Below are positions 1 through 64,000 of a stretch of DNA of 64,000 nucleotides, piece after piece. Origin of the DNA: Enchytraeus crypticus (taxonomy: Eukaryota > Annelida > Clitellata > Enchytraeida > Enchytraeidae); contig CAJHZI010000517.1 of the NCBI GenBank assembly GCA_905160935.1, positions 2,224,501 to 2,288,500 of the forward strand, given 5' to 3'. The position numbers and the translations under genes were made by a program. The notes beneath the pieces are model-generated. The model had not been told where the DNA came from and did not search any database. It saw only the letters and a list, made by a program, of their open reading frames with translations. Every line of letters begins with the position of its first letter. The first letter of the stretch is position 1.

Positions 1-2085
1 CACCTAGACTCTAATGACTATTATTCTTCTTCCTTTGATGCCTTGATGAACACTTGATGCCTTTGATCTCAAACAACATATATCTTCCCCTACTCACTCC
101 TCTGGTCATATTCTTGATCTTCTTATCACTCGAAACAGCATGTCATTTCTTGATCAAGGAATCTCTGATCCTTCACTATCAGATCACAGTGCAATTTTCT
201 GTAAATTGCCCGTGCCTGTTAATGTACACCCTTCCAGAACACTTAAAACTTATAGAAAACTCTCTTCTATTAACATTGATGCCTTCTCTGCTAATATTGT
301 GTCCTCTTCTTTGTATTTTAATCCGTCTTCAACTGTTGCCAAATATTCAGCTCAATTTGGCTCCCTACTTTCTTCCATGTTAGACAAACATGCCCCTCTC
401 AAGACCATTCATTTCCGCTCAAACCCTAGGAAATCATTCATTTCTGAACAAATCCTTAAACAAAAATCTGAACGTTCAAAACTCGAAACTGAGTTCAGGA
501 AGGATCTGTAAAATCCACCTGAACTAAGAAATCCAGACATTAAATCCAAGTACATCAAGCAAAGAAAATTAGTAAATAAAATGATTAGTTCTGCTAAAAG
601 CGTGTATTATCAAAATCTAATATTGCAGAATCAAAATTGTCCCAAGACAATCTCTCTCTCATTATCAATCTGCCTATAGAAAACTCCATTCTACTGAAAC
701 CGTTCTTCTTCGTATACATAATGATCTTAGCTTGGCCATGAGTAGTAAACAGGTTTCTGCCTTGGTTCTTCTAGATCTCTCTGTTGCTTTTGATACAATT
801 GACCATGGCATCCTAATAAATAGGCTTAAATCTTGTTTTGGCATATCTGATTCTGCTTTTTCCCTTCTCACATCATATCTCTCATGTCACACACAATCTG
901 TTGTTATTGGTCAAAATCGCTCTTCTGTACTACCCCTCCTACGCGGTGTTCCTCAAGGTTCAGTGTTAGGTCCATTGCTCTTCTCTTTATATATCACACC
1001 TCTTAGCTACCTGCTTGCTCAGTCCTCCATAAATTTTCAATTTTATGCAGACGACACATAACTATATATTTCCTTTTCTAATCATGATTTTGATCAAAAA
1101 CTTGCTCATCTCTCATCCATTCTTGACAAGGTTTATTCCTGGTTTTGTGCTAACCGTCTTGCTGTTAATCCCTCCAAAACTGAATACCTTTTAATTGGCA
1201 CCCCTTTGCAAAGAAGTAAAATTACCAATAACTCTGTTAATTTTCAGAATCTTGCTCTTTCACCTTCTCGATCTGCCAAAAACCTTGGAGTCATATTTGA
1301 TGAAAACCTTGACTTTAAATCCCAAATCTCTTCTGTTTGTCGCGCTTCCTTCTTTCAGATTCGTCAGATTAGGCAAATACGTCCATCCCTTACTAGAAAT
1401 TCAGGCACTATCCTTGCTAATTCTATAGTTCATTCAAAGCTCGACTACTGTAATTCATTATTACATGGGTTGCCTACTTCTTCTCCTAATTGTTTGCAGC
1501 ACGTCCAAAATTCTCTTGCACGTGTTGTTTGCAAGTCCTCTCGACTTCAATTTCGCTCTCTTTCTCTTCTACGCAGTCTTCACTGGCTCCCTGTTAATCA
1601 ACGCATAAAATATTAAATAGCTCTATTAACTTTCAAAACTCTGCGATTTGGCAAGCCTTCTTACTTATCTGAAATTCTTCTTCCCTATCGCCCTCACGTA
1701 CACTTCGCTCCACCGATGCCAATCTTCTCTCAGTTCCAAATATTCTCACGTCATTGGGCAGACGTTCATTTTCTTACGCAGCACCCACAATCTGGAACTC
1801 TTTACCTGTTAATCTTCGCTCTTGTTTTTCTCTTTCAACATTCTCTAGCAAGCTTAAAACTTACGTTTTCCCACCATAGACATAATCAATCTACCCTTAC
1901 CATGTTTTTGCTCACCGGACTGGCTTTCGTTTAGGAACTTACTTCTCCTCAACACATTTCTTTCGCAGATTGGTCGGGGTGAATTGATCTGTAGTGATAT
2001 GTGCTGTTGGGGACGTCCCTGACATCATCCCTGGATGAGGAAACGGACGTTAAACCTTTATTATTATTATTATTATTATTATATT
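1..2085 (+). mobile_element. LINE-A copy 1 (CR1/L2-like non-LTR retrotransposon, broken)
   Basis: 5' part lies outside the window. Translation shows the end of an APE endonuclease (ILDLLITRNS, then LSDHSAIFCKL near 150-215), then reverse transcriptase: SVAFDTIDHGIL near 780, GVPQGSVLGPLLF near 945 and the catalytic YADDT near 1045, then a C-terminal region. The 3' end is a (TTA)n tail at 2059-2085. The copy is dead. The Gln codon after YADDT is TAA (1059-1061), other frame breaks follow, and about 530 bp of RT present in the 4374 copy is missing at about 645. The CR1/L2 assignment rests on the RT motifs and on the RSFSYAAPTIWNSLP-type C-terminal segment readable in the 43566 fragment. Confidence 0.9.
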
Positions 2086-2857
2086 TGGAAGGCAAGCAGT
2101 GACGTAGACTCTCCTGATTATTATTACCGCATTAACGTTGAAGTCTTTGGTTCTTTAAACAAGAACTTATTAACAATGCCAATTATGAGAGTATAAAGTT
2201 GTCTACGAAATCGATGTAGAACTAAATTTGACCGGAAGGAATTTGAATATTTGATTAGATCTCGATAAAAATGTCTCATGTGCGGATTAATCATTGAAGC
2301 AACAGGATAACGTCAACATTGGACTCTTCAATAGATAAAACGTCGTCTTTAGATTGGATTAAATAAACTATAATACATTTATGAATGATTAAACGAGACA
2401 TTAATGACTGTTTCGGGGGTTTGTGAAATTTTATCGGGATTTGAGAAGCCCTACAATTACGCGGACCTTTCAACTGGAAAACAGGATGGAAGCTTCCATA
2501 GCGTGTGGCCGTGTTATTACCTTCGTTTAGCGTCCCTTCACCGGTCAGGAATTACTCAAGATAATGATAGGAAATCAGGAAAGACGAATCTTAAGGAATT
2601 TTATCGGATTAGATCTAAAAACAGGTCTCTGGAATAAGTGGGAATATTAGGGACTATTTAGGGAAATCATAAGCCGCGGTTATGATCAAAATAGATGTTT
2701 TGAAGAGAATGTAAAGTCGTTCAATCATTTATATAATAAATTTGAATTTCTTTAAAAGCTCTTTGAACCCGATTTCTTGAATCGATCGTTCATAGTAAAT
2801 TGCTCAAGTTATGCTATAGATGATATTGTCTAGGGTAACGACTTGCTAAGATTGCCA
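2086..2857. other. No gene recognised
   Basis: Unique-looking AT-rich DNA. The longest frame (2404-2637, +) has no recognisable domain and I do not treat it as a gene. Confidence 0.5.
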
Positions 2858-3149
2858 GAGTGACATACGACCCAGGGTGACATACGACCCAGGGTGACAT
2901 ACGACCCAGGGTGACATACGACCCAGGGTGACATACGACCCAGGGTGACATACGACCCAGGGTTATATACGACCCAGGGTGACATACGACCCAGAGTGAC
3001 ATATGACCCAGAGTGACATACGACCCAGGGTGACATACGACCCAGGGTGAAGTACGACCCAGGGTGAAGTACGATCCAGGGTTACATACGACCCAGGGTG
3101 ACATACGACCCAGGATGACATACGACTCAGGGTGACATACGACCTAGGG
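2858..3149. repeat. 17-bp minisatellite
   Basis: About 17 head-to-tail copies of GTGACATACGACCCAGG. Variants such as GTTATATACG and GTGAAGTACG occur inside the array. Open frames across it (e.g. - strand repeats of YVTLGRMSPWVVCHPGS) come from the 17-bp period and are not genes. Confidence 0.97.
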
Positions 3150-3520
3150 GTACTTACAACACATGGTGAAATACCAGCATATTATTTAGAAAATTACATT
3201 ATTGAAAGAATATTAATTTCTGGTTTAGAAATAACTTCCACTAGACCGCTATATCGTTTAAAAGCAGTTGCTCTATCCACTTGGCTATCCAAACAGTACA
3301 ATCAACTTCAACTGAATAAAATCCTCTGCTCACGTGATCAGCTTATTTCATGTGGATAATATAATTACATTTCTTGCAGACGTCCTCTAAATTCTCCAGA
3401 CAAACCTAGCCTGCGCTTTATTAAGAGTATTTTAGAATGAAACTTTAGAAAAACTTAATCAAGGAAACTTTAATAAGAAAAAAATGTAGCAAGAGAGAAG
3501 ATAAAAAGTATTAAAGCTAA

Positions 3521-3650
3521 AAAGCTAAGGTTAACGTCAGTTTCCTCACTCGAAAGCGATGTCAGTGACGGGCGAGCCCAGGATTTGAACCCCGCATCTT
3601 CTGATCCGCGGTCGATTGTCTTACCGACTTCGCCACTGGCCGAGCCAGTG
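3521..3650 (-). mobile_element. tRNA-derived SINE (SINE-A)
   Basis: Read on the - strand this has a pol III box A-like TGGCGAAGTCGG, a box B-like GGTTCAAATCC, and the conserved 3' body GTCACTGACATCG / TTTCGAGTGAGG / AAACTGACGTTAACC. It is nearly full length. The family recurs about 20 times in this window. Confidence 0.9.
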
Positions 3651-3733
3651 GTATTGTTATATCTTAGAATACGTTTTTTGGATAATAGATTTGATTTAGA
3701 TTTAAGACATTTTGTATTTCTTCTGGCTCAACA

Positions 3734-3920
3734 GAACAATGAAATTTTCACTCAAAATGAAATTTTAAAAATGAAATTTTAAAAATGAAATTTTGAAAAT
3801 GAAATTTTAAAAATGAAATTTTAAAAATGAAATTTAAAAAATGAAATTTTAAAAATGAAATTTTAAAAATGAAATTTTAAAAATGAAATTTTAAAAATGA
3901 AATTTTAAAAATGAAATTTT
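3734..3920. repeat. 14-bp minisatellite
   Basis: Tandem copies of AAAATGAAATTTTA, about 12 units, bounded on both sides by GAAATTTTCACTC. Each unit is nearly self-complementary (AAATGAAATTT), so the array could form cruciforms. Confidence 0.95.
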
Positions 3921-4014
3921 CACTCGCTGGACAGATTGCAATCCGCTCAGGGTTTTAACACATTTTCAATTCAATTTAATAAGAAAGGGGTCGCTCAACA
4001 CTGTAAAGTAAAAA

Positions 4015-4150
4015 AAGGTAATGGCAAAGCCAATGTTAACGTCAGTTTCCTTAGTCGAAAGCGATGTCAGTGACGAGATAGCCAAGGATTTGAACCCCCA
4101 CACACTGATCCGCGGTCGAATATCTTACCGACATCACCATTGGCTCCAGC
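4015..4150 (-). mobile_element. SINE-A copy
   Basis: Same tRNA-like head and GTCACTGACATCGCTTTCG body as the other copies, with point changes (for example CTCGTCACTG for CCCGTCACTG). Flanking sequence on both sides resembles pieces of another repeat, so this may be a nested insertion. Confidence 0.85.
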
Positions 4151-4253
4151 TAATGTTCACATACAAAACATACAAACAAGCATATACAACAGGAAAAGAA
4201 CCCAAACTATATGTAAACTATGGCGGACTTTGAGAGAAATAAGATAAATAATG

Positions 4254-4254
<1 letters not shown>

Positions 4255-4321
<67 letters not shown>

Positions 4322-4370
4322 ATCTATATATGATATTTGATATATATATGATATCTATATATGATATATA
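4255..4370. repeat. (TA)n microsatellite and TATGATATC derivatives
   Basis: Pure (AT)n at 4257-4318, then TGATATCTATATA variants up to the 5' truncation point of the next LINE copy. Confidence 0.95.
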
Positions 4371-4373
4371 TAG

Positions 4374-6746
4374 TTATAGAAAACTTTCTTCTATTAACAT
4401 TGATGCCTTCTCTGCTGATATTGTGTCCTCTTCTTTGTATTTCAATCCATCTTCAACTTTTTCCGAATATTCAGCTCAATTTAGCTCCGTACTTTCTTCC
4501 ATATTAGACAAACATGCCCATCTTAAGACCATTCATTGCCGCTCAACCCCTAGGCAACCATTCATTTCTGAACAAATCCTTAAACAAAAATCTGAACGTT
4601 CAAAACTCGAAACTAAGTTCAGTAGCTGAAAAATCCACCTGAACTACGAAATCCAGATATTAAGTCCAAGTACCTCAAACACAGAAAATTATTAAATAAA
4701 ATGATTAGTTCTGCTAAAAGCTTGTATTATCAAAATCTAATCTCGCAGAATCAAAATTGTCCCAAGAAATTATGGGGAGCACTTGACTCTCTGCTTGATC
4801 GAACCATTCCCAAGTCACTCCCCTCTACCGCCTCACCATCTTCTCTTGCTACCTCTTTTCTCAACTTTTTCGATGACAAAATAGCCAAACTCTGTAGCTC
4901 TATACCCTCCAACTCCATTGACACCGACAACTCCATTTCTGTAAATATGCCTGAACCACCACTACTTTCTAGTTTTGAACCAGCTAAACCGGAAGAAATA
5001 CGCAATTTTATTCTTCGCTCTACCGACTCATCTTGCTGCCTTGATGTTATTCCTACACGCTTACTGAAATCCTGTATTGATGTTTTAGTTGCTCCTATTA
5101 CTTACTTAATCAACCTCTCACTCTCAGAAGGTATCTTCCCGACCTCCTTCAAACAAGCAGTTGTATCTCCTTTGCTAAAAAGCCTTCTCTACCAAAAGAT
5201 GATCTTTCCAGTTACCGTCCTATTTCCAATCTTAACTTCATCTCTAAACTTCTTGAAAAGGTAATTTATACCCGTTTATGCACTCATCTTGATTCTTTCC
5301 CTTCTCTCTCTCATTATCAATCTGCCTATAGAAACTCCATTCTACTGAAACCGCTCTTCTTCGTATACATAATGATCTTAGCTTGGCCATGAGTAGTAAA
5401 CAGGTTTCTGCCTTGGTTCTTCTAGATCTCTCTGCTGCCTTTGATACAATTGGACCATGGCATCCTAATAAATAGGCTTAAATCTTGTTTTGGCATATCT
5501 GATTCTGCTTTTTCCCTTCTCACATCATATCTCTCTGTCGCACACAATCTGTTGTTATTGGTCAAAATCGCTCTTCTGAACTACCCCTCCTACGCGGTGT
5601 TCCTCAAGGTTCAGTGTTAGGTCCATTGCTCTTCTCTTTATATATCACTCCTCTTAGCTACCTGCTTGCTCTGCTCCTGCAAAAATGTTCATTTCTGCAG
5701 ACGACACACAACTATCATTTATATGCACGACACACACAACCGTTTCTATCATGATTCTGATCAAAAACTTGCTCATCTCTCATCCATTAGGACAAGGTTT
5801 ATGCCTGGTTTTGTGCTAACCGTCTTGCTGTTAATCCTTCCAAAACTGAATACCTTTTAATTGGCACTTCTTTGCAAAGAAGTAAAATTACCTATAGCTC
5901 TGTTAATTTCAGAATCTTGCTCTTTCGCCTTCTCGATCCGCCAAAAACCTTGGAGTCATATTTGATGAAAACCTTGACTTTAAATCCCATATCTCTTCTG
6001 TTTGTCGCGCTTCTTTCTTTCAGATTCGTCAGATTAGGCAAATACGTCCATCCCTTACTAGAAATTCAGCCACTATCCTTGCTAATTCTATAGTTCATTC
6101 AAAGCTCGACTACTGTAATTCATTATTACATGGGTTGCCTACTTCTTCTCTCAATCGTTTGCAGCACGTCCAAAATTCTCTTGCACGTGTTGTTTGTAAG
6201 TCCTCTCGACTTCAATTTCGCTCTCTTTCTCTACTTCGCAGTCTTCATTGGCTCCCTGTTAATCAACGCATCAAATATAAAATAGCGATTTGGCAAGCCT
6301 TCTTACTTATCTGAAATTCTTTCAAAACTCTGCGATTTGGCAAGCCTTCTTACTTATCTGAAATTCTTCTTCCCTATCGCCCCTCACGTACACTTCGCTC
6401 CACCGATGCCAATCTTCTCTCAGTTCCAAATATTCTCACGTCATTGGGCAGACGTTCATTTTCTTACGCAGCACCCACAATCTGGAACTCTTTACCTGTT
6501 AATCTTCGCTCTTGTTTTTCTCTTTCAACATTCTCTAGCAAGCTTAAAACTTACGTTTTCCCACCATAGACATAATCAATCTACCCTTACCATGTTTTTG
6601 CTCACCGGACTGGCTTTCGTTTAGGAACTTACTTCTCCTCAACACATTTCTTTCGCAGATTGGTCGGGGTGAATTGATCTGTAGTGATATGTGCTGTTGG
6701 GGACGTCCCTGACATCATCCCTGGATGAGGAAACGGACGTTAAACC

Positions 6747-6784
<38 letters not shown>
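4374..6784 (+). mobile_element. LINE-A copy 2 (CR1/L2-like, broken)
   Basis: 5'-truncated copy starting at TTATAGAAAACT, equivalent to position 248 of copy 1. It keeps the RT N-terminal region missing from copy 1: 4701-5264 encodes LWGALDSLLDRTIPKSLPST and later CLDVIPTRLLKSCID. The RT motifs, PQGSVLG region, ADDTQL and C-terminal segment follow in shifting frames, so no complete ORF remains. About 6280-6370 holds a short direct duplication (GCGATTTGGCAAGCC appears twice). It ends with GACGTTAAACC and a (TTA)n tail at 6750-6784. Confidence 0.9.
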
Positions 6785-6785
<1 letters not shown>

Positions 6786-7519
6786 GGTGAACTAGTGCAA
6801 ACAAAATTGGCAGAAATTTTTTATATAAAATTTAATAGTTATAGGCCTAGTTGATTACTGGCTATTTTTGGTAACTGTACTTGTATAACGTAGTTTTCAG
6901 TCCTATATTGAAGTATGAAGAACCTTGGATGTGTTTTTAATATTAATTAGCATTTATTAAGTGTTTAGTGAGTCTTAAACAAGCATGTATTTCCTTCCTG
7001 ACTCTGCAATGTTATGTTGACATTTTCTGAAACTTATGCTTGATCTTTCATTCTGAGACCTGGCCCATATGAGTCTCATTCCAGCACTGCTGCTGAGGAA
7101 AGATTAACTTTTCTCATCACTCATCATGACCGGGCAATTTCCAATCAAATATGGCATCGATTATTCTCTCTGCGCCACGTGACTGCTAGTCGTGTCTGAT
7201 TCCAGAAGACTACGAAACAGAGACAACGGTTGTGGCTAACAGAGGAGAACATTGCATATGATAATTGTTAATAAAACACTACTGTTCTATAATTGTAGCC
7301 AAAGCAATGCTGTTGCTTTTGTTGTTGTTTTAGGTGTTGTTGTTGTTTTAGTTGTTGTTGTTGTTTTTCTTGTTAGGGTGGCTGTTATTTTGGTATGAAA
7401 CTCTATGAATAAAATTTTCTAGCAAAGGAAGCTTGCTGATCGATTTATAAGGTATCAAGTTTGCATGATCAAGTGAATAACTTAAGGTATTACTCTTCTT
7501 CAGATACGTTAATTGTCAG
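6785..7519. other. No gene recognised; (GTT)n-rich stretch near 7308-7372
   Basis: The GPCR's missing N-terminal exon was looked for here and not found. The (GTT)n/(TTGTTG) stretch could be the tail of an eroded retroposon. Confidence 0.4.
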
Positions 7520-7703
7520 ATTTGATTGATTGATTAATCAATCGATCTATTGCTCGATGGATGCATTGATTGTTCTATTGGTCGACAGATTAATTGATTG
7601 AATGATCGATTGATTGATCGACTGGTTAACTGATTGATCAATTGATTGATTAATTGATTGATGAATTGATCTATTGGTTGATTGATGAATTGATTGATTG
7701 CAG
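7520..7703. repeat. (GATT/ATTG)n tetranucleotide array ending in a 3' splice site
   Basis: Degenerate GATT/ATTGATCG repeats run directly into the ATTGATTGCAG acceptor of the first visible GPCR exon (AG at 7702-7703). The array takes the place of a normal polypyrimidine tract. Confidence 0.85.
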
Positions 7704-7864
7704 GAAACATCTTAGTGCTAGGTGTTATAATGAGGCACAGAAGGATGAGGCAAGTGACAAGTTTTCTCCTGGCTAATCTCGCTCTCTCTGATCTCTTCGT
7801 GGGCGTGTTCTGTGTCATACAGAATCTCATCTCTTATATATCACCAGAGTGGCTCATTGGAAAG
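7704..7864 (+). CDS. Class A neuropeptide-type GPCR, exon with TM1-TM2
   Basis: Part of a rhodopsin-family G protein-coupled receptor at the plasma membrane. The exon begins in phase 1; its first two bases complete a Gly codon, giving the TM1 GN motif (GNILVLGVIMRHRRM). TM2 follows with the conserved LxxxD (LANLALSDLFVGVF), then ISPEWLIGK. It ends at AAG|GTATGT in phase 0, which matches the start phase of the 13143 exon. The start codon and extracellular N-terminus must lie on an upstream exon I cannot see; the two LINE-A copies would sit in that intron. The TM6/TM7 region in the 16261 exon resembles trissin-receptor-like GPCRs, recalled from family knowledge rather than a search. Confidence 0.88.
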
Positions 7865-8100
7865 GTATGTTGTATTCTTAGCTTTAATTCTAAACATGTA
7901 AAACATCAAGGGTATGTTATATTATTAGCTTTATTTTATTTTAAAAATTGTAAAACATCAAAGGTATTCTATATTCTTAGCTTTTATTCTAAACATTGTA
8001 AAACATCAAAGGTTTCTTGGCATACTTGGCGTTTATTCTAAGCATTGTAAAACCTTAAATGCTATATTACTAGCTTTTGGTCTAAGCATTGTCAGACATT
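7856..8100. repeat. About 50-bp tandem repeat that includes the splice donor
   Basis: Four to five diverged units start at the exon donor: AAAGGTATGTTGTATTC, then CAAGGGTATGTTATATT at 7908, CAAAGGTATTCTATATT at 7959 and CAAAGGTTTCTTGG at about 8009. Each is followed by TTAGCTTT..TTCTAAACAT and GTAAAACATCAA. The real donor is the first unit; the second keeps a consensus-like GGTATGTT. Confidence 0.85.
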
Positions 8101-8224
8101 TTGTCGCTTTCTGCGTGCAAACCTAAATGTGACTTTTGGCTAAAATTTGCTTAAAGCTAATAGAATCCGTGCGACTGTTCTGGGTTTTTGTATTTTTTAG
8201 CATCCCTTTTTGACCCCTTTGATT

Positions 8225-8312
8225 TTTGCTAGTCGGCCTGGATATGCTTCATGTGTGCTCGATGTTGTCATTGACGACAGTAGCACTCTATTGTTGTTGT
8301 TGTTGTTGCTCG
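8225..8312 (+). mobile_element. (GTT)n-tailed retroposon fragment
   Basis: 3' end of a repeat family: GTGCTCGATGTTGTCATT, then GACGACAGTAGCACTCTA and (TTG)n. The terminal 32 bases can fold GTGCT/AGCAC and TGTTGTC/GACGACA. Further copies lie at 10485, 17983, 23804, 39395 and 60185. Confidence 0.85.
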
Positions 8313-8454
8313 GTGTTTATGTTGTGTCAGCTGAAGCGCTGTGTAGATATTAGACTCCGGTGTCACCCGCCGTCAGTCGTACTCAAGTCATGCGATAGCT
8401 TTGACGAATTACATGACAAGAATTCTAATAAAATCAGTCTTGTCGACGTCGTGA

Positions 8455-8489
8455 TCTCTCTCTCTCTCTCTCTCTCTCTATTTTATATA

Positions 8490-8536
<47 letters not shown>

Positions 8537-8668
8537 AATAATATAGATCTATATAATATATATATATATATTATATATATATATATATATTTCTCGATCT
8601 CTCTCACTCTCTCTCTCTCTATCTATCTATCTATCTCTATTTCTTTCTCTCACTATTTCTCTCTCTCT
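8455..8668. repeat. (CT)n, (TA)n and (CTAT)n microsatellites
   Basis: Compound simple repeat: (TC)n at 8455-8480, (AT)n to about 8592, then CTCT and CTAT runs. Confidence 0.97.
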
Positions 8669-8671
8669 CTC

Positions 8672-8860
8672 TCCAGTTTTAGCTAGTGGCCGGTCCAAGG
8701 CACTCATATTATGCTTTCTCGATCCACACACCATTGATCAACAAGTTAATCCAGTGATTAAGGGCCATGCCTTTTCTATCCTGTTGTAGCCTATAGCTTG
8801 GGAAAAACATAGCGTCTGAGATGGTTTCCCGTTGCCTTCCTCAGTTTTACTTAGTACTGT
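8672..8860 (-). mobile_element. (GAA)n-tailed repeat family ('family X') fragment
   Basis: Shares GGTCCAAGGCAC, CAACAAGTTAATCC, TAGCTTGGGAAAA and GGTTTCCCGTTGCCTTCC with copies at 22755, 32815 and 38200. The copy at 49200 shows the oriented 3' end with a (GAA)n tail. Confidence 0.75.
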
Positions 8861-9204
8861 ACAGTATTGTAAATCGATTCTACAATAATGTGTTGGTTTA
8901 ACTGTAGGTTTTAACACCATAACTCAAAACTTACAGGTGAACTGTTACAATCATGCGGGGAATTACTATATGTTTTTTCCAAAAAGTTAAATAAGGGGTA
9001 TTGTAATTCAGATCTTCTGCCAATTCTGATGCTGATCGGAAGTACGGGCCTCTTCTGGAACTATTTGAGGACCGAAGATCCGTATGTATTGGAATATCCC
9101 GGATACAATTATGAAACGAAATTTGAGCCTTAGAACTCATTCTGGATTGCTCTCACCAGTGTAGTATTACATCAGTGCTGTAATTGAATTAGACATATTT
9201 GACA

Positions 9205-9256
<52 letters not shown>

Positions 9257-9333
9257 CAGAGAGAAAGAGAGAAAGAGAGAAAGAGAGAGAGAGAGGCAGA
9301 GTGAGACAGAGAGAGACAGCTTGAGAGACAGAC

Positions 9334-9367
<34 letters not shown>

Positions 9368-9371
9368 CGGC
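9205..9371. repeat. (GA)n microsatellite
   Basis: GAGA runs with GACA and GAAA interruptions. The overlapping - strand frame encoding only SLSLSL is not a gene. Confidence 0.97.
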
Positions 9372-10015
9372 ACGCGAGCTTCTAGACCACTTTTTAGAAG
9401 AGCATTATCCTGTGAAAATGAAACCTCTAAAATATAGGGTGTAAATTGAAGTGTGAAACATTTTAACGCCTATATTTGAAGAGAAATACTTAGAATAATT
9501 TTCAGAGAATACTTTTTGAAATAAGCTAGCTAAGTAGGCCAAACTTATGGCAAAATCTGAACTTATTAAGATTATTACTCTGGTAAGATCTGAACTTGGC
9601 AACATTGCCGATCTGAACTTAGTAAATCTGTGAATCTGAAAATTGAGCGACCGGTAGTCTACTGCGCATACCATGCTGCAGATTTCTAGTGGAACCACAG
9701 AATCCAATAGAGTTCATAGTAGTTTTTTCTTGTAATCAAGCACAGTTCGCGGTGAGTTCATTCCTAAGTACCAACGAGGCTGATGCAGCACACATAACGA
9801 CCTCTGTGCTATGCAGTGTTTTATCTAATACATAGGCAAGGCGAAAATTTACACTCACATGAAATCCTTTCGCTTATTACGATGATAAAAAGAAACGATT
9901 TCTAATTTTCTGGTCTGGGTAATGCCTCTCTCATGAATCATATGCGATGTGTATTCCACTCACTCCATATCTGCTTTGATCGGCTCTTTACCGCTTTGAT
10001 CGCCCAAGGCCCAGG
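9372..10015. other. No gene recognised
   Basis: A - strand open frame at 9405-9707 has no domain I recognise and no start or splice context that supports it. Confidence 0.45.
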
Positions 10016-10247
10016 TACGGCTTTTGTACATTGGATGCTGCACTGAAATGCACGGCATAACTTCTGTATATCGAATGCTGCATTGAAGCGCCACGGTATA
10101 ACTTCTGTATATCGAATGCTGCATTGAAATGCCGCGGCATAACTTCTGTATATCGAATGCTGCATTGAAGCGCCACGGTATAACTTCTGTATATCGGATG
10201 CTGCATTGAAATGCCGCGGCATAACTTCTGTATATCGAATGCTGCTG
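10016..10247. repeat. 41-bp minisatellite with alternating unit types
   Basis: About 5.5 units of ATAACTTCTGTATATCGAAT plus GCTGCATTGAA. Units alternate between endings GCGCCACGGT and ATGCCGCGGC, giving an 82-bp higher-order period. Confidence 0.93.
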
Positions 10248-10484
10248 GAGGGTTGCGCAGTTTTCAACATTCAAAGTAATGAAATGAAATATTTTCAATT
10301 TCCTGCGGCCTCAGGGTTGAATGACATAGAGTCGATTCGTAGAAGAGTTAATTGCAATTCTCTAGTAATGATACTGACATGTTTAAACAGTTACTGTTAC
10401 AGACAATTGCGTGAATAACAAATAGAGAAACAAGGCTGGTCGTTAATACGCAAGGATGGTCATTAAATTGTTTGGAATTTTCAC

Positions 10485-10600
10485 CGTTTTTGGACCTTCC
10501 TATTGCTCGCCGACTTGATTTTGGCTCAATAGTGTTCGATGTTGTCATTGATCACTGTAGCACTCTAATTGTTGTAATTATTATTATTGTTATTATTAGC
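10485..10600 (+). mobile_element. (GTT)n-tailed retroposon fragment
   Basis: GTGTTCGATGTTGTCATTG, then GTAGCACTCTAATTGTTG and an ATT/TTG-rich tail. Upstream GACTTGATTTTGGCTC matches the body of the 23804 copy in reduced form. Confidence 0.75.
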
Positions 10601-11026
10601 ATAAAAACTCTTAATTATTTTATTAGCCACAAATGTAACACATAACGGTGCACCAGCGCGCATTTAGTCCAGAAAATCTTATTTTAACTTTAACTGTTTA
10701 GTTTGCAAGAAAACAAACGAAAGCTTTTTTTGGTTAAATTGCTTCCTCTAGTGACTGCTTGTCATAGAAAGCTGCTTAAAACATATGCTAGTTGAGAATA
10801 ATGAAGTGATGTGTGATGTAATGGTGTTGCTAATATAATATAATGAATTGACATATGCGGAATACGAAAAGACTGTCTAAATACATGTAGTTCCTTTTCA
10901 AAACTGTCTGAAAGGTCATTTCCTTCTTATTCTACCATCAATTCTTCTATTTCACATTATGTGACAATCTTTGGCTTCCTCGTTTATAGTAGCAGCTACA
11001 AGTTTTTTCTTATTGCTCAACTATAT
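10601..11026. other. No gene recognised
   Basis: Unique AT-rich DNA; no convincing ORF or RNA gene. Confidence 0.4.
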
Positions 11027-11106
11027 GTCCCTGACATAATCCTTGACTATGATGTCCCTGACATCATCCTTGTATTAGGATACGAACGTTAAACCTTTAT
11101 TGTTAG
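11027..11106 (+). mobile_element. LINE-A-like 3' tail with an internal partial duplication
   Basis: GTCCCTGACATAATCC is followed by a second GTCCCTGACATCATCC, then GAACGTTAAACCTTTATTG. This is the LINE-A 3' terminus without the upstream body, so a very short insertion or a relic. Confidence 0.75.
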
Positions 11107-11806
11107 CTATTCCTTGACAGCAACATCTGCGGCACAGATTAGAGTTTATTACTCTCTGTCCAACTCATGTTTATGCAAATAGGTTTCGTTAAATCATCTT
11201 TTATGTCCTTGAAACTCAATCGAGTACATCCGAGAAAAAACACAGTAAAGCTAAAGTTAGTTCTAACTCTTTAAAAAACTTTATAGCCTAACTAATAGTT
11301 TTACTACTTTTTAAAGTTACATTTGCTAAAAAGTTTAACTACTAAGAACGTTAGTGTCGTTCACTTTGACGTGTATTTCGCTTTGGAAGGTCATAACAGA
11401 GCCTCGCAGTGACTAAATTGGACTTTAATTAGCACTGAATAATTGGAGTATAAGACTGTTCTACTGATATATTATTTTCTGACCTGATTTTGCACCGTAG
11501 CCCCAAGTGAATATATCTCGTGACCTAGAAACATCAGGCAATCCCAAAATTTATGCAAACTAAATGAGAGAAAATAAGGTGTGCAGCTAAGGAAGCAAGG
11601 TTTCCGTTTAGTGACAGAATGAGAGATTAGTCGTATCGCATAATGTCCGCAACGATCTTCAAGCAAACAAAGCTCGGTATTTAAGTAAAGCTAATGTCGC
11701 ACAATTACTGCCGAACTGCTAACATTTGTTACTGCTTAGCGGATAAAATAGCACAATACACAGAAATTTATCTGCCTGCGTCAAAGTTCTATCTTTTGTT
11801 ACAGTG
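11107..11806. other. No gene recognised
   Basis: Unique AT-rich DNA; the - strand frame at 11472-11666 has no recognisable domain. Confidence 0.4.
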
Positions 11807-11953
11807 GCCACACACGATCAGTTTTGCCATCAAACTCATCTTTTCAGATATCTGTTCAGATATCTGAACAGATATCTGAACAGATATCTGACAGATATGA
11901 AAAGATGAGTGTGCTGGCAAAACTGATAAAGATAAATTTGATCGTGTATGGGC
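11807..11953. mobile_element. Foldback MITE-like palindrome
   Basis: Long imperfect inverted repeat. The left arm starts GCCACACACGATCAGTTTTG and contains ACTCATCTTTTCAG; the right arm contains GAAAAGATGAGTG and CAAAACTGAT and ends GATCGTGTATGGGC. The centre is three to four copies of CAGATATCTGAA, itself palindromic. No ORF. Target-site duplication not identified. Confidence 0.75.
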
Positions 11954-11989
11954 AAAAACTGATGGGAAAACTGACGAGTGTCAGTTTGT

Positions 11990-12078
11990 CATGTCGGTGA
12001 TTTACCCGGTAGCGGATCAGTATGTGCTGGGTTCGAATCACGGGCTCGCCCGTGACTGATAGCATTTTAGAAAGATCG
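11990..12078 (+). mobile_element. SINE-A copy, 3'-shortened
   Basis: tRNA-like head CATGTCGGTGATTTACC with box B GGTTCGAATCAC, then CTCGCCCGTGACTGATAGC. It stops before the GAGGAAAC segment and runs into a tetranucleotide array. Confidence 0.8.
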
Positions 12079-12226
12079 TTCGATCGATCATTCGATTGAT
12101 TGATCGATCAATCAGTCAGTCAATCAAGCAGTCAAGCAATCATTTAATCCATCAATCAATCCACTAATCAGTCAGTCGTTCAGTCAGTCAGTCAGTCAGT
12201 CAGCCAGTCAGTTAGCCAATCATTCG

Positions 12227-12260
<34 letters not shown>

Positions 12261-12365
12261 CAATCAATCAATTAATCAATAAATCTATCAATCAATCAAT
12301 CAATCAGTAAGAATTTAACCCCCCGAGGGGAGTTTCCTCGCCTTAAGGCATTATTAGGGATATCG
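12068..12365 (-). mobile_element. (TTGA)n-tailed retroposon end
   Basis: On the - strand GCCTTAAGGCGAGGAAAC is followed by GGGTTAAATTCTTAC and then a 230-bp (TTGA)n/(CTGA)n array. The same order occurs at 44362-44420 and 42018-42066, so this tetranucleotide array looks like the 3' tail of a retroposon family. Confidence 0.7.
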
Positions 12366-12369
12366 AGTA

Positions 12370-12460
12370 ATACTAGTGTACGGCTTGTGTGGCTGAATTG
12401 ATAGCGACTTCTGCTGATCATTAAGTAGAAAGATATCGGTTCGAATCTCATTTATTATAT
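12370..12460 (+). other. Degenerate tRNA-like/SINE head
   Basis: TGTGGCTGAATTGATAGCG resembles box A and GGTTCGAATCTC resembles box B, but the anticodon arm does not form a 5-bp stem with a 7-nt loop. Probably a decayed SINE head. Confidence 0.4.
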
Positions 12461-12843
12461 TGTATGATATTGTATTACATATTACATATAAAACTCATAC
12501 ATATAATTCCTACATGAATTACATGTATAGGAGTGAGAGAAAGCTTTGAAAGGCAAGGTCTAAACAACCGTAGTGTTTTATAAATATATATAAATTCTCT
12601 CAAATTAATACCAAATAACACTACACAAATTTGGTTCTTTGAATATATGGATTTCTTTTCATTAAATTTCAGTCAACTTTCATTGTATACCGCCAAAGAT
12701 CTCGTTTTTGTCTGAGATACTGAATACCGAGATATGAGACATATATTCTGATCTATGACGACCTTCACCTTATCCCCAGTTATCTCTCATCCTTTCATCC
12801 CGTGCCTCATCCCACTTCTAATCTCTCTCCCGATTTACTGCCT

Positions 12844-13006
12844 AGAGATCCGTTCAATAGCAATGGGCTTAAGTCAGTCAGGGTTAAAGAGACCCGTTCA
12901 ACAGGAATGGACTCAAGTCAGTCAGGGTTAAAAAGATCCGTTCAACAGGAATGGGCTCAAGTCAGTCTGAGTTAAAAAAGACCCGTTCAACAGGAATGGG
13001 CTATCG
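12844..13006. repeat. About 46-bp minisatellite merging into an exon duplication
   Basis: Nearly four units of GATCCGTTCAACAGGAATGG plus GCTCAAGTCAGTCAGGGTTA. The last unit continues as GGCTATCGTCATCCTCACGG, which matches the interior of the 13143 exon. Confidence 0.88.
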
Positions 13007-13041
13007 TCATCCTCACGGTCTTATTGATTGATTGATTGCAG

Positions 13042-13112
13042 GCTATGTGCAAGCTCTACTACTTGTTCTGTGTCTCAGCTATACTGCCTCTATTGTCATA
13101 CTCACAGTCTGA
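13042..13112 (+). pseudogene. Partial duplicate of the GPCR TM3 exon (pseudo-exon)
   Basis: Preceded by ATTGATTGATTGCAG, it starts GCTATGTGCAAGCTCTACTA like the real exon at 13143 and matches it for about 70 bp to CTCACAGTC. It has one base fewer near 13065 than the real exon, so the frame shifts and reaches TAA soon after. It ends in TTGA repeats. It keeps a usable-looking 3' splice site but no donor was found. Confidence 0.9.
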
Positions 13113-13142
13113 CTAATTGATTGATTGACTGATTGATCGCAG

Positions 13143-13369
13143 GCTATGTGCAAGCTCTACTACTTCGTGCAGTGTCTCAGCTACACTGCCTCTATCGTCA
13201 TCCTGACGGTCATATCGGCAGAGCGCTACGTCGTCATCATCTATCCTATGACGAGCAAAAGGTTGGCTGGTCGAGTCTGGCTGAGGCTGGTCATAGCGGC
13301 GGCCTGGGGCCTCAGCGTAGCCTACTCCCTCCCCCTCCTCTTCATCTACGATCTCGTCGTCGCCAAGAG
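13143..13369 (+). CDS. Class A neuropeptide-type GPCR, exon with TM3-TM4
   Basis: Acceptor TGATCGCAG|GCT, phase 0, continuing from the 7704 exon. It encodes AMCKLYYFVQCLSYTASIV, with the TM3 Cys expected to form the disulfide with extracellular loop 2. TM3 ends in ISAERY, an ERY form of the DRY motif needed for G-protein coupling. VVIIYPMTSKRL follows in intracellular loop 2, then TM4 with its conserved Trp (AAAWGLSVAYSLPLLF). It ends AAG AG|GTCTGT in phase 2; the next exon supplies C to complete a Ser codon. The array following the donor is (TA)n. The exon is GC-rich compared with its surroundings. Confidence 0.92.
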
Positions 13370-13389
13370 GTCTGTGTAGAATTATTTAT

Positions 13390-13393
13390 TTAA

Positions 13394-13436
<43 letters not shown>

Positions 13437-13494
13437 GATATGTAGATATGTATATATATATACATGTATATATATATAAATATAGATACATGTA

Positions 13495-13534
<40 letters not shown>

Positions 13535-13672
13535 CATAATATGCATGTATAAATATATAATATACAAAAAATATATTTCTACTAATTTGTATATATATAT
13601 ATAAATAAATAATACATATGCATGTATAATATATATATATTATATATATATATATATAATATATGTATATAC

Positions 13673-13708
<36 letters not shown>

Positions 13709-13827
13709 TTTATATATATATATACGTACATATTCATGTATATACTATATACAGTATGTATATATATATACATATATATATATATCATGTATATATAAAT
13801 GTATTGTATATATATATATATATATAC

Positions 13828-13880
<53 letters not shown>
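13390..13880. repeat. Long (TA)n/(TATG)n microsatellite
   Basis: Almost 500 bp of TA with TG, CA and GATA interruptions. All the YIYIYI frames across it are products of this repeat. Confidence 0.98.
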
Positions 13881-13882
<2 letters not shown>

Positions 13883-13884
13883 CT

Positions 13885-14033
13885 TTATTGTTTTATTTAT
13901 TTAGCATATGCCTTAATCCAGATAGTTGCTTCACTTGTAAGGCAACTTAGCGTAGTCAGTCCACCCGGTAGGCAGATTGGAGGGCACTCCTCAACGATAT
14001 GTTTCATGTTTTGAGATTGACCGCAGTCACAAT
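13885..14033 (-). mobile_element. LINE fragment, ORF2 C-terminus
   Basis: On the - strand it translates to DCDCGQSQNMKHIVEECP and then [18 protein letters not shown], a pattern seen at the C-terminus of jockey/CR1-type LINE ORF2 proteins. It ends at a stop followed by an (AAAT)n-like tail. It is a different family from LINE-A. Confidence 0.75.
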
Positions 14034-14035
14034 CC

Positions 14036-14290
14036 TTTACTAAAGAAACAGAGAACATGAGAATGACGTCATTCTATGTTTTGTGGACTTTGAGAAGGCC
14101 TTTGACAGGATTGATTGGATAACGATGATGAAAATCACTAAAAGACTAGTCATTGAATGGAGAGATTATTAGGTTAACTATAAACTTGTGCATGAATCAA
14201 AGAGCAGTAATCAAAATCCAACAAGAATAGGCTACTCAAACAAAGGTGGAATTGGACGTGGGGCTGCATAAAGACTAAATGCTTGCGGCT
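14036..14290 (+). mobile_element. RTE-like LINE reverse transcriptase fragment
   Basis: Near 14080 it reads CFVDFEKAFDRIDWITMMK (RT palm motif A), then RLVIEWRDY with a stop, and further on MNQRAVIKIQQE and ATQTKVELDVG in shifted frames. It is typical of RTE-clade RT and is dead. Confidence 0.8.
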
Positions 14291-14998
14291 TCTCTTGAAG
14301 AATAGACCTATTGAAAGTAATTATTATTTCTCCCAAACTCATTTTATACCCTAATACTAAATTTGCAGACAAATGTGAGAGACATATTAGTTCTACGTTC
14401 TAATTGTATAGGTATGTCACAAATTTCATAGCAACCTTGCTGCAGACTTCACCATTTGATTCTAAGCTGCCCTGAGGGAAATTATTAGCTTAATATTCGA
14501 GTTTTATACTAAAATATAACTTAAACTACTTTGTACTTTGTAAAATATAACTTAAACTACTTTCGCATTGAGCCTCAGGGAGATCTTTATGATGTGACCT
14601 TGGAGAAGTACGCTAAGCTTATACGAATAAAATGCATTAAAATCTACTTTTGGAATTAATAAATATAACAAGTAGAGCTGTGAGAAAAATAATCTACGCA
14701 TACTATTTTTAACCCAAATGCATTGGATTAAGCAGAGGTGAAAGAATATTCTTCCTACACCGTATTCTAAAATCTCTTTGTTATGGAGTCTGTAGGTTTT
14801 ATCAATGGGTTAATCCAATTGGATTTAAAGCTTGAATTCGGATTTAAATCGGATTAAAATTGTTTCGCTAATATACTCTCACACTACAGTGTCACCCTCT
14901 TTACTCTGCAGCGTATTTGCGTAGATTGATGTCTGTGACTGATAAAATCCTTCCCGTGAAGTTAATTCGAGGGAACTCTCATTCTGTTCAAGCTGATA
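14291..14998. other. No gene recognised
   Basis: AT-rich intronic DNA with one short duplication (AAAATATAACTTAAACTACT twice at about 14511-14560). Confidence 0.45.
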
Positions 14999-14999
14999 G

Positions 15000-15127
15000 A
15001 GCTAAGGTTAGCGTCAGGTCCCTCACTCGAAGGCGATTTCAGTGACGGGCTAGCCCAGGATTTGAACCCCGCACATACTGATCCGCGGTCGAGTATCTCA
15101 CCGACTTCGTACTGGATCTAGGCAGTG
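15000..15127 (-). mobile_element. SINE-A copy
   Basis: - strand tRNA-like head, box B GGTTCAAATCC, GTCACTGAAATCGCC and GAGGGACCTGACGC. Point changes mark it as an older copy. Confidence 0.85.
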
Positions 15128-15239
15128 TTTTTTGTTTTGCCGGGTAAGCACGTAACTCCAAGAATTATATGCACAATCTAGCCTCGAATATTAGAACACA
15201 ACATAACAAACACTGGGTCAGAAGTACAATGGCTTGTTT

Positions 15240-15336
15240 AGGAGAGAGGAGAGAGAGGAGAGGAGAGGAGAGAGAGAGAGAGTGAGAGAGTGAGAGAGAG
15301 AGAGAGAGAGAGAGATTGGTGTGTGTGTGTGTGTTA
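15240..15336. repeat. (GA)n and (GT)n microsatellite
   Basis: GAGAGG variants followed by (GA)n and a short (TG)n at about 15318-15333. Confidence 0.97.
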
Positions 15337-15339
15337 AAG

Positions 15340-16066
15340 TCAGTAAAAACTACCCAATCAAATGACTACAAAGCTAAATTTAAAGATAGATAAATAAAAC
15401 AAACAAGTACCAAACATTCTAACCGCTGTACTAAGAAACGTTTTCAAAATGACAGCTCCAACTCATTTTTATCAAAACACCACTTTTACTTTGGTTTATT
15501 GGCGAATAAACCAAGCACACACAGTTCAGTTAGATAGTGAAGATGATATAAGAAAGGGTTAATATGATTTTCAAGGTCACATGTGTTTATGACAGATTGT
15601 CAATGACGGTTATAGTGAAGACCATAGAACTTCAATCCGTTCTTCTTTCATCTCATATTTTATTAACTGTGACTCCGTACTCTGCTGAATAGATTGTGTT
15701 GTGAACAGATGACGGTAGATATTTTCTAATGACAGATATTTTCCTATGGCGGTCATTTTATAATAGGAGATATCTTTTGATAACGAATGTTTTCTAGCCA
15801 TGTTTAAGCAAATAGCCTTTTTGTCCTACTTCACATCACTTCATGTATTTCTTGCGTAAGACATTACCTGAAGTGAAACAAACATGATTCAATTCAATTC
15901 AAGAGTGACTGATAGTTTGATGCAGTTATCAAACGAGTGTTCCATAAATAGTTTATAAGAAATAAAACTTGAATTGATTGACGTAAACCCTGCATAGACG
16001 TTCTATTCGGGGCTATATGCCAGATAACTTACTTCTCTGATTGATTAGAATCATGAAACTATTTAA
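15340..16066. other. No gene recognised
   Basis: Intronic DNA; the - strand frame at 15610-15801 has no recognisable domain. Confidence 0.4.
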
Positions 16067-16067
16067 A

Positions 16068-16200
16068 AGCTGGTAAAGCTAAGGTTAACGTCAGTTTCCT
16101 CACTCGAAAGCGATGTCATTCACGGTCGAGCCCAGGATTTGATCCCCGCACATACTGATCCGCGGTCAAGTATCTTACTGACATCGCCACTGGCTCCAGT
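16068..16200 (-). mobile_element. SINE-A copy close to a splice acceptor
   Basis: Nearly full-length - strand SINE-A with 3' end GCTTTACCAGC, ending about 60 bp before the next GPCR exon. Confidence 0.9.
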
Positions 16201-16260
16201 CATTTACTTTAAAATATTTAATTAACTAATTGACTTAAATAAGTTTTGCTTTATTTACAG

Positions 16261-17242
16261 CTCGCCAGACGATGTGCCACAATCGTTCTGCATATCAAAC
16301 GAAACGTCTAGACTCAAGATCTACCTCATCATTAACTTCGTCTTCTTCTACGTCATACCTCTCCTCATAATGACCACCATCTACCTGCGCATCTCCCTCG
16401 TCCTTTGGAAGTCCGTCGACTCCACGGGGGGCGCCCAGGCCCCCTCGGCCATCCCCCTCACATCGCACGGCACGGGCAGCAGGCTGGCTCGGCAGGGCCG
16501 GGCGCCATCCTGGGAGAACGACCGGGGCTTGCCGGTCCGCGACCACTGCCCGGCCCTGAGGTATACGACCTCGTCCCCCGGGTCGTGCAGACCCCAGGAG
16601 CGCTGCCAGGGTAACTGCGCTCAGAAACTCTCTCAAGGGAAGCCTCGCAGACAAAGCGTTAGCAGACTATCGTGGCCACAGTGCTACCATTCCCAACGAC
16701 ATAGGGTAGACTGCGAGCTGTACCAGTCAGGCCGCGATATAGAGGAAAGCAAAGAGAAACCACCTCGACTCTGCGATACGGCTAAGCGCAGCAGCAGTAG
16801 TGGGAGCTCGAGGAGCGGAGGTCACAGTTCGGCGAGGGAGGAACCGAGGTTCTCCCGGCAGATGTCGGGCAGTGGTGCGCCTAGCACCCCCTCGGGTCCT
16901 CTCATGGCTCGTCGCCGTGTCATCCGCCTTCTCATCGCATTCGTCGTCTGTTTCGCTGTCTGCATGCTGCCCCATCACGCCCGAATGCTCTGGCAGAGTT
17001 TTGCCGCAACAAGCGAGTCGATTCGACCGGGGCACGTCTACATTCCGCCGATCACTTTTATCATCTTCTACGCTAACAGTGCCATTAATCCCATCCTCTA
17101 CGCTTTTCTATCCACAAGCTTCCGGAAGGCGCTCAAGGAATGTCTCCGGTCAGGAAGTAGAGCGGGGATACATTCGAGAACTAGACCGATGACCTGCTTC
17201 TACTGCTGTCACTACGCCACCTGTCGAATGCGCTGTAAATAA
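16261..17242 (+). CDS. Class A neuropeptide-type GPCR, last exon with TM5-TM7
   Basis: Acceptor TTTATTTACAG|C, phase 2. The joined protein reads AK-SSPDDVPQSFCISNETS, so extracellular loop 2 has the partner Cys and an N-glycosylation site. TM5 is IINFVFFYVIPLLIMTTIYL (Pro and Tyr conserved). Intracellular loop 3 is unusually long, about 150 residues rich in Ser, Arg and Gly. TM6 is LLIAFVVCFAVCMLPHHAR, with Met where CWxP receptors have Trp; TM7 holds NSAINPILYAFL (NPxxY). The LPxHAR and FLSTSFRKALKE segments are what suggest trissin-receptor-like. The C-tail ends in a Cys cluster (CFYCCHYATCRMRC) that may be palmitoylated. Loop 3 is GC-rich against an AT-rich background. The exact ligand family is uncertain. 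Confidence 0.9.
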
Positions 17243-17378
17243 ATGTAACTGTTAATAGAAATTAAACATTTCATGTGGAATCCGACTCGGTCTGATTCCT
17301 GTGTAAGCAGCCGATAAGAAATTGCTCAGTTTCCTTTAGTAAATATATCATCAGAGAAAAAATTCATAATTTGATGAT

Positions 17379-17430
17379 CAATCAATCAATCAATCAATTA
17401 ATCAATCAATCAATCAATAATCAATCAGTC
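17379..17430. repeat. (AATC)n
   Basis: ATCAATCAATCAATC array about 140 bp after the GPCR stop codon. Confidence 0.95.
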
Positions 17431-17982
17431 TGATATTGCTCAAATATAAATCATTCGAGATAAACCATCTACACGAAAGTGGGTATTAAACCTGATTTAC
17501 TGATTTCCCAGTCGCGGAGTGTGTTTATAAAGTGTCTGTATCAAATCTATGATCTTCAGCGTAGAAATCTTTACATATTAAATTATTAATGCATCTAGGC
17601 TATCTATGCTAATAAATAGTTATGCATCTGGTATATTGAATTGTATTTAACAACTTTTTAGTATACCCGTTGGAAATGAAATTGAGATGCTTATAAACTC
17701 ATAACCTGTGATATTGTGTAGGATTAATATTTCTTTTAGAAAGTTACGTGTAGGAAATACGCTTTAGCCCGAAGTCTAATTAATTATAAAGTTGTCAGTT
17801 CCACAGAGCCCACTTACAAATACCTTAGCAGCAGCCTCATGTTGATGAATCAATAATTAATTAATTACTAGTATTATAATATTGCAACCAACCTACAACC
17901 TAGCCAATAAAGTAATGACTAATTGTCGCTCACTTCCGGTATGTGTAGAGCTTACTGAAAACTTCTATGATTGCAACGTCAT
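17431..17982. other. No gene recognised
   Basis: AT-rich intergenic DNA downstream of the GPCR; no ORF of note. Confidence 0.45.
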
Positions 17983-18132
17983 TCAACAACAACAACAACA
18001 ACATCAACATTAACAATAACAATACGATTAGAGTTCTACTGTTATCCATGACAACATTGAGCACTGTGGAACCAAATCAAAACCGATGAGCAGAGCGAGG
18101 GGTTCATAAACGGTGCGAGCCAAAATCCGGGT
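17983..18132 (-). mobile_element. (GTT)n-tailed retroposon copy
   Basis: (AAC)n at the left, then ATTAGAGTTCTACTG, GACAACATTGAGCACTG, ACCAAATCAAAACCGATGAG and CCAAAATCCGGG, the same order as the 23804 copy. Confidence 0.85.
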
Positions 18133-18492
18133 AATCAGTCTAATGAAGGGTACTAGCGGAATGCATTCGCCCTAAATGATTGTTAAATTCTAGGAGGACG
18201 TTTCTTTTTATCACATTCTAGCGTCGGTGTGTCAATTCTTAACGTTACGAACGTGAAACAAGACTTTCTGGTCGGGTAATGAAACGATATTTTAAACTGT
18301 CATTTTGTGATTATTGACTGATATGAAATTCTTACCATGTACAATATATTAATTTTTAAATTAAAATATTGTCACATTCCTCTCCGCATACTTACTGTGT
18401 GCTTCAAGGCATTAAAATACTTGTTGCTGATTAAATTGTTCTATTGAACTAAATCTGACTATTTATCGTTTAAATTTTATTACCTTATAAAA
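18133..18492. other. No gene recognised
   Basis: AT-rich intergenic DNA. Confidence 0.4.
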
Positions 18493-18690
18493 AGGCTGGT
18501 AAAGCTAATGTTTATTTATATATTTAGTTAGATCACCAAAAAGGGTCATTCAGCCCTGTACATGTTAACGACAGTTTCCTTGCACTAAAGGGATGTCAGC
18601 GACGGGCGAGCCCAGGTTTTGATCTCCGCACATACTGATCCGCGGACGAATATCTTACCAACATCGCCACTGGCTGGACCAGTGGTATAT
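18493..18690 (-). mobile_element. SINE-A copy split by another repeat tail
   Basis: SINE-A 3' end (GGCTGGTAAAGCTAATG) is separated from the rest (GTTAACGACAGTTTCC onward) by about 55 bp at 18511-18566 containing TTAGATCACCAAAAAGGG and CATTCAGCCCTGTACA. The same insert sequence recurs at 55075-55115. Confidence 0.8.
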
Positions 18691-19049
18691 ATCGATATAT
18701 TTGTATATTTCGATATATACCACTTAATGGACCAATATCTAGATAATATATGTTCTGTGTCTAAATCGGAAATCGAGCTACTAAATAAGGGAGAGAATGA
18801 AATAGAGTTTAGGAATGGCATTTACTGATTTGTATGTGACCCTAATCGATTAAAAAAAAATAAATTAACAAATATCAACCATGCAATTATTAATAAATGC
18901 GCGGTGATATATTCAGGAATATAATAGATTCTGATACTTTTCGGTACATGATAACTCTTATGCTATCCATGGCTATTTGAAAAGCGTCGTTTAGAAACAC
19001 ACTTCAATTCAATTCAAATTAAATTATTTTAGATTAAATTGAAATAAAT

Positions 19050-19195
19050 TCGTGCGTTCGATTCCCAGCCGCGCTGGTTTGAGAGTAAAATCTCGCACAT
19101 TCACAGGACTGGCTACTCGGAAAATGGACTAAATTGTCTAACGGTTGAAACATGTGGCATTAATAGTGATAGATATCAACATAGTTGACCTTTTC
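19050..19195 (+). mobile_element. Second tRNA-like SINE family (SINE-B)
   Basis: Box B-like GTTCGATTCCCAG, then GAGAGTAAAATCTCGC, CACAGGACTGGCTACTCGG, TAACGGTTGAAACATGTGG and TAATAGTGATAGATATCAAC. Related copies lie on the - strand at 30868-31030 and inside the 60185 element. Confidence 0.7.
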
Positions 19196-19273
19196 ATTAT
19201 AATGCGTGTTAACTTTTTACACTTCGTTAGTATGACGTAAAATTATGACTTCAACGGAAGCCCTGTCGTTAGG

Positions 19274-19301
19274 TGACGTCAGAACGTTATCGATGACGTC
19301 A
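19274..19301. promoter_or_regulatory. Two CRE (TGACGTCA) sites upstream of LicD-like gene 1
   Basis: Perfect palindromic TGACGTCA at 19274-19281 and 19294-19301, 220 and 200 bp before the ATG at 19494. A half site (TGACGTAA) lies at about 19233. CREB/ATF-family factors bind this octamer; binding here is inferred. The other intact LicD genes have one at a matching distance. Confidence 0.65.
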
Positions 19302-19493
19302 TCGTTATTGAGTTGTAAATAAAGCCGGTTTAAAGTCATAGTTTATCATTCCATACGATTAGGGTTTTCAGTGTTAAACGATACACATTCTAGAGACAAT
19401 ATTCTCGCTAGGAATTTAAATACCAGACCCACAGCACGAGTTGCAATCGCCATTTAATTAATAACTAATCAAAGGTGTAATTTGAAGTTAACA

Positions 19494-20825
19494 ATGACTG
19501 ACAATGAATTAACGCAAAGGAGGAGTTTACTAGACCTTCTACTACGTTCTCTGATTGCACTGGTCGTTGCTACGTTGGTGCTTCTTATCTTCTACAACGT
19601 AATAACTAAGGTTTCTCTCTACGTTGTCGGCGCGCCCAGGGGACAGACGGACGCTGATTATCGTCAGGTTTCAGGATTCAAATTCCTCAAAAGTGACATC
19701 AAAGCCGACAAGATCGACTCAAATTCCTCAAACCTTATGCCGACGCAATTGTTGTCTACCAGAAGCACAGGCAGCAACAGTGAGGTGCTTGGAATAGGCG
19801 AAGATCTCGCTGGAACTTCAAAAAGAAATACAACAGGAGAACCGATGATTGTTGATTCGGCTCTGAAAGAAGATGATCTGGATGCAAAGGTCGTTAGTCA
19901 CTTTCTAGGGTCATCTGCTGCTTGGGTCAGTAGTCTATCTCCTAGAACTAACCACACTAAGCTCAAACTGAAGAAACTTAGGAAATCTGAGAAGCAAGGA
20001 GTAATCGAGCTTTCTGGAGAGAAATCACGTCAAAGAGTGTTGACTTTACTACGATCTGTAGGTTCCAATGGATATTTGAGGGCTGCTATCAATGGGTACC
20101 TTAACATACAACTACTACCTCAGAAATCTGAATTATCCAAGGGACCCCTTTTTAGCCAGGCGTCCCAATTTTACCCAACCATCTCTGTAAGTCTGCAGCT
20201 GATATATTACGACCTACTAAAAACATTCATGATGATTTCTAGCTCGGTAAACGTGACTTACTTTGCCATGTATGGAACTCTACTGGGTGCTTGCAGACAT
20301 CAAGGAATGGTTCCCTGGGATGATGATATGGATTTGATGATAAACATAGACGATAAGATTAAGCTATGTTCTGCTTTAAACCAGTTTGACGAGCAGTACT
20401 TTTGCAGCGAATACGCCGGTAGACTGAAATTCTATCACAGAGTATTGGGCTTTAGGATTCCTGGATTTACGTTTATGTATCCCAACATAGACATATTTCT
20501 CTATAAGTCTTTCCAACGCCTTGGAATTTGGAATAAAGGGTATCCTAGTTTCCAACTTGAAGTAAAAGTTACAATTTATAGCGAAGTCTCCTATGACTTT
20601 GATGAAATATTTCCACTAACTCATCGCCACTTCTGGAATCTGCTGATCCCAGTTCCCAGACGTCCATGGAAGATACTGGAAAAGTATTACCCGAATCGTG
20701 AGGAGTGCAGCACAAAAATCTACTCCCACGTCGATGAAGAAGGTTTGGAATCAAAGTCGATAAAATGCAAACTACTCCAAGATGTTGGACTCTATCGAAT
20801 AACCGACAGCTGTCAGGTGCCATAA
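19494..20825 (+). CDS. LicD/fukutin-like family protein 1 (type II membrane, intronless)
   Basis: 443 residues from the ATG; there is no upstream in-frame ATG. Members of the LicD/fukutin nucleotidyltransferase-like family move phosphoryl-linked groups (phosphocholine in bacterial LicD, ribitol-phosphate in FKTN/FKRP) from CDP donors to glycans, usually in the Golgi. A short basic cytoplasmic tail (RRSLLDLLLR) precedes one membrane anchor at about residues 19-38, then a variable Ser/Lys-rich stem to about 175 and a C-terminal domain. The family motif is clear: YFAMYGTLLGACRHQGMVPW followed by DDDMD with W275 and Asp 276-278, then NIDIFLYKS and a WNLLIPVPRRPWKILEKYYP C-terminal segment. Substrate unknown. 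First of five paralogues in direct array, all single-exon. Confidence 0.9.
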   Translation: MTDNELTQRRSLLDLLLRSLIALVVATLVLLIFYNVITKVSLYVVGAPRGQTDADYRQVSGFKFLKSDIKADKIDSNSSNLMPTQLLSTRSTGSNSEVLGIGEDLAGTSKRNTTGEPMIVDSALKEDDLDAKVVSHFLGSSAAWVSSLSPRTNHTKLKLKKLRKSEKQGVIELSGEKSRQRVLTLLRSVGSNGYLRAAINGYLNIQLLPQKSELSKGPLFSQASQFYPTISVSLQLIYYDLLKTFMMISSSVNVTYFAMYGTLLGACRHQGMVPWDDDMDLMINIDDKIKLCSALNQFDEQYFCSEYAGRLKFYHRVLGFRIPGFTFMYPNIDIFLYKSFQRLGIWNKGYPSFQLEVKVTIYSEVSYDFDEIFPLTHRHFWNLLIPVPRRPWKILEKYYPNREECSTKIYSHVDEEGLESKSIKCKLLQDVGLYRITDSCQVP

Positions 20826-20830
20826 ATAAC

Positions 20831-20875
20831 TCGTCCCTGATGAAGTCTTTGCAGTAATTAACTGACGCTAAAATC
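20831..20875 (+). other. LINE/SINE-like 3' motif in the LicD 1 3' UTR
   Basis: CTCGTCCCTGATG..AACTGACGCTAAAA begins 6 bp after the stop. The order and spacing (TCCCTGA, about 15 nt, AAACTGACGTTAA) match the 3' end shared by LINE-A and SINE-A. This is the most diverged of the four LicD examples. Confidence 0.5.
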
Positions 20876-20878
20876 TCC

Positions 20879-21382
20879 GCATGATAACCTGACAACTGAT
20901 AACGCATGACAAACTGATAACATATGATAGCCTGATACCTGCTACCTGATGACTGATAAAATGATGACTGATAAACTGATGACTGATAAACTGATGACTG
21001 ATAAACTGATGACTGAGAACCTGATGACAGATAATATATGATAGCATGATACCTGCTACCTGATGACTGATAAACTGATGACTTATTACCAGATGACTGA
21101 TAACTCCAGATAACCTGATGACTGATAACCTGATGACTGATAACGCCTGAAAACCTGATGACTGATGATTCCTGATAAACTGATGACTGATAACCTGATA
21201 TCCCCTGATAAGCTGATAACCTGATGACTGATAACCTGATGACTGATAAGCTAATATCTTTGTAACCTGATGACTGATAACCTGATGACTGATAAGCTGA
21301 TAACCTGATGACTGATAAGCTGATAACCTGATGACTGATAACCTAATGACTGATAACCTGATGACTGACAACGCCTGATAAT
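20879..21382. repeat. CTGATGACTGATAA minisatellite
   Basis: About 30 imperfect units of CTGATGACTGATAAAC or ATAACCTGATGACTG over 500 bp, directly downstream of LicD 1 and probably transcribed in its 3' UTR. The - strand frame across it is a repeat product. Confidence 0.95.
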
Positions 21383-21827
21383 ACTCAGTTGTTGATAAGT
21401 GAAATCTTCGAGACTCGATGGATACTAAAGCCAGTGGCATGTGTTACATGCTCGTCTAATAACTATATCATTGCTGGGCGTTGTAGTAAATGAGAGTAAT
21501 TAATTAGCAAGGGACTAGGATTGTAATAAGTTATGATATTAATGTGTAGAGTCTGTATTAGTCAGACGAATACTGAATAATGATACAAATACTGAACTGG
21601 TAGGCAATTCAATAACGGACAGTCTGTTAAATAGCTTAATTAAGCATTGTTAAAGTATAAGTATTGTTAAGTATTGTTAAGTATTGTTCAAGAATTTACT
21701 ACTAAATGAAATTAAATTATGCTCTTTTAGGAATGACGAACATTTATCTGAAATTGGTGTTTAGCTAAGTTAGCGAAATTAAGATGGAGAGGAAGATAGA
21801 GAGACTGAGCGAGTAACGGATAGAGAG

Positions 21828-21859
<32 letters not shown>

Positions 21860-22118
21860 AATAATATTTTATATGTAGAGTTTTTCATATGTTCAGATCG
21901 ATGGATTTTTAAGCAATGTACTTTTAATTAAGTTATAGTTCTGAACATTTCTAGAGTAACTGTGAGACTGATGCCATTATCTTGCTGTTTATGCAATATC
22001 AAAATTAACTGACTGTAATTTCTATGTTTTGTTTTGAACCTAATTAAGTGCCGACACTAGATTAAATAAGTATAAGTCAATAAGACTGTTTGTTGCTAGT
22101 TTTAATGTTTGAATTAAT
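21383..22118. other. No gene; (GATA)n/(GA)n at 21822-21862
   Basis: AT-rich intergenic DNA with a short triplicated AAGTATTGTT at about 21655-21690. Confidence 0.5.
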
Positions 22119-22119
22119 G

Positions 22120-22257
22120 GTAAAGCTGGTAAGGCTAATGTTAACGTCAGTTTCCTCACTCGAAAGCGATGTCAGTGACGGGCGAGCCTAGGATTTGAAA
22201 CCCGCACACACTGATCTGCGGTCGAATATCTTACCGACTTCACCACTGGCTCCAGTC
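22120..22257 (-). mobile_element. SINE-A copy
   Basis: - strand, near full length; box B reads GGTTTCAAATCC and the 3' body is conserved. Confidence 0.9.
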
Positions 22258-22754
22258 AGTCAAGGAATTAATGATTTGGAATTGGTTTCTAGGACAAATG
22301 AGTGAATCGTTAAACAGATTTTTAGTAAGATTATTTGTACCTTGGACCCGCCATCTTTCAAGATTAGTCAGCGCCAGAATCGAACGTTAAATGAACGCTC
22401 ACTTGCTGCTTGTTTTATTTATTTCTAGTCAATTAATAGGGCCTATTGATCAAATTATAAGCAGCTTTGAGCACATATTTGCAATTTTAATTAATGACAT
22501 CAAAATTATTAACATTTTCTAGAAATTACTGTGCTTAAAAATTAGACACTTGAGGCAATTTAATGCACCCCTTGTTGACTACCCATTAATGGTTTAAACC
22601 CGACAGTACCTGGAGTAGATTAACTAGCTTTAAGAGATAAGTTAAGAGATTCAGTTTTATTTAGAGAGCCATTTTTCGTTAATGTTTAATAGACTTTAAG
22701 AATTATTGCATAGTTTCACGATTTCATGTTAAGAAATTAGGCCAGCAATCCATG

Positions 22755-23150
22755 GGTGTCTCTCCCTTTCTTCAGTGCACCACTGCAAAGTGGCAGGTTC
22801 AAGGCACATATTCATACTCAAAGTCTGCTTTCTCGCTCAATAAGAGCACTCCTTATATCAACAAGTTAATCCCTTCGAAACGTCCTTATCCACACCTTAT
22901 GTAACTTATAGCTTGGGAAAAGTGTGGTTTCTGAGGTGGTTTCCCGTTGCCTTCCTCAGTTAGATGGATTAATTACCAACTAATCCTGGGCGAAAATATT
23001 TCATGGTGAGGTGGGCCCCCTCTTTCCATCCTCAGCTCCTGCTTTATTCGCCTCTTATGTACGCGCAGCAGATTGTTTTGCGGTTACCCTATTCTTCAGT
23101 GGTCCAACCATACCCGAGCACAACACGGGTGATAACCACGGGCTTAGAAA
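22755..23150 (-). mobile_element. 'Family X' repeat, longest copy
   Basis: Contains TTCAGTGCACCACTGC, GTGGCAGGTTCAAGGCAC, ATCAACAAGTTAATCCC, TATAGCTTGGGAAAAG, GGTTTCCCGTTGCCTTCC and GAGCACAACACGGGTG in an order shared with copies at 32815 and 38200. The open frame at 23003-23236 lies inside it and is not supported as a gene. Confidence 0.75.
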
Positions 23151-23565
23151 TACTTATTTTCAAAGGTCTCTTACAGAATAAAGACGGAAAATACGCGAAT
23201 AATTTATTTTATTTGGGGCTGATGTACGATGAATAGTCTTGTTGCAGATCTTTTAGTTTCATAGACATAATGAGAGTTTACTAAACTGGGGACTATGAGA
23301 GAACACAGCATTCTGGTTCATTACTCTCTCAGTAAATCAAGTACAATTACAGCCTTTCAAGTATTGGAGAGAAAACTAAGTTTAATTTCAAATACCAGCA
23401 ACAGACATACAGTCAGCTACAAATAAATACAAAATGTATATAACCATTCAAAGTAAATCATTCATTCAATCTGTGAGTAAAAGTTTAGTAAACATATTGA
23501 ATGATGCAATGAAATTAAAACAAACCCAATACTATTCAATTTGGCCCTAGTGAGAGCATTGATCT
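23151..23565. other. No gene recognised
   Basis: AT-rich DNA with no recognisable ORF. Confidence 0.4.
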
Positions 23566-24268
23566 ATGTAGCTAATCGTCGCATTATTCTATCTAGCTAG
23601 TCACCGCATTGTTCTATCTAGCTAGTCACCTCATTGCTCTATCTAGCTAGTCACCTCATTGCATTATCTAGCTAGTCACCGCATGGCTCTATCTAGCTAG
23701 TCACCGCATTGCTCTATCTAGCTAGTCACCGCATTGCTTTATCTAGCTAGTCACCGCATTGCTCTATCTAGCTAATCACCGCATTGCTCTATCTAGCTAG
23801 TCAACAACAACAACAACAAAATTAGAGTGCTACTGTCGTCAATGACAACATTGAGCACTGTGGTACCAAATCAAATCCGATGAGCAGAGTGTGGGGTTCA
23901 GAACAGTGCGATCCAAAATCCGGGAGGTCGGTCCGAGGAAGGGTTCTCGTGGAATGGAGGTTTGCGTGTTAGTCTCAGTTCATGTGCAAAGGTTGGATAT
24001 GAGCGGTCAAAAAGAAAAGTTGGTCACCTCATTGCTCTATCTAGCTAATCACCGCATTAATCTATCTAGCTAGTCACTTCATTGTTCTATCTAGCTAGTC
24101 ACCTCATTGTTCTATCTAGCTAGTTACCACATTATTCTATCTAGCTAGTCACCGCATTGTATTATCTAGCTAATCACCGCATTGCTCTATTTAGCTAATC
24201 ACCGCATTGCTCTATCTAGCTAATCACCACATTGCTCTATCTAGCTAGTCACCTTATTGCATTATCTA
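23566..24268. repeat. 25-26 bp minisatellite interrupted by a retroposon
   Basis: About 18 units of CTATCTAGCTAGTCACCGCA plus TTGCT, in two blocks (23566-23803 and 24023-24268) separated by a 219-bp insertion. Confidence 0.96.
23804..24022 (-). mobile_element. Complete-looking (GTT)n-tailed retroposon, 219 bp
   Basis: Inserted in the minisatellite, so both ends can be placed: GTCA flanks both sides (23800-23803 and 24023-24026) as a probable target-site duplication. On its own strand it runs from CAACTTTTCTTTTTGACC to the terminal hairpin region (CAATGTTGTC / GACGACAGTAGCAC), then CTCTAATTTTGTTGTTG. Confidence 0.85.
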
Positions 24269-24402
24269 CTAGTATTAGTAAGAGCACAGCATACCTGGTT
24301 CGATGTGAAGATGCTAACAATTACCCTAAAAATTTATTTAACCGATTCCAATTCACTGCACGCCATCGGCAAACAACTATTTCATTCTGCCAAGTCTTTA
24401 TT

Positions 24403-24403
<1 letters not shown>

Positions 24404-24449
<46 letters not shown>

Positions 24450-24462
24450 TATTATTATTATA
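24404..24462. repeat. (AAT)n then (ATT)n, a palindromic microsatellite
   Basis: (TAA)n at 24404-24448 meets (ATT)n at 24449-24462, so the RNA or single strand can fold on itself. Confidence 0.95.
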
Positions 24463-25500
24463 TTTTTATTCACTACAGACTTTAAGAAATAAAGACAGCT
24501 ACTTCTGACGCTACTGTTCTAATTCTATGACGTCAGCGGTATCGCGGTAACCATAAAGGTATAATAAAACCAGAGTAAGTATTGCGCAATAATTTCGAAG
24601 TAGCACTGTCATTAAGCTAGACCACCGGAACCGTAGCAGCCAATATTATTGGTAGTTTTCAGTTCGGTTTACATTACCAATTTTTTTAGATATTACTACA
24701 TTATTTGGCTAAAATTTATGCTTTCGCAGACATATTCAGTCATGAGTTAATTATTAGAGTAGTTATGCTCTTTTTCTCACTGTGGTCATGGAAATCAGTA
24801 GCACTCTAATTCTGATATTTAGAGATTTTTATAAGTAGCATTTTCCGGTAAAGTAGGAGTCTTAATGTTATTTTAGATTTCCCAGAGTTACTATAAATAA
24901 ACTAGTTGGTTTTGCCCAGATTTAACCGTTATATACAAGCCTGCGCCTTAAGTATTAAATGAAGACCTAACTTGATACCGTCATTAGCCTTAAATATCTC
25001 CAAGCTCTACTCTAAATTCATTGCATTTTCAAAACAATAATTATTCTAGTTCAGCCATTGCAAATATCTAAATATGACAATTTTTGGGCAAAAGAACAAC
25101 TGCAGTATTGAAAATGTCGCGATTGGATACCGTCGACAATTAATTGCATCATGACTTGCAATTTCCATAATAAAGTTAACTGTGACAGTTACAATTATTG
25201 GAAGTTTTTGTATCATGATTTAAAATATTTATTTTAAAACATTTATACTCTAATTAAGTTCAAACCATAGTATAGCGAAAAATATATTTAGCAAATGAAA
25301 TAATAAAATATAACATTTTCTTAATTTAATAGAATATAGTTTATTGTTACTGACGTTCTAGTTCACATTTTTCGAAAATGTAGGGGATAGATTCAAGGAG
25401 TAGGCTGAACGGCTTCCCAGCCAATAGGATATTTAGTATTGAGCGCTGACTCCACCCATCTATCCTCCCAGGCTGTTTTGAGTGTTGATGGGCATTTTAC
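24463..25500. other. No gene; upstream region of LicD 2
   Basis: A further CRE TGACGTCA lies at 24528-24535, about 1.2 kb before the LicD 2 ATG. CAGCCAATAGG at about 25418 is a CCAAT-type motif. Confidence 0.45.
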
Positions 25501-25502
25501 TG

Positions 25503-25545
25503 ATTGACGCCCCGGATATGGTTAACCGGGGCGTCAATGACGTCA
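25503..25545. promoter_or_regulatory. Perfect 13-bp inverted repeat overlapping a CRE
   Basis: ATTGACGCCCCGG (25503-25515) and CCGGGGCGTCAAT (25526-25538) are perfect complements around a 10-nt loop. TGACGTCA (25538-25545) overlaps the right arm by one base, 213 bp before the LicD 2 ATG. TATAAAA follows at about 25671, 80 bp before the ATG. Confidence 0.7.
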
Positions 25546-25750
25546 GTTGTGAAATGTAAACAACACAACAAAAATAATAGTCGCCGCTTGGACATGTACG
25601 TAGGCCACTAGAGAATAGTTATGCAAACATTGACCGATAAACTCATATTGAATATAGTCATAGACAATTGTATAAAAACATAGGTACTAGTATACTTACG
25701 CTTATAGGGCTAATAAGCATAAACTGAAGCTAACATTGGCTACTTGCGAA

Positions 25751-27121
25751 ATGATACAAAAGACGAATTTGATAAATGCTCTCCTGCGTCTTCTGGTCGC
25801 ACTGGTATCAGCTTTGTTCGTTTTTGTAATTTTCTACAACTTTGGCGAAACATTTTCTCTGAATATTGGAAATAGCGACGTACCTAGAAGAAAAATTGAC
25901 GGAATATATCACGAATCAGGACATAAGTTCTCACAAAATGTCATTTCAGCCAACAAGATCCACTCAAATGACCATCATCACTCAAATGCCCATCAACATT
26001 CAAATGCCCATCAACACTCAAATGCCCATGTTGATGGATCGTTCATTGTGTCGACAGACATAGATAAAATTAGAAACGAGTCATGGATAGGGGACGATTA
26101 CACGGGAACTCTGAAAGGTGGGAAAATCGGAATACCGGAGATACTTGATTGGGCATGGACTGGTAATGAATTACGTTTCAATGCAAACATCAGCAGCCTT
26201 ATTCAAAGAGCATCTGTTACTGGCGTCCTTCCACCTCAAACAAATAGGTACGAGGATCGCAAACAAGCAAAGTTCAGAAATTCTGGAAATCAGAAAATAG
26301 CAGGGCTTTCTGCTAACGAACAAAGTGAGAAGTTGTTGGACTTAATTCTCTCCGTTGGTTTAAATGGATATATAAACGCTGATAGCAATGGAAATCTTAT
26401 AATACAGCAACTGCCACCGAAATCTGAATTTGCAGTAGGACCACTCTTTAGTCTGGCTTCTCAATTTTATCCAATAATTCCTGTCAACCAGCAGCTGATA
26501 TATTACGACCTACTCAAAACATTCATGATGATATCTAGCTCCGTAAACGTGACTTACTTTGCCATGTACGGAACTCTACTGGGTGTATGCAGGCATCATG
26601 GAATGGTTCCCTGGGATGATGATTTGGATTTGATGATAAACAAAGACGATGAGGAAAGATTGTGTTCTGCTTTGAATCAGTATGATGTGGACTATGTTTG
26701 CAACGCATACAGTGGTAGACTGAAGTTTTATCATAAAGTTTTGAGTTTTCATTTACCAGGCTTCCACTTCAGGTACCCTAACTTAGACATAATTCCCTAC
26801 AGGTCTTTTAAACGCAGAATCTTTTGGAATAATATGCGTCCAAAAATTCGAAGCGGAATAAAGGAACTAATTCTAGATAAGCTAGTCTATATGGATGAAG
26901 ATGTATTCCCACTAAGTCGTCGTTTCTTCTGGAATTTGCTAATTCCAATTCCAAGACATCCTTGGAGGATACTGGAACAGAGTTTTTCGGATCGCGAAAT
27001 TTGCAAGACAGGAAGCTATTCCCATGTTAGAGAGAAATCTTCTGGATCAGAGTCGATCCGGTGCAAGCTGCTGATAGATCTTGGACTCTATCAAATATCG
27101 GACTTTTGTCAGGTACCGTAA
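25751..27121 (+). CDS. LicD/fukutin-like family protein 2 (type II membrane, intronless)
   Basis: 456 residues from the first in-frame ATG. A short N-terminus (MIQKTNLINALLR) precedes a membrane anchor at about residues 10-30, then a stem and the LicD-type domain: YFAMYGTLLGVCRHHGMVPW, DDDLD (W288, Asp 289-291), NLDIIPYRSF and a WNLLIPIPRHPWRILEQSF segment. The stem has a His-rich stretch of about 20 residues built on the hexapeptide SNAHQH, encoded by an in-frame 18-bp tandem repeat at about 25966-26030. This is absent from the paralogues and may bind metal or be neutral. The biochemical role is inferred from the family: transfer of a CDP-linked phospho-group to a glycan in the secretory pathway. 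Confidence 0.9.
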   Translation: MIQKTNLINALLRLLVALVSALFVFVIFYNFGETFSLNIGNSDVPRRKIDGIYHESGHKFSQNVISANKIHSNDHHHSNAHQHSNAHQHSNAHVDGSFIVSTDIDKIRNESWIGDDYTGTLKGGKIGIPEILDWAWTGNELRFNANISSLIQRASVTGVLPPQTNRYEDRKQAKFRNSGNQKIAGLSANEQSEKLLDLILSVGLNGYINADSNGNLIIQQLPPKSEFAVGPLFSLASQFYPIIPVNQQLIYYDLLKTFMMISSSVNVTYFAMYGTLLGVCRHHGMVPWDDDLDLMINKDDEERLCSALNQYDVDYVCNAYSGRLKFYHKVLSFHLPGFHFRYPNLDIIPYRSFKRRIFWNNMRPKIRSGIKELILDKLVYMDEDVFPLSRRFFWNLLIPIPRHPWRILEQSFSDREICKTGSYSHVREKSSGSESIRCKLLIDLGLYQISDFCQVP

Positions 27122-27664
27122 TTCTTCTACACCCTGAGCATTACGGTACCTGCTTTAAGAAAATCGGCTTTAATAAGAAAACTTGCGACCATATCTGTGA
27201 AGATAACCAGATTGTTGGATAAGGAAATGTTGACAACTACGTGGATATAATAATATGATGATATTGCGTGTTACCGAATAGTTACATTTATTGAGAAAAT
27301 TTAATTAATAGTATTGTTTAGGATAATATTTAACAATTAACAAATTGAAGCTTATATTTAAGATACTACTGAATACATACTATGATTAATAGCGACTTAG
27401 TGATAAGTTTCGATACTATAATCAAAAGAGTTTGTGACGTAATATTTAGTGATACTAAAATCAAAGAGTTATTTTAGTGATGTAATAAATAGTAATATTA
27501 TAATCAAACTTTTGTGTTATTCAGACACTGCTAAATTCTAAACTGTCATTCAATTTTAGTGGCATTCAAAGCTATCCATTATAATAACCAGTTCATCTAC
27601 ATCATAGGCCTGGCCTACTCTACGCCGTATATCCTTATTGAGATTATAAAACTAAATGCTTACA
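27122..27664. other. No gene recognised
   Basis: AT-rich DNA after LicD 2, with a loose repetition of GTGATACTAAAATCAAAGAG-like units at about 27400-27500. The 3' motif seen after the other LicD genes is not convincing here. Confidence 0.45.
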
Positions 27665-27665
27665 A

Positions 27666-27782
27666 CTGGACTGGTGTTAACGTCAGTTTCAACTATCTAA
27701 AGTGATATCAGTGACGGGTGAGCCCAGGATTTCTGGTCCGCAGTTGTTTACCTTAATCGATATTGCCACTGGCTCCAGCCAT
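27666..27782 (-). mobile_element. SINE-A copy, degenerate
   Basis: The box B region is eroded, but GTCACTGATATCAC, ACTGACGTTAACACC and CTGGAGCCAGTGGC are recognisable. Confidence 0.75.
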
Positions 27783-28082
27783 TGGCTATGAACATCTTAA
27801 TGCTTAGTTTTTGAAAGGATAAACTTTAAAAATCTTTTTTGAAATTTTGAACACAGCTGGATATGTAATTTAATATAGATAAGGGATACAAGCTGGATAT
27901 GTATGGTGTTTGAGACATAAAATCGACATGAAATTCTGCCATTATAAGTAAGACTACATGTACATTATAAGACAACATTATGTCTCGAATCAAAAGTTAA
28001 ATCAAGACTTTAGAATAGGCTGCTGATCAATTTTATAATACAGATTAGAATTGTGAAACTATAATAACTTAAAGCGAGTAAT

Positions 28083-28083
<1 letters not shown>
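27783..28083. other. No gene recognised
   Basis: AT-rich; a short duplication of AAGCTGGATATG at about 27855-27900. Confidence 0.4.
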
Positions 28084-28141
<58 letters not shown>

Positions 28142-28226
28142 AAGAGAGAGAGAGAGAGAGAAAGGGAGAGAAAGAGAGAGAGAGAGAGAGAGTAGAGAGA
28201 GAGAGAAATAGGTGAATGAGAGAGAA
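28084..28226. repeat. (GA)n microsatellite
   Basis: Long GAGA tract with GGGA and AAGA interruptions. Confidence 0.97.
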
Positions 28227-28653
28227 TAAACTGTACTTATACTTAAAAATTATCTTGAAGTTCAAATGATGTTTTGAAAAATCTAATTTCTATTAAATTT
28301 TACTCTCGATAAATTAAACATTTATAATCTCACGTATGATACTAAATTAATAAATAATTAGTAAATAATAATAAATAGTCTATTTCAAAATTATAAATAT
28401 TATTTAGAAGCAATTAGTATATAGCAAACAGCTGCATTATATGTTATCCAACGTTGAACTCTATTTAAGGGCGCACATGGGTTTTAACTTCTCTATCTGT
28501 ACTAAGCAGTTAAGTAGTTACTAGTTAAGTTACTTGTTAAGTTTTATTAGTTAAGTACGACAAGCATTGATTACAAGTACTGCTTTCTCTGCGTGTTAAT
28601 CAAATTCTGTAAAAAATATCGTCAGTTTGTACTCCCTATTACTGCAATAGAAT
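28227..28653. other. No gene recognised
   Basis: AT-rich; AGTTAAGT repeated four times at about 28505-28555. Confidence 0.4.
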
Positions 28654-28654
28654 A

Positions 28655-28768
28655 ACTTCGGCAAGACAGTCGACCGCGGATCAATATGCGCGGGGTTCAA
28701 ATCCTGGGCTCGCCCATTCACTGACATAGTTTTCGAGTGAGGAAACTGACTTTAACCTGAGCTTTTAA
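28655..28768 (+). mobile_element. SINE-A copy (+ strand)
   Basis: CGACCGCGGATCAATATG, box B GGTTCAAATCC, CACTGACATAGTTTTCG, GTGAGGAAACTGAC and TTTAACCTGAGCTTTTA. Confidence 0.85.
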
Positions 28769-29027
28769 TTAAGTAAATTTGTCTGTATCTATTGAACTAA
28801 TGAAGATCAATCTCGTCCCTGTTAAATCTCGTCCCTGACACCTACTTCAGGTGAAGACTTGAACTTTAATTGCTGTTAACTGATTTTTTATATAGTAATT
28901 TTTCTCGTTTAATTACGATCATAATAAATGCCATGTTCCCAGTTTTCTCTTTAGTTCTGTGCTCTGAGGTCTTATGGTTTAGTACTTAAAATTTAGTCTT
29001 AGATAACGCATGTGGCAGATACCTAAA

Positions 29028-29153
29028 AGCTAGTAAAGCTTATGTAAACGTCAGTTTTCTCACTCTAATGCAATGTCAATGACGGGTGAGCCCAGGATTT
29101 GAACCCCGCATATACTGATCCGCGGTCGAATATCGCCACTGGCTCCAGCCAAT
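29028..29153 (-). mobile_element. SINE-A copy
   Basis: - strand, with a 13-bp gap in the head relative to other copies (GGCGATATTCGACC joins directly). Confidence 0.88.
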
Positions 29154-30138
29154 AGATAGCTAAGCAAAGATATACGATCAACCTGCCGGACACCTTTACG
29201 TGCCGGTACATGGATTACAAATAAAAAGTGATAGTGTTATCTTGTATCCTGAGCCGTGGTTAGAACCCACAGCCTCTTCATCAGCTTCAGCCTCAGAGCC
29301 CTTCTGTAACCACTTGACTAATGCAATTAGTCTTCTGAATGCCCATGTCGTAATTTGTCGATCTATCTATTGAGCTATTTTTATATACATGTACATCACT
29401 TGTGCTCGATGTTGTCATGGACGACTGTTATTACCTCGGGATAGAATTCTCCAATAGAACAAAAAACAAATTTAAGGTGCGTTTCATTCTTAGAGAGCAC
29501 ATCAAAGATGAGGAGAGACAGAGAGAGAGAAAACTATTATTATTTCAATACGATCAAAATATACAGTGACATAAACAAACAAGGCCGTCGAAGAGGTCAC
29601 AAGTAACCTATGTAGTTGACCACCCCTCAGTCATACAAATTGACAATTAACTAGGCAAACGGAATAAACATGCAATACAAATAAAAGAAATAAGAGTTGA
29701 AAAAGTTTGAAATAGTAGCATCAATAATTTACAAGAGAATATTGCTTCTGCCAATACATCTGAGCTACAGAGAATCACAATCCTCAGACAGTCTCAATAG
29801 CACAAAGTGTTACTGTGAGAGGGACAAGAAACTTCACGAGATTTTAAGCGACGGTTTCAGAGGCCCGTAGATGAACAATCAGATCTCTTACCAACTTGCT
29901 ACCGGCTCGGCTGTTTCTAAACTTTGCCCACCAATGATCTCAACTTATCAGCTTAGCTTTATTTACTTTTCGTCACTCAATCATTAGCAAAAGTGTATCA
30001 CTAAATTCATAAACTTCAAAAGTAGAGCATTTAATCTGGTGATTCGTGGTTAAAGAGAATGGTTGCACTAGTGATTAAGATATAAACCGTAAAATCAGCT
30101 GTTGGGTAACGCTGAGATTTGTCGTACTTGGTAGAGCA
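29154..30138. other. No gene; scattered repeat remnants
   Basis: A truncated (GTT)n-family end (GTGCTCGATGTTGTCATGG) lies at about 29402-29430. A tRNA-like remnant on the - strand (box B GGGTTCTAACCAC) lies at about 29255-29330. Confidence 0.45.
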
Positions 30139-30139
30139 A

Positions 30140-30268
30140 AAAAACTAACATTAAAGTCACTTTCCTCACTCGCAATCGATGTTAGTGACGGGCGAGCCCA
30201 GGATTTGAACCCCGCACATAGTGATCCGCGGTCGAATATCTTACCGACATCGCCACTGGCTCCGGCCA
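30140..30268 (-). mobile_element. SINE-A copy
   Basis: - strand, near complete (GGTTCAAATCC, CGTCACTAACATCG, GAGGAAAGTGACTTTAA). Confidence 0.9.
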
Positions 30269-30334
30269 GTGTACAGTATAGAGTATGGTTCAATAAACGA
30301 AGTTAAGCAAACGTCGGGCTCGGTTAATATTTGG

Positions 30335-30480
30335 ATAATAATAATATTAATAATAATAATAATAATAATAATAATGATAAGAATAATAATATGGTAGTAG
30401 TAGTAGTAATTATAACCTCCGACAATTTCTATAGCGGTGTCATGGCTGAGCGATCAGCTTGAATGACCTGGTACTGACAG
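30335..30480 (-). mobile_element. (ATT)n-tailed repeat end
   Basis: (AAT)n followed by TATAACCTCCGACAATTT and CTATAGCGGTGTCATG. The same pair occurs at 48965-49025, which defines another retroposon-like family read on the - strand. Confidence 0.6.
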
Positions 30481-30867
30481 CTAATGATAACGATGATGTC
30501 TGTTATTGTTTTATTGCAGCATCTGTTACCAGTCATTTATGTGGCCTTTAAGTTTCTCTGAACAAAGACGTATACCCTTTAATGTATCGTGTAGAGGTGA
30601 AGCATGGCGATATAGGGCTATAGCATGACGTAGCCTACAATTTCCAGCTTCAAACATGATACCACTACATCAACCTTCACTCTGCTCAATTTCGTCGCTC
30701 TCACGTCGTAACATTTCTAGTGGCTTTTTCTAATTAGTATAATTTCTTCTTTATGGATTTAACTATTTTCGTATTTCGGACTCTCTATGTTGTTTATTAC
30801 CATTTCAGTCATATGCCATTACACTGTTGTCTAGATATAAACCGGTATGTTACTGTTAAGTAAACAC
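30481..30867. other. No gene recognised
   Basis: Unique AT-rich DNA. Confidence 0.4.
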
Positions 30868-31030
30868 GAATTATCGTGACACGATCAACTAGGTTGATAT
30901 CCATCACTTTTAATACCATATGTTTAAACCGTTAGACCATTTTCCGTTTAACCAGTCCAGTGAATGCCCGAGATTTTACTCTCAGATCAGCTCGGCTGGG
31001 ATTCGTACCCATGAGGGTTCAATTGACCTA
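30868..31030 (-). mobile_element. SINE-B copy
   Basis: On the - strand GTACGAATCCCAGCCGAGC, GAGAGTAAAATCTCGGGC, ACTGGACTGGTTAAACGG and TTAAAAGTGATGGATATC, parallel to the 19050 copy. Confidence 0.7.
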
Positions 31031-31347
31031 TGCCTTCTTCAGTTCTTGTGTAGTAACCACTCGCCGTTTACGGCTGGTCCATTTCTCTGCGGCTAGGACA
31101 GAACATTGGAAATGTACTTAGAAATAATTTCAAATCAATGGAGTTGCTTCAATCCCGTGTTACCAAACTTCGATCATAAAACCTTTCTCGACTTCTTAAA
31201 TACAAAGCAAATATGAAGAAGAAATATTAAGAGGCCAACCTACCAAGTGAGAGATGTTAGCATTGCATTGTGATAGGAATACGTAGAGTGTCAACTTGTG
31301 CGTCTAGTTCAGGTCCTTACACGACGACTTACAGTTTACATAGAGCC

Positions 31348-31448
31348 ATGCTAAAGCCAAGTTTAATGTCAGTTTCCTGCTCGAATAGCTTGTCAGTGAC
31401 GGGAAGACCACTGAATTTGAACCATGCACCTACTGATGCGGTATAGGC
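31348..31448 (-). mobile_element. SINE-A copy, degenerate
   Basis: GGTTCAAATTCAGTGG, CCGTCACTGACAAG and GGAAACTGACATTAAAC remain. Confidence 0.7.
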
Positions 31449-31525
31449 CTACATGTAAATAGATTAGGAAATGTGATTAAATACAGTGTGTAATTAAATT
31501 ATTAGTATATAGCAAAGCTATGACA

Positions 31526-31672
31526 AGAAAAAAAGAGGCAGGGGCAGGCCGAGATTAGGTATGTTAGATGATTTAAAGACCCACTCATATGTGGAAATGA
31601 AAAGGAAGGCGTAAGACAAAGAGTGGTGGCGTTATTTACCATGGACCTGCCAGTAGGCAGTGCACTAAGAGA
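31526..31672 (+). mobile_element. RTE-like LINE 3' end
   Basis: AAAGAGGCAGGGGCAGGCCG (KRGRGRPRLGMLDDL in translation), then GACCCACTCATATGTGG and GACCTGCCAGTAGGCAGTGC. Equivalent to 39125-39275. It abuts a SINE-A. Confidence 0.85.
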
Positions 31673-31806
31673 TAGCAAAGATAGTATTAACAGCAGTTTC
31701 CTCACTTGAAAGCGATGTCAGTGACGGCGAGCCCAGGATTTGAACCCTGCACATACTGATCCGCGGTCGAGTATCTTACCGACATAGCCATTGGCTCCAG
31801 CCAGTG
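31672..31806 (-). mobile_element. SINE-A copy abutting the RTE end
   Basis: - strand, near complete; GCCAATGGCTATGTCGG head and GTCACTGACATCGCTTTC body. Confidence 0.88.
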
Positions 31807-32434
31807 GTAATCTCGCAGGAACTACGCATACCCTATAACCCTAAATTTCGCAATACTACATGTACATGGAAACTTACGCATGCATTCAGGTGTTTAAAAT
31901 TAGCAAGCAAATCAGATTGATAAAGGGACACACAGTTTCTTCACCTAGGCACAAATTCTTTCACTATTAGAAAGTTACCGGTGTCACATGTGTTTGAGGG
32001 ACCGGACGTTAAATTATCACTGATTGAATAGCAATCAGAACCAATCAGCCCAATCAAACAAACTCACAATCAATCAATATGAACTAAGCAATAATTCTTC
32101 ACCTGAATGCTGCGTTTGAGAGGTCCCTAGTTTTGTAACACAATTACAACAATATTCAGATACAGCAATAGACAGGATGAGGTGTAAAGTCGAGAGCTCT
32201 CAATGTCGCCTGAAGTTACATCAGTGACGGGCCGGTCCTGGATATGAGAGTATGCCGTGTTTGATCAGAAATAGACTTAATTAACAGCTCTGACGTACTA
32301 GTTAATTACACAGTCGTGTTGAGTCATTGCAATAATTAAAAATATAACACGGCATAGCAAAGTACATTACAAAGTAATGCAATGTCCAAATTACAATACA
32401 TTATAGTTATATGCTACAGTACAGTACAATGCAA
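31807..32434. other. No gene; eroded repeat pieces
   Basis: GAGGGACCGGACGTTAAATT (31996-32015) is a bare retroposon 3' motif. A highly eroded SINE-A body (ACATCAGTGACGGGCCGGTC) lies at about 32220. Confidence 0.5.
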
Positions 32435-32435
32435 T

Positions 32436-32576
32436 AAAGCTGGTAAAGCTAAGGTTAACGTCAGTTTCCTCACTCGAAAGCGATGTCAGTGACGGGCGAG
32501 CCCAGGATTTGAACCCCGCAAATACCGACCCGCAGTCGAGTATCTTACCGACATCGCCACTGGGTTCCAGCCAGTG
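32436..32576 (-). mobile_element. SINE-A copy, best preserved
   Basis: All parts present on the - strand: tRNA-like head, box B GGTTCAAATCC, CTCGCCCGTCACTGACATCG, CTTTCGAGTGAGGAAACTG, ACGTTAACCTTAGC, TTTACCAGC. Confidence 0.93.
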
Positions 32577-32814
32577 ACCTATAAAACTGATAACTATAGA
32601 ACTGAGAAAACAGCGGGAAACCACCCAGAAGTCATTTATCTCAAGATAGGGGTATGGATATGGCATAGCATTTCGTGATTGGATTAACTTGTTCTTCTGT
32701 GGAGTGCTCAATAAGAAGCGTTAAAGCAGACTCCAAGTAAGAATGTGCATTTTAGATCTGCCAATTTTTAAGAATACTAGGCATATAGATGTTTAAATTG
32801 TCATTCAAGTTATA

Positions 32815-32998
32815 CCTACTTCAGTGGACTGCCAAGTGGCAGGTTCAAGGTACATATTCATACTCAAAGTATGAGTTCTCGCTCCATACGAGCACTCCTT
32901 AGATCAACAAATTAATCCCTTCACACAGTCTACGCCTTGTCCATCCCTACGCTATGTAGATAATAGCTTGGGGAAAGTATGGCTTGAACATTACTCTT
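32815..32998 (-). mobile_element. 'Family X' copy
   Basis: TTCAGTGGACTGCC, AAGTGGCAGGTTCAAGG, GAGCACTCCTTAGATCAAC and TAGCTTGGGGAAAG match the 22755 copy. Confidence 0.75.
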
Positions 32999-33119
32999 TC
33001 TCATTCTATTAGAAGTTTTATTCGAACGCTATGCCCTTCATGTTGAAAGAATTTTTTTATCTATTTGCAGGTGGTAATACTGTAATGCGCCAATCGACGA
33101 TACTGATAGTCTAACCTCA

Positions 33120-33358
33120 GTGTAAAGACCTCGTTCACACTCTAACAGCGCTAGGCCAGAACAATCCACTCAAGAACAATCTACTCAAGAACAATCTACT
33201 CAAGAACAATCTACTCAAGAACAATCTACTCAAGTACAAGCTAAGCAAACCAAAAAACTAACTAAAGAACAAGCTACTTGAAAATAAGCGTCCCAAGAAC
33301 AATCTACTCAAGAACAAGCCTTTCAAGAGCAAGCCATTCAGGAGCAATCTCCGAACTT
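33120..33358 (+). promoter_or_regulatory. LicD pseudogene 3 upstream region with a 15-bp minisatellite
   Basis: TGTAAAGACCTCG, then TTCACACTCTAACAGCGC (33121-33150), corresponds to the promoter-proximal block before the LicD 4 and 5 genes. Between it and the ATG lies a tandem array of CTCAAGAACAATCTA (about 10 diverged units, 33163-33355), which lengthens this leader by roughly 200 bp. Confidence 0.6.
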
Positions 33359-33401
33359 CTAATATCTCAACTATTCCTATGGGCTTAGAGTTTAGCTAAT
33401 A

Positions 33402-34607
33402 ATGACCTAGAATTTGCTGAAAAAATATAAATTTTCGAGCTTTGGCTTTGCCCTTGTAATTGCACTTCTCATTGCCACTATGCTGCTACTAATCGTCTAC
33501 GAATTCAAGAATAATATTGCACTCCATATCGTCAAAAATTACGAACGAGAACTCATTCAAAAGCATATTCCAGGTTGTGGAATAAAGATATCAAAAAATG
33601 GCACCCTCCAAAAGATAAACTCCATTCCCGAAAAAGAAAGATCTTCAAATTTGTTAAGTGCGGACGTGGAGACAGTTTTCAATATGTCGCTCATGGAAAA
33701 AATATTTTCTGAAGGGATTGGGGAAATGGGATTTTAGTACTAAATAAGTAAATAATATAAATATTAATTTTGAAAACCAAAAAGTACTTGAAATTTCTCC
33801 AGAAGACCCCAGTGAAAAGATATTGAAGATAATTAGCTCTGTAGGAATAAATGGGTATTTAAAGGCTAACAACAACAGTTCACTGCTACTAATTCAAACT
33901 TTGCCACCTAAATCTAAACTTTCCAAACAACCACCTTTTAGTCTGATAGCCGAATTTTACCCTATAATCCCGTTAAGTCAGCAGCTGATATTTTACGACC
34001 TATTTGAAACATTCATGATGATATCTGGCTCGGTAAACGTGACTTACTTTGCCATGTACGGAACTCTACTGGGTGCTTGCAGACATCAAGGAATGGTTCC
34101 CTGGGATGATGATTTGGATTTGATGATAAACATAGACGATAAGATTAAGCTATGTTCTGCTTTAAACAAATTTGACGGGCATTACGCTTGCACCGAATAC
34201 TTTGGTAGACTTAAATTCTATCACAGAGTATTGGGCTTTAATTTTTCTGGATATCCGTTTAGGTATCCTAACATAGACATATTTCTCTATAAGTCTGTCC
34301 AACGCCTAGGATTTTGGAATAAAGTGTTTCCTAATTTCCGAAATAAAAGATATTACTAGAAGGAAAAATACCTATGACTATGATGAAATATTTCCACTAA
34401 CTCGCCGTCCCTTCTGGAGTTTTGCTGATCCCAGTTCCCCGACAGTCATCGAAGATACTAGAAAAGGATTTCCCAAATCGTTAAGTCTGCATCACTGGAA
34501 GCTATTCCCATACCAAAGAGAGAAGTTTGACATCAAAATCTATTCCATGTTGGACATTGAAGGACGTTGGACTCTATGGAATGTCTCACTACTGTAAGGA
34601 ACATTAA
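33402..34607 (+). pseudogene. LicD/fukutin-like paralogue 3, frameshifted with early stop
   Basis: The ATG at 33402 aligns with the starts of paralogues 4 and 5 (ATGACCTAGAAT against ATGGCCAGGAAT), but codon 3 is TAG. The frame then gives the membrane anchor (FALVIALLIATMLLLIVYEF) and a stem to a stop at 33735-33737. After a frameshift the catalytic part is open from about 33768 to 34357: YFAMYGTLLGACRHQGMVPW, DDDLD and NIDIFLYKSVQRLG are intact. Further shifts near 34340-34430 break the C-terminus, although homology (CKEH-stop equivalent) continues to 34607. At least three disabling changes in different parts argue for a pseudogene rather than sequencing error. Confidence 0.85.
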
Positions 34608-34610
34608 TGC

Positions 34611-34656
34611 TCGTCCCTGACAAGGTCTCTGAGTGAAGAAACCTGCGTTAAATTAT
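34611..34656 (+). other. LINE/SINE-like 3' motif after LicD 3
   Basis: CGTCCCTGACAAGG, then GAAGAAACCTGCGTTAAAT, starting 3 bp after the ancestral stop. Same order and near-identical spacing to the LINE-A 3' end. Confidence 0.6.
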
Positions 34657-34659
34657 CTG

Positions 34660-35470
34660 AAGGACAGTCGGTTGATTGATTTGTGCAAACTTTGTCGCTT
34701 CGTTGGATAATATAATTTAAAATTTAAATTTTTTAAATTATTTAAATTATTATTCTAATACCTATTGTTAAATTAACTTTTGTAGCATTTATAGGAACAC
34801 ATAGGGTACTAAGTGTTCCAATAAAAGCTATAAAGTCGTCATTGACATCAGCGAGCAGTTTAATCTTATAATTAAATATTGTTTATTCAGTTATATTTAA
34901 ATTTAGAATAAGACTTTTTTAAATAGGGCAGTCAATAATATCATTAGTGAGTTAGATAAACAGCAGTGATATAGAATTTGAATCAAAGAAAAAGAAAAGA
35001 AAAATTGAAAACCTTAGAAAGTAAAACTAGGTAAACCGAATTATGATTTAACTAGGCTGAATTTGTTTTAGCATCTTCAATGTTCTTTGTAATATCGACA
35101 GACTTATGTGTCCCGCAATTGAAGATAATTCTTCTGTCCACGTTAGCTTAAGATATTCACTAAACTATTATCATAAACACTATGAATATTCATGTATTGT
35201 GAGAGCAAATAGACATCAAAAGAACTGACAGAAAAATTAAAAAATGAAGCTCTGTATTCACATGCCATTTCTCGTGAGCACAAGTGAATAACCAGAAAAC
35301 TAAAAATACCTCGTCAAATATTGTGGGATATCCACAAGTGGATCTCTCTCGCCCCATGGCTGAGGACGAAGTCGCAGTAGGGGAAGTGGGCACCCTAGCA
35401 TGGCGGTCGCTCCCAGGGGCTAAACCTAGATTAAAGCATCCATGTGGACCGAGTCCCGGAGCTAACGACA
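34660..35470. other. No gene recognised
   Basis: AT-rich to about 35280, then a GC-richer stretch (35330-35470) whose short open frames have no recognisable domain. Confidence 0.45.
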
Positions 35471-35474
35471 AAGC

Positions 35475-35600
35475 CTTCGGGGAACGTCCACCCTAGGGGA
35501 ACAGCCATCCAGGGGGACGGTTACCCAGAGAACGGCCACCTAGGGGACGGTCCCCCAGGGGCCGGACACCCAGGAGGCCGGCCACCTAGGGGACTCAGGA
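35475..35600. repeat. GC-rich 15-17 bp minisatellite
   Basis: Seven or so imperfect units on the pattern GGGGACGGCCACCTA / GGGGCCGGACACCCA. Strikingly GC-rich in an AT-rich setting. Confidence 0.85.
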
Positions 35601-35825
35601 GGTGAATAATAATAGTCACTGGCATGGATGGAAGTTGAAACTCACATCAAGAAGTTTAATAATCACATTTCTTACAATTAAGATTCTAAAAAGAAACAAA
35701 TATAAAGAAAGTCATCATAACGAGTGACCTGGAATTTTCAGACTTCTAAATCTCAGCAACAACAAGTCAGCGAGTCAAATAGCGTATAGGCTAATTCAGT
35801 GGAAGATAATGTGAGTTCTTTTTGG

Positions 35826-35994
35826 AGACGTCATAGATTTGTTATCTTATTGTAAACAAATAAGCCAAACACAATGTGACTGTTGCATTACTTATTTCGT
35901 TGAACATTTTAAGGAAAACTTTATCTTAGTTATTATGTAGGCAGCGCAGTCTATCTTATTGTAAAAACTCCATCACACTGTAGCAGCGCACTAC
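35826..35994 (+). promoter_or_regulatory. LicD 4 upstream block: CRE-like site and promoter-proximal motif
   Basis: AGACGTCA (35827-35834, one mismatch to the CRE) lies about 228 bp before the ATG. CTTATTGTAAAAACTCC at about 35956-35972 (TATA-like) is followed by ATCACACTGTAGCAGCGCAC (35973-35992). The same order occurs before LicD 5. Confidence 0.55.
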
Positions 35995-36054
35995 CCACTC
36001 AGTTTTCAACATAAGAATTCTTAGTAACTCTCAGGGGATAAACGGAAGCTAGGC

Positions 36055-36950
36055 ATGGCCTGGAGTAGGGCGAAGCTACGGGCGACACTTTCCAGCGTGT
36101 TATTTCGTTTCCTGGTAGCACTGGTAGTTACCACGTCGATGCTACTCTTCTTCTACGAATTCAACCACAACATTGCGCTCCAAGCAGTCAAACGTTGTGA
36201 ACAAGAATTCATTAAACAAGGTGGTTTAGGTTGTGGAATAAAGATTTCAAACAATGGCAGTAAAGCCCCCCAAAAGACAAATAAAATTCCCGATGGAGAA
36301 AGGTCGTCAAATATAAAGAGTGCGGACAAGGAGTCAAGTAGAAATGCACCATGGATGGATAAAATGGTTACAGAAGGGAATGGAAGAATGGCTAAGGGAA
36401 AGTCTGAAATTACTAGAAGAGTTTGGCCGGATTATAACGTCAGTGAGTCCATGTAAGAGTATTAGTACTTGAAATTTCTTCAGCAGACCCAAGTGAAAAG
36501 ATATTGAAGATAATTAGCTCTGTAGGAATAAATGGGTATTTAAAGGCTGAAAACAACAGTTCACTTCTACTAATACAAACTTTACCACCTAAATCTAAAC
36601 TTTCAAAACAACCACCTTTTAGTCTGATAGCCGAATTTTACCCTATAATCCCATTAAGTCTACAGCTGATATATTACGACCTACTAAAGACATTTATGAT
36701 GATTTCTAGCTCGGTAAACGTGACTTACTTTGCCATGTACGAAACTCGTCGCCACTTCTGGAATCTGCTGATCCCAGTTCCTAGATATCCATGGAAGATA
36801 CTGGAAAAGTATTACCCGAATCGTGAGGAGTGCAGCACTGGAAGCTATTCCCATGCCAAAGAGAGAGGTTTTACATCCGGGTCTATTCCGTGTTCGACAT
36901 TGAAGGACGTTGGACTCTATAGAATGTCTCACTACTGTAAGGAACATTAA
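36055..36950 (+). pseudogene. LicD/fukutin-like paralogue 4, frameshifted and missing the catalytic motif
   Basis: The first frame (36055-36456) gives MAWSRAKLRATLSS, an anchor (FLVALVVTTSMLLFFYEF) and part of the stem, then a stop. The second frame, open across 36456-36950, continues with LEISSADPSEKILKIIS and the domain start. At FAMY the sequence jumps to ETRRHFWNLLIPVPR: GTLLG, the WDDD motif and the following region are gone. Against paralogue 1 this is a 342-bp (114-codon) deletion whose ends share AACTC. The end (CKEH) is intact. Loss of the Asp motif means no catalysis is expected even if the frameshift were bypassed. Confidence 0.88.
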
Positions 36951-36952
36951 AA

Positions 36953-36999
36953 CTCGTCCCTGACAAGGTCTCTGAAGGAAGAAACCTGCGTTGAATTAT
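36953..36999 (+). other. LINE/SINE-like 3' motif after LicD 4
   Basis: CGTCCCTGACAAGG, then GAAGAAACCTGCGTTGAATT, almost identical to the LicD 3 copy and 3-4 bp after the stop. Confidence 0.6.
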
Positions 37000-37860
37000 C
37001 TGCAGAACAATCTGTTGATAGATGTACGAATCTCATCGCATAAGTTTTCAATTGATTTCAATTCAACATATGTTAACTATTTATATTCGTATTTTTCTTT
37101 ACATATACACCGTATTAATATTTCAACTTCTACATTCTATTATAATTATATTTCAATAGATCAGTTCGGTAATTGAAAACATATTTTGTTGTATGGTAAC
37201 ACTGGTTTGTTTATGTTGACATCTGATACATAAATTTACATGTAAATGTAATGGGTCTATATTATAACTTAGTTATAATGCATGCATACCGTTATAATGG
37301 GTGTCAGAGTTAAACTATAAGTGTTAAGTTATTCTTTAATTAATATCCGTATAGTAGATTGTAAAGTAAATAACATTTCTAAAGAAAACTTGCATTAGAA
37401 ATTTTATGAGGAACCAGTACATTTCAATAGTATTCTATGCAGCGTTTACTTTTTCTAGTCCACTGTTTATATTTGGTGTCCACGATGTTCTATTTATAGA
37501 TATTACCGAAAAGATCTATTGAGAGAATGAATTGAAAGACAGTCAGTGTAACAACGTTGAAGAATTTGATGAACAACAACGAGAAAGGAGTTGAAACCAA
37601 GAAAGAAAAGCAAAATTGAAAACTTTAAAATAGAACCGCCAGTCCTTTCAGATATTTCTATCGGCTCAATGCTTTTTATGATATCGACCTGAATTTCTGA
37701 CTATAACCTAACGCTTAATAGCTGTTAATTCATCGCTTCATGTAGTTCTTGTATTAATCCCTTGAATTCGGTATTTGTATTAAATTTTGATATCGTCACG
37801 TAATTGCTTGACTTTTGCATTTGCACTAATCTTAAACAAGTGAAATATTTTTAAAGTGTT
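37000..37860. other. No gene recognised
   Basis: AT-rich intergenic DNA. Confidence 0.45.
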
Positions 37861-37861
37861 A

Positions 37862-37984
37862 TGGTCATGTCGGTAAGATATCTGACCGCGGATCGTTATG
37901 TACTGAGTTCAAATCCTGAGCACGTCCGTCACTGATATTGCTTTCGGGAGATGAACTGACGTTAAAGTTGGCTTTACGGCTTTT
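37862..37984 (+). mobile_element. SINE-A copy (+ strand)
   Basis: CATGTCGGTAAGATATCTG, ACCGCGGATCG, box B AGTTCAAATCC, CGTCACTGATATTGC and GAACTGACGTTAAAG. Confidence 0.85.
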
Positions 37985-38039
37985 AAAACACTGTAATAAC
38001 TCCTCTCTCTCTCTCTAGTGTTCAGTAAAATTGTAGGTT

Positions 38040-38043
38040 CAAT

Positions 38044-38081
<38 letters not shown>

Positions 38082-38165
38082 CGTCATCAACATCATCATC
38101 ATCATCATTATCATCTTCCCTTGAATCCTAGTTTAACTAGGGTCGAGCTAATAATAGACTGTCTC
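38040..38165 (-). mobile_element. (GAT)n-tailed repeat end
   Basis: (ATC)n, then CATCTTCCCTTGAATCC and AGTTTAACTAGGGTCGAGC. The reverse complement of this order lies at 47955-48020. Confidence 0.7.
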
Positions 38166-38194
38166 AAATCCTCTCTGTCCTACATCATATCGTC

Positions 38195-38460
38195 CATCAG
38201 CTAGTTGTTCGTTCAATGTACATATTGACTAATATGAGAGTCTGCTTTCACGCTCTATAAAGAGCGCTCTATATATCGGTAAGTTAACCCTTCACAACAG
38301 GCTATGACTTATCCTTAACTAGCTACTATCTTGGGAGAATATGACTTCTGAGGTGATTTCCCTTTGCCTCTCTCAGTTTTTTCTTAGTCGCCTCTTACGA
38401 CCCCCGTGCAGTTAACGGTTGGTCTATTCTTCAGTGACTCGAGCATAACACAGGCTACCT
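38195..38460 (-). mobile_element. 'Family X' copy
   Basis: AGAGTCTGCTTTCACGCTC, GGTAAGTTAACCCTTC, GATTTCCCTTTGCC and CGAGCATAACACAGGC follow the order in the 22755 copy. Confidence 0.7.
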
Positions 38461-38609
38461 CTATTTACACGTATAATAACACTGTAACAATAGCCTCTAC
38501 AGGTGCATGTACATGAATAATAACACAATAATATTCAGCTAAAGTCGGGATTTAGAATATTTTGTAGCTTGCTTATTCTGACCTTGTTATAGATTTTAGT
38601 GCTTTGTAG

Positions 38610-39278
38610 TCTTTTATGATACGTTCCTTTTGTGATACTAACTTCCAATAATAAAGGTGAAGTTAGTATCACAATAAATGGTACGAAACTGGAACAGGTA
38701 AGGAGTTTCAAATATTTGGGTCATACTATAACCGATGATGGGAAATGTGAGACAGAAATATGCAGTAGGATTGCACAAGCAAAAGCGGCCTTTGGTAGTA
38801 GAAAAGAACTATTAACACATAGTCTAAAGAAAGACACAAAGATAAAGATAGTCAAAACTTTGGTTTGGACCACGCTATTGTATGGATGAGCACCATGGAC
38901 CTTAAGAAAGGAAGATATTAGGAAACTGGAGGCATTGGAAATGTGGATTTGGAGAAGAATGGAGAGGATTAGCTGGACTCAAAAGGTTACAAATGAGAAG
39001 TCCTGGAGAGAGTTGGCACAGATAGACAGTTGATAAATGTATCAAGAGATAGGAAGAAGAGATGGATAGGACACATTCTAAGGGGGAAGGTCTATTAAAA
39101 GAGGTCATAGAAGGTAGAATGGAAGGAAAAAGAGGCAGGGGCAGGCCGTGATTAGGTATGTTAGATGATTTAGTGACCCACTCATATGTGGAAATGAAGA
39201 GGAAGGCGGAAGACAGAGAAAAGTGGAGGCGTTATGTACCATGGACCTGCCAGTAGGCAGTGCACTAAGAGAGATGAT
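38610..39278 (+). mobile_element. RTE-like LINE, 3' part of ORF2
   Basis: Translation gives SFKYLGHTITDDGKCETEI, QAKAAFGSRKELLT, KTLVWTTLLYG, a stop at 38887-38889, then APWTLRKEDIRKLEALEMW, WRRMERISWT and GKRGRGRP. This is the C-terminal half of an RTE-clade endonuclease-reverse transcriptase. It ends CTGCCAGTAGGCAGTGCAC with a short (GA)n. Confidence 0.88.
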
Positions 39279-39394
39279 ACGTTCAGTCCACGGTTGGCCT
39301 TTTCTTCAGCATCCCGGACACAACACGGGTTGTCGTTTATCATGACTATTACCAGAAGATTAACACATACCGAGTCTTATTTATCTAATACTGG

Positions 39395-39595
39395 TAATTG
39401 TAATAATAATAATAGTAATAGTAATAATAATATTTATAATGATTATAATTTTAAAAAAATTGAGGGCTACAGTTTTCAATGACAGCATTGAGCATTATTA
39501 AGACAAAATAAAGCCGACGAGCAAAAATAGGATTTAAAAACGATGCAAATTCCGAAATCCAGAGAATCAGTCCAAAGACAAATATCTAAAAGATA
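39395..39595 (-). mobile_element. (GTT)n-tailed retroposon copy, diverged
   Basis: (AAT)n, GGGCTACAGTTTTCAATG, ACAGCATTGAGCATTATTAA and GACGAGCAAAAATAGG correspond to the 23804 element. Confidence 0.65.
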
Positions 39596-39902
39596 TCTAC
39601 AAGGGCAAAGTCCAATGACGGACGACATAGCCGCAGTAGGGAAAGAGTTGACCTGCAAGAAATCCCAAGGACATGCCTTACGATCAACCACAAAATCTTA
39701 CAGTAGGCCTAACACAGTACAGGTAGGTGCCTTATACAATTTGCACTTCAACTTTAAATGCAAGCCATTCTAAATTAATATTCATTATACCTAAATTTGT
39801 TTTGCAATAGCTAATAAGAGCTAATGTATAATTTAAGGTTTTTTCAATTTGGTTCGATTCAATTTCATTTATCGGATTTGGATCTTACTTGTAAATCACC
39901 CG

Positions 39903-40022
39903 ACACAGATTGACCTGCTAACATCATGATATGACCCAGACTGACCTGGTCATATTATTATATGACCCAGATTGACCTGCTCATATTATGATATGACCCC
40001 GATTGACCTGCTCATGTTATAT
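39903..40022. repeat. 31-bp repeat carrying TGACCT sites
   Basis: Four units of GATTGACCTGCTCATATTAT plus GATATGACCCA. TGACCT occurs at 39911, 39942, 39973 and 40004, exactly 31 bp apart; the second is part of the palindrome TGACCTGGTCA. Confidence 0.9.
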
Positions 40023-40082
40023 GGCGGCACCTATGGTAACGAAAGGTAAAATCTAAATTAAAATTTCAACAGATCTTTACAG

Positions 40083-40235
40083 TGACGTCAAATATTTGTT
40101 AATAGATAGTAAACAGATAGATCAAATGCAAGTAGACTGCCACTTTGTACATGGTCAGTAAAATTTAACAATAATTGATAAATAGATGATACTATTTGTC
40201 TCATTGTAAAACCTTCACACAGTGGCAGCGCATCC
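40083..40235 (+). promoter_or_regulatory. LicD 5 upstream block: CRE and promoter-proximal motif
   Basis: TGACGTCA at 40083-40090, 211 bp before the ATG. CTCATTGTAAAACC at about 40200 (TATA-like) is followed by TTCACACAGTGGCAGCGCAT (40214-40233), parallel to LicD 4. Function is inferred from position and conservation. Confidence 0.6.
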
Positions 40236-40293
40236 AGACAATATCCAACAGTAAATTATAATTAATTTCTAAAGGATCAATTGAAGCTCCGAC

Positions 40294-41547
40294 ATGGCCA
40301 GGAATAGGGCAAAACTACGGACGAAATTATCCAGCTTGTTGTTTCGTTTTCTGGTAGCTCTGGTCCTAGCCACATTGGTCCTCCTCATCTTCTACTCTTT
40401 CGACAATAAGATTGTGCTGTACGTTGTGAACAATGGCGAACAAGAACTGGTAGACCACGGCCATTCAGAGGTTGGATCAAGGTACTCACAAAACGATGTC
40501 AAGGCAGTCAAAGAAATTGACTCCTTTCCGGATAGAAGAAAACCTCCTAAAGTGGCAACGAATGAAGATAGAGAAAACACGATGAATGAGCAGCCATGGG
40601 AGAAAGAAAGATATTCAGTGGAGTATGGAAGTTCGGATAGCAGTGAGGAAGATGAGATGACAGGTGAAATCTGGAAAAGAGATAACAATCAGAAGTCGAA
40701 GAGAAATAGCCCCAAGAAGCGCAAACAAAGAAAGATGAGAACTGTTGATAAAGAAGAGGTAGTCGAGCTGACCATGGAAGATCAACGTAAGCAGATGTTG
40801 GATTTAATTCGCTCCTCTGGGGTTAATGGCTATCTGAAAGCTGACAGCAGCATGCAGCTAAGAATTCACAAGTTGCCCCCGAAATCTGAGTATTCAGTAG
40901 GACCACTTTTTAGCTTGATGGCCCAATTTTATCCGATTATACCAATCAGTCAGCAGCTGATATTCTACGACCTACTGGAAACATTCGTGAGAATATCTAG
41001 CTCGGTAAACGTGACTTACTTTGCCATGTACGGAACTCTACTGGGTGCTTGCAGGCATCAAGGAATGATTCCCTGGGATGATGATATAGATTTGATGATA
41101 AATCAGGACGACGAGGAAAGATTGTGTTCGGCTCTGAATCAGCGCGACCAGCAATACGCTTGCAGCGAATTTAGTGGCAGACTGAAATTCTACCACAAAA
41201 TTTTGGGTTTCCAGGTTCCAGGCCTTCCCTTCAGATTCCCCAATATCGACATATTTCTCTACAGGACTCTCAAGGACTCAATGGAAATAAAGGAAACTCT
41301 CTTCAACAAAGTAGTCTATAACTATGACGACATATTTCCACTAGATCGTCTCTATGTCTGGAATCTTCTGATTTTGGTGCCCAGACGTCCGTGGAAGATA
41401 CTGGAAAACTATTATCCGGATCGTGATGTATGCAGCACTGGAGTCTATTCCCACGCTCTGGAGGAAACGGTGGAGTCCAAGTCCATTCAGTGTCAGCTGC
41501 TAGATGACGTGGGACTCTACGAAATAGTCAACAATTGTAGACAATGA
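40294..41547 (+). CDS. LicD/fukutin-like family protein 5 (type II membrane, intronless)
   Basis: 417 residues from an ATG that aligns with paralogues 3 and 4. A basic cytoplasmic tail (MARNRAKLRTK) precedes a membrane anchor at about residues 14-35 (FRFLVALVLATLVLLIFYSF). A highly charged stem has an acidic patch (SSDSSEEDEMTGE) and a Lys/Arg-rich patch (SPKKRKQRKMR). The LicD-type domain has YFAMYGTLLGACRHQGMIPW, DDDID (W261, Asp 262-264), NIDIFLYRTLK and VWNLLILVPRRPWKILENYY. No frame break. Last intact gene of the array. Family role as for the paralogues; the acceptor glycan is unknown. Confidence 0.9.
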   Translation: MARNRAKLRTKLSSLLFRFLVALVLATLVLLIFYSFDNKIVLYVVNNGEQELVDHGHSEVGSRYSQNDVKAVKEIDSFPDRRKPPKVATNEDRENTMNEQPWEKERYSVEYGSSDSSEEDEMTGEIWKRDNNQKSKRNSPKKRKQRKMRTVDKEEVVELTMEDQRKQMLDLIRSSGVNGYLKADSSMQLRIHKLPPKSEYSVGPLFSLMAQFYPIIPISQQLIFYDLLETFVRISSSVNVTYFAMYGTLLGACRHQGMIPWDDDIDLMINQDDEERLCSALNQRDQQYACSEFSGRLKFYHKILGFQVPGLPFRFPNIDIFLYRTLKDSMEIKETLFNKVVYNYDDIFPLDRLYVWNLLILVPRRPWKILENYYPDRDVCSTGVYSHALEETVESKSIQCQLLDDVGLYEIVNNCRQ

Positions 41548-41554
41548 CGTCATG

Positions 41555-41600
41555 TGTTCCTGACAATCTCTCTGTGTGAGAAAAACGACGTTAAACTCGT
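41555..41600 (+). other. LINE/SINE-like 3' motif after LicD 5
   Basis: GTTCCTGACAATCTCTC, then TGTGAGAAAAACGACGTTAA, 8 bp after the stop. CTGACA to GAAAAAC has the same 14-nt spacer as LINE-A, and GACGTTAAA is identical. Confidence 0.65.
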
Positions 41601-41925
41601 TATAAAGTCTCTAATCACACGACTAGTACTGATTCTGAAGTTACTGACGTGAGATTGTTTAGATGTGATAGTTGTAGATTGTTTGGTTGTAATGGTTATA
41701 GATTGTTTGGAATCAATGTGGGCTAATGGCGAAGAACGGTTTGCCAAGCTAATCGAGAAACTGTGGTAGGCTTGCTTGATTATCTGGTATTTCTACAATT
41801 AAAGGATAATGCTAGGCCATTCAGAGTGTATATGAAGGTAACTATACAGCACTGTACATGTACATTAAATAGTTTACTAGGCCTATGTTCTGAATGACTT
41901 GATAGCTAATTAATATGTTGATGAA
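41601..41925. other. No gene recognised
   Basis: Short duplication around GTAGATTGTTTGG (41650-41712); otherwise unique. Confidence 0.4.
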
Positions 41926-41927
41926 GA

Positions 41928-42066
41928 GATAGGCAGAGAATAGAAATATGCGGAGAGGTCATACGCCATAGACCTGCCAATAGGCAGTGCACTAAGAGAG
42001 AGAGAGAGAGAGAGAGAAAGAGGAACCGGACGTTAAATTCCAATTGATTGATTGATTGATTGATTA
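41928..42066 (+). mobile_element. RTE 3' end followed by a (TTGA)n-tailed retroposon end
   Basis: GACCTGCCAATAGGCAGTGC and (GA)n, then GAGGAACCGGACGTTAAATT and (TTGA)n. Two retroposon ends in direct succession. Confidence 0.75.
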
Positions 42067-42117
42067 AAGTGTTGCCCGGGACTTGCCAGGTTAATTTAAA
42101 TGTAAGCTGTAGACAAC

Positions 42118-42262
42118 GTCAAACTATAAAAGACTAAAGCCGCGCTTAACATAAGATTCCGGTCTCAGAAGCACATCAGTGATAGGCAGAGCAGATTTGG
42201 ATTTGATGCTCTGGATTTAAACCCTTCATCTACTGACCCGCAGCACTTCCGGGTAAACATTG
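42118..42262 (-). mobile_element. SINE-A-like relic
   Basis: Eroded: CACATCAGTGATAGGC, GGATTTAAACCCTTC and CTACTGACCCGCAG follow the SINE-A order. Confidence 0.5.
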
Positions 42263-42277
42263 CATTAAACCCCAGTA

Positions 42278-42425
42278 ATAATTCCAATAAAGGTTTAACG
42301 TCCATTTCCTCATCCAGGGATGATGTCAGGGATTTCCCCACAGCACACATCACACAGATCAATTCACCTGGACCAATCCGCAAAAGAAATGTGCTGAGGA
42401 GAAGTATGGTCCTAAACGAAAGCCA
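42278..42425 (-). mobile_element. LINE-A 3' end fragment
   Basis: Starts AATAAAGGTTTAACGTCC, then TTCCTCATCCAGGGATGATG; matches the last 145 bp of LINE-A on the - strand. Confidence 0.9.
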
Positions 42426-42625
42426 GTCCGGTGATCAAAATTACAGCCGAAGTCAGTGCAAAGTTTTATTAACACCTTAGTATCATTTCTGAGTGAGAGA
42501 GAGAGAGAGAGAGACAGGCCTAAGTGTGAAAATATTTTTCTTATAAACTAAGAACACAAAAATACTACACATTCGAAAATACATCGCATAGACAGTGATA
42601 TATACTAAGCTTAACGATAAATTTT

Positions 42626-42915
42626 CTAAGATAAGAGCCATAGTAAGTGATCAATGATAAGGTTATGATTAGTGATCAATGATAAGATTGTGATAAGTCA
42701 TAAATGATAAGGTCATGATAAGTGATCAATGATAAGGTTATGAAAAGTGATCAATGATAAGGTTATGATAAGTGATCAATGATAAGGTTATTGCAAATGA
42801 TCAATGATAAGGTTATGAAAAGTGATCAATGATGAGATTATGATAAAATTTATGATAAATGGTCAACGATAAGTGATCAATGATAAAATCTGTTATAAAT
42901 AATCTATTACAAGAT
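42626..42915. repeat. 25-bp minisatellite
   Basis: About 10 units of AGTGATCAATGATAAGG plus TTATGATA, decaying toward the right end. Confidence 0.93.
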
Positions 42916-43317
42916 CTATGATAAATGGTCTACGGTTATTTAGCTAATGTTGCGATTATAAAACATAAATTTCCTCAATTAGGTAAGTTTAGTGTTTGTT
43001 TCAATACTGTACATGATCTGCAGTGGAAGACTCTTAAGAGAGAGAACGGTTTACGACGGCTCACTCTCTACAGTTTGAATAGTGTTGAACAGATTCGATA
43101 GCTTCTCTTTCCTATGAATGAAGTAGTGAATTCTGCGAGAAATTAGACGTACAGCAATTAGAATCTTTAATATCAGTCAGAAAGTAAAAAACTATGATTT
43201 AGGTCGCTCTTTAATTAGCACCAGTGACGAAATGATAGTTTGCTAATATACCAAGTTGACCAATAGCCAGTGGTTAAATGTGCCTTGGACCTTCCATTCA
43301 GCAGAGCGGCAGAGAGA

Positions 43318-43318
43318 A

Positions 43319-43391
<73 letters not shown>

Positions 43392-43425
43392 CAGAGACAG
43401 AGAGAGAGACAGAGAGAGACACAGA

Positions 43426-43465
<40 letters not shown>

Positions 43466-43565
43466 GAAAGAGAAAGAAGAGAGAGAGAGAGAGAGAGATA
43501 GAGAGAGAGAAAGAGACAGAGATAGAGAGAGAGAAAGAGCGATATATATATATATATGTATTATA
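43318..43565. repeat. (TA)n, (GATA)n and (GA)n microsatellite
   Basis: Compound simple repeat next to the 3' end of a - strand LINE-A fragment. Confidence 0.97.
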
Positions 43566-43918
43566 ATAATAATAGTAAAGGTTTAACGTCCGTTCCCTCA
43601 TCCAGGGATGATGTCAGGGACGTCCCCAACAGCACACATCACTACAGATCAATTCACCCAGACCAATCTGCAAAAGAAATGTGCTGAGGAGAAGTAAGGT
43701 CCTAAACGAAAGCCAGTCCGATGATCAAAAATGGTCAGGGTAGATTGATTATGTCTACCGTGAGAAAAGGTAAGTCTTAAGCTTGCTAGAGAATGTTGAA
43801 AGAGAAAAACAAGAAGAACAAGAACAAGAACAAGATTAGCAGGTAAAGAGTTCCAGATTGTGGGTGCTGCGTAAGAAAAAGAACGTCTGCCCAATGACGT
43901 GAGAATATTTGGAACAGA
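43566..43918 (-). mobile_element. LINE-A 3' fragment
   Basis: On the - strand it encodes RRSFSYAAPTIWNSLPANL, the CR1/L2-type C-terminal segment, in one frame and ends with GACGTTAAACC and a short (TTA)n. It overlaps the extended C-terminal frame of the SLC46-like gene 1. Confidence 0.9.
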
Positions 43919-43940
43919 GAGAATATATATAAGTATATAT

Positions 43941-44016
<76 letters not shown>

Positions 44017-44201
44017 ACAGAGAGAGAGAGAGAGAGATACAAACATTAGGAGCAATCCTGCAGACAGATAGACGAGAGATATGACGAGGAAGACAAAGCC
44101 TGTGGCGATGTAGACAGTCTGAGAGTAAACAGTGTTGAAGAGTACAGTACCCACCATACTGCATACCACCTCGATACTAGCTGTCACTCCAAATACAGCT
44201 C
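43786..44201 (-). CDS. SLC46-like transporter 1, last coding exon (with a repeat-derived extension)
   Basis: Acceptor GATTGATTAG|GA, phase 1. It encodes GAVFGVTASIEVVCSMVG and IATGFVFLVISLVYLSAGLL, matching the last two membrane helices of the paralogue at 53402. The paralogue stops a few residues after this point. Here the frame continues through a (GA)n tract (SLSLSL) at about 43985-44035, a (TA)n tract (IYIYIY), and then LINE-A sequence to a stop at 43786-43788. The extension adds about 100 residues with no likely folded structure. The exon start and the first 60 or so residues are solid; the true end is uncertain because an unseen alternative splice could avoid the repeat. Confidence 0.75.
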
Positions 44202-44545
44202 CTAATCAATCAATCAATCAGTCAATCAATCAATCAATCAATTACTTCTACATCAGCCCTATTGTTACAGCATACATCAGGCGATACTAGCTGTCACTCC
44301 TAACACCGCTCCTAATCAATCAATCAATCAATCAATCCATTGATCAATCACTTCACGTCCTGGAAACAGACGTCCCTGACTTTGCCTTATGGCGAGGAAC
44401 CGGACGCTAAATTCTTATTTATTGACTTCTACACCAGCCTTAGTGTTGCAGCATCTATCTATCAATCAATCAGACAATAAGCAAAACCATCATTCAGTCA
44501 GTGTATTAATCAGTCAATCAATCAGTCGATATATAAATCAATGAA
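44202..44545. repeat. (AATC)n arrays with a duplicated exon start and retroposon pieces
   Basis: 44281-44313 repeats the first 30 or so coding bases of the SLC46-like exon with its TTAG acceptor. 44362-44420 holds a (TTGA)n-family end (CGTCCCTGACTTTGCC / GGCGAGGAACCGGACGC). The rest is AATC arrays. Confidence 0.85.
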
Positions 44546-44685
44546 TCCACAAGAAGATGACAAGCTAAAACAGTCAAGCTGCAAAAGGCTTCGCCGTATC
44601 ATTAGCATAAAAATCTTCTAAGAGGAGAGATAATGAAAATCCAATACACCCCAGGTGAGGTCTGTAACTTTTCTAGACGAATTCT

Positions 44686-45032
44686 AATGCGCTAATAAAT
44701 GAATATATTAATGCACTAATAAGTGAATCTATTAATGCGCTAATAAATGAATATACTAATGCGCTAATAAGTGAATCTATAAATGAATATATTAATGCGC
44801 TAATAAGTGAATCTATTAATGCGCTAATAAATGAATATACTAATGCGCTAATAAGTGAATCTATAAATGAATATACTAATGCGCTAATAAGTGAATCTAT
44901 AAATGAATATACTAATGCGCTAATAAGTGAATCTATAAATGAATATACTAATGCTCTAATAAGTGAATCTATTAATGCGCTAATAAGTGAATCTATTAAT
45001 GCGCTAATGAATGAACCAATTATACGCTTATG
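44686..45032. repeat. Minisatellite of AATGCGCTAATAA units
   Basis: Alternating blocks of TAATGCGCTAATAAGTGAAT, CTATAAATGAATATAC and CTATT. The - strand frame of IDSLISALVYSF repeats is a product of the period. Confidence 0.93.
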
Positions 45033-45035
45033 AAT

Positions 45036-45335
45036 GAATTTATTTATCACAATAAATGGTACGAAATTGGAACAGGTAAGGAGTTTCAAATATTTGGGTC
45101 ACACTATAACCGATGATGGGAAATGTGAGACGGAAATATGCTGTAGGATTGCACAAGCAAAAGCGGCCTTTGGTAGTAGAAAAGAACTATTAACACAAAG
45201 TCTAAAGAAAGACACAAAGATAAAGCTAGTGAAAAATTTGGTTTGGACCACGCTATTGTATGGATGAGCACCATGGACCTTAAGGAAGGAGGATATTAGG
45301 AAACTGGAGGCATTGGAAATGTGGATTTAAATTAC
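45036..45335 (+). mobile_element. RTE-like LINE fragment
   Basis: Encodes ITINGTKLEQVRSFKYLG and onward as in 38660, including the same in-frame stop after LLYG (45265-45267), then APWTLRKEDIRKLEALEMW. Confidence 0.85.
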
Positions 45336-45419
45336 CTCGTCAGTACTATTAGACACCAAAGGTTACATAAAAATTAAATTCAATAAAATGCAAATGAGAT
45401 AAATTTTTAGATGACTTCC

Positions 45420-45600
45420 TCTTAATGTCTACTCATATGTGGACATGAAGAGGAAAACGGAAGACAGAGAAGCGTGGAGGCGTTATATACCATGGACCTG
45501 CCAGTAGGCAGTGCACCGAGAGAGAGAGAGAGGCCTGGAGGCGTTATATACTATGGACCTGCGAGTAGGCAGTGCTCTGAGAAAGAGATAGAGAAATGAG
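45420..45600 (+). mobile_element. RTE-like LINE 3' end, partly duplicated
   Basis: CTCATATGTGGACATGAAG, then CCATGGACCTGCCAGTAGGC (about 45490) and a second GGAGGCGTTATATAC plus GACCTGCGAGTAGGC at about 45537-45575, each followed by (GA)n. Confidence 0.8.
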
Positions 45601-45625
45601 ATCAAGTCAGATTTGTATCAGGTAC

Positions 45626-45709
45626 CTTGCCTGTGTTTTCCAGCCAGTCCAGATAGTAGGGTCCGAACACACGAATGAACCTGAAGGGTGAAGACCGAAA
45701 ACGCCGGCA
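45626..45709 (-). CDS. SLC46-like transporter 1, middle exon
   Basis: 84 bp, acceptor GTTATTTTAG|TG and donor CAAG|GTACCT, phase 1 at both ends. It encodes VPAFSVFTLQVHSCVRTLLS and GLAGKHRQ, aligning residue for residue with the 84-bp middle exon of the paralogue at 54686 (VPAFGFFIIQVYPCIRSMIS). The conserved R-(T/S)-(L/M)-(L/I)-S-x-LAG(K/R)HRQG stretch is the cytoplasmic end and loop of a late helix in SLC46-type carriers. Too short to be noticed as an ORF; supported by phases, length and paralogue match. Confidence 0.88.
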
Positions 45710-46109
45710 CTAAAATAACAAATTAGTTATGTCATAATAGAGTGATGAAGTTTACAAAAGCTTTTCCTGCGACATATGGCTCGAGTAATTAAATAACAAT
45801 GTCTACCAAATGCTTATAATTTAACAATAATTAGAGTGCTACGGTCGTCCTTGACAGATTCCTCACTGCAGAAGCGGGTAAGTTCATAAGTTACATGTAT
45901 CTTGTATCTTATAAACATGTATCTTTCATATGTACATGTATCTTGTATCTTATAAACTTGAATCTTCTCGATAGCATGCTACATGCTACTCTTAAACGCG
46001 TTTCCAATTTGTTCAGAATTGTAGGCATATAATCACATCAGCCGAAACACATTCCACCGTTCTAAGCTGAATCGTAAAGTTGCATTTAAGTATTATTGTT
46101 AAAAAGTAA

Positions 46110-46448
46110 AAAAAGCTTTAAAACTATCATATAAAATAAGTAATGTACAATAGAAGCAGTTAATATTAATGATGGTATTACCGAACAGAGCTAAGGCTCT
46201 TTTATGGTAGCCTCTTTTGTATTGTAATTTATTTATCTAACTACAAGCATGTTCCTATTCTTTGTATAATCTGTGCTATGCGGAATAAATAAACGATACC
46301 AAACATAAAAAATATATCCTACCAAAGAACATCATGACGGTGTTCCTAATGAAGAACTTGTAGACTGATGAGATAACGCCAATAAAAAGGTTATAAAACT
46401 ATCATAGAAAGTAAGTAATGTAAAATAGTAAAAGTCAATATATCCTAC
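46110..46448. repeat. Tandem duplicate containing a copy of the exon 1 end and donor
   Basis: TTAAAACTATCATATAAAAT at about 46116 and TATAAAACTATCATAGAAAG at 46391 mark two units. Within the first, 46313-46385 copies the last 65 or so bases of the SLC46-like 1 first exon (46441-46512), including the GGTAGGATAT donor. The exon copy stays open on the - strand ([17 protein letters not shown]). An unrelated stretch (about 46175-46305) is inserted in the unit. Confidence 0.88.
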
Positions 46449-47733
46449 CGAAGAACATCATGACAGTGTTCCTAACGAAGAACTTGTACACTGATGAGAG
46501 AACCCCAAACCCAGTCGAGATGATTGCGATGAGATTATCTCCCAGACATCTCTTCTCAAGGGGCAGCACCAGCACCGAGCCCAGGGCGCTGGCCGCCAGG
46601 CAGGCACCCGTGTACCAGCCTATGAGCTTGAGGTCCCAGCACAGTGGGCTGTTCATCGAGAAATAGACCGCAATCGATCCCTCAGAAGTGCTCATCGCAA
46701 CGAAGAACATAGTGAAGAGAAGAAGACCGAATCTAACGTGAGTTCGATTTCCATCCTGAGAGTTTCTTCGGCTGAGAAGAGAAAGCGTTGACGCGATTCT
46801 TCCTCGAATGCTCTTCAGAAAGGTTTCACCGGAAACTTCGACGGGAGTCTCTTTCGTTTCCCTCATGAATATCAGGACATAGAATAGATTAGCCGCAAGA
46901 AAGACAACAGTTATCAGAACTGTCTTCCAGTAGCCAATGCTGGAAACAAGAATGCCGACCAATGAGGAGGAGAGCATCATAGGCGCCAGAGCGCAGGCCG
47001 ACATGATGCTAAGTCTAGTAGCGAGACGATTGTTTGGAACCGATGCGGCTAGGTAGGACGAAGCACCAATGGTCACGGCATACATCAGTCCAAAACACCC
47101 GTTCAAGAAGTCACCGATGAGAAGGTACCACACCGGCAGGTGACAGAGAGTAACTACCAGAACCACCACGCTGTAGATCAGGATCCCTAGGCAAGACGAG
47201 AGAATAGCGTAGCGACAGCCTAGATGATCACTGACCGCACCTATGACTAAGGAGGAGACTACTGCAGGTACTCCACGGATCACACTCTGAATTGCACTGA
47301 ACATGGACGCCTGGCTTTGGACTTCCTGCTGGAATCTGTAAGCCTCCGTGGAAGCGTTGGCGCTGCATGGAGATATCGTCTCGTTGAGGTACTGAGTTAC
47401 GTTTCCAGTATTATCTCGTCTGATCAGCTCCTCCGTTGTCCAGTTTACTATGTATTTCTGGACGATTAGACCGACCGGGTAGTCGCTGAGGAAGTACAGC
47501 GTTATGACGATCTCTACGAAGAAAAATCGACTCAATCCGTGGGATTCTTTAGTTGTCTGCGTAAATAGTTTTCCCTGGTCTTCGTCTCGTCTATCGCTCG
47601 TTTCCGGTTTTATGATGGTTTCGTTTTGTTTATCTGCCATTGCAGACGAGTGTCCGGGGTGAGATTCGAATGAAGAATTGGCGTGTGATCTGTTGTACAA
47701 AAGCGGAGATCTCTCTTCTATAGTCCACTTCAT
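46449..47733 (-). CDS. SLC46-like transporter 1 (major facilitator superfamily), first coding exon
   Basis: A 12-helix-type MFS carrier of the SLC46 group (vertebrate members include the proton-coupled folate transporter); substrate not predictable here. The exon encodes about 428 residues from the ATG at 47733. The N-terminus has an acidic dileucine signal (EERSPLL), suggesting endosome/lysosome targeting. Helix 1 is [20 protein letters not shown], then an extracellular loop with N-glycosylation sites (NVTQ, NETI). The MFS loop 2-3 motif is [12 protein letters not shown], weaker than the paralogue's ASDRYGRR. Conserved [17 protein letters not shown] and [14 protein letters not shown] follow. 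It ends TTCG|GTAGGA in phase 1; exons at 45626 and 44201 continue it. Tandem paralogue at 55705. Confidence 0.9.
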
Positions 47734-47768
47734 AAGTCCTTAAAACTGCATAAGATACAGAATATCAC

Positions 47769-47769
<1 letters not shown>

Positions 47770-47821
<52 letters not shown>

Positions 47822-47831
47822 ACCGCATATG

Positions 47832-47882
<51 letters not shown>

Positions 47883-47888
47883 TGCATA

Positions 47889-47942
<54 letters not shown>
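47770..47942. repeat. (TA)n microsatellites
   Basis: Three (TA)n tracts separated by copies of TGCATATGTACAT just upstream of the SLC46-like 1 start. They are probably in an intron or the promoter. Confidence 0.97.
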
Positions 47943-47946
<4 letters not shown>

Positions 47947-47954
47947 ACTATTCG

Positions 47955-48022
47955 TATCCCGACCCTGGTTAAACTGGGATTTAAGGGAAGATGATTATGA
48001 TAATGATGATGATATATACATA
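47955..48022 (+). mobile_element. (GAT)n-tailed repeat end
   Basis: CCCGACCCTGGTTAAACTGG, GATTTAAGGGAAGATGATTA and (GAT)n; reverse complement partner of 38040-38165. Confidence 0.7.
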
Positions 48023-48242
48023 TAAATCGGACCGTATGAGACCCTGACAAAAACCCTAGAGCAGCTAATAGCTGGACTGTGTAGCTTCTGTAATGGTTTT
48101 CCATTGCCATCCACAGTAGAGGCTCTTAGTCATTTCTTAAAGAACAAGGATTGCAGATTGTCGATTCACAATTATTTCGTTGTTCCTAGTAGGTTACTAA
48201 ACACATTCATTTAATATTTCGACATATGTATGTAATTTATTG

Positions 48243-48378
48243 CTGGCTGGAGCCAGTGGCGATATCGGTAAAATAATCGAACGCGGATCAGTATGTGCAG
48301 GATTCAAATCCTGGGCTCTCCGGCCACTTACATCAATTTCGAGAACTGAAACTTACGCTAACATCGGCTTTACAAATC
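48243..48378 (+). mobile_element. SINE-A copy (+ strand)
   Basis: Shows the complete tRNA-like head: GGAGCCAGTGGCGATATCGG (box A), CGCGGATCAGTATGTGC and box B GATTCAAATCCTGGG. The 3' body is diverged (GAACTGAAACTTACGC). Confidence 0.88.
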
Positions 48379-48960
48379 TTACATATATACAATATTACAG
48401 CATGCACATACAATATTTGTATTTTAACGTTGTCTACTATGTATATCGTTCCATGCTATAAACGAACTCAAACGATGAAAATGCGAACCTAATTAAGATT
48501 AGAAAACTGGAAAACTAATTACACTAACAACATCTGGATGTTGTCATGAAGGTTTGATTGTAGAGCTATGACTGAAGTGCAACAGACAACACGAGCTACA
48601 TCCTAACAACTTTCACTATTAGACTAATGCTCACCATTCGCTCTTTTATTTATCTCGATTAATTAGGACATTGAGGTTATTCTAAACCACCATTATTCAT
48701 ATGATACTGAGGCACGAGTAGAAAGTGTTCATAAAATGTTAACTTACATACTTCTGTCGCCTCATGATTGCTAACTAGGCTGTTTCAATGATCTAATGTA
48801 TTTAGGACATTTCAACCTTTCACATGATTCTAACGCATTATAGACAACAACGTCAAGGTACTTTGACAATTAACTCAGGCTTTATCTAAAACCTACTTCT
48901 GATAGATAAGATATTCTAATTAGTTGTCCATAAAAGCGTCTTACACGGGCAAAAATATAT
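48379..48960. other. No gene recognised
   Basis: AT-rich, unique. Confidence 0.4.
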
Positions 48961-48964
48961 CATT

Positions 48965-49030
48965 TAATAATAACAATACGATTAATAATAACCTCCGACA
49001 ATTTCTATAGCGGTGTCATGACCGGTGTCC
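48965..49030 (-). mobile_element. Repeat end shared with 30335
   Basis: TAATAATAACCTCCGAC and TTTCTATAGCGGTGTCATG, identical core to the 30410 copy. Confidence 0.65.
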
Positions 49031-49199
49031 GGTCTTCGATTTGGCTTTATGGGCCTCGATTTCTCTTTGCTGTTCCAGTTACCGTTTGGTCGCCTCTTCT
49101 ATCTCGCTTGCTGCTTCCTTAGTTTATTCTATCATTTTCCGGGCACTTAACCGCATATTTTTGTACTATATATTCTAAATCAGAAACTAACTTGTTCTA

Positions 49200-49323
49200 A
49201 TTCTAACTTGTTGATCTAGGAGTGCTCTTACGGAGCGAGAAAGCAGAATTTGAGTATGAATATGTGCCTTGAACCTGCCACTTGACAGTGCACTGAAGAA
49301 GAAGAAGAAGAAGAAGAAGAAGA
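49200..49323 (+). mobile_element. 'Family X' 3' end with a (GAA)n tail
   Basis: AACTTGTTGATCTAGGAGTG, GAGTATGAATATGTGCC, TTGAACCTGCCACTTGAC, AGTGCACTGAAG then (GAA)n. This gives the orientation of the family. The last 30 bp resemble the RTE 3' end. Confidence 0.8.
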
Positions 49324-49947
49324 TATTCTAAATCTTCTTAAAATTAATAAATAATTTATTCTAAATTATTTATTCTAAATAAATATTAATTACATGCTAA
49401 AACAAATGACATCTGAACTCACTTCCTATCAGTAAGCATTACATCGAGAGGGCGTGACAATGTCCTAGATTCCATAGTTGTGGTTTCAAGTTGTGTATAA
49501 TGATTAAACACTGGGCAAGCTTCCAAACATCTGTCGTCACGTGATCCTAAATACAACTCTGTGCGGTTCTGTATTCATTTATTGTATTATTTGTTGTATA
49601 TTTAATTATTTAATTATTGTATATTTATTTTTAAGTTACTTATTGTATATTTATATTTATTTATTTATTGTATATTTTTATATATTTATTGTATATTTAT
49701 ATTTAGTTATTGAATATTTCTTAGACCTTTATGGTATATTTATTGTGTTATTTATTGAAGCCTAATAATGTTAGAGCTTAATAAAGTTTAACGTCAGTTT
49801 CTGACAGACATATCAGCATAGAATCGTCACCGCAACGCAGACATGTTTTAGAGGCAGACAACCAATGTGGCTCTTGACCCTCTCGTCTAGACTGAGCGAG
49901 GCGCTTCCATCCTTCCTTTGAGATTTTCCTTCCTCCATTTCCTGTTC
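49324..49947. other. No gene; ATTTATTGTATAT-rich stretch
   Basis: 49590-49760 is built of irregular TTTATTGTATATTTA units; the open frame 49541-49765 follows from this composition. Confidence 0.6.
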
Positions 49948-49949
49948 TA

Positions 49950-49997
<48 letters not shown>

Positions 49998-50020
49998 ATA
50001 TATATACATATAGTGCAGGA

Positions 50021-50093
<73 letters not shown>

Positions 50094-50165
50094 CTGTATA
50101 GGGTCTATATATAATAATAATATTATTATAAAATAATATTATTACATTATTAAATAATAATATTC

Positions 50166-50216
<51 letters not shown>
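49948..50216. repeat. (TA)n and (ATA)n microsatellites
   Basis: Four (TA)n tracts with TAATATTATT interruptions, immediately upstream of the tRNA cluster. Confidence 0.97.
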
Positions 50217-50219
<3 letters not shown>

Positions 50220-50352
50220 CACATAAAACTACCCGTCTGTTATCAATTCGCCGTTGTTGATTTAACGCAAGGCTGCTGTTTCAGTGGCAAATTTTCTTAT
50301 CTATATTTAATCTCTGCATGTAATGATCAGGCTACTGTACATTCAGTACAAG

Positions 50353-50424
50353 GGCTCTATGGCTTAGTTGGCAAAGCGTCTGCCTAGTAAGCAGAAGATC
50401 ATGGGTTCGATTCCCATTGGAGCC
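50353..50424 (+). tRNA. tRNA-Thr (AGT), copy 1
   Basis: 72 nt without CCA. Acceptor GGCTCTA pairs with TGGAGCC (one G-T). The D arm is GCTT..AAGC, anticodon arm TCTGC-CTAGTAA-GCAGA with anticodon AGT, and T arm ATGGG-TTCGATT-CCCAT. Internal promoters are GGCTTAGTTGG and GGTTCGATTCC. A short T-rich end follows. It decodes threonine codons in cytosolic translation (A34 expected to become inosine). Confidence 0.96.
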
Positions 50425-50506
50425 TTCTTATTTTGCATTACCAGATTATTGAAAAACTAAAGCTTTAAGGTAATCTAGAACACAGAGCTATATTGAAAAT
50501 ATAACA

Positions 50507-50581
50507 GGCTCTACGGCTTAGTTAGCAAAGCGTATGTATGCTTAACAAATAGAAGACCAAGGGTTCGAGTCTCACTGGACC
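50507..50581 (+). pseudogene. Decayed tRNA-Thr copy
   Basis: Begins GGCTCTACGGCTTAGTTAGC and keeps GGGTTCGAGTCTC. The anticodon arm is replaced by GTATGTATGCTTAACAAATA with extra bases, and the acceptor 3' strand has lost a base (TGGACC). The cloverleaf fails, so not a working tRNA. Confidence 0.88.
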
Positions 50582-50658
50582 ATTTTTAGTTTTACCCGGT
50601 ATTTCTGAGTTATAGATAGAAACAACTTAAACATAACCGTGCCTAACCTGATATAACG

Positions 50659-50730
50659 GGCTCTATGGCTTAGTTGGCAAAGCGTCTGCCTAGTAAGCAG
50701 AAGATCATGGGTTCGATTCCCATTGGAGCC
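50659..50730 (+). tRNA. tRNA-Thr (AGT), copy 2
   Basis: Identical over all 72 nt to the copy at 50353; flanks differ beyond about 10 bp. Followed by TTACTTTTGCATTTTTTT, a pol III-type T-run. Confidence 0.96.
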
Positions 50731-50818
50731 TTACTTTTGCATTTTTTTAAAATCCGATATTTCTTTTGAGTTATAAAACGAAAGAAGTAATTCATAGCCG
50801 CCCTACGCTGGCGTGATT

Positions 50819-50890
50819 GGCTCTATGGCTTAGTTGGCAAAGCGTCTGCCTAGTAAGCAGAAGATCATGGGTTCGATTCCCATTGGAGCC
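50819..50890 (+). tRNA. tRNA-Thr (AGT), copy 3
   Basis: Identical over all 72 nt to copies 1 and 2, 88 bp after copy 2. A TTTT run follows at about 50895. Confidence 0.96.
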
Positions 50891-51184
50891 TTGCTTTTAT
50901 TGACGCTCTAATTCTTTTACTATGCAAGGGATGAGCCCAAAATGTCATCCATTAAAATATTTTCGTAAGTTCTCATAAATAAAATGGAGGAAGTTAAAGG
51001 AAAACCATTTGAGTAACCATATATCCAAACACCTTTAAGCTAAAGGGTTTACTTTTGCATTAGGAAAAACTTAATGATTTATTAGATTTTATGTTAATCA
51101 ATAGATTACAGAGCTGAATATGAGTGAGAATTTGTGCTTTAGATCTGCCATAGGGTAGAACAATAGACTCCTATTATTTCACTC
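50891..51184. other. No gene recognised
   Basis: AT-rich spacer after the tRNA cluster. Confidence 0.4.
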
Positions 51185-51352
51185 TTTAGCTAGCATTGGA
51201 AGGAAATAGAGACATAGGCAGACCGAGATTTGGAATGTTAGATGACTGAAAGATTCACTCATTTGTGAACATGAAAAGAAAAGAGGAAGGAAGAGGGGAG
51301 TGGACGCGTTATATGCCATGGATCAGCCAATAGGAAGTGCACTAAGAAAGAG
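51185..51352 (+). mobile_element. RTE-like LINE 3' end
   Basis: GGAAATAGAGACATAGGCAG, CCGAGATTTGGAATGTTAG, ATGCCATGGATCAGCC and GGAAGTGCACTAAGAAAG, diverged from the 39125 copy. Confidence 0.8.
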
Positions 51353-61509: not shown

Positions 61510-62865
61510 ATCGTTTTGACTCCGAATATTAAAGACTATTTCAATTAGGTATCTCTAAGGTTGAGATGATCTTTTTCTTGTAACTTTCAAGCTTACTATA
61601 TAACTCTCAACTTTTGCGGTAATATTTTAATCTTAGTGGCTTCATTTTAAAGTTTGAACCTTGAAAAGTCGACAGCAATGTTTAATATTTAATAGACCAT
61701 ATCATGCAAATGCATCTCTATACTTTACGACAAATACATCCAGTAAAATGAACAATATACAATAGAACACATATCACAATATCAATAGCATACAAGCATC
61801 ACAAAACCAAAACGATATCATACTATAGTTACTACAGTTACTATAGTTAAAATACCAGAATCCGAGGGATACTTAAAATAAATCGTAGCACATAATTTAC
61901 ACTGAAGGATAGTGCAAAAATGTGTGTTTGAAGATTCTTTTAGAGCTGTCAGGTGAGTCAGAATGTCTTGTAAAATGAGAAAGTTCATTCCACATTTTGG
62001 GATCTGCTTCACGAAATGACTTGCCATCATTAAACAATCAAAAACTGTAAGTTTTTCTGTTTCCGAAGTTAATATTTAAAATTTCAGTTTACCTTGAGGT
62101 ACAATTTTGTGCAATGGCCCGTATCGTTTCTAAAGCTGCAGTAGATTAGTGCGCCATATATGCTTGGGTAAGTAGGCCTATGTTTTAGGTAGATCAGAAT
62201 AGGAAGGTATGTATTGAGGTGGTATACATGTATGTGTACTGGTATATAAGTCTCTGTTTAAGTTGGATTTATTCTTCAACTAAGGTATGAAATTCTAGTA
62301 TTATTCCCCCTTTACAAATTTATATCTGATGACGTAAAATATTACGACTAGACTGGTGTTACTAGTCTTGTAACTTCCTGAACCAGTCTAATATAATTAA
62401 ATCTAAAAAAATGAAATTAGATGCTGATGAGAGATTTGGAGTACAGTATCTTACTCAGGTCTCACTGGATATTGGAGCTAAAAATATCTACAATCAAGCC
62501 GTATTATGTCAGATTTTCTTGTTTACATCTTGTTGTTAATTCTAAAGTCGCATCTGGAGCAGTCAGATTTCTTTAATTACGATGAAACAAAGAACACGAG
62601 CGAACAAAAACCAATAAGAGATCAAAGGTATGATTTCTGGAGCAAGATCGTTAACTCTGTTAACTTTAGGTCAACAGGGTCAAAACCGTTTCTGAGTTTA
62701 TACAATATTGTGGCTGTCTTAAAAACGTCTCTTGAAATTACTAAAGTTAAAAATAAACAGTTTGAGCACCTCAAGATATTTAAATAATGACCGACAGACC
62801 ATTGACGGGCCGCGACATTCCTTAACCTGATCGGTTCGGAAATTGTATCTCTCTCTTAGTTCAAA
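61510..62865. other. No gene recognised
   Basis: Frame 62506-62787 encodes about 90 residues with no recognisable domain; weak evidence for coding. Confidence 0.4.
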
Positions 62866-62867
62866 GC

Positions 62868-62936
62868 CTACTGGTAGGTCAATGGTATATAACGCCTCCA
62901 CTCTTCTTTGTCTTCCGTTTTCCTCTTAATTAAATA
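62868..62936 (-). mobile_element. RTE-like LINE 3' end fragment
   Basis: On the - strand AAGAGGAAAACGGAAGAC, then GGAGGCGTTATATACCATTG; same terminal region as the 45420 copy. Confidence 0.75.
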
Positions 62937-64000
62937 GACTTTGTTCCTGATCGATTAGTAACTTGCTTTAAAAAATAAAATTTTTACCTTTACCTGCATG
63001 TTTCTTACTGTGTAAAAAATGAATTTAGCTTCCTATTGTCCAGATATATATAAAAATGACTTAAATGATACGACCCAGGTGAACATGGTTGAAAGTTAAA
63101 AGAAAAATATAGACCTGCTTCAGATGGGCACAGTAATTTCTAAGCTACGGATTGAATAAAGTATTTGGAAGTAAGTCTAGATCAGGACTTCGTGTTTGAC
63201 TTCGTAATCGGCTTCTTAATTCCTCTTTATGAATTTGAAATCTAGACTGTGAGAAAAACGTTTTTTGATACCATCCATTATGACCATAAAGCACAAAACA
63301 GAATTGAATTGCACTTATCTTTAGCAGTTATTGCATTTATCGGTACCTTTTACCAGTTAACTCGCAGTTTTTGCATAGCGCGTCAAGAAAGGTTGAAAAC
63401 CTCAGTCACTGATCCTTTTAAGAGGACGAAATCATTATGTTATGAGTCAGATAACAAAATTCCTCGAATTCTCCAGTCTAGTTAAGAATTAAAGTGATAT
63501 CACTTGTGTTTATCTAAAACACAGAGCGTGTTTACTGTCTAAGTTTATAATATTATTTATATATAGACACTGGTCGTTCAGACAGGGTATATTTTTAAAG
63601 TCCAAATAAATAGAGAGCTTACGAAGATCCTAGATATATAGCGCAAATCATGCTGAGGTAATAATGGTATTCGCATAAGCTTCTGCGTATATTCTCTTGA
63701 ATTATTATAATTATTATATCCACCTTAGCAATTACGTTTTAGACTATAAAATATTTAATTCTATTCCGTTTGATTCATATTTTCGGCAACACAACTAATG
63801 GCTGAATTTCTTCTGAATAAATAAAAGAAATAATGAATAAAAATGAGCAATAATGCAAGTAATCATCGAGAATAAATGGTTTATTATCGTATATTGTATG
63901 CTAAATAAGCAACATATTTAGGCAGAGACCAAACCTTTCCTTCGAGAATATAATAATATTGTCTGCTGAATATATTGTGTCTAGTTATCGAAAATGATTA
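62937..64000. other. No gene recognised to the window end
   Basis: AT-rich. The frame 63249-63485 (about 78 codons) has no recognisable domain. Confidence 0.4.

Follow-up and report, generated by a model that had tools for sequence, protein, structure and literature searches.

What does it mean when retroposons as different as a LINE, a tRNA-derived SINE and a family with a (TTGA)n tail all seem to end in the same short hairpin, as a first-pass annotation had proposed for the stretch of Enchytraeus crypticus DNA analyzed here (64,000 nt, referred to below as the window): is it a recognition hairpin serving all of these families, or an old conserved SINE core? The sequences behind this proposal are indeed present (at 2019, 6709, 44376 and, on the reverse strand, 32489), with flanks and spacing as claimed, and stem positions 4 and 5 do differ on both sides between the LINE (LINE-A; TCATC/GATGA) and the SINE (SINE-A; TCGCT/AGTGA), position 3 of the same inner stem changing from A-U in LINE-A to G-U in SINE-A. 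The observation was therefore right, albeit incomplete: an outer stem, a variant of the LINE (LINE-A2) and the LINE nature of the (TTGA)n family (LINE-C) had been missed.

The conserved unit comprises 46 nt, consisting of the outer stem (ACGTCC/GGACGT in LINE-A, CGTCC/GGACG in LINE-C and CGTCA/TGACG in SINE-A), an internal loop between both stems (CTGACA/GGAAAC, or CTGAC(A/T)/GGAACC in LINE-C) that is nearly identical across all families in the alignment, the inner stem, and a four-base terminal loop that varies by family (CCTG, CTTGT, TTCG, TTAT). A two-helix fold of this unit is likely, being the minimum-energy RNA prediction for LINE-A, LINE-A2, LINE-C and SINE-A (-16.3, -13.1, -16.1 and -10.0 kcal/mol, respectively), with only part of it predicted for a further, tentative family, SINE-B (-5.3 kcal/mol). 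Measured against shuffled sequences, the predicted energy is clearly lower only for LINE-C (z -2.7, with 2/200 shuffles as low as the native sequence); the z values for LINE-A, LINE-A2 and SINE-A are -1.4, -0.9 and -0.2, with 19, 35 and 74 shuffles as low (86 for SINE-B).

The covariation originally read from three sequences stands in part. In an alignment of 21 copies (20 distinct rows), 88.1% of the cells are paired, as opposed to 79.5% in 500 shuffles, and 28 cells are changed on both sides, as opposed to 11.1, these cell-based measures exceeding all 500 shuffles; counted by pair, there are 4 pairs with a double change (3.1 in shuffles; reached by 111/500) and 8 further pair types (8.7 in shuffles; reached by 492/500). 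A tree-aware test (custom script, substitution-permuting null, FastTree tree, 120 simulations), the input for which was 90 matches of exactly 46 nt (82 distinct; length-changed and some weak matches excluded), singled out the outer pair 7/34 alone (p 0.0004, with E values of 0.004 for the 11 pairs and 0.35 when all 903 column pairs are counted). The inner pairs 17/24 and 18/23 (p 0.017 and 0.027) lost their significance after correction, and some non-paired columns, 2/34 and 25/46 among them, came close to the best pair in score, a pattern that family-linked differences would produce. Pairing is thus kept between the families, with covariation supported for one outer pair and hinted for two inner ones, and the inner pairs initially cited are suggestive only.

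As for its carriers, the element is the families' own 3' end in LINE-A, LINE-A2 and LINE-C, and SINE-A holds a matching copy, i.e., a 3' end sequence shared between SINE and LINE is present, as in stringent-type LINE/SINE pairs. This structured 3' element, common to several retroposon families, lies directly before a simple-repeat tail, which differs by family, being (TTA)n in LINE-A, (TTGA)n in LINE-C and short, variable and AGCTTTACC-like in SINE-A. LINE-A2, whose loop is CTTGT and whose inner pair 5 is not formed, is a diverged relative, 72% identical to LINE-A some 360 nt upstream in the copy at L028:9703, its 3' element being the same except for the loop. The (TTGA)n family has LINE-like upstream sequence (L039 and others) and is therefore a LINE: L039 carries about 1.5 kb of upstream sequence, parts of which recur in three to six further copies, and beyond the element LINE-C is unrelated to LINE-A (the family survey scored 40 of 964 candidate places). 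The head of SINE-A is tRNA-like as judged by eye, and SINE-B, an older tRNA-SINE for which about four old copies support no more than a tentative family (with possible relatives at L020:2197-2241 and L032:2838-2881), probably carries a matching copy of the element as well. The extra sequence that follows the hairpin in SINE-A, (C/A)TTAGCTTTACCAGCTTTA, differs from copy to copy and consists in part of repeats (L013:4569, L028:5459), and therefore looks more like a tail than a core. The idea of an old conserved SINE core is weakened in turn, because the motif lies at the extreme 3' end of two LINE families.

The motif is most likely the 3' recognition element of an L2-like LINE group, with target-primed reverse transcription expected to start at the simple-repeat tail just downstream and a LINE protein as the putative binder; the broken reverse transcriptase fragments presumably belong with the L2 clade, which they resemble by eye. 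If so, recognition in this group should depend on the internal loop together with both stems rather than on the terminal loop. Rfam covariance models, run over the whole window at the gathering threshold, returned four tRNAs only and no LINE 3' element, nor did they return a LINE element at 1950-2100 with E up to 10, and searching the literature for the sequence words of the motif gave no match. A LINE with a SINE-A-type hairpin was also sought among the 417 SINE-A copies without a tRNA-type flank: none was seen in the 100 listed, many of which have one-base flank changes, the others being without visible common upstream sequence.

Table 1. Copies of the 3' element and associated retroposon features in the window
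Feature	Position	Strand	Basis
LINE-A 3' element, copy 1	2012..2057	+	covariance model, 66.6 bits
LINE-A copy 1, parts of the element	outer stem 2013-2018/2045-2050; internal loop 2019-2024/2039-2044; inner stem 2025-2029/2034-2038; loop 2030-2033	+	
LINE-A copy 1, (TTA)n tail	2057..2083	+	sequence
LINE-A copy 1, reverse transcriptase fragment	621..1061	+	Pfam RVT_1, E 3.8e-19
LINE-A 3' element, copy 2, then (TTA)n	6702..6747	+	covariance model
LINE-A 3' element, about 300 nt of LINE upstream	43579..43624	-	covariance model
LINE-A 3' element, about 104 nt of LINE upstream	42291..42336	-	covariance model
LINE-A 3' element, internal deletion, about 57 nt of LINE upstream	55393..55433	+	covariance model
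LINE-A2 3' element after a second partial copy of the element's 5' half (tandem re-copying)	11051..11096	+	
LINE-C 3' element, without LINE-C body directly upstream	44369..44414	+	covariance model
SINE-A: tRNA-like head (by eye), element (32451-32496), tail	32430..32573	-	
SINE-A element	3527..3572	-	covariance model
SINE-A element, decayed	4032..4077	-	covariance model
SINE-A element	22137..22182	-	covariance model
SINE-A element, 5'-shortened copy	53990..54035	-	covariance model
SINE-A element	53798..53843	-	covariance model
SINE-A element	16081..16126	-	covariance model
SINE-A element	15004..15049	-	covariance model
SINE-A element	29041..29086	-	covariance model
SINE-A element	31683..31728	-	covariance model
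SINE-A element	28714..28759	+	covariance model
SINE-A element, decayed	18561..18606	-	covariance model
SINE-A element, decayed	37925..37969	+	covariance model
SINE-A element, decayed	27673..27718	-	covariance model
SINE-A element	30147..30192	-	covariance model
SINE-B (tentative, older tRNA-SINE) element, inner stem GCT/AGC	31359..31403	-	covariance model

Several further features of these sequences may be recorded here. Some SINE-A tails (L013:4569, L028:5459, L007:1806) contain AGCTTT(ACC) units several times over, as though slippage had lengthened them; a SINE-A variant, CATCGGTTTCGCGTGAGG, whose inner pairs are not kept, occurs at four listed places, possibly one duplicated region; a hairpin-only LINE-A copy sits inside the tail of a SINE-A copy (L007:1442-1540); and CTCGTCCCTG...CTCGTCCCTGACACCTACTTCAGGTGAAG, motif-like and with a tandem start, lies downstream of a SINE-A copy of the window (28759-28860, + strand). 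The genes of the window include a rhodopsin-type receptor and LicD and MFS proteins, and a sequence resembling the LINE 3' motif (TCCCTGA...GAAA...GCGTTAAA) directly follows the stops of four of the five LicD-type paralogues (20830, 34610, 36953 and 41546, + strand), two of these sequences reaching covariance model E values of 0.02 and 0.04; it is perhaps an old LINE end serving as a 3' UTR. The window also holds a tandem array of GTGACATACGACCCAGG units (2860-3160), three tRNA-Thr genes in a row (50352-50891) and a tRNA-Pro gene (61437).

Beyond the three sequences originally named, about 20 further copies of the element are found in the window, and a covariance model run on a 264 kb sample (made up of the window and twenty 10-kb regions taken from fixed positions on four contigs) recovered 61 copies at E<0.01, including 17 that had served in its construction. 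Weak matches outside the recognised families (L018:128, L019:7294, L019:9935, L026:4155, L042:99) are perhaps old relatives, and patterns excluding both main stems retrieved mostly altered LINE-A and SINE-A copies, with no new family clearly among them. The genome comprises 524 Mb in 802 contigs; in it, the LINE-A 20-mer has 3745 exact occurrences, the SINE-A 20-mer at least 16,973 and the LINE-C 20-mer at least 2752 (the latter two are lower bounds, one base 15 nt upstream having been restricted in both patterns), as opposed to 0 for reversed control patterns in the same searches, which places the motif far above the chance background.

What sets these LINEs apart is where their copies begin. 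Among the 100 listed copies of each family (the first in contig order, with a few duplicated ones, their upstream sequences listed without selecting on them), 28 LINE-A (of 3013) and 31 LINE-C (of 2752) copies begin at -7/-6, with GACGTCC or ACGTCC, i.e., at the 5' edge of the outer stem, as opposed to a single SINE-A copy (of 16,973), one other SINE-A copy beginning at -5, which is that family's own stem foot. Starts within -7 to -5 thus number 28 for LINE-A and 34 for LINE-C versus 2 for SINE-A (Fisher p 1e-7 and 9e-10, respectively), and, inside the 15 nt viewed, 28/44 LINE-A and 31/64 LINE-C breakpoints fall on just 2 of the 15 positions. Elsewhere breakpoints are spread out, those of the local copies lying between 5 and about 370 nt upstream. 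About three in ten listed copies of LINE-A and LINE-C, in other words, hold little beyond the element itself. The 264 kb sample contains 16 LINE-type copies, four of which (L028:4462, L026:4931, L013:5852 and window 11051) likewise clearly start at the foot, the bases immediately preceding GACGTCC or GATGTCC being clearly non-LINE; a further two (44369, L025:8231) possibly do so. A 3' hairpin common to a LINE and a SINE is of a known kind; it is these foot-starting copies that are new here. Among the titles and abstract openings listed in literature searches, none described LINE copies cut short at the foot of their 3' hairpin, although such a description may already be in print.

The junctions of the foot copies are informative in several respects. 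A T precedes the foot (at -8) in 25/28 LINE-A and 26/31 LINE-C foot copies, and in the five LINE-A foot copies with a target-site duplication (TSD) of at least 8 nt and non-element filler (L002, L004, L057, L058, L060) this T closes the filler and does not belong to the target DNA, whereas in L047 and L053 it is part of a duplication reaching the foot. Seven foot or near-foot copies from outside the lists have the T in 2/7 cases (L028:4462, window 11051); LINE-A2 accounts for most of the five that lack it, and five of the seven are LINE-A2 or similar, before the feet of which, in the few copies available, T is not usual. TSDs of at least 7 nt occur in 10/23 LINE-A foot copies versus 6.9% in mismatched pairings, and the duplication is often separated from the foot by 5-31 nt of filler. 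In this count the tail was mis-set for L052 and L062; among the ten matches, that of L066 falls within an AT microsatellite and that of L048 is 31 nt away from the element. For one insertion, in L056, a related repeat lacking it lies in the window near 39190 (- strand), the target being CTAATC(T/A)CGGCC and ten extra bases ending in T preceding the foot. The element's 5' half has also been re-copied in tandem, each pass ending at the foot, in L064 (three passes) and, for LINE-C, in L067. Finally, the LINE-A cDNA end GACGTC can, as predicted from sequence, pair with its own GATGTC, and the sequence before LINE-A feet tends to CCAGGGAT, which is what such a snap-back would add: LINE-A versus LINE-C feet have A at -9 in 19/28 vs. 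8/31, and G at -10, -11 and -12 in 9/28 vs. 3/31, 12/28 vs. 2/31 and 11/28 vs. 3/31, respectively, with long snap-back products in the LINE-A copies L059 and L063. LINE-C lacks snap-back sequence before its feet, as its own sequence predicts. Snap-back was accordingly rejected as a general cause of the T at -8, which LINE-C has (26/31) although the rest of the snap-back sequence is absent there, and it is an unlikely cause of the stop, the hot spot being present in LINE-C even though that family's short cDNA hairpin is not stable.

An insertion signature common to LINE and SINE did not emerge from the TSD comparison of LINE-A foot, SINE-A and LINE-C foot copies: duplications of at least 7 nt show no excess over control in SINE-A (3/31 vs. 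9.2%) or in LINE-C foot copies (3/20 vs. 10%), and the target-site data give no support to the LINE-A enzyme moving SINE-A. The proposal that one hairpin serves several families is borne out as far as the common element is concerned; the TSD signature differs in SINE-A, and the 5' hot spot of both LINEs is absent there.

How, then, would such a hot spot arise? The explanation favoured here, the chances of which we consider evenly balanced, is that it is caused by RNA ends at the foot of the LINE element: the LINE RNA being copied would often end at the foot of the outer stem, having been shortened, by trimming from the 5' direction or by cleavage, as far as the boundary of an element held by the LINE protein, and the enzyme would run off the template end, often adding one base (T on the insertion strand), or would sometimes jump back and re-copy the element or prime on its own folded cDNA end, all before the 5' junction is sealed. 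It is put no higher because the T is rarer off-list, because TSDs of LINE-C foot and SINE-A copies are not above control, and because the RNA ends are ones that we infer; moreover, re-copying begins inside the element and not at the RNA 3' end, which speaks against a template end, and the SINE-A contrast supports one only if SINE-A uses a (putative) related enzyme. A stop of the reverse transcriptase at the foot, its grip lost once the anchor is copied, much like promoter escape, or its cDNA folding on itself and leaving the template, would leave similar DNA, and we hold it to be possible yet somewhat doubtful: a hot spot exactly at the element's edge in two LINE families, the ability of the LINE-A cDNA to form a long hairpin (-7.3 kcal/mol, z -2.1) or, at its 3' end, a short one, and the existence of snap-back products would all suit it, whereas LINE-C has the hot spot despite an unstable short cDNA end hairpin, SINE-A shows none, though one would be expected if the same enzyme were used, and added bases and re-copying are, in the part of PMC10830420 consulted, described for template ends.

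Descent alone, by which an old 3' end was merely inherited, the foot copies stem from small element transcripts and no enzyme is common to the present families, seems improbable: the lack of a TSD signal in SINE-A next to the 10/23 of LINE-A, the differing tails and the non-significant inner-stem covariation are in keeping with it, but pairing is kept despite sequence change (in 88% of cells, and at pair 7/34) and the internal loop hardly differs from family to family. Least credible is an artefact of listing order, of duplicated regions or of a separate repeat starting with GACGTCC; although each list indeed stops after 100 copies in contig order and some of these duplicate one another (two in L066, the C20 pairs, three ATGCAAGAGACGCCC), the flanks differ among the foot copies examined (20 LINE-A, 20 LINE-C), LINE-A has TSDs, and the 264 kb sample yielded its foot starts (four clear and two uncertain among 16 LINE-type copies) as well. 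Returning to RNA ends at the foot, a bolder version, which we offer tentatively and would not expect to hold, is that LINE ribonucleoproteins have left thousands of footprints in the genome, the RNA having been eaten from its 5' end as far as the protein-held 3' element and the tag of about 45 nt inserted nonetheless. Were it true, roughly 30% of the insertions in two LINE families would represent protected RNA fragments rather than enzyme failures, and the 5' shortening of LINEs would be partly set by RNA decay. The cause of 5' shortening in most LINE copies is an old question, and a sharp, sequence-defined shortening point with countable junctions could separate RNA ends from enzyme stops.

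Among known systems, the eel LINE UnaL2 with its partner SINE UnaSINE1 is an example from the L2 clade. L2-clade proteins recognise the LINE 3' stem-loop, as in zebrafish ZfL2-1 and ZfL2-2, and, according to the portion of PMC4176376 consulted, this stem-loop is needed for retrotransposition; as here, it has upper and lower stems, stands before a repeat tail and is part of a tail common to LINE and SINE, such tail sharing being established (PMC4176376 and PMC3747384, as far as seen). In those elements, however, the terminal loop decides specificity, whereas here it varies and the internal loop is constant, and the parts seen of PMC4176376 describe no 5' hot spot at the foot. The plant L1-clade LINE/SINE pair of PMC3747384 (again from the part available) resembles the present case in having a hairpin at the common 3' end with compensatory mutations, a variable, compensated stem and constant flanking bases, and differs in LINE clade, in having a single hairpin and, in that part, in coming without insertion-end data. 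LINE-1 5' junctions have been classed by TSD, extra bases and microhomology (PMC2912911, excerpt), and human LINE-1 ORF2p carries out non-templated addition past the 5' end of its template, forms concatemers by template jumping and uses RNA hairpins as primers for extension (PMC10830420, likewise in part), three activities that match the three junction kinds at the foot. They were seen in vitro for L1, and their counterparts here would be read from genomic junctions in another LINE group. The viral xrRNA fold halts a 5'-3' exonuclease on its 5' side, leaving a defined fragment, and the fragment defined by the foot might be its analogue, with a putative protein-bound LINE element as the block.
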